Positions 1 to 64,000 of a stretch of DNA of 64,000 bases are shown in pieces; the stretch's first letter is position 1; each line of letters starts with the position of its first letter. The notes beneath the pieces are model-generated. The model worked only from the letters and a program-made list of their open reading frames with translations, was not told the origin of the DNA and searched no databases. The translations under genes and the position numbers were made by a program. Source of the stretch: an uncultured Erysipelotrichaceae bacterium (GTDB taxonomy: Bacteria; Bacillota_I; Bacilli_A; Erysipelotrichales; Erysipelotrichaceae); assembly GCA_900315065.1 (NCBI GenBank), contig OMXQ01000004.1, forward strand, positions 1 through 64,000, read 5' to 3'.

Positions 1-61
1 AGATGGATAATCCACCTGGCTTTACTATACACTCAAATTTGCCTGCTCATAATCAGGCAAA

Positions 62-94
62 GAAAAAGCACCAGCCTATTGTTAGGTTGATGCC
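62..94 (-). terminator. Terminator after antiporter gene
   Basis: On the minus strand a GC-containing stem (GCATCAACCT pairing with AGGCTGGTGC around a short loop) is followed by TTTTTCTTT. It lies about 30 bases past the antiporter stop codon and fits an intrinsic terminator of the PII-antiporter unit. Confidence 0.7.
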
Positions 95-125
95 ATTGGG
101 CACATAAAGTGCCCTTCCATCACAA

Positions 126-1295
126 TCAGGCGTGAATTTCGCCTGCCCGTTTCAATGCTGTCTTGGTTGCAATCGGACCAATAACTTCATAGACCAATGT
201 AGCAGCAAGAATGACTGTCTGAATCTGCGTACCGAATTCTCTTGGCAGCTGCTGCAAAGCCATGGTAGCCATACCAATAGCGACACCTGCCTGCGGCATC
301 AGAGCCCAGCCGATATTGTCTTTTACAACCGGAGGCTGATGAGTAATGGTACCGCCGATCCAGGAACCCAGGAACTTGCCGCCGAAACGGCAGACAATAT
401 AGACAATGCCGATCAGACCGACCTTAGGCAAAGTGCCAAGATCCAGCTGCGCACCGGACAAGACGAAGAACAACATAAACAGAGGATATGTCCAGTCATC
501 AATGCAGTTCAGAATTCTTTCAGCAGTATCACAGAAGTTGACATAAACTGCACCCATTGCCATGCACAGCAGCAGGTTGGAAAGACCCAGCTTGTCAGCA
601 ATCGCAACGCCGATAAAGACACACAGAATGGCAAACGACATCCTGTTTGTATGAGATTTGAAGAAACGATGAGACAAAGCAAGCAGATAACCGATCACAG
701 CGCCGATCAGAAGTGCACCGCAGATATGAGCAAGCGGTGACAGAATTGTCGACTGCACTGAGAAACCGGAATGATTGATCATATTCAATGCAATATTGAC
801 ACAGATGGAATATGCAATCAGACCTGTAGCATCATCGGCAGCAACAACCGGAAGCAGCATGTTAGTCAAAGGACCGGCTGCTTTATACTGACGAACTACC
901 AGCAATGTAGCAGCAGGTGCTGTAGAAGCGGAAAGCGCACCCAGCATAACGCAGACAATCGGATCAAAGCCAAGCAGCATCGTCACGGACATTGTAATCA
1001 CAACCGCACCAACAGATTCCAATACCGTAATAATCAAAGCAGGCTTGCCGATTGCTTTCAAAGCACTCAGCTTGAACTGATCACCAATTGAGAAAGCGAT
1101 GAAACCAAGGGCAGCTTCTGTAATCAGGCCGAGACTTGCCAGATTGTCACCGGAAAGCAGATTGAAAACACATGGTCCGATCAGAACACCGGCAATCAGA
1201 TATGCCGTAACATTAGGAAGCTTGACAAGGCGGGTCAGACGTGTCATCAGAAGACCAGCCAGCATGGCAATTCCTACATAGAAAAATGTATTCAT
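126..1295 (-). CDS. Monovalent cation/proton antiporter (CPA2/Kef-like)
   Basis: A 389-residue protein almost entirely made of about 11-13 hydrophobic segments, beginning MNTFFYVGIAMLAGLLM and carrying the LPNVTAYLIAGVLIGP stretch typical of Na+/H+ exchanger (CPA2, Kef-type) membrane domains, with an acidic VAADDATG motif near residue 153 resembling the ion-binding aspartates of this family. It lacks the cytoplasmic TrkA-N/RCK domain that usually regulates Kef proteins. It starts one base after the stop of the PII-like gene upstream and is surely co-transcribed with it, so the separate PII-like protein may replace the missing regulatory domain (inference). No clear ribosome site precedes the ATG, suggesting translational coupling. 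The transported ion cannot be told from sequence. Confidence 0.85.
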   Translation of the reverse strand: MNTFFYVGIAMLAGLLMTRLTRLVKLPNVTAYLIAGVLIGPCVFNLLSGDNLASLGLITEAALGFIAFSIGDQFKLSALKAIGKPALIITVLESVGAVVITMSVTMLLGFDPIVCVMLGALSASTAPAATLLVVRQYKAAGPLTNMLLPVVAADDATGLIAYSICVNIALNMINHSGFSVQSTILSPLAHICGALLIGAVIGYLLALSHRFFKSHTNRMSFAILCVFIGVAIADKLGLSNLLLCMAMGAVYVNFCDTAERILNCIDDWTYPLFMLFFVLSGAQLDLGTLPKVGLIGIVYIVCRFGGKFLGSWIGGTITHQPPVVKDNIGWALMPQAGVAIGMATMALQQLPREFGTQIQTVILAATLVYEVIGPIATKTALKRAGEIHA

Positions 1296-1296
1296 A

Positions 1297-1638
1297 TCAG
1301 TTCTTGGACACTTCCCATCTGGTTACAGGCATTGAAAAGACAATTCCTGTATTCGGCTTCCTCAGATCACCGGCAACAGAATGAATAATATCAATTGCCT
1401 TTCCGATGTCCTCATCCTGCAGAACAATAAGAATCATCTTATTCTGCTGACGGCCCGGATTGACGAACTGACGCAGGCCTCCGAAAATGGCAGGTGCATC
1501 CACAGAATCCTGATTCAGAGCATAGAGCATGCCCTCGCAATCAACGATTGTAGCGCCATGGAAACCGGCTTCTGCCAGTTTTTTCATGATCGGATTCACC
1601 GTATCTTCATGGTTTGTAATATGTACCAGTAATTGCAT
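1297..1638 (-). CDS. PII-like signalling protein paired with antiporter
   Basis: A 113-residue protein with a PII/GlnB-type fold: beta strand MQLLVHIT, helix, strand ATIVDCEG, a long variable T-loop-like segment (about residues 38-66), a second strand MILIVLQ, helix, and a C-terminal PNTGIVFSMPV that parallels the GxGxIFVxPV end of PII proteins. The T-loop sequence is not that of classic GlnB, and no conserved uridylylated tyrosine can be recognised. GGGAG precedes the ATG. It is first in a two-gene unit with the cation antiporter, by analogy with other PII proteins that control a neighbouring transporter (AmtB-GlnK, SbtA-SbtB). Effector ligand unknown. Confidence 0.75.
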   Translation of the reverse strand: MQLLVHITNHEDTVNPIMKKLAEAGFHGATIVDCEGMLYALNQDSVDAPAIFGGLRQFVNPGRQQNKMILIVLQDEDIGKAIDIIHSVAGDLRKPNTGIVFSMPVTRWEVSKN

Positions 1639-1753
1639 AAAAACTATCTCCCTTCAAACAAATATCAATTATAGCTTCATGCAATTTGACATTCAAGAAA
1701 GGAAAAGGAAGAAAAACAGACGCGAAGAAAAACAGACACAGAATACAAAGTAC

Positions 1754-1794
1754 CTGCCTCATATGCCGGAAGGAATTATGATAAAATTTTCCCA
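1754..1794 (+). promoter_or_regulatory. Promoter immediately before phosphoesterase start
   Basis: TATGAT at 1777-1782 lies 17 bases after CTGCCT at 1754-1759, a weak -35. The ATG at 1794 follows by only 11 bases, so a transcript from here would have almost no leader, and there is no ribosome-binding site before the ATG. Confidence 0.4.
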
Positions 1795-2969
1795 TGAAAA
1801 ACCCGGGTACTTTCCTGCTGGCTGCCGCTTTATTTCTATGCAGCTGCAAAGCAGAAAAACAACAATATCAGACATCTGAAAACACCTCATTCTCAGCAAT
1901 TGTCACTTCTGACCTGCATTACACAAACAATCCTGATCACAACAATCCGATTGTACCGCTGATCTCAGACGTGAAAGAAGGTACGCAGGCAATCGTGCAG
2001 GAAGTCATTGCAAAAAACCCTGATGTCTTTATCGTAACCGGAGATCTTACTAACAGCGGCCTGGCTGAAGATGAAAAAGCCCTTTCATCCCTTCTGCAGC
2101 CTGTGAAAGATGCCGGCATTCAGGTAGTTCTGACACCTGGCAATCATGATTTCATTCAGGGTACTCTGTCCTCATATCAGGAAACTTTTGGTCCACTTCT
2201 TTCACAAGATGAAAAAGACCCTGCTTCTGCAAGTTATGTAACAAGGATCAAAGATGTTTCCCTCTTTGCCATGGATGACAGTTCCTGTACCAATGGAAAA
2301 CACGGAGAATTTTCCAAAGAAACCATGAAATGGCTGAAGAAAATGCTGAAGCAGGAAACAGATGCAGGACAGAAGGTTCTTTTCCTTTCCCACTATTCAC
2401 CGCTTGACCAGGATGAAATTCATGATAAAAGCTATACCATTCAGAACAAAGAACTGCCGTCTTTATTGAAAAAATATCATGTACGTCTTATCTGTGCAGG
2501 CCACCAGCATGCACAGAACATTATTGAGACTGATACTGTCAATGAAATTATCTCAGCCATTCCCTGGACTGGAAAACACTGGCTCGGCAATCTTTCCATT
2601 ACCGGAAATTCGGCTGTTTATCATGCAGAAACAATTGATTTCAGAACTTACGGCTCTATCTTTCTTGAAAAAGATGTGGAAGCAGCAGACGCAAAAGAAA
2701 AACAATACCAGGATCAGCTCTTTGATTCTGTTTTTCCGGAAGATACCTATGATTCTGATGTCCGTTTTTCCTGTAAGAATCTCTGGGATACCTTCTGGAC
2801 TTCTTATGCAGAAGGAACTTTGCAACAGAAGGCAGCTGGGATTCTTTCAGATCCTGCTTATCCGGTATTTATCAATGGTCTTATGACTACCAACTACGGA
2901 CCATGGATCAAGGTTCTCCTTCATCATCCACCGCATGATTCCACTACTTTGTCTTTTTCCTGGGATTGA
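1794..2969 (+). CDS. Calcineurin-like metallophosphoesterase lipoprotein
   Basis: A 391-residue exported phosphoesterase. The N-terminus MKNPGTFLLAAALFLCSCK is a lipoprotein signal peptide with a lipobox ending at Cys18. The dinuclear-metal motifs of the calcineurin-like family appear in order: SDLHY, VTGDLTNSG, TPGNHDF, LSHYSP and GHQHAQN. This layout is shared with cyclic-nucleotide phosphodiesterase-type and 5'-nucleotidase-like surface enzymes; the substrate is not determinable. It should act outside the membrane. The gene is alone, divergent from the PII/antiporter pair. The start is fixed by the lipoprotein signal, although no ribosome-binding site is visible and a -10 box lies 11 bases upstream. 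Confidence 0.88.
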   Translation: MKNPGTFLLAAALFLCSCKAEKQQYQTSENTSFSAIVTSDLHYTNNPDHNNPIVPLISDVKEGTQAIVQEVIAKNPDVFIVTGDLTNSGLAEDEKALSSLLQPVKDAGIQVVLTPGNHDFIQGTLSSYQETFGPLLSQDEKDPASASYVTRIKDVSLFAMDDSSCTNGKHGEFSKETMKWLKKMLKQETDAGQKVLFLSHYSPLDQDEIHDKSYTIQNKELPSLLKKYHVRLICAGHQHAQNIIETDTVNEIISAIPWTGKHWLGNLSITGNSAVYHAETIDFRTYGSIFLEKDVEAADAKEKQYQDQLFDSVFPEDTYDSDVRFSCKNLWDTFWTSYAEGTLQQKAAGILSDPAYPVFINGLMTTNYGPWIKVLLHHPPHDSTTLSFSWD

Positions 2970-2980
2970 TCTTCCGGCAC

Positions 2981-3016
2981 ATATACGCCCTCAATATTTT
3001 TCGTAAGAGCGTATAT
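2981..3016. repeat. Inverted repeat between convergent genes
   Basis: ATATACGC and GCGTATAT face each other across about 20 bases between the convergent phosphoesterase and surface-protein genes; a second short stem (CAGCCT/AGGCTG) follows at about 3022-3039. They may serve as a shared transcription stop, but neither has a strong T-run. Confidence 0.4.
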
Positions 3017-3065
3017 CTGCCAGCCTTTTTCAGGCTGACAGAAAATCAATTCAGATTACATCACA

Positions 3066-6000
3066 TCAGATTCTTCTGCGGACAAGGCCAAGATACACAG
3101 CTGCCCCCAGTCCGGCACTCAATGCGGCAAGATTAATGAAAATATGCGATGTGTCGCTGGTATCCGCAATTTCTCTTGCGTCCTTCATCACGACCTTCTG
3201 CTGGGTTTCGTGATTTCCGGTAACGGTAAATTGAATAGACTCTGCCTTGGCATAGCCTTCCGGAGCCGTGACTTCCCTCAGCGTATAAGTGCCGCCGATC
3301 TTCAATCTGATCTGCTTCGGTGTATCTGCAGAAATCCACTTTTCAATGACAACGCCGTTTTCATCAGACACTGTCAGTTCTGCACCCGGCAGTTCTTTAC
3401 TCGTTGCAGCATCAATCTTGGAAATCCATACATCTGTTTCCTTTCTCTTATCATTCATAATGATCTCCTGCGGAATCTGTTTTGTGCCGGTTACTTTGAA
3501 GGCAATGTCAGCTGCAGTTTCATAACCATCCGGTGTTTCTGCTTCACGCAGAATATAGGATTCCCCGCCTCTTACAAAGGCAGAAATATCATAGCCTTCC
3601 GGCTTGTCATCGCTGATGAATTCATGAATCAGGGATTCACTGCCATCTTCTGCTTTCTGCAGAATCTGCAGCCTGGCGCCGGCAACCGGATGGCCTGCAT
3701 CATCTGCCTTTCTGACAGAAAGGCCCGTGTGCAGATCCTTCATTGCCACAATCACCGCTTCGCCATTTCCTGTATGATTCACCGTAAACTGCATTGTCTG
3801 AGCCTGATAGAGACCATCCGGCCATTCTTCTTCCTTCAGCTCATAAGTATGGTCTGCTTTGAGTACGCCATTGAGTTCAAACGGCTTGTCTGAGGTGATG
3901 CCCTTGTCAGGCAGTTCAATTTCTTCCGGCTTGTTCTGATCGGTAATATCTGTCAGCGTCAATCTGACCCCTTTGACGTAATTGCCCTCTTCATCAATCT
4001 TGGCAATCTGATAGCGGATCAGGGCATCCTTCATGTCAATCTTCTGTACTTTGCCGTCAGAATTGATTTCAAACGGTACTTCTTCTGCGTAATAATAACC
4101 GTCCGGTGCATTTTCTTCTTTCAGGACATATTTCTGTCCGGCTTTCAGACCCTCAATCGTATGCGGCTGGTCTGAGGATACCCAGGTGTCGATCAGCTTC
4201 TCATCTGCATCATAAAGACTCATCTTTGCGCCAGGTACTTCTTCCTCATCTGAAAGATCAGACTTGGAAATTTCCGTCTTTGTAACTTCATTCAGAATAG
4301 AAGGATGATCACTCCCCTTTTCGTCTTTGAATACCTGATAGTAAACAGATGTTGTCTGATCGTCCTGCTTCTGCTGGAAGGAAACATCGTACACATCCTT
4401 TGATAATAATATGCCGTCCGGCACTTCAATTTCAGAGAGTGCATAATTGCCAAGCGGAAGCTCAATCAGCTTTGCAAAACCATTTGCATCAACGTGGAAC
4501 GGACTGACTTCCTTACCATAAATGTCTGTCACCATTTCACCCTGATGAATCAGAACGGAACCATCTGATGGATCGATGACATCTTCTTTTGCAATAAGCT
4601 GGAAGGTGATTGCACTGAGATCGTCACGATTGATCAGGGACTTGTCAGCCTGGTATTCTTCCAGTTTCTTCTGCAGATCAAGTGAACCGGTAATGCGCTT
4701 GTCGGCAAAGTCATAATGGACGACTTCATCCTTGTCTTCATCTTCCTTTGCATAGGCAGAACCAATTGTAATGATCGTTCCCTTTTCCGGCTTTACATAG
4801 CCGTCTGGTGCAGAGAGTTCATCAATTCTGTAGGTGCCTGGGGAAAGTTTCAGCGGAGTTGTGACCATGCCGTAAGGATGATCTTCATCATGAACATCAT
4901 AGAAAACATTCTTCTTTGCAAACAGACTCTTCAGTCCGTTCAGAGGCTGGCTGCGCTTCTCATCTTCACGAAGGGAAGTTGTCATGAAAGTATCATAGTG
5001 TGATCTGCCGACCTTCTGTTCAACATACTTGTTCACAGCTTTGCCTGTGTTATCGGTTAATTGATAGATTTTGAAAACAGCAGAATTCAGGGAAACTGTC
5101 TTCTTTGTATCGCCGTCTGTCTTTTCCAGCTGCAGATAATAGGACTTCGGACGATTGTTGACATGATAATGAATTGCCGGACGATTGCCGTCAGCTTCAA
5201 AATCATCTGTTTCTCTGATCTGGAATTCCTGCGTTTCCTGCGGCATTGAAATTTCCGGATCTGCAGAATAAACCTGGGCAATGACATAAGTACCAAATAC
5301 GCTCATATGATTCTGACTGGAAGCGTGACCGGTTGTATCGGTAACAACAGAGGCAAACTCACGTTTGGTCATTCCTGCTTTTTCTGCTTCTTCATCAGAA
5401 ATCATGCCGTCATGATCGATATCTACAGTATTGAAGAAATTCATGAATTCATCATAGGAAATCTGTCCGTCATGGTCTGCATCCGGAATGTATTTCTTCA
5501 GGAAGGCGGTAAACTTCGCACCCTTTTCCGGCTTTGTCCAATCGGATTCATTATCGTACTTGTCATCCGTCAGACACTTTTCCAATGTCCAGTAGGAAAG
5601 TACAGGCCGGTTGGTAATCTGGGTTTTCAGATCGGCAATCATGCCTTTCTGATCAATGGTAAATGTAACTTTCAGGTTGCCTTTTGCAGTATAGCCGAGC
5701 GGCTTTGCTGTTTCGATCAGCTTGTAAGTGCCATATGGCAATAAATCAGCCGAAGAGCGGTAATATCCTTTTTCATCGGTATGATCAGAAAAAACAGTCT
5801 CGCCGTATTCATACTTTCTGCCATTTACAAACACCGGCTGCTGCACAACAGAACCGTCACTCTTTTTACGGGAAGATAAATTGATCAATGCAAAGGAAAT
5901 CTGCAGGTTGCCGTCGCCCTGGATTCTGGTGCCTGTTTCCATATCATTTTTCTGCAGTTCAAAACCGCCGCGCCAGATCACATTCGTAAAGTCATGAGAA

Positions 6001-8528
6001 GATACAAGATCATAGATCTTTCCGTTTTCCCTTACTTTGAAAATCTGATCTGCATTCGGATTCAGATCAAAGCCTGCCGGCGCTTTGATTTCCTTTACTT
6101 CATAAGTGCCGTAAGGAAGCAGGTTGTCAGCTGACTTGTAATACCCTTCTTCATTGGTTGTAAAGGTAAAGACCGGCTTGCCAGGATCACACCAGGTGCC
6201 GTTGACAACAACAGGATAGGCACTTCTGTTGATGATTTCTGCCTGCATGGTCAGATCTGCATTGCCCTCCGGTACGCTGCCAAGATCATTGCCGTATTTC
6301 TGAATTTCAAAGCCTGCCCGAATGACATCACCATTACTCAGATCAAAGCCGGTATCCGCAATTTCTCCGTTTTCCGTAATATCAAACTTTGCATGCAGAA
6401 GTTCTTTGCCGATAAAGCCTTCCGGCTCCTGGATTTCTTCAATTTCATAAGAACCATATGGCAATAAATCAGAAGCACTGGTATAGCTGCCGTCGGCTTT
6501 TGTGACATCAGACAAAATCACAGAATCAGCTGGATACATCTGTCCGTTTACTTTGACCGGATTCTTTGAACGATTATAGAGATTGAAGCGGATCTGCAGA
6601 CTGCCGTCTCCTTCAGCCTGCGGCTTCTTTGTCATCTGCAGCATATCTTTGTTGAACTTCTGCAGATGGAAACCGCCGCGGATCACAGAATCATAGAAAG
6701 CATGATCTTCATTTCCGGTTCTGGAAAGATGAATCACAGCATCCTGATCGGCATCATCAATCGTAATGTCCTTTGTCCTGTTTCCATCCATCAGATACCC
6801 TTCCGGTGCCTGGGTTTCTTCGATTGTGTAATTGCCGTAAGGAAGGAAGCGGATAAAGTCATCGGCAGATGTCCAATAGCCGTTGTCCTGGAGTGTAATT
6901 TCATAATTGAAATACTGACCGGCAGAAGCAGTATAGACATTTTCTTTCCGGTCTTTGAGAGAAACATCATATGCGTTGTTGTTTCTGATCCTGAACTTTG
7001 CGGCAAGGTTTTCAGCATTGCCCTGCGGCTGGGATCCGTTTTCCTTATCCAGCTTTTCGATTGTCAGACTGCCGATTCTGGTTTCATCATCTTTTACCGT
7101 AATCGACTGGTTCAAAGCAGAAACAGAACCGATGGTATACATATCATCTGCCGGTCCCATATGTGCAATCACAACTGCTGCCTCTTCTTTCGTATTTCCG
7201 GAAACCAGCACTGCCTGGCCGTTGTTGTCATTGGCAACCATGTAGGAATGCTTCAGTGTATATCCCTTCGGTGCTTTTGTTTCCTGGATTGTGATTGTTC
7301 CCAAAGGCAAAGTCGGTACATTATGCTTATTGAGGAAGAAAGCATCACCGCTTACCTTATGGGCGTCATCAAAGCCGGCAATATAAGTGCCGTCTTCTGC
7401 CTTTCTGGCTGCCAGCACCCAGGTTTTCAACGGTGTATGTCCATTCGTTTCTTCAACTGAATTGTATACATCATTGAAATAACAGATGGTAAACTCTGCT
7501 CCTTCCAGAGAAACAGGGCTTGTGACAACTGCATCATCCTGGTTGATCTTGCGGATTTCCATTTTCACAGGATCTTCTTTCGGTGTTTCTGCCGAAACAA
7601 CAGATGCAGAGGCATCATTGCTGCCGTCAAAGGAAGCCGTATGGATTTCTTCATCAAGACGGAAACCAGGGGAAGCAGTTTTTTCTTTGACATAAACTGC
7701 AGACGTTCCATTATCTGTCTGCCCGCTCCATGAGCCTTGTCCTTTTGCATCCGTCGTGATGGTGCCGATTTCGTTTGTACATGCAGCATCTGAATAGACT
7801 CCGTAAACAGCACCAGCTAAAGAATAGCAGTTGCCGGTATCAGAAATGGAAGGATCATTGCTATGCTTACTCAGACTGACTGAAATGTTTTTTCTTGCTT
7901 TGCCAAGCCTGTATACCCAGATCGGCCAGGTTGATTTTTTTACTTCATCTGCCACATAGTAACTTGGAATATTGTAATAAGCTCCCTGTTCTCCATAAGA
8001 AGATACATTTTCCGTATAAACGATTCCGTTCTGCCTTCTTAACATGCCGACATGACCTGATGCATGAATATTTCCGGTATCCTTCATCACGAAGAAATCT
8101 CCGCTTTGTGCATCTGAAGCATTCAGATCTGCGTCGGAATAAAATTCACCAATAAATGACGCGTTTGCATACTTATCAAAGTTTTCTTTGACTGCTTGTG
8201 TATTGTAAGCAGCATCATATCCGCCGGCGCCGGTTCTGTATTCGATATTGGGACCAAAGTCAGTACCGTACTTGCGATCTACAGCTGCCAGCATCTCCCC
8301 GAGACCCCCTGTACAGGAACCGTAGTAAACATACGGTGATCCGCCTGTATAAGACATCATCTCCACCAGTCTTGCATGAGCTGTTTCATAAATCTGCTGG
8401 CTGGTCGGCCAGCTGACTGCTTTGGCAGGAAGCGGTTTGAAACAAGTGCCCCCTGCTGCGATCGCAAGGGCTCCGATCAGAGCTCCTGTTTTGCGCAATT
8501 TTTGTTTCATTTTCTGTCTGAATCTCAT
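3066..8528 (-). CDS. Giant Cna_B/SpaA-repeat wall protein with NlpC-like head
   Basis: 1820 residues. After a signal peptide (about 1-38, ending AKA) comes a roughly 170-residue cysteine-peptidase-like domain with a Cys in YGSCTGGLGEM and a His in HASGHVGML, as in NlpC/P60 or CHAP enzymes. The rest is a string of ten or more prealbumin-fold SpaA/Cna_B domains, recognised by recurring YxxxExxAPxGY E-box motifs (for example TIEETQAPEGY, EVKEIKAPAGF), which in this family form Lys-Asn isopeptide bonds. About residue 1010-1050 holds two EF-hand loops (DADHDGQISYDEF, DIDHDGMISDEEA). The C-terminus is a hydrophobic helix plus RRRI, as in sortase substrates, but the expected LPXTG is replaced by IADTS. 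Likely a long surface adhesin; the ligand is unknown. Confidence 0.85.
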   Translation of the reverse strand: MRFRQKMKQKLRKTGALIGALAIAAGGTCFKPLPAKAVSWPTSQQIYETAHARLVEMMSYTGGSPYVYYGSCTGGLGEMLAAVDRKYGTDFGPNIEYRTGAGGYDAAYNTQAVKENFDKYANASFIGEFYSDADLNASDAQSGDFFVMKDTGNIHASGHVGMLRRQNGIVYTENVSSYGEQGAYYNIPSYYVADEVKKSTWPIWVYRLGKARKNISVSLSKHSNDPSISDTGNCYSLAGAVYGVYSDAACTNEIGTITTDAKGQGSWSGQTDNGTSAVYVKEKTASPGFRLDEEIHTASFDGSNDASASVVSAETPKEDPVKMEIRKINQDDAVVTSPVSLEGAEFTICYFNDVYNSVEETNGHTPLKTWVLAARKAEDGTYIAGFDDAHKVSGDAFFLNKHNVPTLPLGTITIQETKAPKGYTLKHSYMVANDNNGQAVLVSGNTKEEAAVVIAHMGPADDMYTIGSVSALNQSITVKDDETRIGSLTIEKLDKENGSQPQGNAENLAAKFRIRNNNAYDVSLKDRKENVYTASAGQYFNYEITLQDNGYWTSADDFIRFLPYGNYTIEETQAPEGYLMDGNRTKDITIDDADQDAVIHLSRTGNEDHAFYDSVIRGGFHLQKFNKDMLQMTKKPQAEGDGSLQIRFNLYNRSKNPVKVNGQMYPADSVILSDVTKADGSYTSASDLLPYGSYEIEEIQEPEGFIGKELLHAKFDITENGEIADTGFDLSNGDVIRAGFEIQKYGNDLGSVPEGNADLTMQAEIINRSAYPVVVNGTWCDPGKPVFTFTTNEEGYYKSADNLLPYGTYEVKEIKAPAGFDLNPNADQIFKVRENGKIYDLVSSHDFTNVIWRGGFELQKNDMETGTRIQGDGNLQISFALINLSSRKKSDGSVVQQPVFVNGRKYEYGETVFSDHTDEKGYYRSSADLLPYGTYKLIETAKPLGYTAKGNLKVTFTIDQKGMIADLKTQITNRPVLSYWTLEKCLTDDKYDNESDWTKPEKGAKFTAFLKKYIPDADHDGQISYDEFMNFFNTVDIDHDGMISDEEAEKAGMTKREFASVVTDTTGHASSQNHMSVFGTYVIAQVYSADPEISMPQETQEFQIRETDDFEADGNRPAIHYHVNNRPKSYYLQLEKTDGDTKKTVSLNSAVFKIYQLTDNTGKAVNKYVEQKVGRSHYDTFMTTSLREDEKRSQPLNGLKSLFAKKNVFYDVHDEDHPYGMVTTPLKLSPGTYRIDELSAPDGYVKPEKGTIITIGSAYAKEDEDKDEVVHYDFADKRITGSLDLQKKLEEYQADKSLINRDDLSAITFQLIAKEDVIDPSDGSVLIHQGEMVTDIYGKEVSPFHVDANGFAKLIELPLGNYALSEIEVPDGILLSKDVYDVSFQQKQDDQTTSVYYQVFKDEKGSDHPSILNEVTKTEISKSDLSDEEEVPGAKMSLYDADEKLIDTWVSSDQPHTIEGLKAGQKYVLKEENAPDGYYYAEEVPFEINSDGKVQKIDMKDALIRYQIAKIDEEGNYVKGVRLTLTDITDQNKPEEIELPDKGITSDKPFELNGVLKADHTYELKEEEWPDGLYQAQTMQFTVNHTGNGEAVIVAMKDLHTGLSVRKADDAGHPVAGARLQILQKAEDGSESLIHEFISDDKPEGYDISAFVRGGESYILREAETPDGYETAADIAFKVTGTKQIPQEIIMNDKRKETDVWISKIDAATSKELPGAELTVSDENGVVIEKWISADTPKQIRLKIGGTYTLREVTAPEGYAKAESIQFTVTGNHETQQKVVMKDAREIADTSDTSHIFINLAALSAGLGAAVYLGLVRRRI

Positions 8529-8613
8529 AATGATTTGCCTAGCCTTTCATCTGAATGCGAATTGACAATGTCCGCCTTCATACTTACTTGTTCACACCCG
8601 AAACTCAGAGTCT

Positions 8614-8643
8614 AAAAAAAGAGCGATCATATTTACCGCTCCT
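8614..8643 (-). terminator. Terminator after repeat lipoprotein gene
   Basis: Minus-strand stem GAGCG...CGCTC closing an AT-rich loop, followed by seven T residues, ten bases past the stop of the lipoprotein gene. It separates that gene from the giant surface-protein gene downstream. Confidence 0.8.
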
Positions 8644-8653
8644 TTCATAAGAT

Positions 8654-9331
8654 TCATCTGTATACAGCATCGTGATGCACAAGGTGAGTTACCGCATCAT
8701 GATGGACAACATGGCTCACTGCGTCGTGATGAACGACATGGGTTGCAGCTGGCACAGTGATTGTCTTTGTCCCTGTCTGTACTTTGAATTCTTTTGTAGT
8801 GTAATTGCTCAATGTACCATCCGGACATCGATGCACAGCCATGATCGAAGCATCCTTGCTTTGAAAGCCGCAATGACTGCATACCATTGCCCAGTCCTGA
8901 GAATAAACAGGTTCCTCAATCGTCTTTTCAGGAGTATCAATGATTGTTTCATCATAAGCTTCCTGATCAATCACAATTTCGTCATATGCAGGCTGATCAA
9001 TCACAATTTCATCGTATGCAGCCTGGACCAGAACCGGTGCTGACTCAGGAGGCTTTGCCAAAGAAGATGCATCTGTCCTGGTTTCCCTTTCTGTTATCTT
9101 CTGTGTTTCTTCATTCTCATTATGTTCATTGTTGTTCTCTTCTGTTTTGTCTGCTGTTTCCGGTTCTTTTGTACTTTCATTGTTTACCAGGTGCGTTTCT
9201 TTCAGATCAGATGACGATTTTCTGTCTTCGTTTTTCTTCAAAGCGCAGGAAGAAATCTGACTGAGAGAAAGAACTGCGGCAAGACATAACACACCTGCCG
9301 GAATTCTGCTTCTGATCCTATCTGCATGCAT
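8654..9331 (-). CDS. Lipoprotein with YDE and HHDAV tandem repeats
   Basis: A 225-residue predicted lipoprotein (signal ending SQISSC, Cys29) with a low-complexity Glu/Asn/Thr linker (about 35-95), three copies of a YDExxID repeat (about 108-135), a small Cys/His cluster (CSHCGFQ...VHRC) resembling a zinc knuckle, and a C-terminus of three VVHHDAV repeats. The same kind of YDE-zinc knuckle-HHDAV arrangement is seen at the ends of cell-surface proteins of gut Firmicutes; its function is not known to me. GAGGAG lies seven bases before the ATG. It is upstream of the giant wall protein but a terminator separates them. Metal binding by the His repeats is inference only. Confidence 0.75.
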   Translation of the reverse strand: MHADRIRSRIPAGVLCLAAVLSLSQISSCALKKNEDRKSSSDLKETHLVNNESTKEPETADKTEENNNEHNENEETQKITERETRTDASSLAKPPESAPVLVQAAYDEIVIDQPAYDEIVIDQEAYDETIIDTPEKTIEEPVYSQDWAMVCSHCGFQSKDASIMAVHRCPDGTLSNYTTKEFKVQTGTKTITVPAATHVVHHDAVSHVVHHDAVTHLVHHDAVYR

Positions 9332-9469
9332 ATAAAGTCTCCTCTTCTATTACATACACGCTGCAATTCAATAGTCTCTCATTTTCTCCATTTTTTTCTT
9401 ATGTTTTCCAGATATCATAAAACAATAAGATCATAGGGATGGCAGGCACATAGAAAATGCGTTTAGTGA

Positions 9470-9498
9470 TTGAGGAAATCCTGTTTTAAGAGTAAAAT
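9470..9498 (+). promoter_or_regulatory. gltX promoter
   Basis: TTGAGG (9470-9475), a 17-base spacer and TAAAAT (9493-9498) precede gltX, whose ATG is at 9530. The roughly 25-base leader holds an AAAGGAG site and shows no room for a T-box. Confidence 0.65.
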
Positions 9499-9529
9499 TT
9501 AACAGAAAAAGGAGCAATAAAAAGGAATT

Positions 9530-10984
9530 ATGGCAATTAGAACTAGATTTGCACCAAGCCCTACCGGCTATATGCATATCGGCAATCTGAGAACTGCCCT
9601 CTATGCGTATCTGGTAGCCAAGAAAGATCCGAACGGCGTTTTCATTCTCCGTATTGAAGACACTGACCAGGGTCGTCTGGTTGAAGGTGCAACCGATATT
9701 ATTTATGAAACACTGAAGGCATGCGGCCTGAAGCATGATGAAGGACCGGATGTCGGCGGTGATTACGGTCCATATGTACAGTCCGAGCGCGTTAAGAACG
9801 GTCTGTATATGAAATACGCAAAGGAACTCATCAGAAAAGGCGGTGCCCACTATTGCTTCTGCGATGAAGAAATCATCAATGCACAGCGTGAAGTACAGGA
9901 AGCACGTGGTGAATCCTTCAAGTATGATGATCCGTGCAAGAAGCTGACAATTGAAGAAGCAGAAGCAAGAATCGCTGCCGGCGAACCGTTTGTCATCAGA
10001 CAGACGATTCCGGAAGAAGGCACAACTTCTTTCGATGATGAAGTCTTCGGAAAGATCACAGTTGAAAACAGCACACTGGATGAACAGATTCTGATCAAGT
10101 CTGACGGTTTCCCTACTTACAACTTTGCAAATGTTATCGATGACCATCTGATGGGCATCACAGATGTTGTCCGCGGCATGGAATATCTTTCTTCCTCTCC
10201 GAAGTACAACCTGATCTATGAAGCATTCGGCTGGGATATTCCTCGTTATATCCACTGCCCGCCGGTCATGAAGGATGAACACAACAAATTGTCAAAGCGC
10301 AATGGCGATGCGTCTTTCCAGGATCTGGTCGCCAAGGGCTATCTGCCGGAAGCAATTCTGAACTACATCGCATTGCTCGGCTGGTCTCCAAGTGAAGATC
10401 GTGAAATCTACACACTGGATGAACTCGTTCAGGCATTTGATGTCAGGCACATCGGTACATCCGGTGCAATCTTCGATCCGGAAAAACTGAAGTGGATGAA
10501 CGGCATGTGGCTGCGCAATATGGATCTGGATTCCTATTACAAGCTGACAAAGCAGTATATTGATAAAGCTGTCAAGGGTAACTTTGACAAGAAGTGCATC
10601 GCATCTCTTGTTCAGCAGCGTGCTGATACTTTGGAAGAAATTGCACCGATGCTTGATTTCTTTGATACATTCCCTGCTTATGACAACAGCCTCTATACAA
10701 ACAAGAAGATGAAGACCAATCCGGAAGTTGCTCTTTCTTCACTGAAGGAATGCCGCAAGGCTCTGGAAAAACAGGAAGACTGGTCTGAAGAAGGTCTGCA
10801 TGCAACATTGCTTGCTTTGCCAAAGCAGCTTGGCGTCAAGAACGGCATCATTCTCTTCCCGCTGCGTTTAGCAATTACCGGCAAGCAGTTTACACCAGGC
10901 GGTGCTATTGAAATAGCTCATATTCTCGGAAAAGAAGAAACTCTGAGAAGACTGGATCTTTCCATTGCCCAGCTTGAAAAATAA
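9530..10984 (+). CDS. gltX: Glutamyl-tRNA synthetase
   Basis: 484 residues, the usual length for bacterial GltX. This cytoplasmic class I synthetase charges tRNA-Glu (and in many Firmicutes also tRNA-Gln, later amidated by GatCAB). The HIGH-type motif is at PTGYMHIGNLR (about residue 10) and the KMSKS-type motif is KLSKRNGD (about 255). It is monocistronic, with its own promoter upstream and a terminator (AAGATG/CATCTT with T-run) directly downstream. A tRNA-Glu gene lies 6 kb away on the other strand. Confidence 0.97.
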   Translation: MAIRTRFAPSPTGYMHIGNLRTALYAYLVAKKDPNGVFILRIEDTDQGRLVEGATDIIYETLKACGLKHDEGPDVGGDYGPYVQSERVKNGLYMKYAKELIRKGGAHYCFCDEEIINAQREVQEARGESFKYDDPCKKLTIEEAEARIAAGEPFVIRQTIPEEGTTSFDDEVFGKITVENSTLDEQILIKSDGFPTYNFANVIDDHLMGITDVVRGMEYLSSSPKYNLIYEAFGWDIPRYIHCPPVMKDEHNKLSKRNGDASFQDLVAKGYLPEAILNYIALLGWSPSEDREIYTLDELVQAFDVRHIGTSGAIFDPEKLKWMNGMWLRNMDLDSYYKLTKQYIDKAVKGNFDKKCIASLVQQRADTLEEIAPMLDFFDTFPAYDNSLYTNKKMKTNPEVALSSLKECRKALEKQEDWSEEGLHATLLALPKQLGVKNGIILFPLRLAITGKQFTPGGAIEIAHILGKEETLRRLDLSIAQLEK

Positions 10985-10994
10985 ATTGACAAAG

Positions 10995-11020
10995 AAGATG
11001 TCTATGCGGCATCTTTTTTG
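10995..11020 (+). terminator. gltX terminator
   Basis: AAGATG pairs with CATCTT around a nine-base loop, followed by a T-run, ten bases after the gltX stop. Confidence 0.85.
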
Positions 11021-11076
11021 TTTCTGAAGGAATTTCCTGATGATGGTATAATAATGAAGTTTATGGAGGTTTTCGC

Positions 11077-12324
11077 ATGGAAATTCGTGAAGTAGCTGAT
11101 TCCGCTGCTTTTGATCAATACGTTATTCAAAGCAATTCCTGCCACTATATGAAAACAACGATGTATGGTGAATGGAGAATTAAGCAGGATAAGGAAAACT
11201 ATAATTTCAATATCAGAAAATATTACAAATTAGGCTTTTACGAAGGCAATGAGTTGAAAGGAACAGCACTGGTTCTGAGCGGCTCATGGTTTGGTCATCA
11301 TCTGCTGTATATTCCGAAAGGACCATGCATTGATTACAGCAATAAAGAATTGAGAGTTACTGTTTTTCAGCTCCTGAAAAAATTTGCTGACGAAAGACAT
11401 GTAGAATTCCTTCGGGTAGATCCGGATGTAATAAGAGTTCATCATGACATCAAAGGCAACGTAATTGATGACGGTTTCAGCAATGAAGAAGTTACTGAAG
11501 ATCTGAAGTCTCTCGGGTTTACACATAAAGGCTATGGCTATGCCTACAACGGCAGCTGGCTGAACAGATTTACCCTTATCGTTGATATCAGTAAACCGAT
11601 GGACCAGGTAAAAGCAGGGTTTTCTTCCCGCCGTAAGAGAACATTAAAAAAAGCTGCTAATTTCAAACTGACTACACGTATCGGGACAAAAGATGACATT
11701 CAGACTATTCTCGACCTGCAGATGCAGCTGGTACATCAAAAAGGCTTTACCCCTTCTTCTTACAGCTATTTTTCGGACATGATGGACTGCTTTGGTGAAC
11801 ATGCTGTCATCTATATCACAGAAATCGATTTGAAATATGCTGAAGAAAATGCCCGCCAGGACTATGAAGCCAAGAAGAACAGCGGCAATGAAAGAGCTGC
11901 CGAAAATGCAAAAGAAACTCTTGAACTGATCCAGAGCTATGCTTCAAAAGGTTTCAGCATAATGCCAGTTGCAGCCGGCATGTTCATACGGATGGGAAAT
12001 TACAACTGGTGCTGGTATTACTATTTCCACAAGAAATTCAACCGCTTCTCACCGCTGGATTCCCTTCATCTGTATGCCATGGAAGATGCAAAGAAACATG
12101 GCGTGATCTACTATGACCTTTGTGGTTTCTCAGGTACATCTGACCCAAAAGATCCGGAATATCATTTATATGAATACAAGCATGAATTCGGTCCTCAGTT
12201 CATTGAACAGATTGGTGAATTCGATTATGTCCGCTCGAGACAGATGTGGAAATTGTTCAAATTTGAAAAACTTGCGTTCAATCATATCAAGCGCAAAATC
12301 ACAAGCAGATACAAAAAACGCTGA
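11077..12324 (+). CDS. FemA/B-type peptidoglycan bridge aminoacyltransferase
   Basis: 415 residues of the FemABX/MurMN family, which uses aminoacyl-tRNA to add amino acids to the lipid II stem-peptide side chain at the inner face of the membrane. Family features include the C-terminal YYDLCGFSGTSDPKDPEYHLYEYKHEFG block (GNAT-fold substrate site, about 345-375) and a helical arm rich in charged residues near 250-285 (coiled-coil insert). A TATAAT -10 box and GGAGG site precede the ATG. It is the first of three paralogues in 6 kb, separated from the other two by a flippase gene on the opposite strand. Which residue it adds cannot be told. Confidence 0.9.
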   Translation: MEIREVADSAAFDQYVIQSNSCHYMKTTMYGEWRIKQDKENYNFNIRKYYKLGFYEGNELKGTALVLSGSWFGHHLLYIPKGPCIDYSNKELRVTVFQLLKKFADERHVEFLRVDPDVIRVHHDIKGNVIDDGFSNEEVTEDLKSLGFTHKGYGYAYNGSWLNRFTLIVDISKPMDQVKAGFSSRRKRTLKKAANFKLTTRIGTKDDIQTILDLQMQLVHQKGFTPSSYSYFSDMMDCFGEHAVIYITEIDLKYAEENARQDYEAKKNSGNERAAENAKETLELIQSYASKGFSIMPVAAGMFIRMGNYNWCWYYYFHKKFNRFSPLDSLHLYAMEDAKKHGVIYYDLCGFSGTSDPKDPEYHLYEYKHEFGPQFIEQIGEFDYVRSRQMWKLFKFEKLAFNHIKRKITSRYKKR

Positions 12325-12344
12325 CCTCAAAATATTCTTCTAAA

Positions 12345-12371
12345 GGGCATTCTCCGGATGCCCTTTCTTTG
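12345..12371 (+). terminator. Terminator after first FemAB gene
   Basis: GGGCAT/ATGCCC stem with a seven-base loop, then TTTCTTTG, 20 bases after the femAB stop. Confidence 0.8.
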
Positions 12372-12429
12372 TCTTCTATAACTTTTATAAAATTGAATGA
12401 ACTTCCAGGCACATATTATCAGTGCCTCG

Positions 12430-12466
12430 AAAAAAAAGCATAAACCGTATTTTCAGGTTTATGCTT
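12430..12466 (-). terminator. Terminator of flippase-FemAB operon
   Basis: On the minus strand an 11-base perfect stem (AAGCATAAACC/GGTTTATGCTT) is followed by eight T residues, directly after the flippase gene (stop at 12471). It is back-to-back with the terminator of the convergent FemAB gene. Confidence 0.9.
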
Positions 12467-12470
12467 CATA

Positions 12471-14129
12471 TCACCGGTTCCTGCCGCGATGAATTCTATC
12501 TTTAACAACAGCCAATATATCTTTATGGAAGAGATCCTTTGAAATATTCAATACTTCTGCAATACCAAAGTACACAAAAGTACAAAGGATGGCATTAATC
12601 ATCAATTTGATTACAGCAATGGACTTTGCGCCTGTGGAACCGTCAATTCCGATCTGACGCAGGCCGTAGGAAACAGCTGCTGCTCCAATCAATGCAAATA
12701 CAATCTTGATAAAATTCCTGATCAACATTCTGAAATTCAGAGAATATTTACGCGACATGAAATAAAGATTGCCGAAAAGGATAAAACTATTGCCGAGAAT
12801 TGAGGCAATCACAGCGCCCGGATAGCCTACCCATTTCATCAAAGGCAGCATCACAATGCTCTTGACAATAACAGAGATCAACTGCACCAGCAAAATCTTT
12901 TTTTTCATGCCGAGTGCGATCATGAGCATGCTCGTAACCGGACAAATTGTACCCAGGAATCCTTCAATGGCATTCCACTGAACCACCCCTGAAGCAAGAT
13001 CTATATTTGTCGTATAAAAAAGAATATGGAAGATATCACGTGCATAGATTGCGATCACAGCACTCAGGAATGAGCCGATAAACAATACAATTCCGATACA
13101 TTGAATAATAATGGAACTGACTCTTTTTCTGTCTTTCTGTGTTACAGCTTCCGTAACATGAGGAATCAAGGCTGCGACAAAACCTGGTGCAAGGATCTGT
13201 GGAATACTTGTCAATTTGGAAGAAACATAATTGAATCCGGAGAGAATAACCTGATAATCTGCAGTAGAATACCCGTACATCCGCAAACCTGTAGGCAGGA
13301 AGAGAGAATTGAAGATATCATCAGCATACCCAAGCATAGCTGTTAAAAGATAAGGGACTGCCAGGATCAGCAGCTCTTTTAACAGGGCATCCCGATTTGT
13401 TTTTTTATGTTTCTGATTTTTTGCCAGTGTCCTGATTTCACCAATATTTCTGAAATCAAAATAAGCAATCTGCAGAATTCCTGCCACAGCCGCAACACTT
13501 GTAGAAAGAACCGCTGCATACAAAGCATATTTTCTTTCAAAACCCAGCAGATATACCATCACATAGGATACACTGAGCAGAAAACCGACCCGGAAGATCT
13601 GTTCAAAAGACTGGGAAAAGGCATATTCCCCCATTTCCTTGCGTCCCTGCCAGAAGCCTCTGTAAGCAGAAAGAACCGGCACAAAAAACAATGCCAGCGC
13701 AAGAATTCTGATACACCAGGCCATAATCTCGGTGCTTCCACCTTCAGGAGCAATTACTGGTGCAATCACACCGGATAAAAGAATCAGCAATATCATACCT
13801 GCCGCTCCCAGTATCTGCATCAACCTGATTGACATCTTTTTGACAAGCAGCAGAGTTTTGTTATCTTCCAGGACTGTATACTTAGCAACAAGCGTCGAAA
13901 TCGCAAAAGGAATGCCGGCTGTAAATACATTCAAGGTATACGAATAAATACGATATGCAGTTCCGTAATAGCTCATCAATTCTTCCGAACCAAGAATGTA
14001 AGAAAGAGGTATTGAATATAACAAGCCGATCAACTTGGCTATGAACAAGCCGGCAGTACCTACCAGACCACCCAGCACAAGAGAATTCTTAACCTTCTGC
14101 TTTCGATCCATTTTTGCTTTATTTGTCAT
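12471..14129 (-). CDS. MurJ/SpoVB-type lipid flippase
   Basis: 552 residues with about 14 membrane segments, of the MOP/MATE-fold polysaccharide-transporter group that includes lipid II flippases (MurJ, SpoVB/YtgP) and O-antigen flippases. The N-terminal SLVLGGLVGTAGLFIAKLIG segment is typical of the SpoVB/YtgP type. It is last in an operon with two FemAB aminoacyltransferases (AAGGAG before ATG, nine bases from the previous stop), which argues for lipid II or branched lipid II as cargo. Assignment to MurJ function is inference from context. Confidence 0.82.
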   Translation of the reverse strand: MTNKAKMDRKQKVKNSLVLGGLVGTAGLFIAKLIGLLYSIPLSYILGSEELMSYYGTAYRIYSYTLNVFTAGIPFAISTLVAKYTVLEDNKTLLLVKKMSIRLMQILGAAGMILLILLSGVIAPVIAPEGGSTEIMAWCIRILALALFFVPVLSAYRGFWQGRKEMGEYAFSQSFEQIFRVGFLLSVSYVMVYLLGFERKYALYAAVLSTSVAAVAGILQIAYFDFRNIGEIRTLAKNQKHKKTNRDALLKELLILAVPYLLTAMLGYADDIFNSLFLPTGLRMYGYSTADYQVILSGFNYVSSKLTSIPQILAPGFVAALIPHVTEAVTQKDRKRVSSIIIQCIGIVLFIGSFLSAVIAIYARDIFHILFYTTNIDLASGVVQWNAIEGFLGTICPVTSMLMIALGMKKKILLVQLISVIVKSIVMLPLMKWVGYPGAVIASILGNSFILFGNLYFMSRKYSLNFRMLIRNFIKIVFALIGAAAVSYGLRQIGIDGSTGAKSIAVIKLMINAILCTFVYFGIAEVLNISKDLFHKDILAVVKDRIHRGRNR

Positions 14130-14137
14130 ATTGCTCC

Positions 14138-15403
14138 TTATCTCCGATAAATAATTGACCGGATTTTACGTCTGGCAAGAGAATAGAATCTGCTTGTATG
14201 ACGCCATAAAGAATACAGGGAAGGTTTATATACAGCATCAAATTCACCAAGATATTCGATAAAATCACCGCCGAATTCTTTCTTGAAAGTATCCAGGGAA
14301 TAATAATAATCATGCGGATCCGTTGAACCGGAAATACCTTCAAAGTTATATGTCTTTGCACCATTGTTCATCAGATCTTCAATCGCAAAATAATGAAGTT
14401 CAAAAGCTTCCCGGAAATTGGTCAGTGTCTTTTTTGTATACATGTTTACATTCCAGACATTAGCGCCTTCCTGAATGATGAACTTTCCACCAAGATACAT
14501 TTTCTCGTCTTTATCATAACCTTTGTCCTCAATCTGACAAATTTCCTTATGAATAGCATCGATCTGTTTCTGATCCAGCTGGATCTTTTTTTCATCTTTG
14601 CATTGAGCCTGGTGGCTCTGCAGATTCTGAATTTCTTTCTGAAGATTCAGCTTTGCCTGATGGAAGTTGACAGAAACAACATAATAATGAACAAAAGGCT
14701 TATACAGGTCATACATCTTTTCAAAATATGATAAAGGCTTCGGTTTGAAACCAAGCCTGGCTGAAAGCTCAAGCTGTGCATCATAAAGAACACTCAGCTT
14801 CTCTCTGCCGGCTTTTTCAACGGTAACACCGCGCATCACATTTTTACTATGATATTGGCTGCATCTTTTGATTCCTTTGCGTACTTCCTTTAAAGGACGA
14901 TTCAGATCAAGAATATATGTATACCGGCTCATCCAGTTTCCGGAATAGCCGTAGTTATAGCCTAAATGCGTATAGCCTGCTTGTTTCAATTCTTCTGTTA
15001 CAAATTCATGATTGAATCCGCCTTCTTTAACTTTACCGTTTTTTTCGTGTTCAAGACGGGTAATATTCGGATCAACCCTCAGAAAGCAGGAACCGTTTTT
15101 TCGTGCATAATCCGAAAGTGCTTTGATGAAAAAAGCAAGCAGTTCCCGGTTGTTGATATCAAGATTGAAACCATATTGACAATACGAAAAATGCATCGGC
15201 GGAAACTTTAAATTTTTCTGCAGCAGCACTGCCGTTGCCGCAAGATTTCCTGATTCATCTTCTGCTCCTACAAGTTCTCCTTTCCATTCAGGCTTGGAAA
15301 ACTCAATAAACTGTGAGCTTTTGGACCAATGATTCCACTCGCATTGCGCGCAGAATGCATCGAATCGCTTCTGATCAACATTTGTAACAAAACGATATGT
15401 CAT
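14138..15403 (-). CDS. FemA/B-type peptidoglycan aminoacyltransferase (second)
   Basis: 421 residues from the ATG at 15403 (MTYRF); a longer frame from 15445 runs into the preceding gene and is unlikely, because the stop of that gene and this ATG share a base (TAATG), a coupled arrangement. It carries the FemABX C-terminal signature (YNFEGISGSTDPHDYYYSLDTFKKEFGGDF) and a long charged helical arm at about 250-310. Middle gene of the operon femAB-femAB-flippase. Presumed to add one residue of the interpeptide bridge or side branch of lipid II. Confidence 0.9.
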   Translation of the reverse strand: MTYRFVTNVDQKRFDAFCAQCEWNHWSKSSQFIEFSKPEWKGELVGAEDESGNLAATAVLLQKNLKFPPMHFSYCQYGFNLDINNRELLAFFIKALSDYARKNGSCFLRVDPNITRLEHEKNGKVKEGGFNHEFVTEELKQAGYTHLGYNYGYSGNWMSRYTYILDLNRPLKEVRKGIKRCSQYHSKNVMRGVTVEKAGREKLSVLYDAQLELSARLGFKPKPLSYFEKMYDLYKPFVHYYVVSVNFHQAKLNLQKEIQNLQSHQAQCKDEKKIQLDQKQIDAIHKEICQIEDKGYDKDEKMYLGGKFIIQEGANVWNVNMYTKKTLTNFREAFELHYFAIEDLMNNGAKTYNFEGISGSTDPHDYYYSLDTFKKEFGGDFIEYLGEFDAVYKPSLYSLWRHTSRFYSLARRKIRSIIYRR

Positions 15404-16635
15404 TATCTTCTGCCTCTGATTTTTGCTGCCCGCTGCAATACCCATGGATACACATTTTCAAATAATTGATCGACAACAGGATCGATAACGATGTTGAATT
15501 CTCCGATATATTCTTCGACATTCATCGGAAAATTTGACTTGAATAAGGTCAGGCCGTCATTCAGCGTTCCTTCAATGCCGCCGAAAGAACACTCAGTGAT
15601 GCCAAGTTCTGCCGCTTTGGCCAGACACAGGTCATATAAATAATAGGAAGAACAGAAACGCATATAATCCGGGTTATTGCCCATGTAGAAAAGTTCCATC
15701 AGATGATCGTTATAAACAGAAAGAATACCGCATGTCAATGCTTCATCTCTGCCTTCACGTTTGTAATCTGCTTCCAGCTTTTCCTTTTCCTTTTTTGCCT
15801 GGTCTACTTCACGCTTCAAAGCTGCAGCTGCCTTTTTCGAAATACCTTCTTCACCAAGCTGCTTTTCTTTTTCTGCAATAACATCAGATAAAGCCTGCAG
15901 CTGCTTGGGAAAATTTATTCTGGTAACCATGCAGATTGCCTTGTCGCCATATACTTCCATCATATTGCGGAAATAGTCTTCTCCACGTAAAGCAACACCT
16001 TTTCTGACTTCCGTAAAGTGCATGACTTTGGCAAAGTCATCAAGGCATTCCATACCGCTCTCAATTTCCAGACCGCTCTTTCCTGCCTTGCGGATGGATT
16101 TCTGCGTTTTATGTTCGAGACGATCAAAATAATCAGAAGTAACATCCATTTCGGCATTGTAGCGCGGCTGCGTAGCTTCAGAAATCATAGTAGTAAATCC
16201 CTTATGCTTTGCGCCAAGTCCTTTCAGCAGATCAATCACATCCTGATTGAAATAAGGATTGTCTTCTTCACGCTTTGTGTAAGGATACATTCTGGAATGA
16301 ATTTTCGGATCAAAGCGGAGAACTGCACAATGGTGTTTCTTTGCATAGTTTCTCAATTCACCAATAAAGAAAGAAACAAGCTCTTCATTGTGATAATCCA
16401 TAACCGGCCCACGCGGAATGTAGAACAGTTTTTTTCCAAATACAAGATTCCGGATCAGAATCAATGCAGTTGCGCTTGTTCTGCCGTTTTCATCTTCTGC
16501 TCTGGCATATACATGATCCCAGTTATTTTTTACGCTTGCCCATGGAGAACACTGAAACAACGAATTCTGATCAGAATTCATGACAAATTTATCGTTATCT
16601 TTCGGATCACTTCCGCAGTAAAAAGTATATTTCAT
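15403..16635 (-). CDS. FemA/B-type peptidoglycan aminoacyltransferase (third)
   Basis: 410 residues from ATG 16635, chosen because GGAGG lies six bases upstream; a TTG six bases earlier opens the same frame. Contains the helical arm (about 255-300, Lys/Glu-rich) and the end motif TECSFGGIEGTLNDGLTLFKSNF of the FemABX family. First gene of a minus-strand operon of three. Only moderately similar to the other two copies by eye, so each may add a different amino acid or act at a different position. Confidence 0.9.
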   Translation of the reverse strand: MKYTFYCGSDPKDNDKFVMNSDQNSLFQCSPWASVKNNWDHVYARAEDENGRTSATALILIRNLVFGKKLFYIPRGPVMDYHNEELVSFFIGELRNYAKKHHCAVLRFDPKIHSRMYPYTKREEDNPYFNQDVIDLLKGLGAKHKGFTTMISEATQPRYNAEMDVTSDYFDRLEHKTQKSIRKAGKSGLEIESGMECLDDFAKVMHFTEVRKGVALRGEDYFRNMMEVYGDKAICMVTRINFPKQLQALSDVIAEKEKQLGEEGISKKAAAALKREVDQAKKEKEKLEADYKREGRDEALTCGILSVYNDHLMELFYMGNNPDYMRFCSSYYLYDLCLAKAAELGITECSFGGIEGTLNDGLTLFKSNFPMNVEEYIGEFNIVIDPVVDQLFENVYPWVLQRAAKIRGRR

Positions 16636-16675
16636 CAACAACCTCCGGTAAGTACGCTTTCTATATTAACACGCA

Positions 16676-16708
16676 TAAAATAAAAACCGCATCTCAATGA
16701 CGCGGTTA
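16676..16708 (-). terminator. Terminator after tRNA-Glu
   Basis: AACCGC/GCGGTT stem on the minus strand followed by TTTTTATTTT, immediately after the tRNA CCA end. It insulates the FemAB operon from the tRNA. Confidence 0.85.
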
Positions 16709-16712
16709 TACA

Positions 16713-16789
16713 TGGTGACGAGTACGGGATTCGAACCCGTGAATGTTGCCTTGAGAGGGCAATGTGTTAAGCCGCTTCACCAACTCGCC
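16713..16789 (-). tRNA. tRNA-Glu (anticodon CUC)
   Basis: Minus-strand cloverleaf: acceptor GGCGAGT pairing with ACTCGTC, D-arm stem GTG/CAC, anticodon stem TTGCC/GGCAA around loop CTCTCAA (anticodon CTC, reading GAG), T-arm ACGGG-TTCGAAT-CCCGT and an encoded CCA. It stands alone, with a terminator directly after it. Confidence 0.95.
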
Positions 16790-16872
16790 ATTGGAAGATG
16801 GAGACTTCCATCTCCATCGCGCCCGATTATCTTACAATACCGGCTGGGATATTGCAACTAATCAGAATCTGA

Positions 16873-17229
16873 TTACTTATTGAGCTGTGCCTTGGCAGCG
16901 TCAACCAGAGCCTTGAAGCCTGCTTCATCGTGAATAGCGATTTCAGACAGCATCTTTCTGTTAACGTTGATGCCTGCCAGCTTCAGACCATACATGAACT
17001 TGGAATAAGACAGATCGTAGTTACGGACTGCAGCATTGATACGGGCAATCCACAGCTTGCGCATTTCTCTCTTAGTCTGCTTTCTGCCTGCGAAAGAATA
17101 ACGCAGGGAACGCATAACCTGTTCATTGGCTGTTCTGTACAGCAGATGCTTGGAACCAAAGTAGCCCTTGGCAAGCTTTAAAACCTTCTTACGTCTGTTA
17201 CGTGTAGGTGTAGATCCTTTTACTCTCAT
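16873..17229 (-). CDS. rplT: Ribosomal protein L20
   Basis: 118 residues, standard length, with the highly basic N-terminus [25 protein letters not shown] and the [11 protein letters not shown] motif of bL20. It binds 23S rRNA in 50S assembly and, in Bacillota, represses its own operon by binding the infC leader. Last gene of infC-rpmI-rplT; GGAGG precedes the ATG. Confidence 0.98.
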
Positions 17230-17247
17230 CTTAACTTAGCCTCCCTA

Positions 17248-17469
17248 TTAACCCTGCAGCAGCTGCTTGTCGCGCTTGACATCTGTGCTGTTTACAGCTG
17301 TGCTCTTACGCAGATGCATCTTCTGCTTGTGACTCTTGTTTGCTGCGAAATGGGAAACATAGTTGTGCTGAACTTTCAGCTTGCCGCTGCCTGTTACCTT
17401 GACGCGCTTAGCGAAAGTCTTCTTTGTCTTCATCTTGATCTTTGATGGCTTCTTAGCTTTTGCTTTCAT
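17248..17469 (-). CDS. rpmI: Ribosomal protein L35
   Basis: 73 residues, with [21 protein letters not shown] as the bL35 signature. It has an extra lysine-rich N-terminal extension of about ten residues relative to the usual MPKMKTxxx start; AAGGAG seven bases before the first ATG supports the longer form. Middle gene of infC-rpmI-rplT. Confidence 0.96.
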
Positions 17470-17480
17470 AACAATCTCCT

Positions 17481-18029
17481 TTACTTGCCTTTTTTAGGTG
17501 AGAATGTGACAGACATGGTGTTTCCTTCAAGGTTTGGTGCCTTGGTCATATCTGCTACATCCGAAATCTGCTCTGAGAAGTTTCTGATGACTTCACGGCC
17601 AACTTCCTGACGTGTAATCATTCTTCCGCGGAACTTCATGTCAATTCTGACCTTCTGACCATCCTGCAGCCATTCTCTTGCTTTCTTGACCTTGGTGTCA
17701 AAGTCACCCTGATCAATAACCGGAGAAACACGCAGTGCCTTCACTTCAGTGACATGCTGATTCTTCTTAGCTTCTCTCTCTTTTTTCTGTGCTTCAAATC
17801 TGTACTTGCCGTAGTCCAGAATCTTGCATACCGGCGTTTCAGCATTCGGTGCTACACATAAAAGATCGAGTTCAAGATCATAAGCTTTTTCCAAAGCTTC
17901 ACGACGTGACATCCTGCCCAGCTGTTCGCCCTGAGGGCCGATGACCAGAACCTCTTTGAAGTGGATATCTTCATTCACGATATCGTTCGGTTCCTTGCGC
18001 CTGTTTTTGTTGTTCTTAATTCTTCCCAA
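17481..18029 (-). CDS. infC: Translation initiation factor IF-3 (TTG start)
   Basis: 182 residues with both IF-3 domains: N-terminal [20 protein letters not shown] and C-terminal [25 protein letters not shown]-3 binds the 30S subunit, prevents premature 50S joining and proofreads start codons. The start codon is TTG with a strong AAGGAGG nine bases upstream; non-ATG starts at infC are a known feature allowing IF-3 to limit its own synthesis. First gene of the operon, behind an L20-type leader with a terminator ending about 17 bases before the start. Confidence 0.97.
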
Positions 18030-18046
18030 GCGGACCTCCTTGTAAT

Positions 18047-18175
18047 AAAGAAAAGCAGGTTGCGAAGCGCACCTGCCTGAAAATGACTTTGAATATCATA
18101 TCCGGCTGACTACCCAGGTCCTAAGGACATCAGGTGAGAAGTGGTGCTTCTTCTTTCCGTTTTTCAATTTACCTG
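18047..18175 (-). ncRNA. L20 leader (infC operon attenuator)
   Basis: The untranslated region before infC ends in a terminator: GCAGGT/ACCTGC stem (18055-18076) followed by TTTTCTTT. Upstream on the minus strand is a structured stretch with the paired segments around CCTGATGTCCTTAGG and GGTAGTCAGCC. Position and order match the L20 leader of Bacillota, where L20 binding favours the terminator and switches the operon off. The assignment rests on synteny and the terminator, not on a covariance-model match. Confidence 0.8.
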
Positions 18176-18177
18176 TA

Positions 18178-18207
18178 TATTTAATACTACTGTCAAATAT
18201 TTGTCAA
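18178..18207 (-). promoter_or_regulatory. infC operon promoter
   Basis: Minus-strand TTGACA at 18207-18202 and TAAATA at 18183-18178, 18 bases apart, directly upstream of the L20 leader and just beyond the stop of the Asp23-family gene. A second TTGACA (18196-18191) lies inside the spacer but has no well-spaced -10. Confidence 0.55.
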
Positions 18208-18209
18208 CA

Positions 18210-18536
18210 TTAAAATTCAAAACCAGTCACATTAATTGCTACGTTGTTAGCCTTGAAGCCGGTCATAAACAGAATATTCTCATAAATCTTATTCTGTACC
18301 AGTTCACAGGTAGCTGCTACGCTGGCACCATATTTCACCTTGATATCTGCCGCAACGTTCAGCTTATTATCTTCAATTTTTACAGATACCGGCTTTGAGA
18401 AAGCTGCTTCCTTCAGCCGAATTGCATTTTCTACATCATCAATGCTGATTTCGGCAATACTCTGGAAAACAGACTTGTTGATGGCAATCACGCCGTTTGC
18501 TGTTTCGCCTTTTAACATTACATAATCCTGAGCCAT
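18210..18536 (-). CDS. Asp23/Gls24-family protein
   Basis: 108 residues from ATG 18536, chosen because GAGGTG lies six bases upstream; the GTG three codons earlier is itself part of that ribosome site. Contains the Asp23 pattern ANGVIAINKSVFQSIAEISI ... VAADIKVKYGASVAATCELVQNKI. Members are small cytoplasmic or membrane-associated proteins linked to envelope stress and cell shape; the exact role here is unknown. It follows a RelA-fold gene on the same strand. Confidence 0.88.
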   Translation of the reverse strand: MAQDYVMLKGETANGVIAINKSVFQSIAEISIDDVENAIRLKEAAFSKPVSVKIEDNKLNVAADIKVKYGASVAATCELVQNKIYENILFMTGFKANNVAINVTGFEF

Positions 18537-18579
18537 TATTTTCACCTCAACTTGCTATTATTATACCAGTTTCATTTTC

Positions 18580-19947
18580 CTAGTGAAAGACTATGCTGAT
18601 CTTGTCAGACAATGAAGCAAGAATTGCATCTCTTTCCTTTTCGTAATCTTCATAAGAAGGATACTGTTTTTCTGTCTCCAGGCAGAAAGTTCTGAACATC
18701 TGCATCAGCTCATAAACTTTTTCTTCATGAATGATCCGGATCCCGCCGATATTGACCAGCTCTTCTGCCAGACTATGCAGCAGTTCATTTCTGACATCAG
18801 AACCCTTGTCCTGATAAGAAACAAAACGTTCTTCATACCAGCCTGGCTGAACCAGCAATAAACGGATGACATTAATAAAATCAGTAAAGTCTTCCAGATT
18901 ATTGCCCGGCTGTATTGTAAATAACATGCAGAAGAAAACATGCCACTTGAAATCGGTATTGATCCGGCTTTCCAGATACTTCCCAAATACCGAGCAGAAC
19001 GGATCATCGCTTTCATATGGACTTTCGAACTGGATTTCTTCCTTGAAATCAATTTCTGAGGAAGAAAGATAATTCAATGTTTCCAGATAATCAATCATCT
19101 TTTCAGCATTGTGGGAACCATTGATAAATTCCCGGATGTAGATGTACTGGGCAAGAATGGCAGAACATTGCTTGAAATCCGTCGCAAAGCCAAGAGATTC
19201 CTTCATCTTGCGGTTGACCAGTTCATTGATGGAAGAAGCCACAAAGGACTTGAACCCCTTCTCGTCCATGCCGATCTGTGCCTGCTGAGATTGATAGGAA
19301 ATTTCCTTGTACATGATTTCCAGCTGTCTGTCGACCACGTCCAGATTATCGCGGATCGCTGCCAGCATGTTTTTATTAAAGGCATCATACATGACAAAAT
19401 CCGGATTCTTGTATACGACTTCGTGTTCGATCTCATTCCAGAAAGCATGGACCAGAGACTTGATCTGCAGTTCAAAATTGATCCGGCTGTTGTTGAAAAG
19501 ATAATAGCCGTCAATCCGGTAAATGGTAAAGCCGTTGCGCTGGGTCTGCGGCTGGGCCGTTCTGAGATTCAGATAGATGTTTTCATTCCGGACGCATTGC
19601 AGGTAATCTTCTCCCTGATCCGTAAAATAAGAAAACAGATACTGATAGAGTTCTGCTTCATTGCGGATAAAACGACACTGGACGGTAATCCCGATCAGAT
19701 CAGAAAGATGATCCAATGCTTCCTCGCCACTATGACAATTCAGGTAGAACTCATTGCGGATCAGTTTCTCCCGTAAACTTGCACTGGACTTGATACGGGA
19801 ATGAAAGGATAAAGCTGCTTCTGTTTTGTCCGCATATATTTCTGAGAATGTCTTTTCCAGCTGCCCTTCTGCATATTCATAGGAAGGCATTTTCAGCTCA
19901 AACAGATTGAGCGTATCTTCAATAAATTGGAATAATTCAAGCTGCAT
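18580..19947 (-). CDS. RelA/SpoT-fold protein, probably degenerate
   Basis: 455 residues. Residues about 25-210 resemble the (p)ppGpp synthetase fold: HSRIKSSASLREKL (the R-x-K-S-x-x-S nucleotide-binding motif), DLIGITVQCRF and FELQIKSLVHAFWNEIEHEVVYK. However the GYRSxH segment that contacts GDP/GTP is replaced by GFTIYRIDG, and the usual DLIGIR arginine is Thr, so synthetase activity is doubtful. The remaining 240 residues are helical and not recognised; there is no HD hydrolase, TGS or ACT domain. It follows rsmF by 18 bases, at the end of the truB-ribF-rsmF unit. No clear ribosome-binding site precedes the ATG. Confidence 0.7.
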   Translation of the reverse strand: MQLELFQFIEDTLNLFELKMPSYEYAEGQLEKTFSEIYADKTEAALSFHSRIKSSASLREKLIRNEFYLNCHSGEEALDHLSDLIGITVQCRFIRNEAELYQYLFSYFTDQGEDYLQCVRNENIYLNLRTAQPQTQRNGFTIYRIDGYYLFNNSRINFELQIKSLVHAFWNEIEHEVVYKNPDFVMYDAFNKNMLAAIRDNLDVVDRQLEIMYKEISYQSQQAQIGMDEKGFKSFVASSINELVNRKMKESLGFATDFKQCSAILAQYIYIREFINGSHNAEKMIDYLETLNYLSSSEIDFKEEIQFESPYESDDPFCSVFGKYLESRINTDFKWHVFFCMLFTIQPGNNLEDFTDFINVIRLLLVQPGWYEERFVSYQDKGSDVRNELLHSLAEELVNIGGIRIIHEEKVYELMQMFRTFCLETEKQYPSYEDYEKERDAILASLSDKISIVFH

Positions 19948-19965
19948 AGTTGTATATTGTATTTC

Positions 19966-21285
19966 TTATCTTGTACGTAATCCTTTCGGATATTTGTTTT
20001 TGATGACGTTGCCGTCGCTTCTGCCCAGCCCCATCGCTAAGCCGTGCCACGTCAGCAGACACCAGCCTTTATCTGCATGGATGTTTAACTGATCGCCGTG
20101 CATGTATTTCTTCAGCTGTTCATCATCAAGATCAACACTGATTCTGAAGCGTGAGAAAGAAGACATGGCAAGATGATGGGAAGGTTCGAATCTGTCCTTC
20201 TTTATTTCACCAAGCAGGACCTGGTCTCTGACAATCCGGCACTTCCCGCAGGCATAAAAAGGTGCACATCCACCATAAACAAAATGATCATGCACATAGA
20301 GATACGGATACGGCAGTGTCAGAATTTCATCCAATGTTTCTTTTACAAATTTCGGCACCGACTGGCTCTTCAGCATAGACACTTTCACTGAAGAAGTCTC
20401 ACGATTTAACTTGTGCAATCTGCAGATGAAGTGACCTTCACCCCCGTCCATCGGGAAAATACGGATGCATTTCCCGGTTCCATTGCCAAGATCAAAACCT
20501 GGTCTTCCGAAAGAAACACCGGTATCGATAATTTCCATGTCCGGATATGTATTCGTAAACCAGACCATATTCTTTTCATTTTCTTCCAGTGAAAACGTGC
20601 AGGTACTGTAAACCATGGTGCCGCCCGGTTTCAGACAACGATATGCATTTGCCAGTATTTCCCGCTGCCTTTGTGCACACATTTCAACATTGGCTGCCGA
20701 CCAGTCATCCACTGCCTCGCTGCTTTTGCGGAACATGCCTTCGCCAGAGCATGGTGCATCACACAGAAGCGCATCAAAAAATTCCGGGAAAGCATCTGCG
20801 ACGTCCTTTGTATCACTGTTCAGAATCGTGACATTGGCTGCCCCGTGGTGTTCTACATTTTCAACCAGAATGGAAGCACGTTTTGCAACATATTCATTTG
20901 CAACAAGCAGACCGTCATTGCCAAGCATTTCAGCAATCTGGGTGGTCTTGGAACCTGGTGCCGCACAAAGATCTGCGACCTTCATGCCTGGTTTTACATC
21001 AAGCACAGTAACAGCGGAAGAAGCACTTGGCTCCTGCATGTAAAACAAACCTGCAAGACACGCTGGTGAAAAACCGATGCCTCTTTCTTCTTCCGTCCAG
21101 TATCCCCACTTTGCATAGGGACTTTTTTCTCTGGAAAGATTTACAATGGAAAATAAAGAATCCGGATCTGTCTTCAGCGGATTCACTCTGAAACCTCTGC
21201 GGGCAGGCTGCTCCAGTGATGCTTCATAAGCAGGATACTCATCCCCAAGCATTTCCTTCATGCGGGCAAGAAATTCATTGTTCAT
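19966..21285 (-). CDS. rsmF: NOL1/NOP2/Sun-family rRNA m5C methyltransferase
   Basis: 439 residues. SAM-dependent RNA cytosine-C5 methyltransferase with motif VADLCAAPGSKTTQIAEML (SAM site), the catalytic PCSGEGMFRK and TC motif STCTFSLEENE. The C-terminal third matches the extra RNA-binding (PUA-like) portion of RsmF/YebU-type enzymes. It begins inside the end of ribF (11-base overlap) with AGGATG upstream, so is coupled. The specificity (which 16S cytosine) is inferred from family only. Confidence 0.88.
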   Translation of the reverse strand: MNNEFLARMKEMLGDEYPAYEASLEQPARRGFRVNPLKTDPDSLFSIVNLSREKSPYAKWGYWTEEERGIGFSPACLAGLFYMQEPSASSAVTVLDVKPGMKVADLCAAPGSKTTQIAEMLGNDGLLVANEYVAKRASILVENVEHHGAANVTILNSDTKDVADAFPEFFDALLCDAPCSGEGMFRKSSEAVDDWSAANVEMCAQRQREILANAYRCLKPGGTMVYSTCTFSLEENEKNMVWFTNTYPDMEIIDTGVSFGRPGFDLGNGTGKCIRIFPMDGGEGHFICRLHKLNRETSSVKVSMLKSQSVPKFVKETLDEILTLPYPYLYVHDHFVYGGCAPFYACGKCRIVRDQVLLGEIKKDRFEPSHHLAMSSFSRFRISVDLDDEQLKKYMHGDQLNIHADKGWCLLTWHGLAMGLGRSDGNVIKNKYPKGLRTR

Positions 21286-22201
21286 CCTGCAGCATCTCCC
21301 TTACTTTGCGCACATCCTGTTCCAGCTGCATGATCAGATTTTCCTTTGAGCGGAATTTCTTTTCTTCACGCACAAAATGGAGGAAATCAAGACTGATGTA
21401 CTTTCCGTAAATATCACCTTCAAAATCCAGAAGATGGGCTTCCAGTGAAAGCTGCTCCTTATAATTGAAGGTCGGATTATGACCCAGATTGACCATGGCC
21501 ATATATCTCTGCTTGTTTACGGATGCCATGCAGGCATAAACTCCGGTCTTCGGCAGCAGGTATTCTTCTGAATATCTGATGTTGGCAGTCGGGAAACCCA
21601 TGCCGGTTCCCTGGTGACGGCCGTGAATCACCACGCCTTCAATGCAATACGGGCTGCCAAGCATGTCACGGGCTTTCTCCATTTCTCCGTTAACAATGCA
21701 CTGACTGATTCTGGTCGAAGAAATCTTGCCGAGGGAATCATCCACTTCTCTTACAATTTCAACATCGTACGGAGCCATTTCTTTCAACATATTCCCGTCG
21801 CCTTTGCCAAATGCACCGAAGTGGAAATCAAAACCGCATACAAGGCCATGCAGATTCAGCTTGCCGAGAACTTTGGTCACAAAGTCTTCCGGCGAAAGCT
21901 GGGACATTTCTTTTGTAAATCTGAGAATGACTATATTCTGAATGCCGAAGGCAACTGCTTTGTTCATGCGCTGGCGCATCGTAGAAATGTGCTGTACGTT
22001 CTGCATGCCTTTGATCGTAACCCACGGATCCGGGTCAAAAGTAATCATGGCACTCTCACACTTTTTCTCTTTTGCCATCTCGACCGTTTTTCTGACCAGA
22101 GCCTGATGGCCTTTATGCATTCCGTCAAAATAACCGATGCATGCGCACAATGGTGTCTGTGCAGCCCGGGAATGATCCAATCCAACCATGATGATCCGCA
22201 T
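21275..22201 (-). CDS. ribF: Bifunctional riboflavin kinase/FAD synthetase
   Basis: 308 residues. N-terminal FAD-synthetase nucleotidyltransferase domain with CIGYFDGMHKGHQALV, and C-terminal riboflavin-kinase domain with GMGFPTANIR and TGVYACM. Makes FMN and FAD in the cytoplasm. It starts one base after truB, the conserved truB-ribF pairing of Bacillota, and overlaps rsmF. Confidence 0.95.
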   Translation of the reverse strand: MRIIMVGLDHSRAAQTPLCACIGYFDGMHKGHQALVRKTVEMAKEKKCESAMITFDPDPWVTIKGMQNVQHISTMRQRMNKAVAFGIQNIVILRFTKEMSQLSPEDFVTKVLGKLNLHGLVCGFDFHFGAFGKGDGNMLKEMAPYDVEIVREVDDSLGKISSTRISQCIVNGEMEKARDMLGSPYCIEGVVIHGRHQGTGMGFPTANIRYSEEYLLPKTGVYACMASVNKQRYMAMVNLGHNPTFNYKEQLSLEAHLLDFEGDIYGKYISLDFLHFVREEKKFRSKENLIMQLEQDVRKVREMLQDEQ

Positions 22202-22202
22202 C

Positions 22203-23054
22203 TTACAACAGCCCCCTTACGCAATGATACATGTCGTCTTCTTCTTTTCTGTATGCTGCTAACAGCTGTCCGTCTTTGACAAAGATGACCTTGTCTGATG
22301 TTTCGTTCTTCAGATAAACGTGCCTGCCGCTTTTTACCATTTCCGGCATTCTGCACGCAACCAGCTTCCATGAAGGATCAATCACTTTCAAAGGAGAAAG
22401 AAAACTTTCCTTTCCTGCTTTCAATTCTTCCAGCGTGCATGCATCAGATAAGGAGAGCTTGTCAATGCCGTACCGGACTAAAGAAGTCATTGTCCCGATC
22501 TCACCAAAAGAAGCACAATAATCCGCAATCAGCGTCCTGACATAAGTGCCGGAAGAAACTTGTGCATCCATGCTGTAGAGATCATCATGAAGATGATGTA
22601 CTTCCAGACGATTGACTGTCACTTTGCGCGGTTCACGTTCTACAATTTGGCCTTTTCTTGCATATTCGTACAGTTTCTTTCCGTCCTTTTTCAAAGCTGA
22701 ATACATCGGCGGCACCTGTAAAATATCACCTGTAAAAGGCACCGCAGCCTGTGCAAGTTCTGCATCTGTATATTCCTTCTGCGGCTTTCTGCTTTCAATC
22801 TGCTCTCCCCAGATATCTTCAGTATCTGTCCGGATTCCCATCCTGAACTCAGCTTTGTATTTTTTATGATCTGATAAACAGTACGGTACCAGTTTTGTAT
22901 ATCTGCCAAGCAGAACGATCATCAGCCCGGTTGCATTCGGATCCAGGGTTCCGGTGTGTCCTGTCTTTTTTTCATGATAAATTCTTCTGCATGCGCGCAC
23001 AGCATCAAAAGATGTCATGCCGGCAGGTTTGTTTAATAAAATAACAGCATCCAT
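22203..23054 (-). CDS. truB: tRNA pseudouridine-55 synthase
   Basis: 283 residues. Has the TruB start ILLNKPAGMTSFDAV and the catalytic region KTGHTGTLDPNATGLMIVLLG with the active-site Asp, followed by YKAEFRMGIRTDTED. Isomerises U55 of the tRNA T-loop. First gene of truB-ribF-rsmF. The ATG has no ribosome-binding site and lies 12 bases after a good TATAAT box, so the message may be nearly leaderless. Confidence 0.95.
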   Translation of the reverse strand: MDAVILLNKPAGMTSFDAVRACRRIYHEKKTGHTGTLDPNATGLMIVLLGRYTKLVPYCLSDHKKYKAEFRMGIRTDTEDIWGEQIESRKPQKEYTDAELAQAAVPFTGDILQVPPMYSALKKDGKKLYEYARKGQIVEREPRKVTVNRLEVHHLHDDLYSMDAQVSSGTYVRTLIADYCASFGEIGTMTSLVRYGIDKLSLSDACTLEELKAGKESFLSPLKVIDPSWKLVACRMPEMVKSGRHVYLKNETSDKVIFVKDGQLLAAYRKEEDDMYHCVRGLL

Positions 23055-23066
23055 AAGTCCGGATTT

Positions 23067-23095
23067 ATTATACCAATAACCTATATATGCCGCAA
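23067..23095 (-). promoter_or_regulatory. truB promoter
   Basis: Minus-strand TTGCGG (23095-23090), 17-base spacer and a perfect TATAAT (23072-23067). The truB ATG begins 12 bases after the -10 box. Confidence 0.6.
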
Positions 23096-23136
23096 AAATA
23101 ACATTCCAAATTCCGGAAAATTATTTCAGAAAACTA

Positions 23137-23165
23137 TTGACACAATAATTTTCATAGAATATAGT
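23137..23165 (+). promoter_or_regulatory. Promoter of lysine riboswitch transcript
   Basis: TTGACA (23137-23142), 17-base spacer, TATAGT (23160-23165). Transcription would start just before the riboswitch at about 23172. Confidence 0.75.
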
Positions 23166-23182
23166 CAATGCATAAAATAAAA

Positions 23183-23396
23183 ACGAGTAGAGGTAGCGGT
23201 GTAGATGAGTACTTCACGGAGTCAGCAGACCATGAAATGAAGGAAAGGCAGTCACCGCCGAACAGATGAAACAGGCGTGTCTCATCTGTGGGGGTACAGA
23301 GAAGATCTGTATCACTCCTTCACTTATGTGAAGAGGCGCTATTGCTTATGGAAAAAACAGCCGTATGCGATAGAGCATGCGGTTTTATTTTATCTG
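23183..23396 (+). ncRNA. Lysine riboswitch (L box) with terminator
   Basis: The leader contains the L-box core: AGAGGTAGCG near the 5' end, GAGTA, then GGAAAGGCAGTCACCGCCGA and a GGGGGTA segment, with the expected surrounding stems (for example CAGATG...CATCTG). It ends in a strong terminator, CCGTATGC/GCATGCGG followed by TTTTATTTT (23361-23392). In this class lysine binding favours the terminator, turning off transport or biosynthesis genes. It sits between a good promoter and an amino-acid ABC importer, which it should control. Confidence 0.9.
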
Positions 23397-23425
23397 CAAA
23401 ATACATTTCGGGAGGAAAAGTAAAA

Positions 23426-24265
23426 ATGAAGAGATTCAATCATGTATCAGGCATTATCGCTGCTGCAATGCTCGTCACAACCGGCTGCTCTGCTTCCGGT
23501 TCTGCAGCTGCCACGAATTCTGCTTCCAGCGGGAATGGAACATTCAGAGTCGGCATGGAATGCAACTATGCACCATTCAACTGGACAACAACTCAGGAAG
23601 GCGAAACAACCCAGAAGATTTCATCTACTGACTATTGCGACGGCTATGATGTAGTCATTGCTGAAAAGATGGCTGATGCATTAGGTGAAGATGTACAGAT
23701 CGTCAAGCTTGACTGGGATAATCTGATCGTTTCCCTGAATAAGAATTCCATTGATGCTATTATCGCCGGCATGACGGATACACCGGAGCGTGAAGAAGAA
23801 GTCAACTTCACTTCCCCTTACTATGAATCTGAAGAAGTCATGATCGTCAAGAAGGACGGCAAGTATGCTTCTGCTACAGGTATCCAGGACTTCTCTGGCG
23901 CTACGGTACAGGGTCAGATGAGTACTATTTATGATGAAGTCATCGATCAGATCAATGGTGTTGTTCACCAGCCGGCTGCTGAAACATTCCCGGCTGCGAT
24001 CCAGGCTCTGCAGGCAGGTGCTGTAGACGGCGTTGTTTCCGAACTTCCTGTTGCCAAGGGCGTAACCGAAGCTAATCCGGATCTTGCAATCGTAAGATTT
24101 GCGGAAGGAAAGGGTTTTGAAGCTGATACAACTGTTTCCATTGCAGTTCGTAAGTCAGATACTGATCTGCAGAAGAAGCTGGAAGATGCATTAAGCAAGA
24201 TTTCTGCAGAAGATCGTGAAAAGCTGATGGAAGCCGCTGTTGACCGTCAGCCTGCTTCTGAATAA
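23426..24265 (+). CDS. Amino-acid (probably lysine) ABC importer, binding lipoprotein
   Basis: 279 residues from ATG 23426 (GGAGGAAAAG just upstream); a longer frame runs back into the riboswitch and is rejected. Lipoprotein signal MKRFNHVSGIIAAAMLVTTGC, then a family-3 periplasmic-binding fold: GTFRVGMECNYAPFNW, GYDVVIAEKMADALG, DAIIAGMTDTPEREEEVNFTSPYY. Captures the amino acid outside the membrane for the permease and ATPase downstream. The lysine riboswitch upstream is the reason for naming lysine as substrate. Confidence 0.9.
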   Translation: MKRFNHVSGIIAAAMLVTTGCSASGSAAATNSASSGNGTFRVGMECNYAPFNWTTTQEGETTQKISSTDYCDGYDVVIAEKMADALGEDVQIVKLDWDNLIVSLNKNSIDAIIAGMTDTPEREEEVNFTSPYYESEEVMIVKKDGKYASATGIQDFSGATVQGQMSTIYDEVIDQINGVVHQPAAETFPAAIQALQAGAVDGVVSELPVAKGVTEANPDLAIVRFAEGKGFEADTTVSIAVRKSDTDLQKKLEDALSKISAEDREKLMEAAVDRQPASE

Positions 24266-24268
24266 TCA

Positions 24269-25030
24269 ATGTTCATTCAGAATTGCATTTCAATTTTCAG
24301 CAAATACGGGTCCAGTCTTCTGCTTGGTGTCAGAACAACTTTGCTTGTTTCTCTCACCGGCACGGCGCTGGGCCTCATGCTGGGTTTACTGGTAGGCGGA
24401 TTCAGAGCTGTCAAGCTGGACTATACAGCAGGTCCTGCAGCCCGTTTCATCAAGAAGTTCTTTGACCTGCTTGCCAACATTTATATTACTGTTTTCCGCG
24501 GTACGCCGATGATGGTTCAGGCTTTGTTTATTTATTTTTCATTGCTGAACGTATTTCATTGGAGTTATCTCACTGCTGCCATCACTGTTATTTCCATCAA
24601 TACCGGTGCTTACATGGCAGAAATCATTCGTTCCGGTATACAGGCAGTTGACCCTGGTCAGACGGAAGCCGCAAGATCCCTCGGCATGTCCAATGCCCAG
24701 ACCATGATGACAGTCGTTCTGCCGCAGGCAATCCGCAATGCCTTCCCTGCTCTTGGCAACGAGCTGATTGTCAATATCAAGGATTCTTCCGTATTGATGA
24801 TTATCTCTGTTACTGAATTAATGTTCCAGGCAAAATCCATTGCCGGTTCTACCTTCCACTTTTCGGAAGTATACTTCATTGAAGCAATGATCTATCTGAT
24901 TCTCACTTCGATTGCTTCTCTGATCCTCAACTTCATTGAAAAGCATATGAACAAGGTCAGTGTCAGTGTGCCGATGAGTGACACCGATCCGAAGTCCATC
25001 AACTATGCAAGCAGAAAGCAGGCTGAATGA
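24269..25030 (+). CDS. Amino-acid ABC importer permease
   Basis: 253 residues, with five or so membrane segments and the His/Glu/Phe polar amino-acid permease signature ([46 protein letters not shown], the EAA loop that docks the ATPase). Three bases after the binding-protein gene. As there is one permease gene it should act as a homodimer. Confidence 0.93.
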
Positions 25031-25031
25031 T

Positions 25032-25763
25032 ATGTCACTTGTAGAAATCAGAAATATTCATAAAAGTTTCGGCAATCTTGAAGTTCTCAAGGGCGTTGAC
25101 TTCTCTGTCGATGAAGGTGAAGTTGTCTGTCTGATCGGAAGATCCGGTTCTGGCAAATCTACCCTGCTTCGCTGCATCAACTTATTGGAAAAACCTGATG
25201 ACGGCTCCATCAAGGTATTCGGGGAAGATATTCTCCATACAAAGGACGTCAACCAGTATCGTGCCAAGGTAGGCATGTGCTTCCAGCAGTTCAACCTCTT
25301 CAGCAACATGAATGTATTGGAAAACTGCGTCAAGCCGCAGATGAAAGTACATCATGTTTCCAAAGCTGAAGCTGCGGAAAAAGCCATGCACTATCTGGAA
25401 AAGGTCGGCATGAAAAACTTTGCCAACGCGGATGTCAGAAATATTTCCGGCGGTCAGAAACAGAGGGTTGCGATTGCCCGTGCTCTTTGCATGAATCCGA
25501 AACTGATGCTGTTCGATGAACCGACTTCCGCACTGGATCCGGAAATGGTCGGTGAAGTTCTCAATGTCATGAAGGATCTTGCCAGAGAAGGCCTGACCAT
25601 GATCATCGTCACTCATGAAATGGGCTTTGCAAAAGAAGTCGCCGACAGAGTCATCTTCATGGACCAGGGTGTTATCGAAGAAGAAGGCACGCCGGAAGAA
25701 ATCTTCAATCATCCGAAGTCTGAACGTACTGCTTCCTTCCTGAAAGCCGCAATCAATAAGTAA
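25032..25763 (+). CDS. Amino-acid ABC importer ATPase
   Basis: 243 residues from ATG 25032, immediately after the permease stop; an in-frame upstream extension overlaps the permease and is unlikely. Walker [11 protein letters not shown]-loop CFQQFNLF, signature ISGGQKQR, Walker [13 protein letters not shown], and H-loop VTHEM. GlnQ/PAAT group. Completes the three-gene lysine-riboswitch operon, which ends in a terminator just after the stop. Confidence 0.95.
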
Positions 25764-25776
25764 TCTGAACCATTTA

Positions 25777-25806
25777 AAAAAGGCCTGCATGCAGGTCTTT
25801 CTTTTT
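25777..25806. terminator. Terminator after ABC importer
   Basis: A short hairpin centred on CCTGCATGCAGG followed by TCTTTCTTTTT on the plus strand; AAAAAA on its left side means it may also stop transcription from the convergent pepF gene. Confidence 0.7.
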
Positions 25807-25810
25807 ATCT

Positions 25811-27508
25811 TCAGAACTTTGTATCATCAACGGCATTCAGCTTATTCATGAGATAGCCGATGATTTCTCTGATTGTTCCTTCTTCAAAAGGAACTCTCAG
25901 GTTGGCAGCTTTGACAAGCTTTGTGAATGACAAAGTGCCGCCGAGTTTCAGCAGATGCGTGTAATCCTGCCAATAGGAAGGATCTTTCTGATCCATGCGG
26001 ATGTAGAACTGCTGTGCACATACCTGAGCCAGCGTATAGTCAATGTAATAGAACGGAGACTGGAAAATGTGCCCCTGCTGATACCACCAGCAGCCCTTTT
26101 CAAGCAGCTGGCAGCCGTCATAGTTCTTATACGGCATGTACATCTTTTCAAGTCTGCGCCAGCAGGCTTTTCTTTCGGCAGGCGTCATCTCAGGATGCGT
26201 GTAGACTTCTTCCTGGAAATGATCGACCAGAACCCCGTACGGCAGGAAGGTAATGGTACCGCACATATGAGAATATCTGTACTTGTCAGCAGCATCCCCG
26301 AAGAAGAGTTTCATCCATGGATAGGCAAAGAATTCCATGGACATGGAATCAATCTCAGCCGATTCCATGGTCGGACACATGACATCCGGAATCGTGATAT
26401 CCTTTGCCAGATATGTCTGGAAAGCATGGCCTGCTTCATGGGTCAGGACGTCCACGTCGCCAGACGTACCGTTGAAGTTGGAGAAAATAAACGGAACTCC
26501 GTATTCCGGAATTTCGGTTTCATAGCCGCCCATTTCCTTGTTTGGTCTTGAGATCAGATCCCAGAGTTCGTTTTCCTTCATGACATCGATGAATCTGCCA
26601 GTGTCTTCACTCATTTCGTGATACATTCTGACAGCTGCATCAACCAGCTCTTCTGCACTTCCCTGTGGAAGCGCGTTGCCGCTGACAAATTTGTAATCCA
26701 TATCATAGTAGGCAAGCTTATCAAAGCCGAGTCTCTTTCTCTGCTTTTCAAAGATCGCTTCAGCTGCCGGCGTAGCATAATCCAGAATCTGCTTTCTGTA
26801 TCCGGCAACCATCTCTGCATTGTAGTCAAGACGATTCATCCGGTAATAGCCCAGTTCTACATAGGAAGCATAGCCCATTTCCCTGGCCATCTTGTCACGG
26901 ACTTTGACCATGCGGTCATAGATGTCATCGAATTTTGCTTCATTTTCTGCATAGAAAGCCATCTTGGCATCGTAGGCTTTCTTTCTGATTTCCCGATCCG
27001 GACTTTCTGCCTTAGCCGCAATCTGGGCCAGGTTCAGGATTTCACCGTCAAATGGAATTGCGGCGGAAGCTTTGAGCCTGCCGTATTCACTGGCCAGCTT
27101 GTTTTCTTCAATCATCAGCGGAACGATTTTTTCATCAAATGCTTTCAGACGGCATTCCCCTAACTGGAAGAAAGTCTCCGGAATTTCCTTCCTCAATTCT
27201 TCCTCGAAAGGCGCTTCCAGAACTGTTCTGAATAAAGTATTTTCCAGAGATTCATAGCGTGGTGCGGTTTCGTCCCAATAGTTATTTTCTGCTTCATAAT
27301 AAGGCTCCTTTGTATTGATGGTATGTCTGACCTGGGCCAGGATCATCATTGTCTGCAGATGTCTGCGGATTGCATTAAGTTCATTGAACTTTGCCAGGAA
27401 GCTTTCTGAATCGCTGCTGCTTTTCATTTCATCCAGAAGTTTCTGCATCTTTGCGGATGTTTCATCAAAATCCGGACGTTCATATTTCATATCTTTGAAT
27501 TTGGTCAT
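25811..27508 (-). CDS. Oligoendopeptidase F-type M3 metallopeptidase
   Basis: 565 residues, typical of the M3B/PepF group. The zinc site is HEAGHAF (about residue 351) with the downstream ESAEIDSMSMEFF helix carrying the third ligand. Degrades short peptides in the cytoplasm. GGAGG lies before the ATG. Single gene, convergent with the ABC importer. Confidence 0.93.
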   Translation of the reverse strand: MTKFKDMKYERPDFDETSAKMQKLLDEMKSSSDSESFLAKFNELNAIRRHLQTMMILAQVRHTINTKEPYYEAENNYWDETAPRYESLENTLFRTVLEAPFEEELRKEIPETFFQLGECRLKAFDEKIVPLMIEENKLASEYGRLKASAAIPFDGEILNLAQIAAKAESPDREIRKKAYDAKMAFYAENEAKFDDIYDRMVKVRDKMAREMGYASYVELGYYRMNRLDYNAEMVAGYRKQILDYATPAAEAIFEKQRKRLGFDKLAYYDMDYKFVSGNALPQGSAEELVDAAVRMYHEMSEDTGRFIDVMKENELWDLISRPNKEMGGYETEIPEYGVPFIFSNFNGTSGDVDVLTHEAGHAFQTYLAKDITIPDVMCPTMESAEIDSMSMEFFAYPWMKLFFGDAADKYRYSHMCGTITFLPYGVLVDHFQEEVYTHPEMTPAERKACWRRLEKMYMPYKNYDGCQLLEKGCWWYQQGHIFQSPFYYIDYTLAQVCAQQFYIRMDQKDPSYWQDYTHLLKLGGTLSFTKLVKAANLRVPFEEGTIREIIGYLMNKLNAVDDTKF

Positions 27509-27568
27509 AGGTACCTCCGTGTAATCCTCAGCATTGTATCATAGAGTACCGTCTGGTGCCTACAGATA

Positions 27569-27784
27569 CTAATAAAGCAGAAACATCATGCCCGCCTGAA
27601 CCCCGAGCCGGTTGATGGAAATATCCTTGTCGCAGAGTTCCATGGATGCCTTTTCAAATACCAGCATATCTGTATCCATGTGCAATGTTTCCAGAATCTG
27701 ATGAAAGGATGCATTTTCACTGACAAGAACATCCTTCCATTTTTCTGTGCGGCAGTCATAGAAGAAAATTTCGATTCCTTTCAT
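27569..27784 (-). CDS. EsaB/YukD-like ubiquitin-fold protein of T7SS
   Basis: 71 residues from ATG 27784, which overlaps the stop of the EssC-type gene (ATGA) and has GGAGGAAGAG upstream; an earlier in-frame start lies inside EssC and is unlikely. Sequence MKGIEIFFYDCRTEKW ... LLY with beta-rich pattern and the GVQAGMMFLLY end resembles the small ubiquitin-like EsaB/YukD proteins of T7SSb. The call depends mainly on its coupling to EssC. Confidence 0.65.
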   Translation of the reverse strand: MKGIEIFFYDCRTEKWKDVLVSENASFHQILETLHMDTDMLVFEKASMELCDKDISINRLGVQAGMMFLLY

Positions 27785-30700
27785 GTCTCTTCCTCCCCTC
27801 CTGCCAGCAGGATTTCTTTCAATCTTCCCTGCATTGAAACAAGCCAGCTTTGCGGATACAGGTGTTTCAGATGAAGATAAAGATGCTCTGCACAAGCCGG
27901 GGAATAGATCACATCAAAATCAGCTTCCCGATTGTGTTCTTTGTATACAGCTTCCAGCTTCTTCAGAATTGGATGCCTGCCTTCGCACTTTTTCTGATCT
28001 GCTGCATTGATATACATAACCCTGAGCTTCATCTGATCACTCACAATTTTGCAGGATTCAATCAGGACACCGATTGTGTGCGCATCCCCTTCTTTTAATA
28101 GTGAAGAAGGATCCGGCAGAACAAAACTTTTGTTTCTGATCATGCATGCACATCTGCGGACTTCTGCTTCACTGAGCCAGGCTGTTTTTCCTGCCATCAA
28201 TTCATGACGATATTGATATAGGAATGCATCTTTTCCGCCAATGGTTTCTTTGACACTATGATCCAGAAACGAACTGATTTCTTCCGGATTATCACAAGCC
28301 AGAACAAGTCTTCTTGCAAAAGAATTCAGCAATGCATAAGGCATTGCGCGGGCAGCAGAAACAAAAAGTATGACTGATACATGAAGTTCAAGATGTCTGT
28401 CCAATATTTCCCTCAGATCATCCGGATGCCTTTTCAGAAATACGGCACTGTCATCAATTAGAATGGTCTTTGCCGTTCTGCTTCTTTCATTCAGATGTTT
28501 CCATAAATAATGAACTGCAGGTGCATCTGAAGAAAAGACACCATTGATGCCGGCATCCTGATGCCATAAGGAAGCAGAAGACGGGTGCAGATCATCGATG
28601 ATAAACAATTCTCCTCTTTCTTTTGTAAAATGATGGATTCCGGTTAATACATTGATGAAATTTTCTTTTTCTTCCAAAGACGGTGAAAGAATACAAAAAC
28701 AATCCTTTCCTTCTTTCAGGGAAAGATAGGGCTGGCTGCAGGTACGGATATCATCTGCCTGCCCATAGGCATTGTGTTGTATCAATGCCGGAAAAAATAC
28801 TTCTTCCAGTTCAGGCTTCCATAAAGGTGCTGCTTTTCTGCTTTCTGCCTGGCTGAGAAGCCTTGCGGTCTGCACAGCCTCGCTCATATTCCCGTGTTCT
28901 GCTTTCCCGATTCTTTCTGCCTGTTCATTCAGCAGGAAAGCTTTCCCGGTTTCTTTCTGATCATAGCCGCTGAAAGCAGCTTTGCCATAGTGCACACCGC
29001 CGTCATCTGCAAGATAAAATTCACCAGGATGTTTCAGACCGGCAGCGCCGGGATCATGAAGAACTTCCATGGAATCCTGCCTGGAACCGACTTTCAGACA
29101 GATTTTGAAGCGGGCATTGGACCAGATCTGATCATTGATTATTCCGGCTGGTTTCTGGGTTGCCAAAATCAGATGAATGCCAAGAGATCTTCCGATTCTT
29201 GCAAGAGAAACAAGCTGCTGCAGAAGATCATCAGCTTTTTTCTTCAATTCTGCAAATTCATCCACGCAGATCAATAAAGAAGGCATATTCTCAAAAGCCG
29301 GATACAATTTCTGCATCCTTCTGTAAGTATCCAGATCATTGACAATACAGCCGCTTTCTTCACTCAGTTTCAGAAATAATTTCTGCCGCTTCTCACACTC
29401 AATTTCAATTGACGCCAGGGCCCTTTTCATCTGTTTCTGATCCAGATTGGACAAGACGCCGGCAATATGGGGAACCCCTTCTTTCTCCAGCATCCTGCCC
29501 AGACCCCCGCCTTTGAAATCAAGACATACAATCTGAAGACGGGATGGGGGATAGGTGCACATCAAAGCCAATAACAATGTAGCAATCAATTCACTTTTCC
29601 CGGAACCTGTCGTACCGGCAATCAGGCCATGCGGTCCCTGCCCTTTTTCACTCAGATCCAGCGTAAGCAGATTGCTGTTTTCATCTTTTCCAAGCCTTGC
29701 GTACAAGTGCCCGTCTTCTTCATTTCTGAGCCAGGCATGCTGGATCAGACCCACGGATAGTTTGCCTTTATCAAAAAGATCAAAGAAGGAAAAAGGCTTC
29801 ATGTCTGCTTCCAATGCCTGCATGGCTCTGTTTCCAGCCGGGATATCCTGCAGATATTCCGGTTTTACTTCTTTCCGGTATCCTGCTTTCAGATCAATGA
29901 CAAGATGATGATCTGTATCAATGATAAGATCAGGACACAGACTTGCATAAGAAATACATGATCCGCTGCGATCAGGATCTTCTCCTTCAGCAAACAGCAG
30001 CCCCTCAGCATCCATCTTCTGGTATTGATGAAAGATACGCCGTTTTCCTTCCCTGGTCCGTAAACCGGGCAGAAGCAGAATGAATGGATAGTTTCTGCTG
30101 TATTCTTTTCTGCACAATAAGGAAACATCATCACGATATCTGCCTGCCTGGCAGAGAAGCGCAAGAAAGAGACTTTCCTTCTTTTCTCCCTGCAGGACAA
30201 TATGGTCATAGTTCATCGGATTGAAGAGATATGGAAATGCATATTCCTTTTCGTTTTTCTGCAGAAATTCTTCCGCCTTCTGCCTGCAGCTGGTATTGGT
30301 ATCCCTGCTGAAATGTACAGAAAGTTTTTCCTGAATCGTTCCGATTCTGAGAAAAGAACGCTGTTGATAGACAAGATCCGTCTGGATCAGAGAAGAAGGC
30401 GGAAAGTATTGTTCTGTCTTTTGTAAGTCCGCTTCCATTTCTGCCGCTTTTGCTTTGAAATCTGCTTCAAAGCCGGCCAGCAGTTTCTTTTCTTCTGCCT
30501 TTCGTATCTGTTCTGCTTTCTTTTTTTCCTTTTTTCCGGTAATAAGCGGAATCACAGATGCATTAGCAAGCATGACCGCCGGCAATAAAAGAGAAATGGA
30601 AGCAGTTGTCAGCTGCTGTCCATTGATATATGCCTGATAAAACATGATCATGCCGGCCGATAAAGAAGCACATGCCATCAGGATCGATGATCCATAGCTG

Positions 30701-31359
30701 CCGTGATTCTGCCCATTTCCATTTTCTTTCAAAGGCATGGAAACTTCCATTTCATATTTTTTTTCAGATGGGAAAAAGAAATGCTTTTCCTGATGGAATA
30801 CGACCGGAACAAGCGGTTTTGCCGCAGGAAGCACGTGATACGGCACAAGCCCGCTGACAATATCCGCTCTCATGAAAAGAACGTAAAAACCAGGACCGAA
30901 AATAAGATGAAATTGCAGCATCGTCAGATGATCCCCGGCTTTGTAAGAATGAGAACCATTGATTTTCTCATGATTCAGAAAAACAGCATCACTTTCTGCA
31001 TAAAAAATCTGTTTCTTTGGGTCAATCATGATTGCTTTTGATGGAATGTGTGAAGAAAAAATCGTAATGTCATCCGTAAGAGCACTGCCAATCGAAGCAG
31101 GACAAGCTGAAAAATACCTGACCTCTTCTTTTTCCTGCCCGTAACAATACAAGGTCCATGTTTCTGCATTTCCTGTAATCACAGCAGGTTTGTCTTCCTG
31201 CAGCAGAGGATCATTTACTGTCATATCATGCGGGACTTTGAGATACCAGTGTTCTTTCTGAAAAAGAAAGGTCAATGTGATCCCGTCTGCTTTGAAAGAA
31301 CTGGTTCCTTCCAGAAGGAAACGGCTTTCTTTTTCTTTGTGGATCAGAATACAAAGCAT
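27781..31359 (-). CDS. essC: EssC-type FtsK/SpoIIIE ATPase of T7SSb
   Basis: 1192 residues. N-terminal about 200 residues are FHA-like (two), followed by two membrane segments near 225-270, then FtsK/SpoIIIE ATPase modules. The first module is complete: Walker A GTTGSGKSE, Walker B LLICVDEFAEL, and ILATQKPAG. The second (about 890-1060) keeps a Walker B-like ILIDDSA but has no Walker A, and the protein is shorter than typical EssC (roughly 1480), so it lacks a third module or has a degenerate end. EssC is the motor of type VII secretion at the membrane. Starts two bases after the SLH lipoprotein. Confidence 0.85.
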   Translation of the reverse strand: MLCILIHKEKESRFLLEGTSSFKADGITLTFLFQKEHWYLKVPHDMTVNDPLLQEDKPAVITGNAETWTLYCYGQEKEEVRYFSACPASIGSALTDDITIFSSHIPSKAIMIDPKKQIFYAESDAVFLNHEKINGSHSYKAGDHLTMLQFHLIFGPGFYVLFMRADIVSGLVPYHVLPAAKPLVPVVFHQEKHFFFPSEKKYEMEVSMPLKENGNGQNHGSYGSSILMACASLSAGMIMFYQAYINGQQLTTASISLLLPAVMLANASVIPLITGKKEKKKAEQIRKAEEKKLLAGFEADFKAKAAEMEADLQKTEQYFPPSSLIQTDLVYQQRSFLRIGTIQEKLSVHFSRDTNTSCRQKAEEFLQKNEKEYAFPYLFNPMNYDHIVLQGEKKESLFLALLCQAGRYRDDVSLLCRKEYSRNYPFILLLPGLRTREGKRRIFHQYQKMDAEGLLFAEGEDPDRSGSCISYASLCPDLIIDTDHHLVIDLKAGYRKEVKPEYLQDIPAGNRAMQALEADMKPFSFFDLFDKGKLSVGLIQHAWLRNEEDGHLYARLGKDENSNLLTLDLSEKGQGPHGLIAGTTGSGKSELIATLLLALMCTYPPSRLQIVCLDFKGGGLGRMLEKEGVPHIAGVLSNLDQKQMKRALASIEIECEKRQKLFLKLSEESGCIVNDLDTYRRMQKLYPAFENMPSLLICVDEFAELKKKADDLLQQLVSLARIGRSLGIHLILATQKPAGIINDQIWSNARFKICLKVGSRQDSMEVLHDPGAAGLKHPGEFYLADDGGVHYGKAAFSGYDQKETGKAFLLNEQAERIGKAEHGNMSEAVQTARLLSQAESRKAAPLWKPELEEVFFPALIQHNAYGQADDIRTCSQPYLSLKEGKDCFCILSPSLEEKENFINVLTGIHHFTKERGELFIIDDLHPSSASLWHQDAGINGVFSSDAPAVHYLWKHLNERSRTAKTILIDDSAVFLKRHPDDLREILDRHLELHVSVILFVSAARAMPYALLNSFARRLVLACDNPEEISSFLDHSVKETIGGKDAFLYQYRHELMAGKTAWLSEAEVRRCACMIRNKSFVLPDPSSLLKEGDAHTIGVLIESCKIVSDQMKLRVMYINAADQKKCEGRHPILKKLEAVYKEHNREADFDVIYSPACAEHLYLHLKHLYPQSWLVSMQGRLKEILLAGGEEET

Positions 31360-31360
31360 C

Positions 31361-33487
31361 TTATTTCTCCGGCACGAGGATATTGCAGGAAATTGTATAT
31401 TTGTGATCGCGGCTTGTGATGTTGATCTTTGTACTGCCCGCTTTATGAGCAGTCACAAGCCCGGCTGCAGAGACATCTGCAATGTCCGTATTTTCACTGG
31501 CAAAGACAAGATCCTTCATCGTAATTCCGGCAGGCAGCGCAGTGATTGTAATTGTTTTCGGCTTGCCGACGTGGACTGCCATCGCATAATTTTCCAACAC
31601 GATTTTATCCGCCGTTTTTATACCGGAGGCGGAAGGAAGATAGTGTCTGTCCTTGCGGGTGCAGTGATCTACCGCATGTCCGTTTTCATAGTGGCGGCTG
31701 AGTCCTGGCAGCAATGGTCCTTCCATGATCCTCATTTTCCGATGCAGGCCGAACTTGTTTGCCAGCGTACCTTTGTTGTTGAGTTCAAGATCCGCAACAA
31801 AGCCTGCATTGACATCCGTGCAGATCAATACGGCATCATTGCCTTCAGCAGCCTGTTCGCTGAGGTCTGCAGGTACGTTTGTTTCCGCACTTGTCATCTT
31901 CCCTTCTTCATCATAGAGATGAGCGGTTGCTTTGACTTCTGCTTCAGCCCCTGCGGATAAAAAAGCATCTGCCAAGGCTTCTTTTATCAGATTAATTGAA
32001 AAGTTGATCCCGGCACTGATGCCGGCATCTGCCTTGAGATCCACCTGGTTTTTTGGCCTGCATTCATGAATGGTCCGCATCTTTCCGTTCCTTGTTTCAA
32101 AGCCCAGAACATCTTCCTGACTCAATACGAGTTCTGCTTTTCCTTCCGCATTGACCTTCACCTGCAAGGCAAGCGTCAGATTCACTGCCGGCACATCCGG
32201 CACCGGCAGCTTCACCGTACATAGTGTTAATGTGTCCTCAAGACAATCATTTTCCTGCTGGAAAAAGGAGCGGAGGGAAGAGAGAAAATTCTCCTTGTTC
32301 AGGCGGGAAAAATCTCCTCTCTTCCAGGCGGCTTTTTCAACATTCATGCCTAAGGATTCAACCGTATTGCAATTCAGCCTGATGTAGGCATTCTTCAGAT
32401 CCCGCTTGTCGCTGTACCATTGGTAGGCAAGATGGACATTATTTACAGCAAGAGATGCTGTGAGATTGCTGCCATGAGGCATCTTTTTCTTCAAAGCGGC
32501 TTTCAGTGAAGAACCTGAAGTCGTAATCGTTACCGTGTAGCCGTTGATATCAAAGCTTTTTTCAAGTCCATAAGCCGTATGCTGAATAAAATCCGATTCA
32601 TCTTTGTCTGCTTTGTAAGTCTGCACGCTCACACCGTCTGCACCGATGATATCTGCCTGATCAAAATTCAGATCGGCATCTCCCTGCAGATCAATTTTTT
32701 CTGCGTGATCAATCACATCATAAGGCTTTACATGAAGAGTGATTCCGGTCTGTCCTGCTTCAGTTTCTTCAATCTGATAAACCTGCTGGATGCCGTTTTC
32801 ATCAAACCAGTAAATGATATCTCCTGTCTGTGCTTTTGTATCTGAGGCTGTTGTGACCAGGTTCTTTTCCGGATCGAAAGAGAGCGGCGCAATCTGAACC
32901 GGTTCTTTTCCTGCTTCCAGCTGGATTTCTGTTTTCGTTGTTTCAAATCTGCGGTTATTCATCCAGGACACGGTCTGATCCAGCAGTTTTTCTGCCTGGG
33001 TTTTATCCATCTTTTCCTTTGGATGAAACATGCCGCGCTGATCCAGCGGCATCAGACCGACGGATACTGCTGCCTGTACTTCTTTTGGAAATGAAGCTTC
33101 ATTCAGATCATTGATCTTCTGTTCTTTTCCTGCTTCCTGTCTGCTTAAGCGCATCAAAACAGAAGCAGTCCATTCCTTTGTCAATGCAGCTTCAGGATCA
33201 AAGGCTGTTCCCTGATCAATAACATCCCATTCTGCAGCTGCCTGTACAGACTCAAAATAGGGACTATCTTCAGGGACATTCATGAAGTATGGTTTTTTCT
33301 CTTCATACTGACTGATCCCGGCTTTTTCATCGACTTCCCTGATCCATTCTCCCAGCGTGATGGTATTCTTCACCTGCTTTTGACAGCCTGGTGCTGTTAA
33401 CAGTCCAAGTGAAAGAACAAGTGCCAGGAAAGCTTTAAACCTGCATGCCGGAGGCATTGGATGTAATGGTCGATTCAAGCGTTGCAT
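31361..33487 (-). CDS. SLH/bacterial-Ig lipoprotein of T7SS locus
   Basis: 708 residues (698 if the ATG at 33457 is used). The lipoprotein signal ends LLTAPGC. Next come two or three SLH-like segments (ITLGEWIREVDEKAG; DVIDQGTAFDPEAALTKEW; PLDQRGMFHPKEKMDKTQAEKLLDQ), a long unrecognised beta-rich middle, and a C-terminal Big_2-type Ig fold (TITITALPAG ... ADVSAAGLVTAHKAGSTKINITS). Probably a cell-surface component or partner of the T7SS. Neither possible start has a ribosome-binding site, and the first ATG lies inside the last codons of the recombinase gene, as if the original 5' region was replaced by insertion. Confidence 0.75.
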   Translation of the reverse strand: MQRLNRPLHPMPPACRFKAFLALVLSLGLLTAPGCQKQVKNTITLGEWIREVDEKAGISQYEEKKPYFMNVPEDSPYFESVQAAAEWDVIDQGTAFDPEAALTKEWTASVLMRLSRQEAGKEQKINDLNEASFPKEVQAAVSVGLMPLDQRGMFHPKEKMDKTQAEKLLDQTVSWMNNRRFETTKTEIQLEAGKEPVQIAPLSFDPEKNLVTTASDTKAQTGDIIYWFDENGIQQVYQIEETEAGQTGITLHVKPYDVIDHAEKIDLQGDADLNFDQADIIGADGVSVQTYKADKDESDFIQHTAYGLEKSFDINGYTVTITTSGSSLKAALKKKMPHGSNLTASLAVNNVHLAYQWYSDKRDLKNAYIRLNCNTVESLGMNVEKAAWKRGDFSRLNKENFLSSLRSFFQQENDCLEDTLTLCTVKLPVPDVPAVNLTLALQVKVNAEGKAELVLSQEDVLGFETRNGKMRTIHECRPKNQVDLKADAGISAGINFSINLIKEALADAFLSAGAEAEVKATAHLYDEEGKMTSAETNVPADLSEQAAEGNDAVLICTDVNAGFVADLELNNKGTLANKFGLHRKMRIMEGPLLPGLSRHYENGHAVDHCTRKDRHYLPSASGIKTADKIVLENYAMAVHVGKPKTITITALPAGITMKDLVFASENTDIADVSAAGLVTAHKAGSTKINITSRDHKYTISCNILVPEK

Positions 33488-35235
33488 AACTGGAGACTGT
33501 CAGAGCTTAGAGACGACGGCAATTCATTACTCTCAAATTGAGCATTTGATTGCAATCTTTTTGCTACGTTCATTCTCTTTGGCTTAAATTGCTGAATATC
33601 CTTGTTGTCCTCAATACCAGTTTTATAGACAAATGTGATCTTGAACGGATCAGCATTTCCTTGATCATCATAACCGCCTATAATTACATAATCAACAATA
33701 CTTTCAAATACTTGACGATCAAATTCCTTTATGATACAGCCATCTTTAAGCATTTTCCTCATAGAAGAAATACGTTTTTTTAAAGCTTGTCTTTCGATCT
33801 TCGCATCCTCTGCTGATGTTAACTGTGCTTCTGCACGCTTTATACGATATTCAATCTCTTTTTTCTTTTTCAGGTAGGTGTCATTATCAACATTATTTTC
33901 TAAGCGCAAATCAACCAGTTTGTTCATTTTTGTTTTCAAGTTCGAAATTTGCTGTTGTATGGCCACATTACTCTTGTCAGAATGTTTGGTGTTCAGAACA
34001 TGCTCAGTTCGATCAAGGAATTCTTGTAAAACATCTTGATTATCCTGAGTAATAATCTTATATGATTCCACAAAAGCAGATGTTATAGCTGCCTCCTCAA
34101 TTTGTTTTGTTTCAGGGCAATAAACTCTACCAAATCTTGCCAAAGTCGAGCAAGACCACATTATTTTTTCGTATTTGGTATTTGAATGCCATTGTCTGCG
34201 CGAAAATGTAGCTCCACAAAAGCCACATCGAATCATTCCACTTAGAGCATGTTTCCTAGAATAGAGTGTACGGTAATCACGTTGGTTTACCATTGGATTA
34301 TGCAGCGGTTCAGCTCTTCTCTTCAGAACATACTGTGCCTGGTCAAATAACTCCCTTGAAATAATTGCTTCATGATGATCTTTTAGATAATACTGATCAG
34401 CTTCTCCTTGATTTAGTAAGCGACGTTTTGTAATTGGGTCAAAGGTAAATGTTTTTCCTTGCAACAAATCCCCTGTATATTTTTCATTTCTAATCATTCT
34501 GAGAATTGTTGATTCAGACCATCTTGTAGACCCATATGGTGCCTTAACGCCTTTATCGGCGAGCTCATGCGATATTACTCTACTTCCAGCCCCCTCTACA
34601 TATCGCTGAAAAATATATTTTACAATTTCTGCTTCTTCCGGATTAATAGAAATTTGCTTCGTTTCTTCATCGTAATCATATCCGAATGCTTTTGGGGTTC
34701 CAACGAGCTCACCTCGTGACATCTTCATTGCAAGACCTTTTCTTACATTAGCAGAAATATTTTCAACCTCTTGCTGTGCAACTGAACTAAGAACAACCAA
34801 CAAAAGTTCCCCATCCATTGATAGGGTGTTGATTTTCTCATCCTCAAAATAAACAGCGATATTTTTGGTTTTTAGCATTCGCACATATTTCAGAGTATCA
34901 AGTGTATTTCGTGCGAAGCGGGAAATTGATTTAGTGATTACCATATCAATCTCTCCCTCACAACACGCTTGTATCATTCTCAGAAATTCCTCACGCTTAG
35001 TAACCTGAGTACCAGTAATTCCCTCATCCGCATATATACCAGCCAGTGTCCATTCTGGATTCTTTTCAATTAGATCCGTATAGTATTCAACTTGAGAACG
35101 ATAGCTTGTTTTCTGATCTTCGTGATCAGTGCTAACACGGCAATATGCTGCTACCTTTTTTCGATTAATTGTCTTTCCACTTCTTCTAATAGAATTAGAA
35201 GGATCGGCCTTAATAATATCAACTTTTCCTGACAT
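33475..35235 (-). CDS. Large serine recombinase (site-specific integrase)
   Basis: 586 residues from ATG 35235 (AAAGGAAG eight bases upstream; an ATG two codons earlier is less well spaced). Domains in order: resolvase catalytic domain with the nucleophile Ser in YCRVSTDHEDQ and arginine-rich ISRFARNTLD; the recombinase domain (KAFGYDY ... RMIRNEKYTGDLLQGKTF); a zinc ribbon (CGFCGATFSRRQ ... CSTLARFGRVYCPE); and a coiled coil (about 440-500). Such enzymes integrate and excise phages and conjugative or mobilisable elements between attP and attB. It sits at the left border of the accessory region, its 3' end overlapping the T7SS lipoprotein start. Confidence 0.95.
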   Translation of the reverse strand: MSGKVDIIKADPSNSIRRSGKTINRKKVAAYCRVSTDHEDQKTSYRSQVEYYTDLIEKNPEWTLAGIYADEGITGTQVTKREEFLRMIQACCEGEIDMVITKSISRFARNTLDTLKYVRMLKTKNIAVYFEDEKINTLSMDGELLLVVLSSVAQQEVENISANVRKGLAMKMSRGELVGTPKAFGYDYDEETKQISINPEEAEIVKYIFQRYVEGAGSRVISHELADKGVKAPYGSTRWSESTILRMIRNEKYTGDLLQGKTFTFDPITKRRLLNQGEADQYYLKDHHEAIISRELFDQAQYVLKRRAEPLHNPMVNQRDYRTLYSRKHALSGMIRCGFCGATFSRRQWHSNTKYEKIMWSCSTLARFGRVYCPETKQIEEAAITSAFVESYKIITQDNQDVLQEFLDRTEHVLNTKHSDKSNVAIQQQISNLKTKMNKLVDLRLENNVDNDTYLKKKKEIEYRIKRAEAQLTSAEDAKIERQALKKRISSMRKMLKDGCIIKEFDRQVFESIVDYVIIGGYDDQGNADPFKITFVYKTGIEDNKDIQQFKPKRMNVAKRLQSNAQFESNELPSSLSSDSLQLCNA

Positions 35236-35259
35236 AAACATCTTCCTTTCAATGAAACC

Positions 35260-35433
35260 TTAAGGGACACTATCATTTCTAGCAAGGATGTCGGATATAA
35301 TACTGTAATCACTCATTAGCTGTTTCTTTATGAGCGAAAATTCCGTATCATTGATCAGCTTAGATTCCAACAATCTTGCAAGATAAATAAGCTGAATAGA
35401 GTAACGAATTAATTTTTCATTTTTTGCTTTCAT
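35260..35433 (-). CDS. Small protein preceding the serine recombinase
   Basis: 57 residues from ATG 35433 (GAAGG five bases upstream; a start four codons earlier is possible). Basic, helical, with a LLESKLINDTEFSLIKKQLMSDY segment recalling the short SHOCT-like helices of tiny proteins often coded next to serine recombinases. Lies 24 bases before the recombinase and is probably co-transcribed. A role as a recombination directionality factor is possible but unsupported by sequence. Confidence 0.6.
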   Translation of the reverse strand: MKAKNEKLIRYSIQLIYLARLLESKLINDTEFSLIKKQLMSDYSIISDILARNDSVP

Positions 35434-35458
35434 AGAAACCTTCATTCTTCCATTGACT

Positions 35459-35493
35459 AGAAAAAAGGAACTGTCATTAGTACAACAGCTCCC
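35459..35493 (-). terminator. Terminator between structured RNA and recombinase unit
   Basis: On the minus strand GGAGCTGT pairs with ACAGTTCC (eight bases, one G-T pair) around a ten-base loop and is followed by six T residues. It ends the non-coding stretch upstream of the small ORF and recombinase, either as the end of a free RNA or as an attenuator. Confidence 0.85.
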
Positions 35494-35825
35494 TTATATA
35501 AACTTTCTTTCTACAATCTCATGAATTGCCTTATTTCAACTACTCATCAGATGGCGGACCGTTTACCGCTCCATGGGCATTTCACCCTCCCGAGGATCTC
35601 TCCGAACTGCCCTCATTGCTTTATCCCGGTTACCCAGGGCTGTGACTGGACAGAAGTACCATTATTGCTGCACGTTTCATCGCCTTGCCGGAAACGATCC
35701 GACATTTTAGAACGGCAAATTAATCGCTCTCTTTTTGATATAGTTCTTCACATAAAGGTCCTCGCGTATGGTTCCTTTGGCTGGCTGCAATAGCCCGTGC
35801 AGGGATGTATCTGATGTGTTTTATT
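35461..35825 (-). ncRNA. Candidate structured non-coding RNA
   Basis: About 365 bases without a credible gene on either strand, noticeably GC-richer than the AT-rich surroundings, and with several stems on the minus strand: GGGCA/TGCCC enclosing CGGAGAGATCCTCGG, CCTGGG...CCGGG segments and GGAGCGGTAAACGGTCC. It ends in a perfect intrinsic terminator. A possible promoter precedes it (TTGAAA about 35832, then GATACA 18 bases on). It could be a free RNA of the mobile element or a leader controlling the recombinase. I cannot match it to a known family from memory. Confidence 0.55.
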
Positions 35826-35967
35826 AAGTTTTCAAAGATCTATCTAGGATATCCTGGTAACTATAGTCTTAAGTAGATTCCTTTGATTTAGATCAATTCA
35901 ATTAAGAAATTCACAATCTTTCATAGCATTGAACGTTAAACAAGAAATCTGAGATGAGTAATATCAG

Positions 35968-36327
35968 CTAATGAGAAATACTGAGTACATCATTCATGAT
36001 AGTCTCTATCAAATCTTTCTCATATAAAGACCCGCTGCGAAACATCAGCACAATCCTCTTTTCTCTTTCTGAGGAATCCTTGAGCAATGGTGCATCTCCA
36101 TAGAAAAAACTCATTGGTTTACATGTGACCTTCCCAATCCTCCGAAGCAATTGATCGGATGCATGCTTTTTCCCATTCTCAAGCCTATTGATATAGTTAG
36201 CCTCTACTCCAACGGCATCTCCCAGTTTCTCCTGCGTCAAGCCAAACTCTTCTCTTGCCTCTCTGATCCGACGACCAATATATGCATCATCAGCATCAAA
36301 CAGCAAAGAGTCTGAGTTTTGCTTCAT
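35968..36327 (-). CDS. XRE-family HTH regulator
   Basis: 119 residues from ATG 36327 (AAGGAGG nine bases upstream; a TTG three codons earlier is in frame). HTH at about 20-75: IGRRIREAREEFGLTQEKLGDAVGVEANYINRLENGKKHASDQLLRRIGKV. The C-terminal 45 residues end in a helical segment of unknown role. Likely an autoregulator or control gene of the mobile element, as it sits about 730 bases upstream of the recombinase on the same strand. Target unknown. Confidence 0.85.
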   Translation of the reverse strand: MKQNSDSLLFDADDAYIGRRIREAREEFGLTQEKLGDAVGVEANYINRLENGKKHASDQLLRRIGKVTCKPMSFFYGDAPLLKDSSEREKRIVLMFRSGSLYEKDLIETIMNDVLSISH

Positions 36328-36559
36328 CTTCTTCAACCTCCTTTATCTTTCTGATAATTCAACTATAAGAAAATGAAGTCCTCAGCGGAATGCGCTGGTA
36401 GCCCATATAGTGGTCTGCCAGTACACGTTTATCAAAAAATCCTCATATTTAAGGGATGAACGAGACACCACAAAAATACAAGAATTTCATTTTCTTTGTT
36501 TTTTATTACCATAAGAAACTGTTAGAAAATCAAAGCACTACTGTGGGAAGGAGAGCATT

Positions 36560-36673
36560 ATGGAAGATAAACAGGAAGATAAACAGAAGAATGAAGAGAA
36601 CCAGGATAATAAATCAACCACACCTTTAAGTCTCAACGAAATTAATGAAGTGATTGCAGAAATCCGCTATTGA
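36560..36673 (+). CDS. 37-residue acidic peptide
   Basis: ATG at 36560 with GGAAGGAGAG just upstream; sequence begins MEDKQEDKQKNEENQDN, strongly hydrophilic, ending EVIAEIRY. Not recognised. The reading frame tail and following about 80 bases recur in decayed form at about 43815-43905, beyond the restriction system, which suggests this is a real, once-duplicated gene. Confidence 0.5.
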   Translation: MEDKQEDKQKNEENQDNKSTTPLSLNEINEVIAEIRY

Positions 36674-36740
36674 TCGTACGTATCTCTTATTTCGTTCAAG
36701 CAATCTGTTACATATAATCCAGTAAGCATCACAAATAAGC
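36652..36740 (+). repeat. Direct repeat, left copy
   Basis: GATTGCAGAAATCC followed by about 75 bases with roughly 70% identity by eye to 43821-43910, in the same orientation. Covers the end of the 37-residue ORF and its downstream DNA. The two copies flank the type I restriction locus. Confidence 0.55.
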
Positions 36741-36773
36741 CTATGAGTGGATCACCACACATAGGCTTTTTTC
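36737..36773 (+). terminator. Terminator after small acidic ORF
   Basis: AAGCCTATG pairs with CATAGGCTT around a 13-base loop, followed by a T-run. From here to the hsdM stop (36970) I see nothing further. Confidence 0.85.
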
Positions 36774-36969
36774 GGCTTGTAGAAAGTTCTGATATAAACT
36801 TGCTATACTATCAAAATCAGGAGTGTTGCCATCTTGCGAAATAGAAAACATCTTTTCAATGTGTTTCATGAGCATTTTCACTCAAGATATCGGATCTAGC
36901 AAAATTGGTTATCGTGAGCTTGGATACATCTCAATGGCAACAATGTGCATGATACAAATACAAAATAGA

Positions 36970-38604
36970 TTACTTTATCACTCCAAGGATCCTGAGCTGC
37001 TCCTCGATCGCAGCCTGAGCCTTGTTGATCTCTTCATCGTCCTGCTTGATCTTGGTAAGTACGGCATCCAGGTCAACTGGCTTCTCTGGTTCTGAGGTAT
37101 CAACGTAACGAGGAATGTTCAGGTTGAAGTCGTTGCTCTTGATCTCCTCATAAGAAGCAAGGTGAGCATACTTGTCAACGTCTTTTCTATCCTTGTATGT
37201 TCTGAAGATTTTATCGATGTCTTCATCACGCAGAATGTTCCGGGTCTTTACCTTGCTGAATCCCTTGGAGGCATCAATGAATAGGATGTTTCTGTCTGTC
37301 TTCATGTCCTTTTTGAGGATCATGATGATCGTTGGAATACCGGTACCATAGAACAAATTCGCTGGCAGACCAATGATGGTATCAATCCGGTTTTTCTCGA
37401 TGAGCATTTTCCGAATCTTCTCTTCTGTACCGCCACGAAACAGAACACCATGCGGCAGAACGATACCCATGACACCATCATCTTTTCTCAGATGATAAAG
37501 ACCATCCAGCAAGAATGCATAATCTGCCTTGGACTTAGGAGCCAGTGCACCATCACAATCCCTGTAACGTGCATCCTTTTCGTAAGATGGATCAGCAGAC
37601 CACTTTGCTGAATATGGAGGATTCTCAACAACCGCATCAAACATTCTGGGATGATCAACACCCTGCGAATCCGGTCCATCCGGCCAGTCTCTACCAAGAG
37701 TATCTGCGTTGTTCAGATGCACATCCTGGTAAATGACGTTATGCATTAGAAGGTTCATACGTGCGATGTTGAAAGTGCCAGTATTGAGCTCCTGACCATA
37801 GTACTTCACAGCACCAGGCTTTCTTTCACTATTCAGATGCTGGCCAACTGTCAGCAGCAATGATCCAGAACCACATGCCGGGTCAAATACAGAGAACTCT
37901 TCATCCTTGTTTTCTTTGCCATCTGTTACGATACGGGCAATCAAGTCAGATACCTGATGAGGTGTATAGAACTCGCCGCCCTTCTTGCCAGCACTTGCAG
38001 CAAACTGAGAGATCAGGTACTCATAAATCTCACCAAGAATATCTTCACCGGTATCGCTGACGTAACTTGTCTTATCAACCAGTTCCACAATAGCGCTGAG
38101 GGACTTAGCTCTTTCGACCGTGTTTTTACCAAGACGGTCAGCACCAAGATTCATTTCATTGAAGATACCAGTGAAGTCTGCTGCCGAATTCTTGTTAATC
38201 TTTGTAGTAGCATCAAACTCATTGATAGCATTCTGGTATGTCTCTGCCTTGATTGTTTTATCTTTGACCTGCTGAAGGATGGTAGACCATAGGTACTGCG
38301 GCTTGATGGCATAGCCAAGGCCAGAAACCATATCTGCTACATACTCACTCCAACCTTCTTTCAGGTGGTCTTCAGAAGTGCCGCCGCCCTCTTCTTCAAT
38401 GCCACGTTCAAGTGCCTGAGCGACAGTTTCGCCTTCTTGAAGGTCAACGATTTCCTGTTCTACCAGATACTGTTCTTCTTTCTCAGACAAGTACCGATAG
38501 AACATAAAGCCTAGGATATAATTTTTATATTCGGAGGCATCCATGTTGCCGCGGAGGCTGTTAGCCATATTCCAGAGATTGTTCTCAATTTCATCGATTG
38601 TCAT
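36970..38604 (-). CDS. hsdM: Type I restriction-modification methyltransferase HsdM
   Basis: 544 residues. N-terminal HsdM helical domain (TIDEIENNLWNMANSLRG), then the N6-adenine methyltransferase domain with SAM motif FDPACGSGSLLL and catalytic NPPYS. Methylates the recognition site with HsdS. Last gene of the minus-strand unit half-hsdS/hsdR/hsdS/hsdM; AGGAG precedes the ATG. Confidence 0.97.
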   Translation of the reverse strand: MTIDEIENNLWNMANSLRGNMDASEYKNYILGFMFYRYLSEKEEQYLVEQEIVDLQEGETVAQALERGIEEEGGGTSEDHLKEGWSEYVADMVSGLGYAIKPQYLWSTILQQVKDKTIKAETYQNAINEFDATTKINKNSAADFTGIFNEMNLGADRLGKNTVERAKSLSAIVELVDKTSYVSDTGEDILGEIYEYLISQFAASAGKKGGEFYTPHQVSDLIARIVTDGKENKDEEFSVFDPACGSGSLLLTVGQHLNSERKPGAVKYYGQELNTGTFNIARMNLLMHNVIYQDVHLNNADTLGRDWPDGPDSQGVDHPRMFDAVVENPPYSAKWSADPSYEKDARYRDCDGALAPKSKADYAFLLDGLYHLRKDDGVMGIVLPHGVLFRGGTEEKIRKMLIEKNRIDTIIGLPANLFYGTGIPTIIMILKKDMKTDRNILFIDASKGFSKVKTRNILRDEDIDKIFRTYKDRKDVDKYAHLASYEEIKSNDFNLNIPRYVDTSEPEKPVDLDAVLTKIKQDDEEINKAQAAIEEQLRILGVIK

Positions 38605-38616
38605 AGTATTCTCCTG

Positions 38617-39822
38617 TTAATCTACAAACATCTGCTGAAGCAGACCTTTCTTCAGTTCTTTCAGGTCATCAAGCTTACTCTGATGAAGGGTGATAAGGTG
38701 GTCTAACCCTTGAAGTGTATTAGCAATTTTCGTCTGTTCTGTAATTTGGGGAACGGAAATCACCTTATTCATCAGGTCTTTTTTTGTAATACCTTTAATC
38801 GCAGATCCTTGTACTATATGAAGATCTTCCTGTAGTCTTTTATAAAGGGCGTAGCACAGAAATCTCGGTTCGCATTTCATATCACCAAGTGATATGAAAT
38901 CTTGGCTAGTAGTGTAGGAATATGGCATAAATACAAGCTTTCCGACACCAACATGCGTAACAACAGCTACCGAATTTTCTGGTACCAGTTGTGCTGCCGA
39001 ATGGTTTAACCCATCCCTTGAAATATGCTTCTTAATGTCTACATTGAACAACTCGTCTTCGACAACATTTGACGACTGAATCCATGGAATATCTCCATAC
39101 CAGAAAGTATCATTTGCAGTTGAAGGGGTACCTCCGCCGTAAGTCATTCCAACCATTTCGGAGAGCTTACGCTGTTCCCAAGGATCAGTAAACCCAGGAA
39201 ACCTGATCTTCGGAACATTGCTGCCTTCCGCCGGAAACATCTCCTGAAGCAGACATTTCTTCATGGTCTTTAGATCATCAACCTTACGCTGATGAAGGGT
39301 GATAAGGTGGTCGAGCTGGCCGAAAAAAGATCCTACCCGCTTCTGCTCATCCAGTGATGGCATTAAGATAGTTTGCTTACCAAGAGTCTCCCATTCTATG
39401 TTTTTTCTACATTGGCTTGCACCTTCGGTCGTTGCGGCTAAAAAGAATTTTTTTGTATCATCTCTTTTTACCCAAGATTGTACAAACTCGGGATTGCAAT
39501 TATTGAGGTCATAAACTTTGTAGGCTGGCGAAATAATGCCGTGTTCAAAGCGTAAATTGACATTTGCATTACCAAGGTGCAGATTTTGAGCAGAGAGAAT
39601 CAAATCATTTTTCTTTACTCTTAAATACCCAATCGTTGTTGTTCCACGAAAATGACCAAATAATTCTGAATTCAGGAACATGCCGTTGATTGCACAGGAT
39701 AATAGAATATCTTCATTCTCTTTCTCTGTTTTATCTCGCCTTTCAATGAAGGCTTCATCAAACTTACGCTGTTCCCAAGGTTCAGTGAATCCAGGAAATC
39801 TTATCTTTGGTACGTTTGCCAT
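38617..39822 (-). CDS. hsdS: Type I specificity subunit HsdS (two target domains)
   Basis: 401 residues with a clear internal duplication: each half starts NVPKIRFPGFT(E/D)PWEQRK, continues with a variable target-recognition domain, and ends in a DHLITLHQ(R/S)K(V/L)DDLK helix. The two variable domains differ, so a bipartite, asymmetric DNA site is expected. Pairs with HsdM and HsdR. Both halves look intact. Confidence 0.96.
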   Translation of the reverse strand: MANVPKIRFPGFTEPWEQRKFDEAFIERRDKTEKENEDILLSCAINGMFLNSELFGHFRGTTTIGYLRVKKNDLILSAQNLHLGNANVNLRFEHGIISPAYKVYDLNNCNPEFVQSWVKRDDTKKFFLAATTEGASQCRKNIEWETLGKQTILMPSLDEQKRVGSFFGQLDHLITLHQRKVDDLKTMKKCLLQEMFPAEGSNVPKIRFPGFTDPWEQRKLSEMVGMTYGGGTPSTANDTFWYGDIPWIQSSNVVEDELFNVDIKKHISRDGLNHSAAQLVPENSVAVVTHVGVGKLVFMPYSYTTSQDFISLGDMKCEPRFLCYALYKRLQEDLHIVQGSAIKGITKKDLMNKVISVPQITEQTKIANTLQGLDHLITLHQSKLDDLKELKKGLLQQMFVD

Positions 39823-39833
39823 TGTCCCTCGCC

Positions 39834-42800
39834 CTACTCTTCTACAAACTCATCAGCGAAATCATAAATTGCCTGCCGCAGTGAATTTCTGTACTTCACT
39901 TTCTTCAGACTCTTTACCTCATCACTGTCCGATAGGGTCTGATATACCTGAGAACCCTTGAACAGAATTTCGTTAATCGTTCCAGCCTCATCCAGGTCCT
40001 TCTCACCATAATTATGATTTGCAATCAGTTTCAGGAAGTCAGCACCGCTGATCACATCAGTAATGCCCCACTTGTTTCTAAAGTCCAGAATCTTCTTCTG
40101 GATGGAAACCTGCTGCGCTTGGTGGATCACCTTATTGACTTCGATCTCTTTGACCGGATATTCCTGAGAAGAGCCAAGCTCTGGATACTGCTTATTAAAG
40201 ATAGCTGCTGCAGCTTCTCTAACTGCCTTTGCGTATTCAGGATTTTCCAATGTATCCGCAAATTCAAGGATCTTGTCACGGGTCTTTTCAGCTTCTTTCA
40301 TCTGATCATCATGGACCTGATTCATCAGTTTTTTGAGAAGCTCAGTCAGGTACTTATAATCGACATGCACTTCCTTCAAGTGAACGACGGTAAGTTCGAC
40401 GTTAGAAGGTGGTACATTCTCCTTCTTACCAACCGCACGCTTGAGTTCATTCGTCAGTGTGGTCGACAGAATTTTACTTTCATCCTCACTGAGTCCGATC
40501 TTGGCAATCAGTTCTTCTGGATGCTCATAGTCATAGCCTTCCGTCGTTCCGTCCTCGTTTTCCTTATATGGATACTGCTTTAGTTTTGCCAGATTGGCAT
40601 TGTACTTACGCAGCTCATCCAGCATGACCATCTGGTCATCTGTGTCTGCCGGGATATGATTAAAGTTCTCCGTGATGACACGAAGCTTGGCAGCACTCAT
40701 CTTGGTTTCATCCAGCACATTATTAAACGGCTCAGCTAGGATATGATTGTCAATGAGGGTCTCCTTGGTTGGCAACGTGGCATTGGTCTTATTGGAGTAC
40801 TTTGCCAGTGCCTCATTCATATTCTTCTCGTTTTGTTTCGGGAAGCGAAAGTTTACTATCTGGCCCCAAGGCTTATCCTGATTGTTCTGGACTCGATTGG
40901 TTCTGGAATATGCCTGGATCAGCTGAGCTCCATGGAGGGAACGGTCAACGTACAGCGTGTTTAGTCCTGGCGCGTCAAAGCCAGTCAGCAGCTGGTTAAT
41001 GACGATCACAATATCCAGGAACCGACCATCATCTGCACTCTTATCCAAACGTGAGATCACGTCTGCGGAATAGCCCGCAAAGTTATCAGCGTTGTACTCG
41101 GTGCCGAACATTTTCGAGTAATCTCTCATTGCCCGTTCAATGGCGGAGTTATTGTCCATCATCTCGTCGGAGTCGCTGTTGTCATAAGAAAACGTAACAG
41201 CAACCTTCAGGACCAGATCGCCGGTCTTGGCGTGCTCCGCATTGACCCTTTGGAACTCATCATAATACATCATGGCCATTGGCACGCTGGACTTCTGGCC
41301 GCCCACGTGTGTTGTTAACAATGCATTGTACTTTCCATCATTTGAGCGGTTTTTCCAGTTCTGGAAGATGTTCTCTACCACGGCTTTGACATGGCCTGGA
41401 TTATTATCATAGAAGCTTGCCTTGTTCTCATCCTTCAGCTCATCTGGGGTGATACCTTCCATTGCCTGATCTACTAGCTGCTTGGTCAACTCAGTACTTG
41501 AGGAGTTATTGATAATATTTTGCCGTGTATCCTCAAAGTCGACCTTAAAGCCTAGAACGTTATGGTCAGCAATTGCTTCCCTGATCGTGTACTCATGCAG
41601 GCACTCACCAAACACTTCTCTGGTCGGCTTCCCGCCATCCTCGGTATCAAACGTCGGTGTGCCGGTATATCCAATCCAGCCGGAGTGCGGGAATGCCTTC
41701 TGCATTTGCTCAAACTTATCGCTGCTGGTAGAACGGTGTGCCTCATCGACAATAAAGATGAAGTTCTTCTCCGGTGCCTTGAATGTCTTTCTTCTCAGTG
41801 TTAACTTCTGCAGTTTCTGAACGGAAGTTACAATGATGTCACTGTTCTCCGAGCTTAATCTGCGTGCCAGCTCACTGGTGTTATGGGTATCCGAGATTCT
41901 GCCAATATCATCATCGTTGACGTATTCCGGGTCATACGCACGGTACTTCTCAAATGTCTGTCTGGTAAGTTGCTTCCGGTCAACCAGGAACACTACCTTA
42001 TCAACACCCGGCAGTCTGCTGGCAAGCCATGCAGTCTTGAAGCTGGTGATTGTTTTGCCAGATCCGGTGGTATGCCAGATATAGCCAAGCTTCTCTACTC
42101 CCATCTCACCAGGTGCAGTTTTCTTAATCGCATCCAGCACTGCTTCGGTTGCATACACCTGGTAAGGACGCATGACTTTGAGTCCTTCTTGATTCCGCGT
42201 ACCATCCAGAATCATATAGGTTGTAGACATGCGATGAGCAGCAGGAATTGAAAGGAAGAACTCCGCAAACTCTCTCCACTTCAGAACATTGGAATTATCT
42301 GCTTTTCTCTGCCAGTGGAATGCAAAGTCCTTATTGAACCTTCCCGAAGTTGTATTAGCCATGTACTTTGCATCATATGGTGTCATGGCCACCAGTACCT
42401 GCACCAAAGAGAAGATATCAGAGTACTGGTTCTCATCAATATAATTGTGCATCTGATTCAGGGCATCATTAACGTCTACATCTTCTGCCTTCAGCTCAAT
42501 CTGGATCAATGGCAGGCCATTGATCAGTAATGTGACATCAAAACGGCGGTCTTTCTTTCCAGGAATCTTGGCTGGCCGGATGATCTGGTTAACAACCTGA
42601 TAAACCGTATTGCCTGCGCCAATCTGGTCCTGATCAAACACAGTCAAAAAGACATGCCGGCCATCATCCAGATCAATCTCGACCTGAGACACACCATGGT
42701 AGCCATACAGAAACTGTCCTGCCTGATATGGTGTGGTTAAACCATTGATGATCCGTTTGACCTGATCGAACTCGTTGTAGCTCAACGGATGGTCCAGCTT

Positions 42801-42986
42801 ATCCTGATTGTTCTTATACAGGATGTTGGCAAAGTTCTGCCAGAGTTGTTCTGTTGTCTTGATGTTTGGCATGTAAGTCCATAGCTTTGAACGGTAGGCA
42901 CCGTTTTCAGTCACTCCCACCTGTCCGCTGCACAGGGCTTCAATTAATCCTTTTTCAAATTCTGCCTCTTTTTGTCTGTCTGTCAT
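39834..42986 (-). CDS. hsdR: Type I restriction endonuclease HsdR
   Basis: 1050 residues from ATG 42986 (GGGGGG seven bases upstream; an ATG five codons earlier lacks a site). N-terminal nuclease domain with the PD-(D/E)xK-type LIQIELKAEDVD, then an SF2 translocase with Walker A TGSGKT and DEAH box VDEAHRS, and a C-terminal helical region. Translocates and cuts unmodified DNA with HsdM and HsdS. Eleven bases separate it from hsdS. Confidence 0.97.
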   Translation of the reverse strand: MTDRQKEAEFEKGLIEALCSGQVGVTENGAYRSKLWTYMPNIKTTEQLWQNFANILYKNNQDKLDHPLSYNEFDQVKRIINGLTTPYQAGQFLYGYHGVSQVEIDLDDGRHVFLTVFDQDQIGAGNTVYQVVNQIIRPAKIPGKKDRRFDVTLLINGLPLIQIELKAEDVDVNDALNQMHNYIDENQYSDIFSLVQVLVAMTPYDAKYMANTTSGRFNKDFAFHWQRKADNSNVLKWREFAEFFLSIPAAHRMSTTYMILDGTRNQEGLKVMRPYQVYATEAVLDAIKKTAPGEMGVEKLGYIWHTTGSGKTITSFKTAWLASRLPGVDKVVFLVDRKQLTRQTFEKYRAYDPEYVNDDDIGRISDTHNTSELARRLSSENSDIIVTSVQKLQKLTLRRKTFKAPEKNFIFIVDEAHRSTSSDKFEQMQKAFPHSGWIGYTGTPTFDTEDGGKPTREVFGECLHEYTIREAIADHNVLGFKVDFEDTRQNIINNSSSTELTKQLVDQAMEGITPDELKDENKASFYDNNPGHVKAVVENIFQNWKNRSNDGKYNALLTTHVGGQKSSVPMAMMYYDEFQRVNAEHAKTGDLVLKVAVTFSYDNSDSDEMMDNNSAIERAMRDYSKMFGTEYNADNFAGYSADVISRLDKSADDGRFLDIVIVINQLLTGFDAPGLNTLYVDRSLHGAQLIQAYSRTNRVQNNQDKPWGQIVNFRFPKQNEKNMNEALAKYSNKTNATLPTKETLIDNHILAEPFNNVLDETKMSAAKLRVITENFNHIPADTDDQMVMLDELRKYNANLAKLKQYPYKENEDGTTEGYDYEHPEELIAKIGLSEDESKILSTTLTNELKRAVGKKENVPPSNVELTVVHLKEVHVDYKYLTELLKKLMNQVHDDQMKEAEKTRDKILEFADTLENPEYAKAVREAAAAIFNKQYPELGSSQEYPVKEIEVNKVIHQAQQVSIQKKILDFRNKWGITDVISGADFLKLIANHNYGEKDLDEAGTINEILFKGSQVYQTLSDSDEVKSLKKVKYRNSLRQAIYDFADEFVEE

Positions 42987-43008
42987 GTTGATACCCCCCA
43001 TTTGCCAA

Positions 43009-43596
43009 TTACTTCTTTACTTTTCTTAATAGACTTTCAATCACGTACTTTTCTTTGAGTTCCAGGGACTCCTGCCGTTTGCCAGTTAAATGCTTCTGCA
43101 GCACATAAGTATTGCCGATCATCTGTTGAGTATTGATATCTGGCAGGTCCGGAATTACCAAACTTTCCAGCGACTTGATGGTTACCCTCTTGAAGTAGGA
43201 ACTATCCATCCCGTCAAGCAGGGAAGTTCTCACCTGTGGATCACAGTTTAGCAAGAACATCAAATACCGCTTATCTAGTTCTAAGCATGGTTCCAATTTC
43301 ACAAAATTTGAAGTGAGGATGAATCCTGAATGTGCCTTGGAAACCAAGGCTGCAGTATGGCTCAGTATACTGTACACAAGATCACCGGATTCCAGCACTT
43401 CCAAGTCATCATAAGTATGAATATTATTAACTCTTTCATCTGGCATCCAATAGTCTTTCGCTATTCCTGTCAGATCATTCTGTAGATCATCAGCACTATA
43501 AATGAAATAGATTGGAGCTTTATTGCCAGGCGCCATATGAATGCGTGCCTGAGAAACACCTGGTTTTACAGTACAAACCTGAGATAAGTTGACCAT
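43009..43596 (-). CDS. Half-length HsdS-like protein
   Basis: 195 residues, about the size of one HsdS half: a single target-recognition-type domain (LVYSILSHTAALVSKAHSGFILTSNFVKLEP, ESLVIPDLPDINTQQMIGNTY) followed by a coiled-coil-like end (QKHLTGKRQESLELKEKYVIESLLRKVKK). It heads the restriction operon, 23 bases before hsdR; GAGGTC precedes its ATG. It is not a fragment of the neighbouring hsdS, whose conserved repeats it lacks. It may act as a second specificity subunit (as a dimer) or modulate HsdR; unproven. Confidence 0.75.
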   Translation of the reverse strand: MVNLSQVCTVKPGVSQARIHMAPGNKAPIYFIYSADDLQNDLTGIAKDYWMPDERVNNIHTYDDLEVLESGDLVYSILSHTAALVSKAHSGFILTSNFVKLEPCLELDKRYLMFLLNCDPQVRTSLLDGMDSSYFKRVTIKSLESLVIPDLPDINTQQMIGNTYVLQKHLTGKRQESLELKEKYVIESLLRKVKK

Positions 43597-43814
43597 ATCT
43601 TGACCTCAATTCCTTATACGATCATAGTATAGATCAGCAAGCCAAAAAGTTAAAGTATTATTTGTAATTTTCGATAATTACAAATGCCACTTTAGCTAAC
43701 ATATTGTATTAGGATAATTCTGTTATGTAAAAGCCAATGTCAAGTGCTAGTTTCGGATTGATTCAATATTTTTCCTTTGCTGTTGAAGGCATGAGGAAAG
43801 AGTCTCGGATTTTC

Positions 43815-43910
43815 AACAGATTGCAGAAATCCACTATTAATCGTTAGTAGTCTCTTATTACGGTCAAACAAGTTATCATAGATAAGCCAGGAAGCATGAT
43901 AAAAAGCCAT
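43815..43910 (+). repeat. Direct repeat, right copy (decayed small ORF)
   Basis: Matches 36652-36740 in the same orientation. In frame it reads ...DFQQIAEIHY-stop, parallel to EVIAEIRY-stop of the left ORF, but there is no start codon, only a stop shortly upstream. The intervening DNA from 43597 to 43815 shows no gene. Confidence 0.5.
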
Positions 43911-43950
43911 CCAGTATCAGAGATTGGATATCTCTATATCCGGATGGCTT
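43900..43950 (-). terminator. Terminator after esterase-like fragment
   Basis: AAGCCATCC pairs with GGATGGCTT across a 29-base loop that itself folds (GGATATAGAGATATCC); the minus-strand product ends in TTTTTA. Confidence 0.7.
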
Positions 43951-43982
43951 ACTGCATTCATCTGACCCTTGATGAACTCAGC

Positions 43983-44440
43983 TTATTCATGCTTCTTTCT
44001 CGTGTAGAGGGCAATGCCTGCAATAGCAAGAGCAGATGTAAGAATACCAGCAAAGACGTCAACATTTGTCCTTGTAACACCTGTTTGAACGCCTTTCTTA
44101 GATGTACCTTTAATGGTAGTCTTTGCTGTATTGGTATCCGACTTGGTATCTTCTGTCGGCTTGATTTCTTCTGCCGGCTCACTTGTAGGCTTTGTTTCAT
44201 CCTGCTTTTGATCCAGACGGATTGTCTTCCCTGTTTCCGGATCTCTAGCATACTTCTTCATAAAGTCCCACATAAGTCTGGCATCTGGTGCATAGTTCCA
44301 GTGTCCCCAACCATAAATGCGATTGAGTTCAATTTCAACACCGTTAGCATTTGTCAGCAGTCCGTGCCGCTGCCTGATTGCAGCAAAAAGTAAAGAAAGA
44401 TGTTCTTCCCGCTGTCGCTGTTCCTGGCATTTGCACCCCT
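43983..44440 (-). pseudogene. C-terminal remnant of wall-anchored esterase-like protein
   Basis: An open frame of about 150 codons with no usable start. It reads HGLLTNANGVEIELNRIYGWGHWNYAPDARLMWDF (written here in part) resembling the catalytic-His end of PHB-depolymerase/esterase-type secreted hydrolases, then a Lys/Thr/Glu-rich spacer, and a sortase-like tail: GVQTG, hydrophobic helix (VFAGILTSALAIAGIALY) and RKKHE. The ATG at 44273 is internal and would give only the tail. The 5' part, with the nucleophile Ser, has been lost. Confidence 0.6.
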
Positions 44441-44501
44441 CCTTCCTGTGAGATGTTGTAATCGTTAAAATGTATATCTACCGTTAAAAGGTGCAGAAAC
44501 A

Positions 44502-46865
44502 TTAGAATGATTTATGATCGCTGTCAATGTATCCGAAGTTCTCCCTGACCTTCTGATGCGTCGTCTTATCATTAAGCATGTAGGCTACACGCGGGACTGT
44601 CGTCATTCCCTTCTCCCAGTAGCCGTCATTAATATCAGTCACATATTTCTTCCATGCAACTCCAATAAACACTTCCTTGTTGGGATCAAGTTTCTCCTTG
44701 GATTCCTCGGATTCCCATGGTGCGTCTGCTACAGGAGTCGAAGTGCCGTCGACCATCACTTTGAAGTTCTTCATCGGCACAGCGGTTGACGTGCATTCGC
44801 CAATACCTACAAAGCCATATCCGGCGATATGGCAATAAACTGTATCTCCGACTTGAACGTTATAAATAGATTTCCCGCTGCCGCCAAGGTTCGCGGACAG
44901 GAATCCGTATTTCAGCGCATCTGGCCAGCTTCTTTCTGCATAGCCGACTGTAAATTCACGGCCCTTCTCGTTTCTGAAGAAGTCCTTCTCATCGTCATCG
45001 GCCCATCCACCAGCGATTTCCTTAATGGCGTCCGGATTCCAGATGTCACTTGCCATTCTCAGATAGATCTCAGCCCGGTCTTCGATGCTTTGCTTACTGA
45101 AGTCAGGAATCGCATGAAAGCCGTACTCGTTAACGACCTTGAGGAATTTCGGATTGTTCGTGTAAGCTGTGTCGTTCAACGCTTGAGCAAGGATGTTGTC
45201 TCCCGCGTACTTCTGGACCTTCTCAGAGTATTTCATTGCCTGATAGCTTCTGTTCTTGTCTCGGGTGAGCAGGATCAGATTTCCGATCTGATTCCGGGTG
45301 GATTCGAAATCCTCGTAGTCGGTGAAGCTGTCCTCGTAGTCCTCATATTTATCCGGAAGGATATGCTCAATATCGTAAGTGTTTCCCTGACACTTGCGGT
45401 CAACGTACTCCTCGAAATGCGACGGATTACCCATCAGCACATTCACATAGGAAGTGAAGCGTGCGAGGATATGAAGCATGTAACGTCCGGAGAACCGGTT
45501 CAGACTGAACCTGGTGATTCCCTCGACGGACACGTCCATACGGCGGAGTGTACGGACATAGACCATGCCGATCGTCTTACAGTCCTCATTGCGGATATCC
45601 TGCATCACATGAAACAGCAAATACTTATTCGTGTTCCAGTTAACCTTCTTGAAATTCAGGATTCGGATGGTTGCAAAGTCGTCCACGAACTTTGCGGTCA
45701 TCTGTATTTTCTTTTTTACGATGTCGTCCGTGTCGTCATTTTTAATGGCAGCGATGGCAAGCATGGTCTGGTAGCTCAGATCACGGTTTGCGTTGTAGAA
45801 GACCTCTTCATATCCGGGCGTCATCCTGCTGCCATAGCCTTTCATCCGAAGATAGATATCAGTGACACGTGTCATTTCAGTGAGAACAAATTCCTTGTAG
45901 TCCTTCGGCTTTACAAGGCCCATCGCCGTCCGGGCGTTGTTGCTTACCCAGGTATGGAACTTGTCGCCAAGAAGTTCGTAATCCTCATCTTTAGCGCCGC
46001 GCTTGTTGTCTCGCATGGAATTGGCATATTTTGCGCGAAGCCAAATAGAGATGAATTCAACATCCTGCGTATTCACCATGCCACTCGTATCGTAAGAAGA
46101 TGCGTTCTTGATACGGTTGATGTTGTCCTGCCACTTCCGATTTACCTCAATGCGGTCAGCTTCTGCAACCTGCTGGATGATATAAGCCTTCATCATCTCA
46201 GCGCTGTTCAGACTCAGGCCTCGGTCATTCATTGTCAGGAAAATCGTGTGTGCTTCGTCGTCAGATGGTGTGTCGATCTCCAGAAGGAGGACCTTCTCGA
46301 TCAGCCAGTTAATAAAGTAAGGAAGCGCTTCTCCCTTCAGCTCGTCAGGGAAGATGTCCTCTATGTCCTGGTACCGGTCAAGCATATTCTGTGAGCTCTC
46401 ATTCACTGGCACATAGGTTTCATCTTTTTGCAATAGAGCCTGCATGCAAGTCCCGCGGTCGGCAACATTGATATTGAAGCTCTTCTTACTGAAAGCCTTT
46501 GAATAGATCATGTCATCCAGCGGGACAAGGAGATCTTCATCCTTGACAGTTTCTTTTTGCAGGTTGTTCAGATAGATGATGAGAAGTGTTAGCGAGGTCA
46601 GACGCTGCTGGCCATCGATGATTTTCTTTATGGAACCGCCAGTACAGATAATGCATCCCATATAGTAAAAGCCATAGTTCATGACTTCTTCCGGCGTATC
46701 ATGATCATCCGGATCATAAAATTCCTCAAATGTGCCCTGGAAATCGGCGAGCATCTGCTCGATCTGCTTCTGCCCCCACCGGTATTCCCGCTGAAAGTAA
46801 TCGACGGTGTATTTGCGCCCACTCAGAATTGTTTTGAGCGTGTCTGTTTTGTCAATTTTCTGCAT
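44502..46865 (-). CDS. GmrSD-type DUF262/HNH nuclease with EVE-like tail
   Basis: 787 residues. N-terminal DUF262 (GmrS-like) domain with YTVDYFQREYRWG and the ParB/Srx-type IIDGQQRLTSLTLL; then a GmrD/DUF1524 HNH-type nuclease with YDIEHILPDK and NQIGNLILLTRDKN; and a C-terminal about 140-residue domain (YNVQVGDTVYCHIAGYGFVGIGECT) resembling EVE/PUA-like modules that read modified bases. Enzymes of this group are type IV, modification-dependent phage-defence nucleases. GAGGAA precedes the ATG. It stands upstream of the type I system on the same strand but as a separate unit. Confidence 0.88.
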   Translation of the reverse strand: MQKIDKTDTLKTILSGRKYTVDYFQREYRWGQKQIEQMLADFQGTFEEFYDPDDHDTPEEVMNYGFYYMGCIICTGGSIKKIIDGQQRLTSLTLLIIYLNNLQKETVKDEDLLVPLDDMIYSKAFSKKSFNINVADRGTCMQALLQKDETYVPVNESSQNMLDRYQDIEDIFPDELKGEALPYFINWLIEKVLLLEIDTPSDDEAHTIFLTMNDRGLSLNSAEMMKAYIIQQVAEADRIEVNRKWQDNINRIKNASSYDTSGMVNTQDVEFISIWLRAKYANSMRDNKRGAKDEDYELLGDKFHTWVSNNARTAMGLVKPKDYKEFVLTEMTRVTDIYLRMKGYGSRMTPGYEEVFYNANRDLSYQTMLAIAAIKNDDTDDIVKKKIQMTAKFVDDFATIRILNFKKVNWNTNKYLLFHVMQDIRNEDCKTIGMVYVRTLRRMDVSVEGITRFSLNRFSGRYMLHILARFTSYVNVLMGNPSHFEEYVDRKCQGNTYDIEHILPDKYEDYEDSFTDYEDFESTRNQIGNLILLTRDKNRSYQAMKYSEKVQKYAGDNILAQALNDTAYTNNPKFLKVVNEYGFHAIPDFSKQSIEDRAEIYLRMASDIWNPDAIKEIAGGWADDDEKDFFRNEKGREFTVGYAERSWPDALKYGFLSANLGGSGKSIYNVQVGDTVYCHIAGYGFVGIGECTSTAVPMKNFKVMVDGTSTPVADAPWESEESKEKLDPNKEVFIGVAWKKYVTDINDGYWEKGMTTVPRVAYMLNDKTTHQKVRENFGYIDSDHKSF

Positions 46866-47153
46866 AGTCTTTATTCCTCATCATTATTATAGGCTTCAAA
46901 AATCTCCGGTGATTTCTGCCGTATATATATGACTTCATTACGTACATCCATATTACCCCACCGAGCAAGAGCAGGGCTAAGTTTCAGCTGCCCTGTGCTG
47001 CCTTTCTTATCTGCTGCGTTTAGATTGTAAAATCAAGGCCAATAACAAATATGCGGGATGATCCTCGAACACACAAGTTAATGGAGGGCTTTTACATATT
47101 GTCTAAAATCAGCTCATAGAGCTTTAAGAGCATATGTTCAACTTAGGAACACA

Positions 47154-47735
47154 TCACTTGAAATAGCTGATAGAAGAGCGATACCTTTTCTTAATGATTC
47201 TGAACAATGTTGCTCTGCTTACATTTAGCTTTGAACACATATATTTCTGAGTGATTTCGCCTCTCTTCCATTTCTCATACAATTCTTCTAAAAGAATATA
47301 ATCGATAGCTTTGGGTTGCCTACCTTTATATTTTCCTTCCTTTTTGGCAATCGCAATTCCCTCAGCTTGGCGCTGTCGGATTTGAGACCGCTCCAGTTCT
47401 GCCATTGCAGCAAAAACAGTTAGCATAAACTGCCCCTGTGGAGTATTAGTATCAATCCTTTCCTTCTCTGACACAAAAGATACCTTTTTCTGTTGCAACT
47501 CATCAATGATATCCAGAAGGTCATGTGTCGATCTTGCAAGACGTGAAATGGATTCAACATAAAGGATGTCACCTTCACGAATGAAGCTTAACATTTCCTG
47601 TAAGCCTGGCCGATCTCTGCTTTTGCCAGAAACCATATCTGTATAGATCTTTTCGCAGCCTAAATCCTTCAATATCTTCTCTTGTCTTGCCGTGTTTTGA
47701 TCAACAGTACTGCATCGGCAATATCCTATCTTCAT
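47154..47735 (-). CDS. Small serine resolvase/invertase
   Basis: 193 residues from ATG 47735 (MKIGYCRC); the longer frame starts at a TTG without a site. Catalytic domain with nucleophile in CRCSTVDQNTARQ, SRLARSTHDLLDI, MAELERSQIRQRQAEG, and a C-terminal Hin-type HTH (GEITQKYMCSKLNVSRATLFRIIKKR). Family of Tn3 resolvases and DNA invertases. AT-rich dyads lie just upstream and could be its sites. Confidence 0.93.
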   Translation of the reverse strand: MKIGYCRCSTVDQNTARQEKILKDLGCEKIYTDMVSGKSRDRPGLQEMLSFIREGDILYVESISRLARSTHDLLDIIDELQQKKVSFVSEKERIDTNTPQGQFMLTVFAAMAELERSQIRQRQAEGIAIAKKEGKYKGRQPKAIDYILLEELYEKWKRGEITQKYMCSKLNVSRATLFRIIKKRYRSSISYFK

Positions 47736-47769
47736 TTCAGAGACCCCCGTATATTTCAATAGAGTATAA

Positions 47770-47830
47770 ATATTACATGAAACATATATGTATCATATGA
47801 ATTATATTAAACCATATTGTGAAACACAAC
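47770..47830. other. Possible recombination site upstream of resolvase
   Basis: AT-rich DNA with an imperfect dyad (TGAAACATATATGTATCA) and further ATATTA/TAATAT-like halves directly before the resolvase. Position suits a res site, but subsites cannot be assigned. Confidence 0.25.
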
Positions 47831-47952
47831 ATTGTATGAATCAAATGAGTATACCCTAGTGATACGTATTAAGATGACTTTAGACATTATGCAAAAGCCT
47901 ATAGAATGTCACTTTATTTTCCGAGTCTAAGCGCATCATCAAATTATTAGAA

Positions 47953-48077
47953 CATTATTTTCAGTGTTTATAGTGGGTATATCAATGCCAGGCTTGTTGC
48001 CTGAGGCTTTGGAATTGAAGGCTTAGGCAAGCCTGATAAGGCATTGATATCGGGTCCCACTGTCAACACTGAAAATG
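47953..48077. repeat. Long imperfect palindrome (about 125 bp)
   Basis: The left arm, from TTTTCAGTGTT through AGTGGG, ATCAATGCC and AGGCTTG, is matched by the reverse complement of the right arm (GCCTGATAAGGCATTGATAT ... CAACACTGAAAA). Arms of about 50 bases with a few mismatches meet at about 48015. It could form a long hairpin or cruciform. It resembles a MITE or the paired ends of a deleted insertion sequence. No gene lies here. Confidence 0.7.
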
Positions 48078-48211
48078 GTCCTTTCAGAAAAAGAGGCTTC
48101 GGGCATGATTGTGGGTAAACCAGCATCATTTCAGAGATAACAATAATTGAAAAAGCCATCCTGATTCTTGTAATGTAGATGCGCTGAACATAACACACAA
48201 GGAGATTCAGG

Positions 48212-48322
48212 ATGACCACTGTTACATTATGCAAATATAAAATAAGCCTTTTAGTGTCATGCTCAGGACTGGTATATCTATTTAGTTTATTGCTTGACCT
48301 GTTTCAAGGAGCTCCTGGTTAA
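48212..48322 (+). CDS. Possible 36-residue ORF (transposase start remnant?)
   Basis: AAGGAG seven bases before ATG; reads MTTVTLCKYKISLL then a hydrophobic stretch and a stop after running into the end of the zinc-ribbon gene on the other strand. An inverted repeat (CATCCTGA at about 48160 facing TTCAGGATG at 48206) precedes it. It looks like the cut-off 5' end of an inserted element; product not recognised. Confidence 0.2.
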   Translation: MTTVTLCKYKISLLVSCSGLVYLFSLLLDLFQGAPG

Positions 48323-49691
48323 TAGCTGCCATTGTTTGCAGATAATAATCATCTTCTTCTGGGCTTAACGTGCTTTCGTCTACTGCGTCCAGTTTTTCCA
48401 TGGTATCAGCGTACTGACTCATGAACTGAGTGTATTTAGCAAGCATAGTGGCATCTGAAGCATCGTAACTCTTCATGAATGCACAATAGGAATCAAAGAA
48501 AGCTTTATAACTGTCCATTGCTTCTTTGAATTCTGGTCTGATCCCGCTTGTCGGAGTTGCCGTGGCCTCTTGGGCTGGTTCCGCTGTCTGCTCTGGCGTT
48601 GCTATTGGGGCTGGCGCTTCTCCAGCCTTAACCTGAATATCCATGATGTTTCCTGTTTCTTTCCAGATTGTCACCTTTATTCCATCAGCGTTTGTTCCTT
48701 CAAAATGAGTTTCACTGTTTTTATAGTCATTATTGAATCCGGCGGCTAATACAGAAGCTGTATATTGACTGAAAGCGTCGTTGTCAATATCTGGTATTAG
48801 TACCTGAAGTTCATCTGATGTATCTTTAACGACTGCTCCCCTATTTACTGGCGGAGCTGGCAAAGATGCTGCCACGGCGCTTACAGGCCACGTTAGTTCT
48901 TTATAATCTTTTGGAGCATCCAAGCTTATAGACATCTCATCGCCAGTATACATTACCAGCAATACGTATCCATCACTGTCTGCTGCCTTATAGTAATCAG
49001 TGGAAGTATCTGAATCTACTGTAAATCCTTTTTCTTTACATTCATCTACATAAGCTTGATATTTCTTTTCGCTAAACTTTTCAACATCTACATCCAGGTT
49101 TTTATCACTACTGACGATAACATCACCATATTTTGCATCTGGCTGAGGTATTCTGGAGGCAAGTTCGGTAGATGGCCATACCAGCTTTTCTTTACTTGAA
49201 GAATGAGAAGAAGTATTGGTGAGTCTCATATATGGAATGAAGAGGATACATGAGATGACTAAAAATATGGCATATGGGACTTTTTTACCTTTAATATTTT
49301 CTATAGATCCATTGCCAATCAGCAAAGCAGTTAAGGCGAGAGCAATCTGCAGCAAGGCAACGATTCCTGCCGAAATATGGCTGTCATTAAATGCCACCAG
49401 TGCTCCTAGGAAATCCAGTACGATCAAGACAATAATGAATTTGCCAGTCTTGGTTTTTATGAATGCCTTCTTCTGCTTCTTTTCTTCAGCTTTTTTGGAA
49501 TCTTCATACTGCTTTGCTTTTAAATCAGCTTCCTTGATCTTGGCCTCATCCTTGATCGTAACAACATTTTCATTTTTTTCTTCGTCAATTTGTACCGTCT
49601 GGCCGCAATATTGGCACACAACAGTTTTCTGCCCTTCTTCAACTTCGAGTGCTGCTCCGCAGTACGGGCACGTCATCTTTACTAATTTCAT
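48282..49691 (-). CDS. Zinc-ribbon membrane protein (DUF6591-like)
   Basis: 469 residues. N-terminal zinc ribbon (CPYCGAALEVEEGQKTVVCQYCG), a charged helix, three membrane segments (about 80-160), then an extracellular part with two similar about 85-residue repeats (WPSTELASRIPQP ... and WPVSAVAASLPAPP ...), a Pro/Thr/Ala linker and a helical end. The repeats and end resemble the DUF6591 group. Function unknown. It starts inside the stop of the MerR gene (four-base overlap), so is in that operon and likely under MerR control. Confidence 0.8.
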   Translation of the reverse strand: MKLVKMTCPYCGAALEVEEGQKTVVCQYCGQTVQIDEEKNENVVTIKDEAKIKEADLKAKQYEDSKKAEEKKQKKAFIKTKTGKFIIVLIVLDFLGALVAFNDSHISAGIVALLQIALALTALLIGNGSIENIKGKKVPYAIFLVISCILFIPYMRLTNTSSHSSSKEKLVWPSTELASRIPQPDAKYGDVIVSSDKNLDVDVEKFSEKKYQAYVDECKEKGFTVDSDTSTDYYKAADSDGYVLLVMYTGDEMSISLDAPKDYKELTWPVSAVAASLPAPPVNRGAVVKDTSDELQVLIPDIDNDAFSQYTASVLAAGFNNDYKNSETHFEGTNADGIKVTIWKETGNIMDIQVKAGEAPAPIATPEQTAEPAQEATATPTSGIRPEFKEAMDSYKAFFDSYCAFMKSYDASDATMLAKYTQFMSQYADTMEKLDAVDESTLSPEEDDYYLQTMAAINQELLETGQAIN

Positions 49692-50029
49692 GATCTCTTC
49701 TCCCCCAATAAAATCTGAATTAATGCATCGAGCTTCTGAAGCTGTAAATCTATATCGTTCCGCTTTTCAACCAGTCTTTCTCTCGCTTCAGTGAATATCT
49801 CCAGCTTGCTTACCTTATTATTTAAAACTGCGTCTATTTCTTTAAGCGACAGGCCCGCATCCTGATACTGAATAATGGTTTTCAATTTATTTACTGCAGA
49901 TCGGCTGTAAAGTTTGCCATGCTGCGTTCCTTTATGGCTGGATGCTTTTAAAAGACCTATTTTGTCATAGAAGTATAAAGTCTTACGTGATATTCCTAAT
50001 TCTTCGCATACTTCGTGGACTGTCTGCAT
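49688..50029 (-). CDS. MerR-family regulator (first)
   Basis: 113 residues from ATG 50029 (MQTVHEVCEELGISRKTLYFYDKIGLL, winged HTH), then YSRSAVNKLKTIIQYQDAGLSLKEIDAVL and a coiled coil for dimerisation. No C-terminal ligand domain. An upstream frame opens at 50164 but would place the promoter-operator (50052-50083) inside the gene, so the shorter form is preferred. Co-transcribed with the zinc-ribbon membrane protein. Likely autoregulatory through the palindrome in its own promoter spacer. Confidence 0.8.
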   Translation of the reverse strand: MQTVHEVCEELGISRKTLYFYDKIGLLKASSHKGTQHGKLYSRSAVNKLKTIIQYQDAGLSLKEIDAVLNNKVSKLEIFTEARERLVEKRNDIDLQLQKLDALIQILLGEKRS

Positions 50030-50051
50030 CTTCCTGCTTTTACCAATAACG

Positions 50052-50083
50052 ACTTTACAACTGTTCCCTAGGGGAACAGTCAA
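50052..50083 (-). promoter_or_regulatory. MerR-type promoter with operator in 20-bp spacer
   Basis: Minus strand: TTGACT (-35, 50083-50078), a 20-base spacer and TAAAGT (-10, 50057-50052). The spacer holds most of the palindrome CTGTTCCCCTAGGGAACAG (50061-50079). An overlong spacer with the operator inside is the classic layout that MerR proteins twist into an active promoter. A matching site is at 55186-55217. Confidence 0.75.
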
Positions 50084-50137
50084 CAGGAAAATACTAAAAA
50101 ACTGATAAACAGTCGGATTTTTGCAGTCTGTTTGTTT

Positions 50138-50153
50138 CGTTCCCCGGGGAACG
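50138..50153. promoter_or_regulatory. Palindrome related to MerR operator
   Basis: Perfect 16-base palindrome CGTTCCCCGGGGAACG between the two MerR genes. The half-sites match the operator at 50061 but are four rather than five bases apart, and no promoter is evident around it. Confidence 0.5.
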
Positions 50154-50175
50154 GTAATCAGCATAGAAAAACACC

Positions 50176-50562
50176 TTAATTAGAATTCTTTTCCTTTTCT
50201 ATGAGATTCTTTAGCCTTTCTATCTCTGCCTCCTTATCATCCTTCTCCATTTCCAAACGTTTCAGGGCACTTTCGAGCACCGCCAAATGTGTTGCTTTAC
50301 CATCGTCAAGAATTGCTTTAATCTCTTTAATTGACAAACCTGCGCTGCGATAAATAAGAATCTTGTTAAGCCTTGCCAGCTGATCAGCATCATAAAGTTT
50401 AAATTTCTGTGCTGTTATACGATCTGTCGGTTTGAGCAGACCATTTTTGTCATAGTAAAACAATGTCTTTCTGGTCACACCAGTCAGAGAACAGACTTCT
50501 CCTACTGAATACAGGTGCATCTCTTTTGAAACTGTATTTACCGATCTGTTCCCTTGTTCCAT
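50176..50562 (-). CDS. MerR-family regulator (second)
   Basis: 128 residues from ATG 50562 (AGAGG seven bases upstream; MHLYSVGEV at 50520 is an alternative). HTH LYSVGEVCSLTGVTRKTLFYYDKNGLLKP, YDADQLARLNKILIYRSAGLSIKEIKAIL and a C-terminal coiled coil rich in Glu/Lys. Clearly a paralogue of the first MerR gene, 110+ bases upstream on the same strand. Degenerate GTTCC half-sites (CTGTTCCCTTGTTCC) overlap its start. Confidence 0.82.
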   Translation of the reverse strand: MEQGNRSVNTVSKEMHLYSVGEVCSLTGVTRKTLFYYDKNGLLKPTDRITAQKFKLYDADQLARLNKILIYRSAGLSIKEIKAILDDGKATHLAVLESALKRLEMEKDDKEAEIERLKNLIEKEKNSN

Positions 50563-51035
50563 CCTATTCCTCTTTCTGACAAAATCAGATTAACTTGGAA
50601 GAAGACTCATTAATATGCCCAAAACATTTCCAAAGAGTTCATAGTATGCACCTTTCATCTAATTATTACGGTCCTCAATAAAGCGAGTAGAATAATCGAA
50701 TGCTCGGTTTGCTTCTTTCGTCAGTGCAATGGCTATTTTGAGACGGATAAGGCAGACCAATTTTTTTAGTTTGCTTTCCGAAAATCTTTTCACGGCGAAT
50801 ACTGTAGATAGATCAAGGACATCTAATGCATATGAACGCCAGATACAGTAAAGCAGGAATCTTATTTCTCTCATTGTTGCTGTTGCCGATGGTATCTGTT
50901 CCCTGCAGAACGTTTTTCTTGATCATCGGCTCCCTCCCTTCGACAGGTAAATTAACAGCAGTTTGGCTTCAGAACCATGCCCAAATTCTTTCCAAAAAGA
51001 TTGAAAAAAGACTTTGGACACAATATCGTTGATGT
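50563..51035. other. Intergenic region without a supported gene
   Basis: Contains overlapping 60-70-codon frames on both strands, none with a ribosome-binding site or recognisable sequence. No strong hairpin or repeat seen. Confidence 0.5.
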
Positions 51036-52043
51036 ATGGAAGAATTACGTTATGGCCATATTGCCTCTATATATGATGAATTTGCCGATCAGAAAAGCAG
51101 GAATCAGATGGATCTTCTTGATAAATGGTTTCCTGGATTAATCATTCAGGAAATGTCTTCAGATGGAAATACAAAGAAAGAAGCCAAATATATCGACCAA
51201 GAGTATTTGATCCATGCAGTAAAGTACCATGGTCACTTTTATTCAGGAGGAAGCACAAGAATCTCTCAAATTACCGGCAGACTTATTGGAACAGCAAAAA
51301 GGAATCAGGAAAAAGAAAGAAAAACAGCAGAGCTGATTCAGAAACATCTTGCGGCTGTATTTGTAAGCAACATGGACTTAACACCATCTCTAAAAGAAAA
51401 TGTGCAGAGATATCTGGACAGCTTTGATGAAGATACATTGAACGAATTTGGTCAAACATTGCTGGATCTGATTTTTCAGTTAACAGATGATCGTTACGCA
51501 TTAGATGAATTAGATCGGTTAAGTGAACCATTTGCTTTTGATGATGAGGTGTTTGACGGAATTATCTACAATGCAGCTTATCAGCTTGAACTTAGTACTT
51601 TTGATGGACTGGCCAATGCTTACCTGTGGCTGTTAACCGGAAGTCTGCTGAGGAATGAAACAGGCAGAGTATTAAGAATGTATGACAGCAGCTTTATTGC
51701 CATATATCGTCAGCCTTCAGAAGATGGTACTTTAAAAGACAAGCTGAATGCTATGTTCCATCCTGAAGAGTATTACTACACATATGATGGGGATGATCTT
51801 GATAACCGGTTCCCGGGGATTGAATGGTATTGTGACAAATGCGGTGCTCATCTCAACGAGCAGGAAGGATTTGATGATCACTTAGACGAATGGAAATGCA
51901 CAAAATGTGGATATGTGAATCATATAGGTATGGACAACATATATGAGAATGAAGAAGATGCCAAGAATGATGTCCACCATACGGATGAAGCAAAGTTTAA
52001 AGGTGCACTGAAATACAGAAAGAAACAGTTAAAGAAAGAATAA
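51036..52043 (+). CDS. Unrecognised acidic protein with C-terminal zinc ribbon
   Basis: 335 residues, not recognised. Mostly helical and acidic; the C-terminal part has a zinc ribbon (YCDKCGAHLNEQEGFDDHLDEWKCTKCGYVNHIG, given to show the two CxxC pairs at about residues 267-297) and ends with a lysine-rich tail. No membrane segment or signal. The only gene on the plus strand in this stretch. The ribosome site before the ATG is weak. Possibly regulatory or nucleic-acid related; unproven. Confidence 0.7.
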   Translation: MEELRYGHIASIYDEFADQKSRNQMDLLDKWFPGLIIQEMSSDGNTKKEAKYIDQEYLIHAVKYHGHFYSGGSTRISQITGRLIGTAKRNQEKERKTAELIQKHLAAVFVSNMDLTPSLKENVQRYLDSFDEDTLNEFGQTLLDLIFQLTDDRYALDELDRLSEPFAFDDEVFDGIIYNAAYQLELSTFDGLANAYLWLLTGSLLRNETGRVLRMYDSSFIAIYRQPSEDGTLKDKLNAMFHPEEYYYTYDGDDLDNRFPGIEWYCDKCGAHLNEQEGFDDHLDEWKCTKCGYVNHIGMDNIYENEEDAKNDVHHTDEAKFKGALKYRKKQLKKE

Positions 52044-52084
52044 TACATATTTAGTGGAGGAGTATGGAATGAAACTGGGCGATG

Positions 52085-52520
52085 ACGATTGATACTTCAA
52101 ATCCATAGATGTCCTGGATAGTCGCGGAGATATCTCTTTGACTCATTCCTCTGGCATACATGGAAAGAACTTTGTCTTCAATCTCGGATACATCGGTCTT
52201 ATTCTTAGGAACTACCGCCGGTTCAAATGATCCATCACGATCACGGGGAGCTTTGATCGGAACTTCTCCCATCGTTGTTTTTAAGGTCTTATTAGTGTAT
52301 CCATTACGGCGATTATCAGTGGTTTTCTTTTCTTTGGAATTACTAGCATAGCCAAGATGAGCATTCATCTCACCTTTAAGCATTGATTCAAACATCGGCC
52401 CGAATATCTACTTCAGTGCTTCCTGCATATCAGCTACTGATTCCGGTTGATATTCTTTCAGGATCGCACCTGCAATCTTTTCAGCTGCCGGGTTACGGGT
52501 TATCTTTGTCATGTCTTTCA
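52085..52520 (-). pseudogene. IS256-family transposase remnant
   Basis: From about 52520 the minus strand reads MTKITRNPAAEKIAGAILKEY ... MQEALK, an in-frame TAG, then IFGPMFESMLKGEMNAHLGY ... APRDRDGSFEPAVVPK ... ARGMSQRDISATIQDIYG: the N-terminal third of a mutator-type (IS256) transposase. The DDE catalytic domain is gone: similarity stops near 52085. Both the nonsense codon and truncation make it inactive. Confidence 0.9.
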
Positions 52521-52622
52521 TCCTTCTATTATTCCTCTCATTCTATCAAACAAAAATAATCTGTGCTCGTCAGCTGAGCCGTACGCTCTCAACTAACTTA
52601 CACAGATTAATTTACACGCTCT
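52085..52622 (-). mobile_element. Truncated IS256-like element
   Basis: Contains the transposase remnant and, beyond its start, a likely terminal inverted repeat (minus strand GAGCGTGTAAATTAATCTGT, about 52622-52603). Only this end remains; no partner end is seen. Confidence 0.7.
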
Positions 52623-52690
52623 ATTACTTCAAAAAGACAGGCTTCTCGCCTGCCATTATAAGAATTCATTAATGTAATATCTTTTTATGT

Positions 52691-53008
52691 CTAAGCTTGT
52701 GGTCTTACCTTTAGAAATTCTCTCAATTGGACCATATCCTGTGCGCAGAGCGGACTACCGTGTCGTAACCCATCAGAAATAGTTTCTGCATGACGGATAT
52801 CTTTCTGCAGGCACAGATTCTTAAGTTCTAAAATGCGTTTGTCCTGTTTCAGAATGGTATCATTAGCAAATTTCAGGCTCTTCTTGAGAGATTTGTTGTC
52901 ATGTATCAGGACCCCTATTACTACACCTCCTGCTACGATAACTGCCCCTTCAATAATCTCAATCTTGTGTTCCTTGCAGAATTTTTTTAAATCATTTTTT
53001 TTACTCAT
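52691..53008 (-). CDS. Small membrane-anchored coiled-coil protein
   Basis: 105 residues, not recognised. One membrane segment (IIEGAVIVAGGVVIGVLIH, about 18-36) after a basic N-terminus, then a helical Lys/Leu-rich segment. GGAGG precedes the ATG. Last gene of a minus-strand run from about 55 kb. Confidence 0.65.
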   Translation of the reverse strand: MSKKNDLKKFCKEHKIEIIEGAVIVAGGVVIGVLIHDNKSLKKSLKFANDTILKQDKRILELKNLCLQKDIRHAETISDGLRHGSPLCAQDMVQLREFLKVRPQA

Positions 53009-53046
53009 TCATTTACCTCCATTTTTTCTAATGAGTATTAGATTCT

Positions 53047-53751
53047 TTATTCGAATTTCACGGTATAGCCATCAAATATGCTTAACGAATCAGTTATTAC
53101 ATTCTTTATGTTTGATTCTGCTTTGGCGTATAGGGCATGATCTTTGATAGATTGCTCAAGACCTTGCGATTTAGCAGCTGTTTCAAGTTCTGTGTAGTAT
53201 TCTCCTTTTAAATGATGAAGAATATTATCTTCTTCAGAATAAACAGTTTTTGTTTCATCAAGCTCATTTGAGAGAATTTCTGCTGCAGGAAGTTTGACTA
53301 TTATCGTGTTTTCAGACTGATTAACACTCGTGTTATCGATTATTTCATTTATATCGTATCCGGCTTTAACAGTTCCTTCAAAGTGCTTCATTCCTAAGCC
53401 ATTCTTTGTACCTGGAATAATTAAATTTGTATTTAACAGATACCTTGAGTCTCCAACTCCGTCATCAACATCGATATGACCTGAATATGTATCTTCTATC
53501 GTTGCCACTTCGTCGATATTCCTAAGTGTATGTCGTACATCTACCACGGTTATCGGTTTAGTGCTTTCACTATTTTGATCATCATTATCATTCTTGATAT
53601 CTCTGACAGTTAGATGAATCAATATAAAGGACACTGCAACTACGGCTATGCCAATAACAATTCCTTGGAATACTTTTCCTAATAAAGTTCCTGTTTTTTT
53701 TGCGGATTCTTTAATTTGATTTCTGCGCTGAGATTTATTATTGTTCTCCAT
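53047..53751 (-). CDS. DUF4230-type membrane-anchored protein
   Basis: 234 residues from ATG 53751 (GGGGG upstream; an earlier in-frame start has no site). Basic N-terminus, one membrane helix (IVIGIAVVAVSFILIHLTV), then an extracellular domain that matches the DUF4230 pattern: LRNIDEVATIEDTYSGHI ... ENTIIVKLPAAEILSNELD ... EEDNILHHLKGEYYTELE. Function of DUF4230 unknown. Neighbour of a 32-residue membrane peptide and the 105-residue coiled-coil protein. Confidence 0.75.
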   Translation of the reverse strand: MENNNKSQRRNQIKESAKKTGTLLGKVFQGIVIGIAVVAVSFILIHLTVRDIKNDNDDQNSESTKPITVVDVRHTLRNIDEVATIEDTYSGHIDVDDGVGDSRYLLNTNLIIPGTKNGLGMKHFEGTVKAGYDINEIIDNTSVNQSENTIIVKLPAAEILSNELDETKTVYSEEDNILHHLKGEYYTELETAAKSQGLEQSIKDHALYAKAESNIKNVITDSLSIFDGYTVKFE

Positions 53752-53780
53752 AAGATACCCCCGAACCATTTTTCTGTTCT

Positions 53781-53879
53781 TTATATCCAAGCCGTAACAA
53801 GTACAATCAGATAAAACACTGCAATTGCTGCGCCAATTCCTACTACCACTTCAATAAGCTTTCCTAATGCCTTTTTCAT
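53781..53879 (-). CDS. 32-residue membrane peptide
   Basis: ATG at 53879 behind AAGGAGG (strong site, eight-base spacing). Begins MKKALGKLIEVVVGIGAA and continues as a single hydrophobic helix ending VTAWI. No homologue recognised. Its strong ribosome site and place at the head of the DUF4230 gene argue that it is translated. It could be a membrane-protein subunit, a small regulator or a toxin-like peptide; no antisense RNA was identified. Confidence 0.6.
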   Translation of the reverse strand: MKKALGKLIEVVVGIGAAIAVFYLIVLVTAWI

Positions 53880-53984
53880 AACCTTATCCTCCTTGTATAT
53901 GGCTTTAGTTTAATTGCTCCCATTTGTCGGATAAACCTCGCAATAATGGAGATAAAGAGCTTATTTTCCTCTAAAAAATGGCAA

Positions 53985-54194
53985 TCAGATACTCTTTCCT
54001 GGCTCTTCATGGACTCGCCTTTCGGATGCTATGTAAAGCATCAATTCTTTTTTGTCTTTATTTTCCTTGCGAAGTGCTCCAAATGTCTTGTCAGACCTCA
54101 TGTCACGTCCACTTGGATGTCGAAACGTTCCTAGAGCAAATCCATTTCTTTTTTCAAATGAACCAACTGTGCAATCAGATCTTGTTTTCCTCAT
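53985..54194 (-). CDS. Small basic protein
   Basis: 69 residues from ATG 54194, with GAGAGG five bases upstream; a longer frame starts inside the preceding gene. Rich in Arg/Lys, with an internally similar pair of segments (TVGSFEKRNGFALGTF and DKTFGALRKENKD). Not recognised. Starts 11 bases after the stop of the 69-residue acidic protein gene. Confidence 0.45.
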   Translation of the reverse strand: MRKTRSDCTVGSFEKRNGFALGTFRHPSGRDMRSDKTFGALRKENKDKKELMLYIASERRVHEEPGKSI

Positions 54195-54204
54195 ACATAC
54201 CTCT

Positions 54205-54414
54205 CTAGGCTTCCTCCCACACCTCGTATTCTGGATCGTCATAATCAATCTCGCCTTCATTACCACCCATCATTTCAAGGTCTTCGGCTCCCTGCTTATA
54301 GCAGCTGATTTCATACAACGCAGCATCTCTTGCAGCGTCTTCTGTTGCAAATCCAGCTCCATCTTCAACCAAGTCTTCTTCACCACTGCTGTAAATCAAT
54401 TTTGCATACCACAT
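54205..54414 (-). CDS. Small acidic protein
   Basis: 69 residues beginning MWYAKLIYSSGEEDLVEDG, strongly acidic at the end (EIDYDDPEYEVWEEA). AAGGAGG nine bases upstream of the ATG gives good support. Resembles small unnamed proteins of mobile elements with a YAK(L/I) start and one alpha-beta unit; function unknown. Confidence 0.65.
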   Translation of the reverse strand: MWYAKLIYSSGEEDLVEDGAGFATEDAARDAALYEISCYKQGAEDLEMMGGNEGEIDYDDPEYEVWEEA

Positions 54415-54441
54415 TCTCGTTTCCTCCTTATCTGTCGTATG

Positions 54442-55038
54442 TCAGCAATAAATTGCGTATTTTCTCATTTCGTGACGGATTCCATCAAATAATTCTCTTT
54501 TGTTTTTTGGAACACCTTTGTCATATCGATGTGTAACAACACATTTGTCCGGAGATACAGGATATTTTGCACCACTTATAAAATAAACATCGCTGTTGTA
54601 AAGAACTCCGTATCCCTCACGTCTGTACACTGTATCGTGCTGATTATTTGCTGATCTGACCCATTTATATGTGACAGCTTTAACCAATCGCGGTTTATTT
54701 ACTAAGCTGCAGCGGGTTACTGTTTCATCTATCATCTCCTGAATGTTGTCTTCCGTCATACCACGGATAAGTTCTTCATCAAGTTTATAAAACCACACCT
54801 TTTCACCATTTACATGATGCCAGCTGCTCTTATAAAGAAGATATTCCCTCAACACTTCAATATGCACCTGATGAAGTAATTCATAGTTAATCGGTACAGA
54901 TTCTTCATCTTCTTCTTTAATGCGAAATACTTCTTCGAAAATTCTATAGAATGTCCAGTTCTTATAAATATCCTCACCGTTGCTAAGCGCTTCTAATCCT
55001 CTTTTACTGATATCGTATATTCTTGGAGCAATAAACAT
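54442..55038 (-). CDS. Unrecognised 198-residue protein
   Basis: Begins MFIAPRIYDISKRGLEALSNGED, a possible winged-helix start, followed by an acidic helical region and a basic C-terminal half with TRCSLVNKPRLVKAVTYKWV. No membrane segment. AAGGAGATGAAAGG precedes the ATG. First gene of the minus-strand run under the MerR-type operator at 55186-55217. Function not recognised. Confidence 0.65.
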   Translation of the reverse strand: MFIAPRIYDISKRGLEALSNGEDIYKNWTFYRIFEEVFRIKEEDEESVPINYELLHQVHIEVLREYLLYKSSWHHVNGEKVWFYKLDEELIRGMTEDNIQEMIDETVTRCSLVNKPRLVKAVTYKWVRSANNQHDTVYRREGYGVLYNSDVYFISGAKYPVSPDKCVVTHRYDKGVPKNKRELFDGIRHEMRKYAIYC

Positions 55039-55185
55039 TTCCTTTCATCTCCTTCCCCCTAACTTAGATATTCCGGATATCTTTGTTATGGCTATAGATT
55101 AGATGTAAAACCGCTTTCAAAACAGGATCACAAATTGGAAATAGACATGCTTAATTCCATCTCTTTATGGAAATGAACAGTGTTT

Positions 55186-55217
55186 TTTATTAACTGTTCC
55201 GTTAGGGAACGGTCATT
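55186..55217 (-). promoter_or_regulatory. Second MerR-type promoter/operator
   Basis: Minus strand ATGACC, then GTTCCCTAACGGAACAG and TTAATAAAA. It aligns without gaps to the promoter of the first MerR gene (TTGACT, GTTCCCCTAGGGAACAG, TTGTAAAGT). It should drive the gene run starting at 55038 under control of one of the MerR proteins. It might also affect the divergent XRE gene. Confidence 0.65.
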
Positions 55218-55284
55218 TTCAGCTCATCATAACGATAAAATATCGATTAAATGGCGTATTATATATATTGATAGGGGATTTATA

Positions 55285-55803
55285 ATGAGTCGCAAATCAG
55301 TAAAAGAAAACAAAAATATATACCAGTTAGCAAGAGAAGAAGCTGAATTATCGCGTGAAGCAGCCAGTGCTGCTATGCAGTTTGTAACTGACAACAGAAT
55401 TGAAAGCTTTGAAGCGGATAAATCGACACCTCATCCGGAAGAAGTTCTGGCAATGGCAGATGCTTATAAGAAGCCAGAACTATGTAACTATTTCTGCAGC
55501 CATGACTGCCCGATTGGAAAGGAATATGTTCCTGAAGTTAAGAATGCAGAACTTTCCCAGATATCTCTTGAAATGTTGGTTTCCCTTAACAGCTTAAATG
55601 CCATGAAAGACCGATTGATTGAAATTACCGTTGATGGACAGATATCGAATGATGAAATCAATGATTTTGTAAAGATTGAAAACAAACTAGACGACATTTC
55701 TGAAGCTGTCTCTGCTTTAAAATTATGGTGCCAAAAGGCCGTTGCTTCCGGAAAAATAGACGAAGCAGCATTGGAATCAGCACGAAAAACGGAAAATCAT
55801 TAA
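55285..55803 (+). CDS. XRE-type HTH protein with Cys-rich segment
   Basis: 172 residues from ATG 55285 (GGGG site; a longer frame back to 55180 runs through the operator). HTH of the XRE type (NIYQLAREEAELSREAASAAMQFVTDNRIESFE, shown to mark residues about 10-45), followed by a CNYFCSHDCPIGKEY motif seen in XRE regulators of gut Firmicutes, and a C-terminal helical bundle. Divergent from the minus-strand run and followed by a terminator. Confidence 0.78.
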   Translation: MSRKSVKENKNIYQLAREEAELSREAASAAMQFVTDNRIESFEADKSTPHPEEVLAMADAYKKPELCNYFCSHDCPIGKEYVPEVKNAELSQISLEMLVSLNSLNAMKDRLIEITVDGQISNDEINDFVKIENKLDDISEAVSALKLWCQKAVASGKIDEAALESARKTENH

Positions 55804-55807
55804 GTAT

Positions 55808-55851
55808 GCTCCTTATTTCCACTTTTCCAAGGAAATAAGGAGCTTTATTTC
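55808..55851 (+). terminator. Terminator after XRE-type gene
   Basis: A 13-base stem (GCTCCTTATTTCC/GGAAATAAGGAGC) followed by TTTATTT. Confidence 0.9.
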
Positions 55852-55917
55852 TGCCCTTTGCTCATGGATGTATGCCCGCATGAAATCTATATTATTTATA
55901 CAAGGAAGGATTACATT

Positions 55918-56139
55918 ATGGATGTTAAAGAAAGAGTACTTACTTGCAGGTTGATTGAGCAAATGAATAATAATCAGGAATATACGTCACGTCTCGGATT
56001 GCATGATGCTTCTACTTACCATGGTGAATCCGTAATGAATTATCGAGAGAATGGTCATTCTAATGAATATAGCTATAACTCAGAAAATCACATAGAAAAG
56101 GAGAAGAATTATGGGAAGGCGAAAATTGTTCGATTTTGA
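55918..56139 (+). CDS. Small hydrophilic protein
   Basis: 73 residues from ATG 55918, with AAGGAAGG upstream; a longer frame from 55858 overlaps the terminator. Starts MDVKERVLTCRLIEQMNNN, then Asn/Tyr/Glu-rich. Not recognised. Overlaps the next gene by 29 bases, so the two are probably coupled. Confidence 0.6.
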   Translation: MDVKERVLTCRLIEQMNNNQEYTSRLGLHDASTYHGESVMNYRENGHSNEYSYNSENHIEKEKNYGKAKIVRF

Positions 56140-56323
56140 TCGTTGGGCTGGCGTTATTGATGAAGATAACCATGCTGGCGATTACTACAATGAAGGTGAA
56201 GAGAAGCAGGTTTGTGATCTTTGTGGTAATCTCATGGTTCCACTAGGATATCGAAAATATAAATGTCCCGTTTGTGGCAATATCCAAGAATACGATGAAG
56301 ACGGATATGAAGCTATGAGCTAA
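56111..56323 (+). CDS. Small zinc-ribbon protein
   Basis: 70 residues with an N-terminal acidic part and a C-terminal zinc ribbon (CDLCGNLM ... YKCPVCGNIQEY). AAAAGGAG precedes the ATG. Not otherwise recognised. One of three zinc-ribbon proteins in the 48-57 kb cluster. Confidence 0.7.
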   Translation: MGRRKLFDFDRWAGVIDEDNHAGDYYNEGEEKQVCDLCGNLMVPLGYRKYKCPVCGNIQEYDEDGYEAMS

Positions 56324-56399
56324 AAGATTCTACCAGCATCAACTGTGTTTTTATTTTATTATCTTGGTGAATATAGAAGGATTTTAAATATGAAACTAG

Positions 56400-56745
56400 T
56401 AAAACTAACTTTACTTCGATTGATGTTTTGCCAGCATCATCTACTGTAATTGTAGCTGTGCCAGTTGTCTTTTTAAGGCTCTTAACCTCAACATTTCCAA
56501 TCTTTGCATCAGAATTTGTGCCAGTCCAACCATCAGTCTTCTGAGTTAATATAACTTCTTCAGAAGCAGACTTTCCATCAGTAGCAAGAGTAACGTTATC
56601 TGAAGACTTCTCACCTGTTAGGACAGATGAAGAACATTCAGCATATGCACTTCTGATGTTTGCAAGATCTGTAGCCTCTCTAGCCTTCTCCAACTGAGAT
56701 GTGAAAATCGGAATAGAAATAGCAACTAATACGGCCGATGGTGTG
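56400..56745 (-). pseudogene. Type IV pilin-like remnant
   Basis: Minus-strand frame reads AVLVAISIPIFTSQLEKAREATDLAN (positions about 56730-56650), the last part of a type IV prepilin N-terminal helix, then a beta-rich pilin body with TTGTATITVDDAGKTS. The leader peptide and cleavage site are missing, and after about 56400 the sequence changes to unrelated codons. It is cut at both ends and has no start. Confidence 0.75.
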
Positions 56746-56892
56746 TTGCCCGCAATGAAAACTGTGTTAGTAGGTTACTGTGAGCGGCTTAGCTAAAAAG
56801 TGTGTGAAACACCTTAGCGCAAAAAAGTTAGAAACTGATGTATTTCCACCTATAAAGAAAGCATCCACCGTTTGATGGATGCCTCTTCTCGC

Positions 56893-57114
56893 TTATAGAT
56901 ATTGATGAAGCCAATCTGGAAGATTCGGATCATCAACATCCCATGAATCTACAACGCTCTCTTCGTGGTCCCAATTATTTTCATCTCCATCGAAGAACTT
57001 CTGTCTGTGGCACTTGTACTTAACAACTTGATTACCTTCCAGCCTGTATTCATTCCAGTAGTAATTTTGCTTGCCATACCCTTTCCATTCATTCGTTGTG
57101 TAGATAGTCGACAT
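56893..57114 (-). CDS. Small aromatic-rich acidic protein
   Basis: 73 residues, [20 protein letters not shown] ... [12 protein letters not shown], with many Trp and Tyr. AAGGAGG seven bases before the ATG. Not recognised; 12 bases downstream of the 176-residue gene and likely co-transcribed with it. Confidence 0.65.
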
Positions 57115-57126
57115 TTGCTTTCCTCC

Positions 57127-57657
57127 TTAACTCAACAAATTATGATCATCATCGTCATCAGATTGATTTCCAATGCCGTTAACGTTGACGTTGTTACCTA
57201 ATACAGCTGCCAGGACTACTCCTGTTACAGATACGACTGTTGCGCCAATTCCCAATACTTTAAGCCACCATTTTTTGTTATTTTCATCGATGGCTGCTGC
57301 TCGATCAGCCACCTCAAGCATTAAACCATTAAGACTTGCCCGCTCTTCAGAAGTTATATTTGGATCACTTAATTGGCGATCAATTGAATCAAGTATCCGA
57401 TTACAAACTGCATAATTTTCTTGGACACTTTTTTCATTTGAAGTTGCTGCTTCAGAAACTTCTTCCCGATAAGTCTGAGCAAGATCTTTCATCGTCTGAG
57501 CGTATTCAGGGAACTGTGCTAGTGCAGCTTTGGCAACTTCCGGATCCATCCTTGGCAGCATTGATGCGAACTCTACGACCTTATCTTTTGTCATGTGGCG
57601 GAAATCCGGAATGTCTAATGCCTTTAAAACCTTTTTCTCTGATAATGTTCTTGTCAT
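57127..57657 (-). CDS. Unrecognised helical protein with C-terminal membrane helix
   Basis: 176 residues from ATG 57657 (TAGGAGG upstream; a longer frame back to 57864 enters the insertion sequence). Mostly amphipathic helix, then one membrane segment (VLGIGATVVSVTGVVLAAVLG, about 140-161) and a short Asn/Asp-rich tail. The shape recalls small membrane-effector or immunity-type proteins, but no motif supports a function. Confidence 0.65.
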   Translation of the reverse strand: MTRTLSEKKVLKALDIPDFRHMTKDKVVEFASMLPRMDPEVAKAALAQFPEYAQTMKDLAQTYREEVSEAATSNEKSVQENYAVCNRILDSIDRQLSDPNITSEERASLNGLMLEVADRAAAIDENNKKWWLKVLGIGATVVSVTGVVLAAVLGNNVNVNGIGNQSDDDDDHNLLS

Positions 57658-57734
57658 TTTCTTCCTCCTAATTATTTGACAATTCCATTGACTGCTTCTG
57701 AACTTTGCTACCCAGTTGAATCTCTTTTGTGTCC

Positions 57735-59500
57735 CCCTCTCTGTAAAAGAGTAGTGTCGAAAACCCGGAAGGCAACTGATAGGTATCTGACGGCTGAGAA
57801 GCCGGAGATATAAAAAATTGCGGCCAAGGCGCAATAAAAACAACTTTGGAACTCGTTCTTTCAAAACTGAATCTTCAATGCTTACAGCTCATCCTTTATC
57901 CAGGCATCAAGATGGATATTGATGCCGGCAAAGATTGCGAAGAAAGCATGCTTGGATCCATTACGGATTTTCATCTGGTGAAGATGATAGTCGTTCAGGA
58001 TTCTGGTGTTCATTCTTTCTGTCGAAGTTCTGTTCCGGTAAATCTCTTTCCACTTTTCAGACCTGTATGGAACAGGTCCGAAGAGCCGGATGTCATCACC
58101 GTCATTGACGTATATCGTTCTTCCATAAGCGGAAGAACTGCACTCATTCGCAAATGGACAGGAGGAAATCTTATTCATCCTGAGTGGGCAGCGGAATTTT
58201 CTGCGCTTTCTCTGAATGTCGTAGCCATAGTCATACATCGGTGTTCCATTCGGACAAACAGGCACGCCATTCTCATTCAGCTTGAACTTATCAAAGGGAT
58301 TGTCCCCAGCAGACCGTTGATTGCGGTCGATGATTGGAATAATATTCTTGTGACGGAAGAACTGAAAGATGGCAAGACTGTCAGAAGCTGCGTCAAAGCA
58401 CATGTATCGCGGGTGGATATCGGGATTCATGTCAAACAGACGTGCTGAGGCAGATATGGTGGTCAAAGCATCGTGCCGTGAGGCTTTCTCAAGATCGATA
58501 TAGATAGGCAAGTCTACTGATCTATGGGGATTGTGGTACGAGATGTTGTAAAGAGTGTAGCCGAGATAGTAGGACTCAAGATCACTGTCCCATCCGATGT
58601 CAGCGTCAGGTGCAGAATAGCGGACGAGAGGATTTCCATCCTTATCCAATTTGACTTTGTGGCCAAATGGAGAGGCGTGGATGTGAAGCGAAGAACCATC
58701 TCCGGACAAGATGAGATTATTCGACTCAATGAATCCCATGTCGGAAGAAGGAATCACAGCCAGTGCATTGAAGAGAGACTGAAGTGTGTAGATCATCCGA
58801 TCCCGATCCCATTCGGCGCCGTTTTTATATTTGTCAGCGAGAAATAAGGTTTCGGAATGTGAATAGTTAATCAGCTTGTCATGGTTCTTGGGTTTCTTTT
58901 GAGAAGGCTTCGTATAGTAACCCTGCTGCAGCAGATCAGAGAGATGTGGATCTGAGTGCGTTAAACGATTGATAAAGTCGTAATGAGAAGCAGGACCAGG
59001 CGGAGAGAAAGAGCCAATCAGCCATTGAAGCAGAGAATCAGAAGACAGATCTGCACACCAGTTATGAATGGACAAATACCCGAGGTGCTGCATGAGAATG
59101 AAGGACCGGATGAGCACAGCGGGGTCATGAGCCGGACGGCCGGTAACAGAGTAGAGAGGAAACAGAACATCTACGGCAAGATCGACGTCCAGCTTCCGAA
59201 GCTTATGCAAAGCAGAATGGAACTTAGAAGTATCCAGTCGTTTAAGCTGAGCATAACCAAGATGATCTTTTTCATCCCTAAGGAAAGCACGATATTCCAG
59301 GGACGAAGAGATATGTTTGAGCATTTCACTCACCTCCCACCTTTTCAAGAAAAGCGAGCGAAGCGAGCAGGGCACGCTTGAAATTTTGTCAAGAGTTGAC
59401 AGCGAAAAAGTGGGGGGATTATGAAATGAGGAGCACAGAGAAAAGAGCGTTGCCTGTACTCCTAAGAGTTTTCGACAACGCTCAATTATAATAGAGAGGG
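57735..59500 (-). mobile_element. IS1182-like insertion sequence
   Basis: Bounded by imperfect inverted repeats: CCCTCTCTGTAAAAGAG then TGTCGAAAAC at 57735-57764, mirrored at 59500-59464 (CCCTCTCTATTATAA then TGTCGAAAAC on the minus strand). Carries one intact transposase. A target duplication was not convincingly found. Confidence 0.8.
57882..59324 (-). CDS. IS1182-family DDE transposase
   Basis: 480 residues from ATG 59324 (GGAGGTGAGTG upstream; a longer frame lacks a site). N-terminal domain with GRPAHDPAVLIRSFILMQHLG, a DDE-type core (LSGDGSSLHIHASPFGHK; FDAASDSLAIFQFF; STERMNTRILNDYHL carrying the likely Glu) and Cys-rich CPLRMNKISSCPF insertion. Appears intact, so the element may be active. 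Confidence 0.88.
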   Translation of the reverse strand: MLKHISSSLEYRAFLRDEKDHLGYAQLKRLDTSKFHSALHKLRKLDVDLAVDVLFPLYSVTGRPAHDPAVLIRSFILMQHLGYLSIHNWCADLSSDSLLQWLIGSFSPPGPASHYDFINRLTHSDPHLSDLLQQGYYTKPSQKKPKNHDKLINYSHSETLFLADKYKNGAEWDRDRMIYTLQSLFNALAVIPSSDMGFIESNNLILSGDGSSLHIHASPFGHKVKLDKDGNPLVRYSAPDADIGWDSDLESYYLGYTLYNISYHNPHRSVDLPIYIDLEKASRHDALTTISASARLFDMNPDIHPRYMCFDAASDSLAIFQFFRHKNIIPIIDRNQRSAGDNPFDKFKLNENGVPVCPNGTPMYDYGYDIQRKRRKFRCPLRMNKISSCPFANECSSSAYGRTIYVNDGDDIRLFGPVPYRSEKWKEIYRNRTSTERMNTRILNDYHLHQMKIRNGSKHAFFAIFAGINIHLDAWIKDEL

Positions 59501-59525
59501 ATATTTTTTGAAAAAATCTGTCCGC

Positions 59526-59558
59526 TGTAACATTTCGCGGACATTTGCCTGTTATACT
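59526..59558 (+). promoter_or_regulatory. Promoter and operator of response-regulator operon
   Basis: TGTAAC-ATTTCGC-GGACATTTG (59526-59547) sits in place of a -35 box, five bases before TATACT (59553-59558). The same element with identical spacing to its -10 box precedes the ABC transporter at 61410-61442. Confidence 0.65.
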
Positions 59559-59586
59559 ATTTGCAAAAAGAAAAGGAAGTGAGGAT

Positions 59587-60236
59587 ATGAAGCAGATTTT
59601 AATTGTCGAGGACGACAGTTTTTTGAATAAGATGTTCTAAACGCCAGAACCGCAGCCGAAGCCATCCGCCAACGGGAGTTTGATTTAGTTCTGCTGGACG
59701 TCAACCTGCCGGACGGCAACGGTTTTGAACTGTGCAGGCTAATAAAGCCCCAGCACCCGGACACCATCATAATTTTCCTGACCGCCAACGATCAGGAGAG
59801 CGACCAGATACGGGGTTATGAGGTGGGCGCGGTGGACTACATCACAAAGCCCTTTGTGATCAGAGCCTTGCAGCGAAAAATCAAAGCCATGTTCGCCATG
59901 CTGGAACACCACAAACCAGCTAAAGACATTTACGACGATGGACGGCTGTTTCTTGACTTTTCAGAGCAGACGGCTTCCTTAAATGGAAAGCCTCTGACTC
60001 TATCCCCGATGGAGTACAAAATGCTGAACCTGTTTCGCAAAAATCCCCGGCAAGTGCTGACTCGTGGACAGCTTTTGGAAAAGCTGTGGGATATAGACGA
60101 GAAGTATGTGGACGAACACACCCTGACAACCTCCATCAGTCGGATTCGCAGCAAGATTGAATTCGACGGAGGTGCCCCCTACATCAAGACCGTTTACGGC
60201 ATGGGTTATCAATGGACGGGAGGCGAGGCAAAATGA
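59587..60236 (+). pseudogene. OmpR-type response regulator, broken by deletion
   Basis: GGAAGTGAGG then ATG at 59587: MKQILIVEDDSFLNKMF and a stop. The rest continues in another frame from LNARTAAEAIRQREFDLVLLDVNLPDG, with phosphoacceptor Asp (LLDVN), switch Thr (FLTAND), Lys (ITKPF) and a complete winged-helix DNA-binding domain (LTLSPMEYKMLNLFRKNPRQVLTR ... YIKTVYGMGYQW). Compared with related regulators about 12-15 codons after NKM are missing, leaving a frameshift. A GTG at 59823 would give only the DNA-binding half. Homologues control BceAB/VanR-type peptide resistance. Confidence 0.85.
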
Positions 60237-61264
60237 AGTTTCAAAACCTCTCGGTAAAGCGGCTGTTTGGCTGGGTGGCAATAGGACTTGTCCTCTCCAT
60301 GTCCGGGATCACCATAGCCCTGTTTTTTGTGACAAAACAGACGGCGGTGCTGCTGACGGGCGGAGCGATGCTGCTGTGCGCCCTTGCAGGGATCTTTGTA
60401 CTGACGCAGGCATTTGGAAAGCGGCTGTCGCAGTTTACCGTAGACCTGTGCCAAACCTTAGACCACATGATCACCGGAAACGAAGCACCAAAACGCCCGG
60501 AGGACAGTGAAACCCAGCTTGCCAGAATCGGACACCGGCTGGCAAGGCTTTACCAGATCATGCAGGAGAACCGTCGCCGGGTGGACGAGGAACGGCAGGA
60601 GTTACAAACCCTTGTATCGGATATTTCCCATCAGGTGAAAACGCCGGTAAGCAATCTGAAAATGGCGACGGATACTTTGCTGGAAAAGCCCATGACCGAG
60701 GCAGAGCGCACAGACTTTATTCGTGGAATCCGCAGTCAAACGGATAAGCTAGATTTTCTCTTTCAGGCTCTTGTGAAAACCTCGCGGCTGGAAACAGGTG
60801 TAATTCAGTTGGATAAGAAACCGGCCTGCCTCTTTGATACCGTGGCGCAAGCCATGAGTGGGATCGTGTATGCAGCGGAAAAAAAGAAAATCGCTGTATC
60901 TGTGGACTGCCCGGAGAATTTGACCTTTTCCCATGACAGCAAGTGGACATCCGAAGCCCTCTTTAACCTGCTGGACAATGCAGTGAAGTACACCCCGGCA
61001 GGCGGGAAAATTGCTGTGTCGGTGGTGCTGTGGGAAATGTATGTGGAGATCAAAGTAGCCGATACCGGCAAAGGCATTTCCGAAAGCAATCAGGCTGCGA
61101 TTTTCCGGCGCTTCTATCGTGAAGAAGAGGTACATGAACAGCAAGGTGTTGGCATTGGACTGTATCTGGCCCGCGAGATCGTAACGCGGCAAGGCGGCTA
61201 TATCAAAGTGGTTTCAGAGCCGGGCAAGGGCTCGGAATTCTCCATTATGCTGCCGACGAAATAG
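60233..61264 (+). CDS. Sensor histidine kinase
   Basis: 343 residues from ATG 60233, overlapping the regulator stop (ATGA) and with GGGAGG upstream. Two membrane segments (about 15-35 and 40-60) with almost no extracellular loop, as in the intramembrane-sensing (BceS-like) kinases. H-box DISHQVKTP, N-box LFNLLDNAVKYT, and G-boxes VADTGKGIS and GVGIGLYL. Probably senses through the adjacent FtsX-type permease. Intact, but its regulator is broken. Confidence 0.92.
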   Translation: MKFQNLSVKRLFGWVAIGLVLSMSGITIALFFVTKQTAVLLTGGAMLLCALAGIFVLTQAFGKRLSQFTVDLCQTLDHMITGNEAPKRPEDSETQLARIGHRLARLYQIMQENRRRVDEERQELQTLVSDISHQVKTPVSNLKMATDTLLEKPMTEAERTDFIRGIRSQTDKLDFLFQALVKTSRLETGVIQLDKKPACLFDTVAQAMSGIVYAAEKKKIAVSVDCPENLTFSHDSKWTSEALFNLLDNAVKYTPAGGKIAVSVVLWEMYVEIKVADTGKGISESNQAAIFRRFYREEEVHEQQGVGIGLYLAREIVTRQGGYIKVVSEPGKGSEFSIMLPTK

Positions 61265-61353
61265 AACACGGCGGACGGCCAATTCCGGCTGCCCGCCGTA
61301 TGTCTTTTCGCAACAGTGTACCGCTAAAGCTGTCTGTGGCAGATTTCCGGAGG

Positions 61354-61442
61354 AAATGTCCGGGCGTTGTAACATTTCGTTCCTATTTTCAGTGAATTTT
61401 TTTGGCTGCTGTAACTTTTCGCGAACATTTGAATTTTACAAT
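61354..61442 (+). promoter_or_regulatory. ABC-transporter promoter with response-regulator sites
   Basis: AAATGTCCG (61354), TGTAACATTTCG (61368-61379) and a full TGTAAC-TTTTCGC-GAACATTTG (61410-61431), the last five bases before TACAAT (61437-61442). The layout equals that of the promoter at 59526-59558, so both units were likely activated by the same regulator. Confidence 0.65.
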
Positions 61443-61484
61443 ACCCTTATCAACAGGCAGGAAGCCTTGAAAGGAGTTTTGAAT

Positions 61485-62150
61485 ATGAGCATTTTACAGA
61501 CCATCGACCTAAAAAAGTATTACGGCGCAAAGCCGAACATCACCCGCGCCCTTGACGGTGTGAATTTCTCCGTAGAGGACGGCGAGTTTGTGGCCGTTGT
61601 GGGAACCTCTGGAAGTGGCAAGTCCACCCTGCTTAACATGATGGGCGGGCTGGACACCCCTACTTCCGGCAATGTCATTGTCCGGGACAAAGAGCTGTCC
61701 AAAATGAACGACGAACAGCTCACCATCTTCCGCCGCCGCAACATCGGTTTTATCTTCCAAAATTATAACCTTGTTCCTATTCTGAATGTATATGAGAACA
61801 TTGTTCTGCCGGTCGCTCTGGATGGAGACATGGTAGACAAAAAGTTTCTATACGAGATCGTTCACCTGCTGGGGCTGGAAGATAAACTGAAAAATATGCC
61901 GAACAATCTTTCCGGCGGACAGCAGCAGCGTGTGGCGATTGCACGCGCCCTGATTACCAAACCGGCTATCGTGCTGGCCGACGAGCCGACCGGTAACCTT
62001 GACAGCAAGACCAGCGCCGAGGTGCTGGGGCTTATCAAGCGTACCAGTGCGGAGTTCAGGCAAACTGTTGTGATGATTACCCACAACAACGACATTGCCC
62101 GTCTTGCAGATCGGATTGTCCGCATTGAGGACGGCAGGATCGTGGAGTAA
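61485..62150 (+). CDS. BceA/LolD-type ABC ATPase
   Basis: 221 residues from ATG 61485 (AAAGGAG eight bases upstream; the longer frame from 61356 crosses the promoter). Walker A GTSGSGKST, Q-loop FIFQNYNLVP, signature LSGGQQQR, Walker B IVLADEPTGNLD and H-loop ITHNN. Member of the MacB/LolD/BceA group that partners FtsX-like permeases in antimicrobial-peptide resistance. Fourteen bases before the permease. Confidence 0.93.
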   Translation: MSILQTIDLKKYYGAKPNITRALDGVNFSVEDGEFVAVVGTSGSGKSTLLNMMGGLDTPTSGNVIVRDKELSKMNDEQLTIFRRRNIGFIFQNYNLVPILNVYENIVLPVALDGDMVDKKFLYEIVHLLGLEDKLKNMPNNLSGGQQQRVAIARALITKPAIVLADEPTGNLDSKTSAEVLGLIKRTSAEFRQTVVMITHNNDIARLADRIVRIEDGRIVE

Positions 62151-62164
62151 GGAGGTGGCAAGTT

Positions 62165-64000
62165 ATGACATGGCCTTTTGAAAATGATACCAGTTTTATC
62201 GAGAAAAAGATTGCGAGCAGGAGTTTTCTCCGCGACAGAATGCGTAACCTCTTCGTTGTGACGGCGATTATCCTAACAACTGTTCTATTTACAGGGCTGT
62301 TTACACTTGGAGCAGGCATTACAGCGAGTACACAGCGAGCAAATTATATTTTGTCCGGCGGAGATGGACATGCCAGAATTATTGATATGAATGATTCCGA
62401 GTATGCTACGATTAGCAGTCATCCTTTGATACGGGAAATAGCATACTGCCGTAAGCTGGCCGATAGCGTGGATAACGGACAACTCTCAAAGAGAGAAACA
62501 CTTTTCTGGTATTATGACGATGTTGGCATGAAGTACCAGTTTATTGAGCCAACCGTCGGACATAAACCCGTAGCAGAAAATGAAGTCATTGCAGATACCA
62601 CAACATTGGAACTGCTTGGCGTGCCGGAAAAAGTCGGAGCAGAACTATCTCTGGAGTTGACGATCCACGGTCAAAAAGTAACGCGAAATTTTATTCTCTC
62701 TGGTTGGTGGAACAGTTATCCCGGCGTACAATATGGGACGATTGTTACCTCCCGCGCCTATATGGATGCACATGAGGATGAGTTGGTGAATACTTTCTCG
62801 CAGGATCATAACGATACTGGCACAATCACCGGCATTATAAAGTTTGAAAACACAAAAAATGTGGAGAGAGATTTAGCAACGGTAATCGCAGACAGCGGTT
62901 ATTCTTCCGATACGGAAGCCCCAAACTATATCAATGCAGGTGTGAACCCTCTGTATTTGTCGTCAGAAAAGTCAACCGGAACCGGTACAATTCTCGCACT
63001 GATCTGTATCTTGGCAGCATTTTTGCTTACAGGATACCTCATTATTTATAATATTTTTCAAATTTCTGTCCTGCGCGATCTGCATTTTTACGGACTGCTG
63101 AAAACCATCGGGACGACAGATCGGCAGATCCGTTCTATCCTAAGTAGGCAGGCATGGATACTTTCTTTGATCGGTATTCCGATTGGATTGGGAGGGGGCT
63201 TCTTTATCGGTAAAGCACTCTTACCCCTGCTGATTGAGCAAACGAGTTTTTCCGCAGCTTATGCAACTGTATCCCCTAACCCACTTATTTTTGTAGCCGC
63301 GGCACTATTTGCATTGCTTACAGTAAAGATCAGTATCCGAAAACCTGTAAAAATGGCAGCGAAAGTTTCTCCCATTGAGGCTCTTAGATATACAGATTCT
63401 GATACAGCTATGAAAGGTAAGAGAAAGAAAAGGATCCGCTCCGGCAATCTCCAGAAAAGAATGGCATGGGAAAATCTGGGCCGAGATAAAAAGCGGACAA
63501 TTCTGGTAATCCTCAGCCTTTCTCTGAGCATCATTCTTACCAACACCGTTTTCAATTTTTCTAATAGCGTTGACCCGGAAAATGCAATTCAGAATATGAT
63601 CAATTTTGATTTTTGCATTGGTCAAAGCAGCCTATTAGACTACTATCGGGTAAGTGAAGAAAGTGCATTGAGCCAGAGCTTTATTCAGGCTGTCGAGCAG
63701 CAGGATGGATTTGACTATGGTGGCTGCGAATATGGATGCAAGTCGAGCTATAAAAGTGAAACAACGAAGCAAGCATATAACCAGCAGGAGGACGGTTCCT
63801 TCTCCACATACCTTTACGGGCTTGACCCGCTCCTGCTTTCACGTGTGCAAGTGGTGGATGGAGAACTGAACATGGAAAAACTTGCATCCGATAATTATAT
63901 TTTAGAGGGTGCCTATGTTGGTACCAGAGGTGAGCTGGATGAAAGCAGTCTCAATCATTCCGTTGGGGATCAAGTCCAAGTATCCTGCAATGGAATTGTT
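62165..64000 (+). CDS. FtsX-like ABC permease (runs off window)
   Basis: Open from ATG 62165 (AAGGAGG upstream) to the window end, 612 codons with no stop. N-terminal membrane helix (FVVTAIILTTVLFTGLFTLG), a large extracellular part, then three helices of an FtsX module (ILALICILAAFLLTGYLIIYN ... GLLKTIGTTDRQIRSILSRQA), the PIEALR motif, and a second membrane segment after 63500. Architecture matches BceB-type permeases with two FtsX modules. With the ATPase it probably removes or senses peptide antibiotics. Confidence 0.88.
   Translation, partial: MTWPFENDTSFIEKKIASRSFLRDRMRNLFVVTAIILTTVLFTGLFTLGAGITASTQRANYILSGGDGHARIIDMNDSEYATISSHPLIREIAYCRKLADSVDNGQLSKRETLFWYYDDVGMKYQFIEPTVGHKPVAENEVIADTTTLELLGVPEKVGAELSLELTIHGQKVTRNFILSGWWNSYPGVQYGTIVTSRAYMDAHEDELVNTFSQDHNDTGTITGIIKFENTKNVERDLATVIADSGYSSDTEAPNYINAGVNPLYLSSEKSTGTGTILALICILAAFLLTGYLIIYNIFQISVLRDLHFYGLLKTIGTTDRQIRSILSRQAWILSLIGIPIGLGGGFFIGKALLPLLIEQTSFSAAYATVSPNPLIFVAAALFALLTVKISIRKPVKMAAKVSPIEALRYTDSDTAMKGKRKKRIRSGNLQKRMAWENLGRDKKRTILVILSLSLSIILTNTVFNFSNSVDPENAIQNMINFDFCIGQSSLLDYYRVSEESALSQSFIQAVEQQDGFDYGGCEYGCKSSYKSETTKQAYNQQEDGSFSTYLYGLDPLLLSRVQVVDGELNMEKLASDNYILEGAYVGTRGELDESSLNHSVGDQVQVSCNGIV

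Follow-up and report, generated by a model that had tools for sequence, protein, structure and literature searches.

The element canT of Tn916 is a cis-acting, orientation-specific and processive antiterminator needed for the expression of the conjugation genes (Wirachman and Grossman 2024, PMC11658703). It most likely works as RNA, with a direct contact with RNA polymerase being suspected and no further host factor named, and it is active over heterologous and distant terminators without other genes of the element (PMC11658703). canT works in one orientation only, leaves excision unaffected and, when supplied elsewhere, did not complement a Tn916 mutant; the key Tn916 terminator lies across the circle junction (PMC11658703). 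RNA-based processive antitermination of long operons has also been described for EAR of B. subtilis eps, put of phage HK022 and conAn2 of pLS20 (PMC11658703, PMC8955417), while rRNA leaders bear a boxB-boxA-boxC antitermination system, and rRNA-type boxA is the kind of sequence bound by NusB-S10 in known antitermination systems (PMC10931766). The pemK RNA, RF02913, is a curated Rfam family of unknown function, typed as cis-regulatory.

The window analyzed here is the whole stretch of 64,000 nucleotides from an uncultured Erysipelotrichaceae bacterium. The original prediction had placed in it a GC-rich structured block directly upstream of a serine recombinase and its small partner gene, and the analysis agreed with this layout, the RNA being encoded on the same (minus) strand as the recombinase. 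The RNA block (35840-35461, minus strand) is intergenic, with an HTH_3 gene on its 5' side and a 61-aa ORF followed by the recombinase on its 3' side, all on the minus strand. Reading along this strand, the order is boxA and helix P1 (35840-35796), the RNA core (35665-35571), the terminator (35495-35461), the small ORF and the recombinase. The main features of the locus are the following:

44502-46865, minus strand: GmrSD-type nuclease gene, in the island of the window RNA
35968-36336, minus strand: HTH_3 regulator gene, 122 aa, 5' of the RNA
35860-35865, minus strand: TATAGT, which may be a -10 element, some 20 nt 5' of boxA; weak and without a good -35
35822-35840, minus strand: boxA-like antitermination signal, GATCTTTGAAAACTTAATA, one of 19 bases off the congener rRNA leader boxA, GATCTTTGAAAACTGAATA
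35571-35665, minus strand: pemK RNA core (RF02913), starting with AUAAUGGUACU at 35665-35655 and holding helices P2, P3 and P4
35461-35495, minus strand: intrinsic terminator separating the RNA from the first ORF, with 14 pairs (35495-35464) followed by a T run
35260-35445, minus strand: small ORF, 61 aa, without Pfam match
33475-35241, minus strand: large serine recombinase, 588 aa, with Resolvase PF00239, Recombinase PF07508 and Zn_ribbon_recom PF13408

The 5' edge of the block should better be put at about 35865, to include the possible -10 element. The small ORF was similar, by eye, to small ORFs preceding recombinases in three related loci (L038, L132 and L135). The absence of a credible gene within the block was also supported, as the 90-aa plus-strand ORF lying over it (35521-35793) is antisense to the RNA, like the discredited orf5 that overlaps canT in Tn916; annotators may wrongly call it a gene.

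The covariance-model search against Rfam 15 by cmscan, which had been proposed as a check, returned RF02913 at 35665-35571 on the minus strand with 63.3 bits and an E-value of 4.8e-9 over the whole window, the gathering cut-off of the family being 34.8 bits. The core of the window RNA covers the full model, from position 1 to 61, and this was the sole Rfam match for the block. The earlier statement that no known family fits was therefore wrong. As the cis-regulatory type implies, the window RNA precedes coding genes on its own strand, namely the small ORF and the recombinase.

RF02913 also matched three Tn916-carrying loci (L009-L011) with 55.0 bits, above the cut-off. The first of these, L009, is Tn916 itself, being 99.9% identical to plasmid copies annotated as 'excisionase from transposon Tn916'; the match sits between orf8 and xis, and the antisense orf5 of this locus has 83 codons with an Ala at codon 30, in agreement with the published orf5 (PMC11658703). 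Published canT coordinates, which are counted from the orf8 stop codon, were then laid over the match. The canT(S3) mutation, ATA to TGC at +283, coincides exactly with bases 1 to 3 of the RF02913 core (AUA|AUGAUACU), and the 162-bp canT deletion, from +229 to +390, spans the whole core; reporter antitermination was below 5% for each of these two mutants (PMC11658703). The AUA of the S3 site is intact in the window, where the core starts ATAATGGTACT, and ATAATG occurs in 28 of the 30 loci that the Rfam model detected. The window RNA also shares the location of canT, with the common RF02913 core, an HTH gene on the 5' side and a recombinase on the 3' side, and both RNAs have the boxA on their 5' side.

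Since RF02913 matches Tn916 at canT and canT(S3) hits the three bases with which the core begins, pemK RNAs in general are very probably canT-type, cis-acting processive antiterminators used by mobile elements to switch on their own genes. For the window, there is good reason to believe that the block is such a canT-type RNA, composed of a boxA and about 270 nt of structured RNA with the RF02913 core, which heads the recombination operon of a mobile island. Both RF02913 and canT were already known; the main gain lies in the link between them and in the boxA. The canT paper makes no mention of Rfam, NusB or 'boxA' (PMC11658703), and in the literature searched, which excluded the original description of the motif, we found neither a functional study of the pemK motif nor a link between pemK RNA and canT nor the boxA, so that the authors who first described the motif may already have proposed a role. 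The window locus differs from Tn916 in that its RNA heads the operon of a large serine recombinase, in an island with restriction genes, instead of xis-int, and in that a terminator stands immediately behind the RNA.

Conservation extends beyond the 61-nt Rfam model. In the window and its relatives the RNA reaches about 170 nt further 5', to include boxA, helix P1 and the conserved boxes 1-3, and about 20-30 nt further 3', to include helix P5. The minus-strand fold of 35860-35440 had an energy of -115.8 kcal/mol and a z of -2.06 versus shuffles, with z=+0.56 for the plus strand; the block thus folds better than shuffles on the minus strand only. Additional elements of the extended structure are listed below:

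35796-35802, minus strand: 5' arm of P1, CTGCACG, from the pairing test
35757-35767, minus strand: conserved box 1, consensus ACGCCAUGACC, window ACGCGAGGACC
35719-35729, minus strand: conserved box 2, window GAGCGANNAAN; the alignment of loci shows GAGCGANAA
35675-35684, minus strand: conserved box 3, GCCAUGAC-like, window GGCGATGAAA
35668-35674, minus strand: 3' arm of P1, CGTGCAG, from the pairing test
35554-35569, minus strand: P5 hairpin, 3'-adjacent to the core

Covariation was assessed helix by helix: for each locus, the pairing of the 5' arm with the 3' arm from that locus was compared with its pairing to the 3' arms from every other locus, and the reversed strand served as a composition control. 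These pairing tests replaced an RNAalifold run on a MAFFT alignment of 29 loci, which returned a 3-pair hairpin only, as the variable loops misalign. Six helices covary between loci (P1, H_A, H_B, P2, P3 and P5), as had been demanded of a genuine RNA. P1, which joins the segment just 3' of boxA to the bases just 5' of AUAAUG and encloses the 5' domain, showed a pairing score of 18.6 with its own arm versus 12.0 with the others over 60 loci (z=20.6; control z=4.8), and no permutation reached the own score; in the window it is present in the unconstrained minimum-energy fold. The remaining five helices gave z values of 8.2 to 10.2 with controls of 1.8 to 4.3, the values for P5 being 8.2 and 4.3. 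H_A and H_B are weaker in the window than in most relatives, which was counted against the canT-type reading. Boxes 1-3 are conserved across the aligned loci well 5' of the Rfam model.

The boxA was examined in 79 non-redundant loci by taking the closest match to CTTTGAAAACTGAATA within the 270 bases that lie 60-330 nt 5' of the core. Matches with at most three mismatches occurred in 49 of these loci, with 0.7 expected from dinucleotide shuffles, and matches with at most four in 60 (3.8 expected). A genome of the same genus carries GATCTTTGAAAACTGAATA about 100 bases 5' of its 16S rRNA and GTTCTTTGAAAACTGAATA between 16S and 23S rRNA; this near-identity indicates that the RNA leader carries the rRNA-type boxA of the genus itself. 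The leader therefore has the boxA sequence of NusB-S10-type antitermination, and NusB-S10 would take part at the window RNA, where, unlike in an rRNA leader, the boxA is followed by a large structured RNA and not by rRNA. The active 452-bp canT fragment starts inside boxA (TTGAAAAC...) and includes only its 3' part; this reporter was thus active without a complete boxA, an argument against a strict boxA/NusB-S10 requirement. In a 400-bp canT fragment, S3 hardly changed the activity, and some shorter fragments stayed active (PMC11658703), so that the link between structure and activity is not simple. As for the other RNA antiterminators, put and conAn2 are likened to the window RNA by their published description, and conAn also requires a protein, ConAn1; the EAR covariance model gave nothing that reached its threshold in the window and no match at E<=1 in 35200-36500.

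Of the 392 genomes sampled from the phylum, 29 carried the family, with up to 5 copies per genome, and the window genome has one copy. Exact-pattern scans added at least 118 further stretches in named genomes, mostly Bacillota by title, and 41 in viral contigs; pattern matches are partly due to chance, and such matches were excluded. No DNA homologous to the window copy was found in plasmids, whereas 11-23% of this copy recurs in four fragments labelled as phage and lacking annotation. Homologues adjoining serine recombinases, which had been suggested as something to look for, were common. Among the 75 main downstream genes were matches to the serine recombinase catalytic domain (43), the tyrosine integrase domain (12) and PemK (4), so that, despite the family name, most relatives of the window RNA precede recombinases and not pemK. 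Among 60 upstream genes, sigma-70 region 4 was found in 33 and HTH_16 in 8; the slot held by HTH_3 in the window is usually taken by such sigma-70 region 4-like or HTH_16 (Tn916 Orf8 type) proteins. We infer that this neighbourhood represents the module for regulation and recombination of integrative elements.

The strong intrinsic terminator that had been anticipated was recovered as the 14-pair stem and T run, and the region contains 2 terminator-like sites versus 0.8 expected. Over the 79 loci, 12 (about 15%; 1.1 expected) had a terminator-like hairpin in the stretch of about 250 bases that follows the RNA. As a recognizable adjacent terminator is present in only this fraction of loci, a leader gate would be a minority feature and not a general one. 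The anticipated promoter fared less well, the lone weak TATAGT speaking for it and the scan against it: no sigma-70 consensus promoter was found at the 5' end of the block. Nor did the scan find a sigma-70-like promoter between the terminator and the recombinase, in favour of the canT-type reading.

These data were weighed against other explanations. The RNA might be a local, non-processive attenuator or riboswitch that senses a ligand, a protein or the ribosome state and picks either the terminator at 35495-35461 or an antiterminator fold, as would suit the terminator directly 3' of the window RNA, those in 12 of the 79 loci and the Rfam type of the family; however, most homologues are without an adjacent terminator, the Tn916 homologue needs no other gene of the element to overcome terminators that are distant or heterologous, and boxA would be left unexplained, which makes this explanation unlikely. 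Considerably less probable still is a separate small RNA that is made by the mobile element, acts in trans and ends at the terminator (35461): the 3' terminator, the high structure and the strong conservation of the single-stranded boxes would agree with it, but a canT copy placed elsewhere failed to complement the Tn916 mutant, a terminator is missing at that place from most homologues, and the RNA lies 5' of recombination genes on the same strand in most loci. A DNA-level recombination or transfer site merely containing inverted repeats, although suggested by these repeats and by the adjoining recombinase, is the most improbable, as the distance to the recombinase varies between loci, the RNA also precedes pemK genes, the Tn916 copy is orientation-dependent with no effect on excision and the covariance model matches one strand.

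The canT-type antiterminator is thus preferred, and the terminator is more likely a gate opened to polymerase by the cis-acting RNA than the 3' end of a discrete RNA. The original prediction holds insofar as the block is a mobile-element RNA most likely gating the recombinase through termination; it does not hold in regarding the RNA as family-less and the terminator as the end of a stand-alone transcript. In the proposed mechanism, polymerase would initiate on the minus strand at a point 5' of 35840 and transcribe boxA and the RNA, which would fold while nascent and modify the elongating enzyme, with host NusB-S10 binding boxA and the AUAAUGAUACU core and the helices acting on polymerase. The modified polymerase would ignore the terminator at 35495-35461 and later ones, reading the small ORF and the recombinase, while polymerase that had not passed through the RNA would stay unmodified and stop. 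After excision and circularization the modified enzyme might read genes beyond the joined ends. The activity of the window copy as an antiterminator, the participation of NusB-S10 and the coupling to excision are putative.

On a broader scale, there is about an even chance that RF02913 is the core of a widespread antiterminator class with an rRNA-type boxA, borrowing the host NusB-S10 machinery, by which Bacillota mobile elements license serine and tyrosine recombinases and the genes beyond. By the link to canT, an orphan RNA family gains a testable function, and a single experimental case, Tn916 canT, would become a class, which would explain the occurrence of one RNA before unrelated genes. 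The boxA suggests NusB-S10 as a host factor, the alignment names the bases of interest, and elements moving resistance and defence genes would have one switch in common.

Concerning the island itself, it also encodes a type I restriction system on the recombinase strand. The defence genes at 36970-46865 (minus strand) comprise HsdM, HsdS, a 1055-aa HsdR-like protein (by eye) and the GmrSD-type nuclease, and a small serine resolvase gene lies at 47154-47759. In the search for the island ends, relatives having the left-flank gene showed no common right flank, and no direct repeat of at least 11 bases linked 33401-33560 with 36.4-52 kb. Elsewhere in the window, a lysine riboswitch (RF00168, 85.2 bits) was found at 23180-23349 on the plus strand.

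Finally, few other close boxA matches were present in the window genome. Two at contig ends look like rRNA leaders, and one (L194) is chance-like. In the last one (L192, contig C37, about 18544), a boxA, CCTTGAAAACTGAATA, stands 3' of a TTGACT-TATAAT-like promoter and is followed first by GTCGCCATGATATGAGCG and then by a gene resembling an excisionase and a reading frame resembling an integrase, with no RF02913 match; it may be a diverged canT-type leader missed by Rfam. In part of the pemK RNA loci, such as L037, L062 and L073, a hairpin (e.g., GTGAGAGG...CCTCTCAC) occurs directly 5' of boxA, which, with z=7.1 versus 3.0 for the control, is suggestively reminiscent of the boxB of rRNA leaders.
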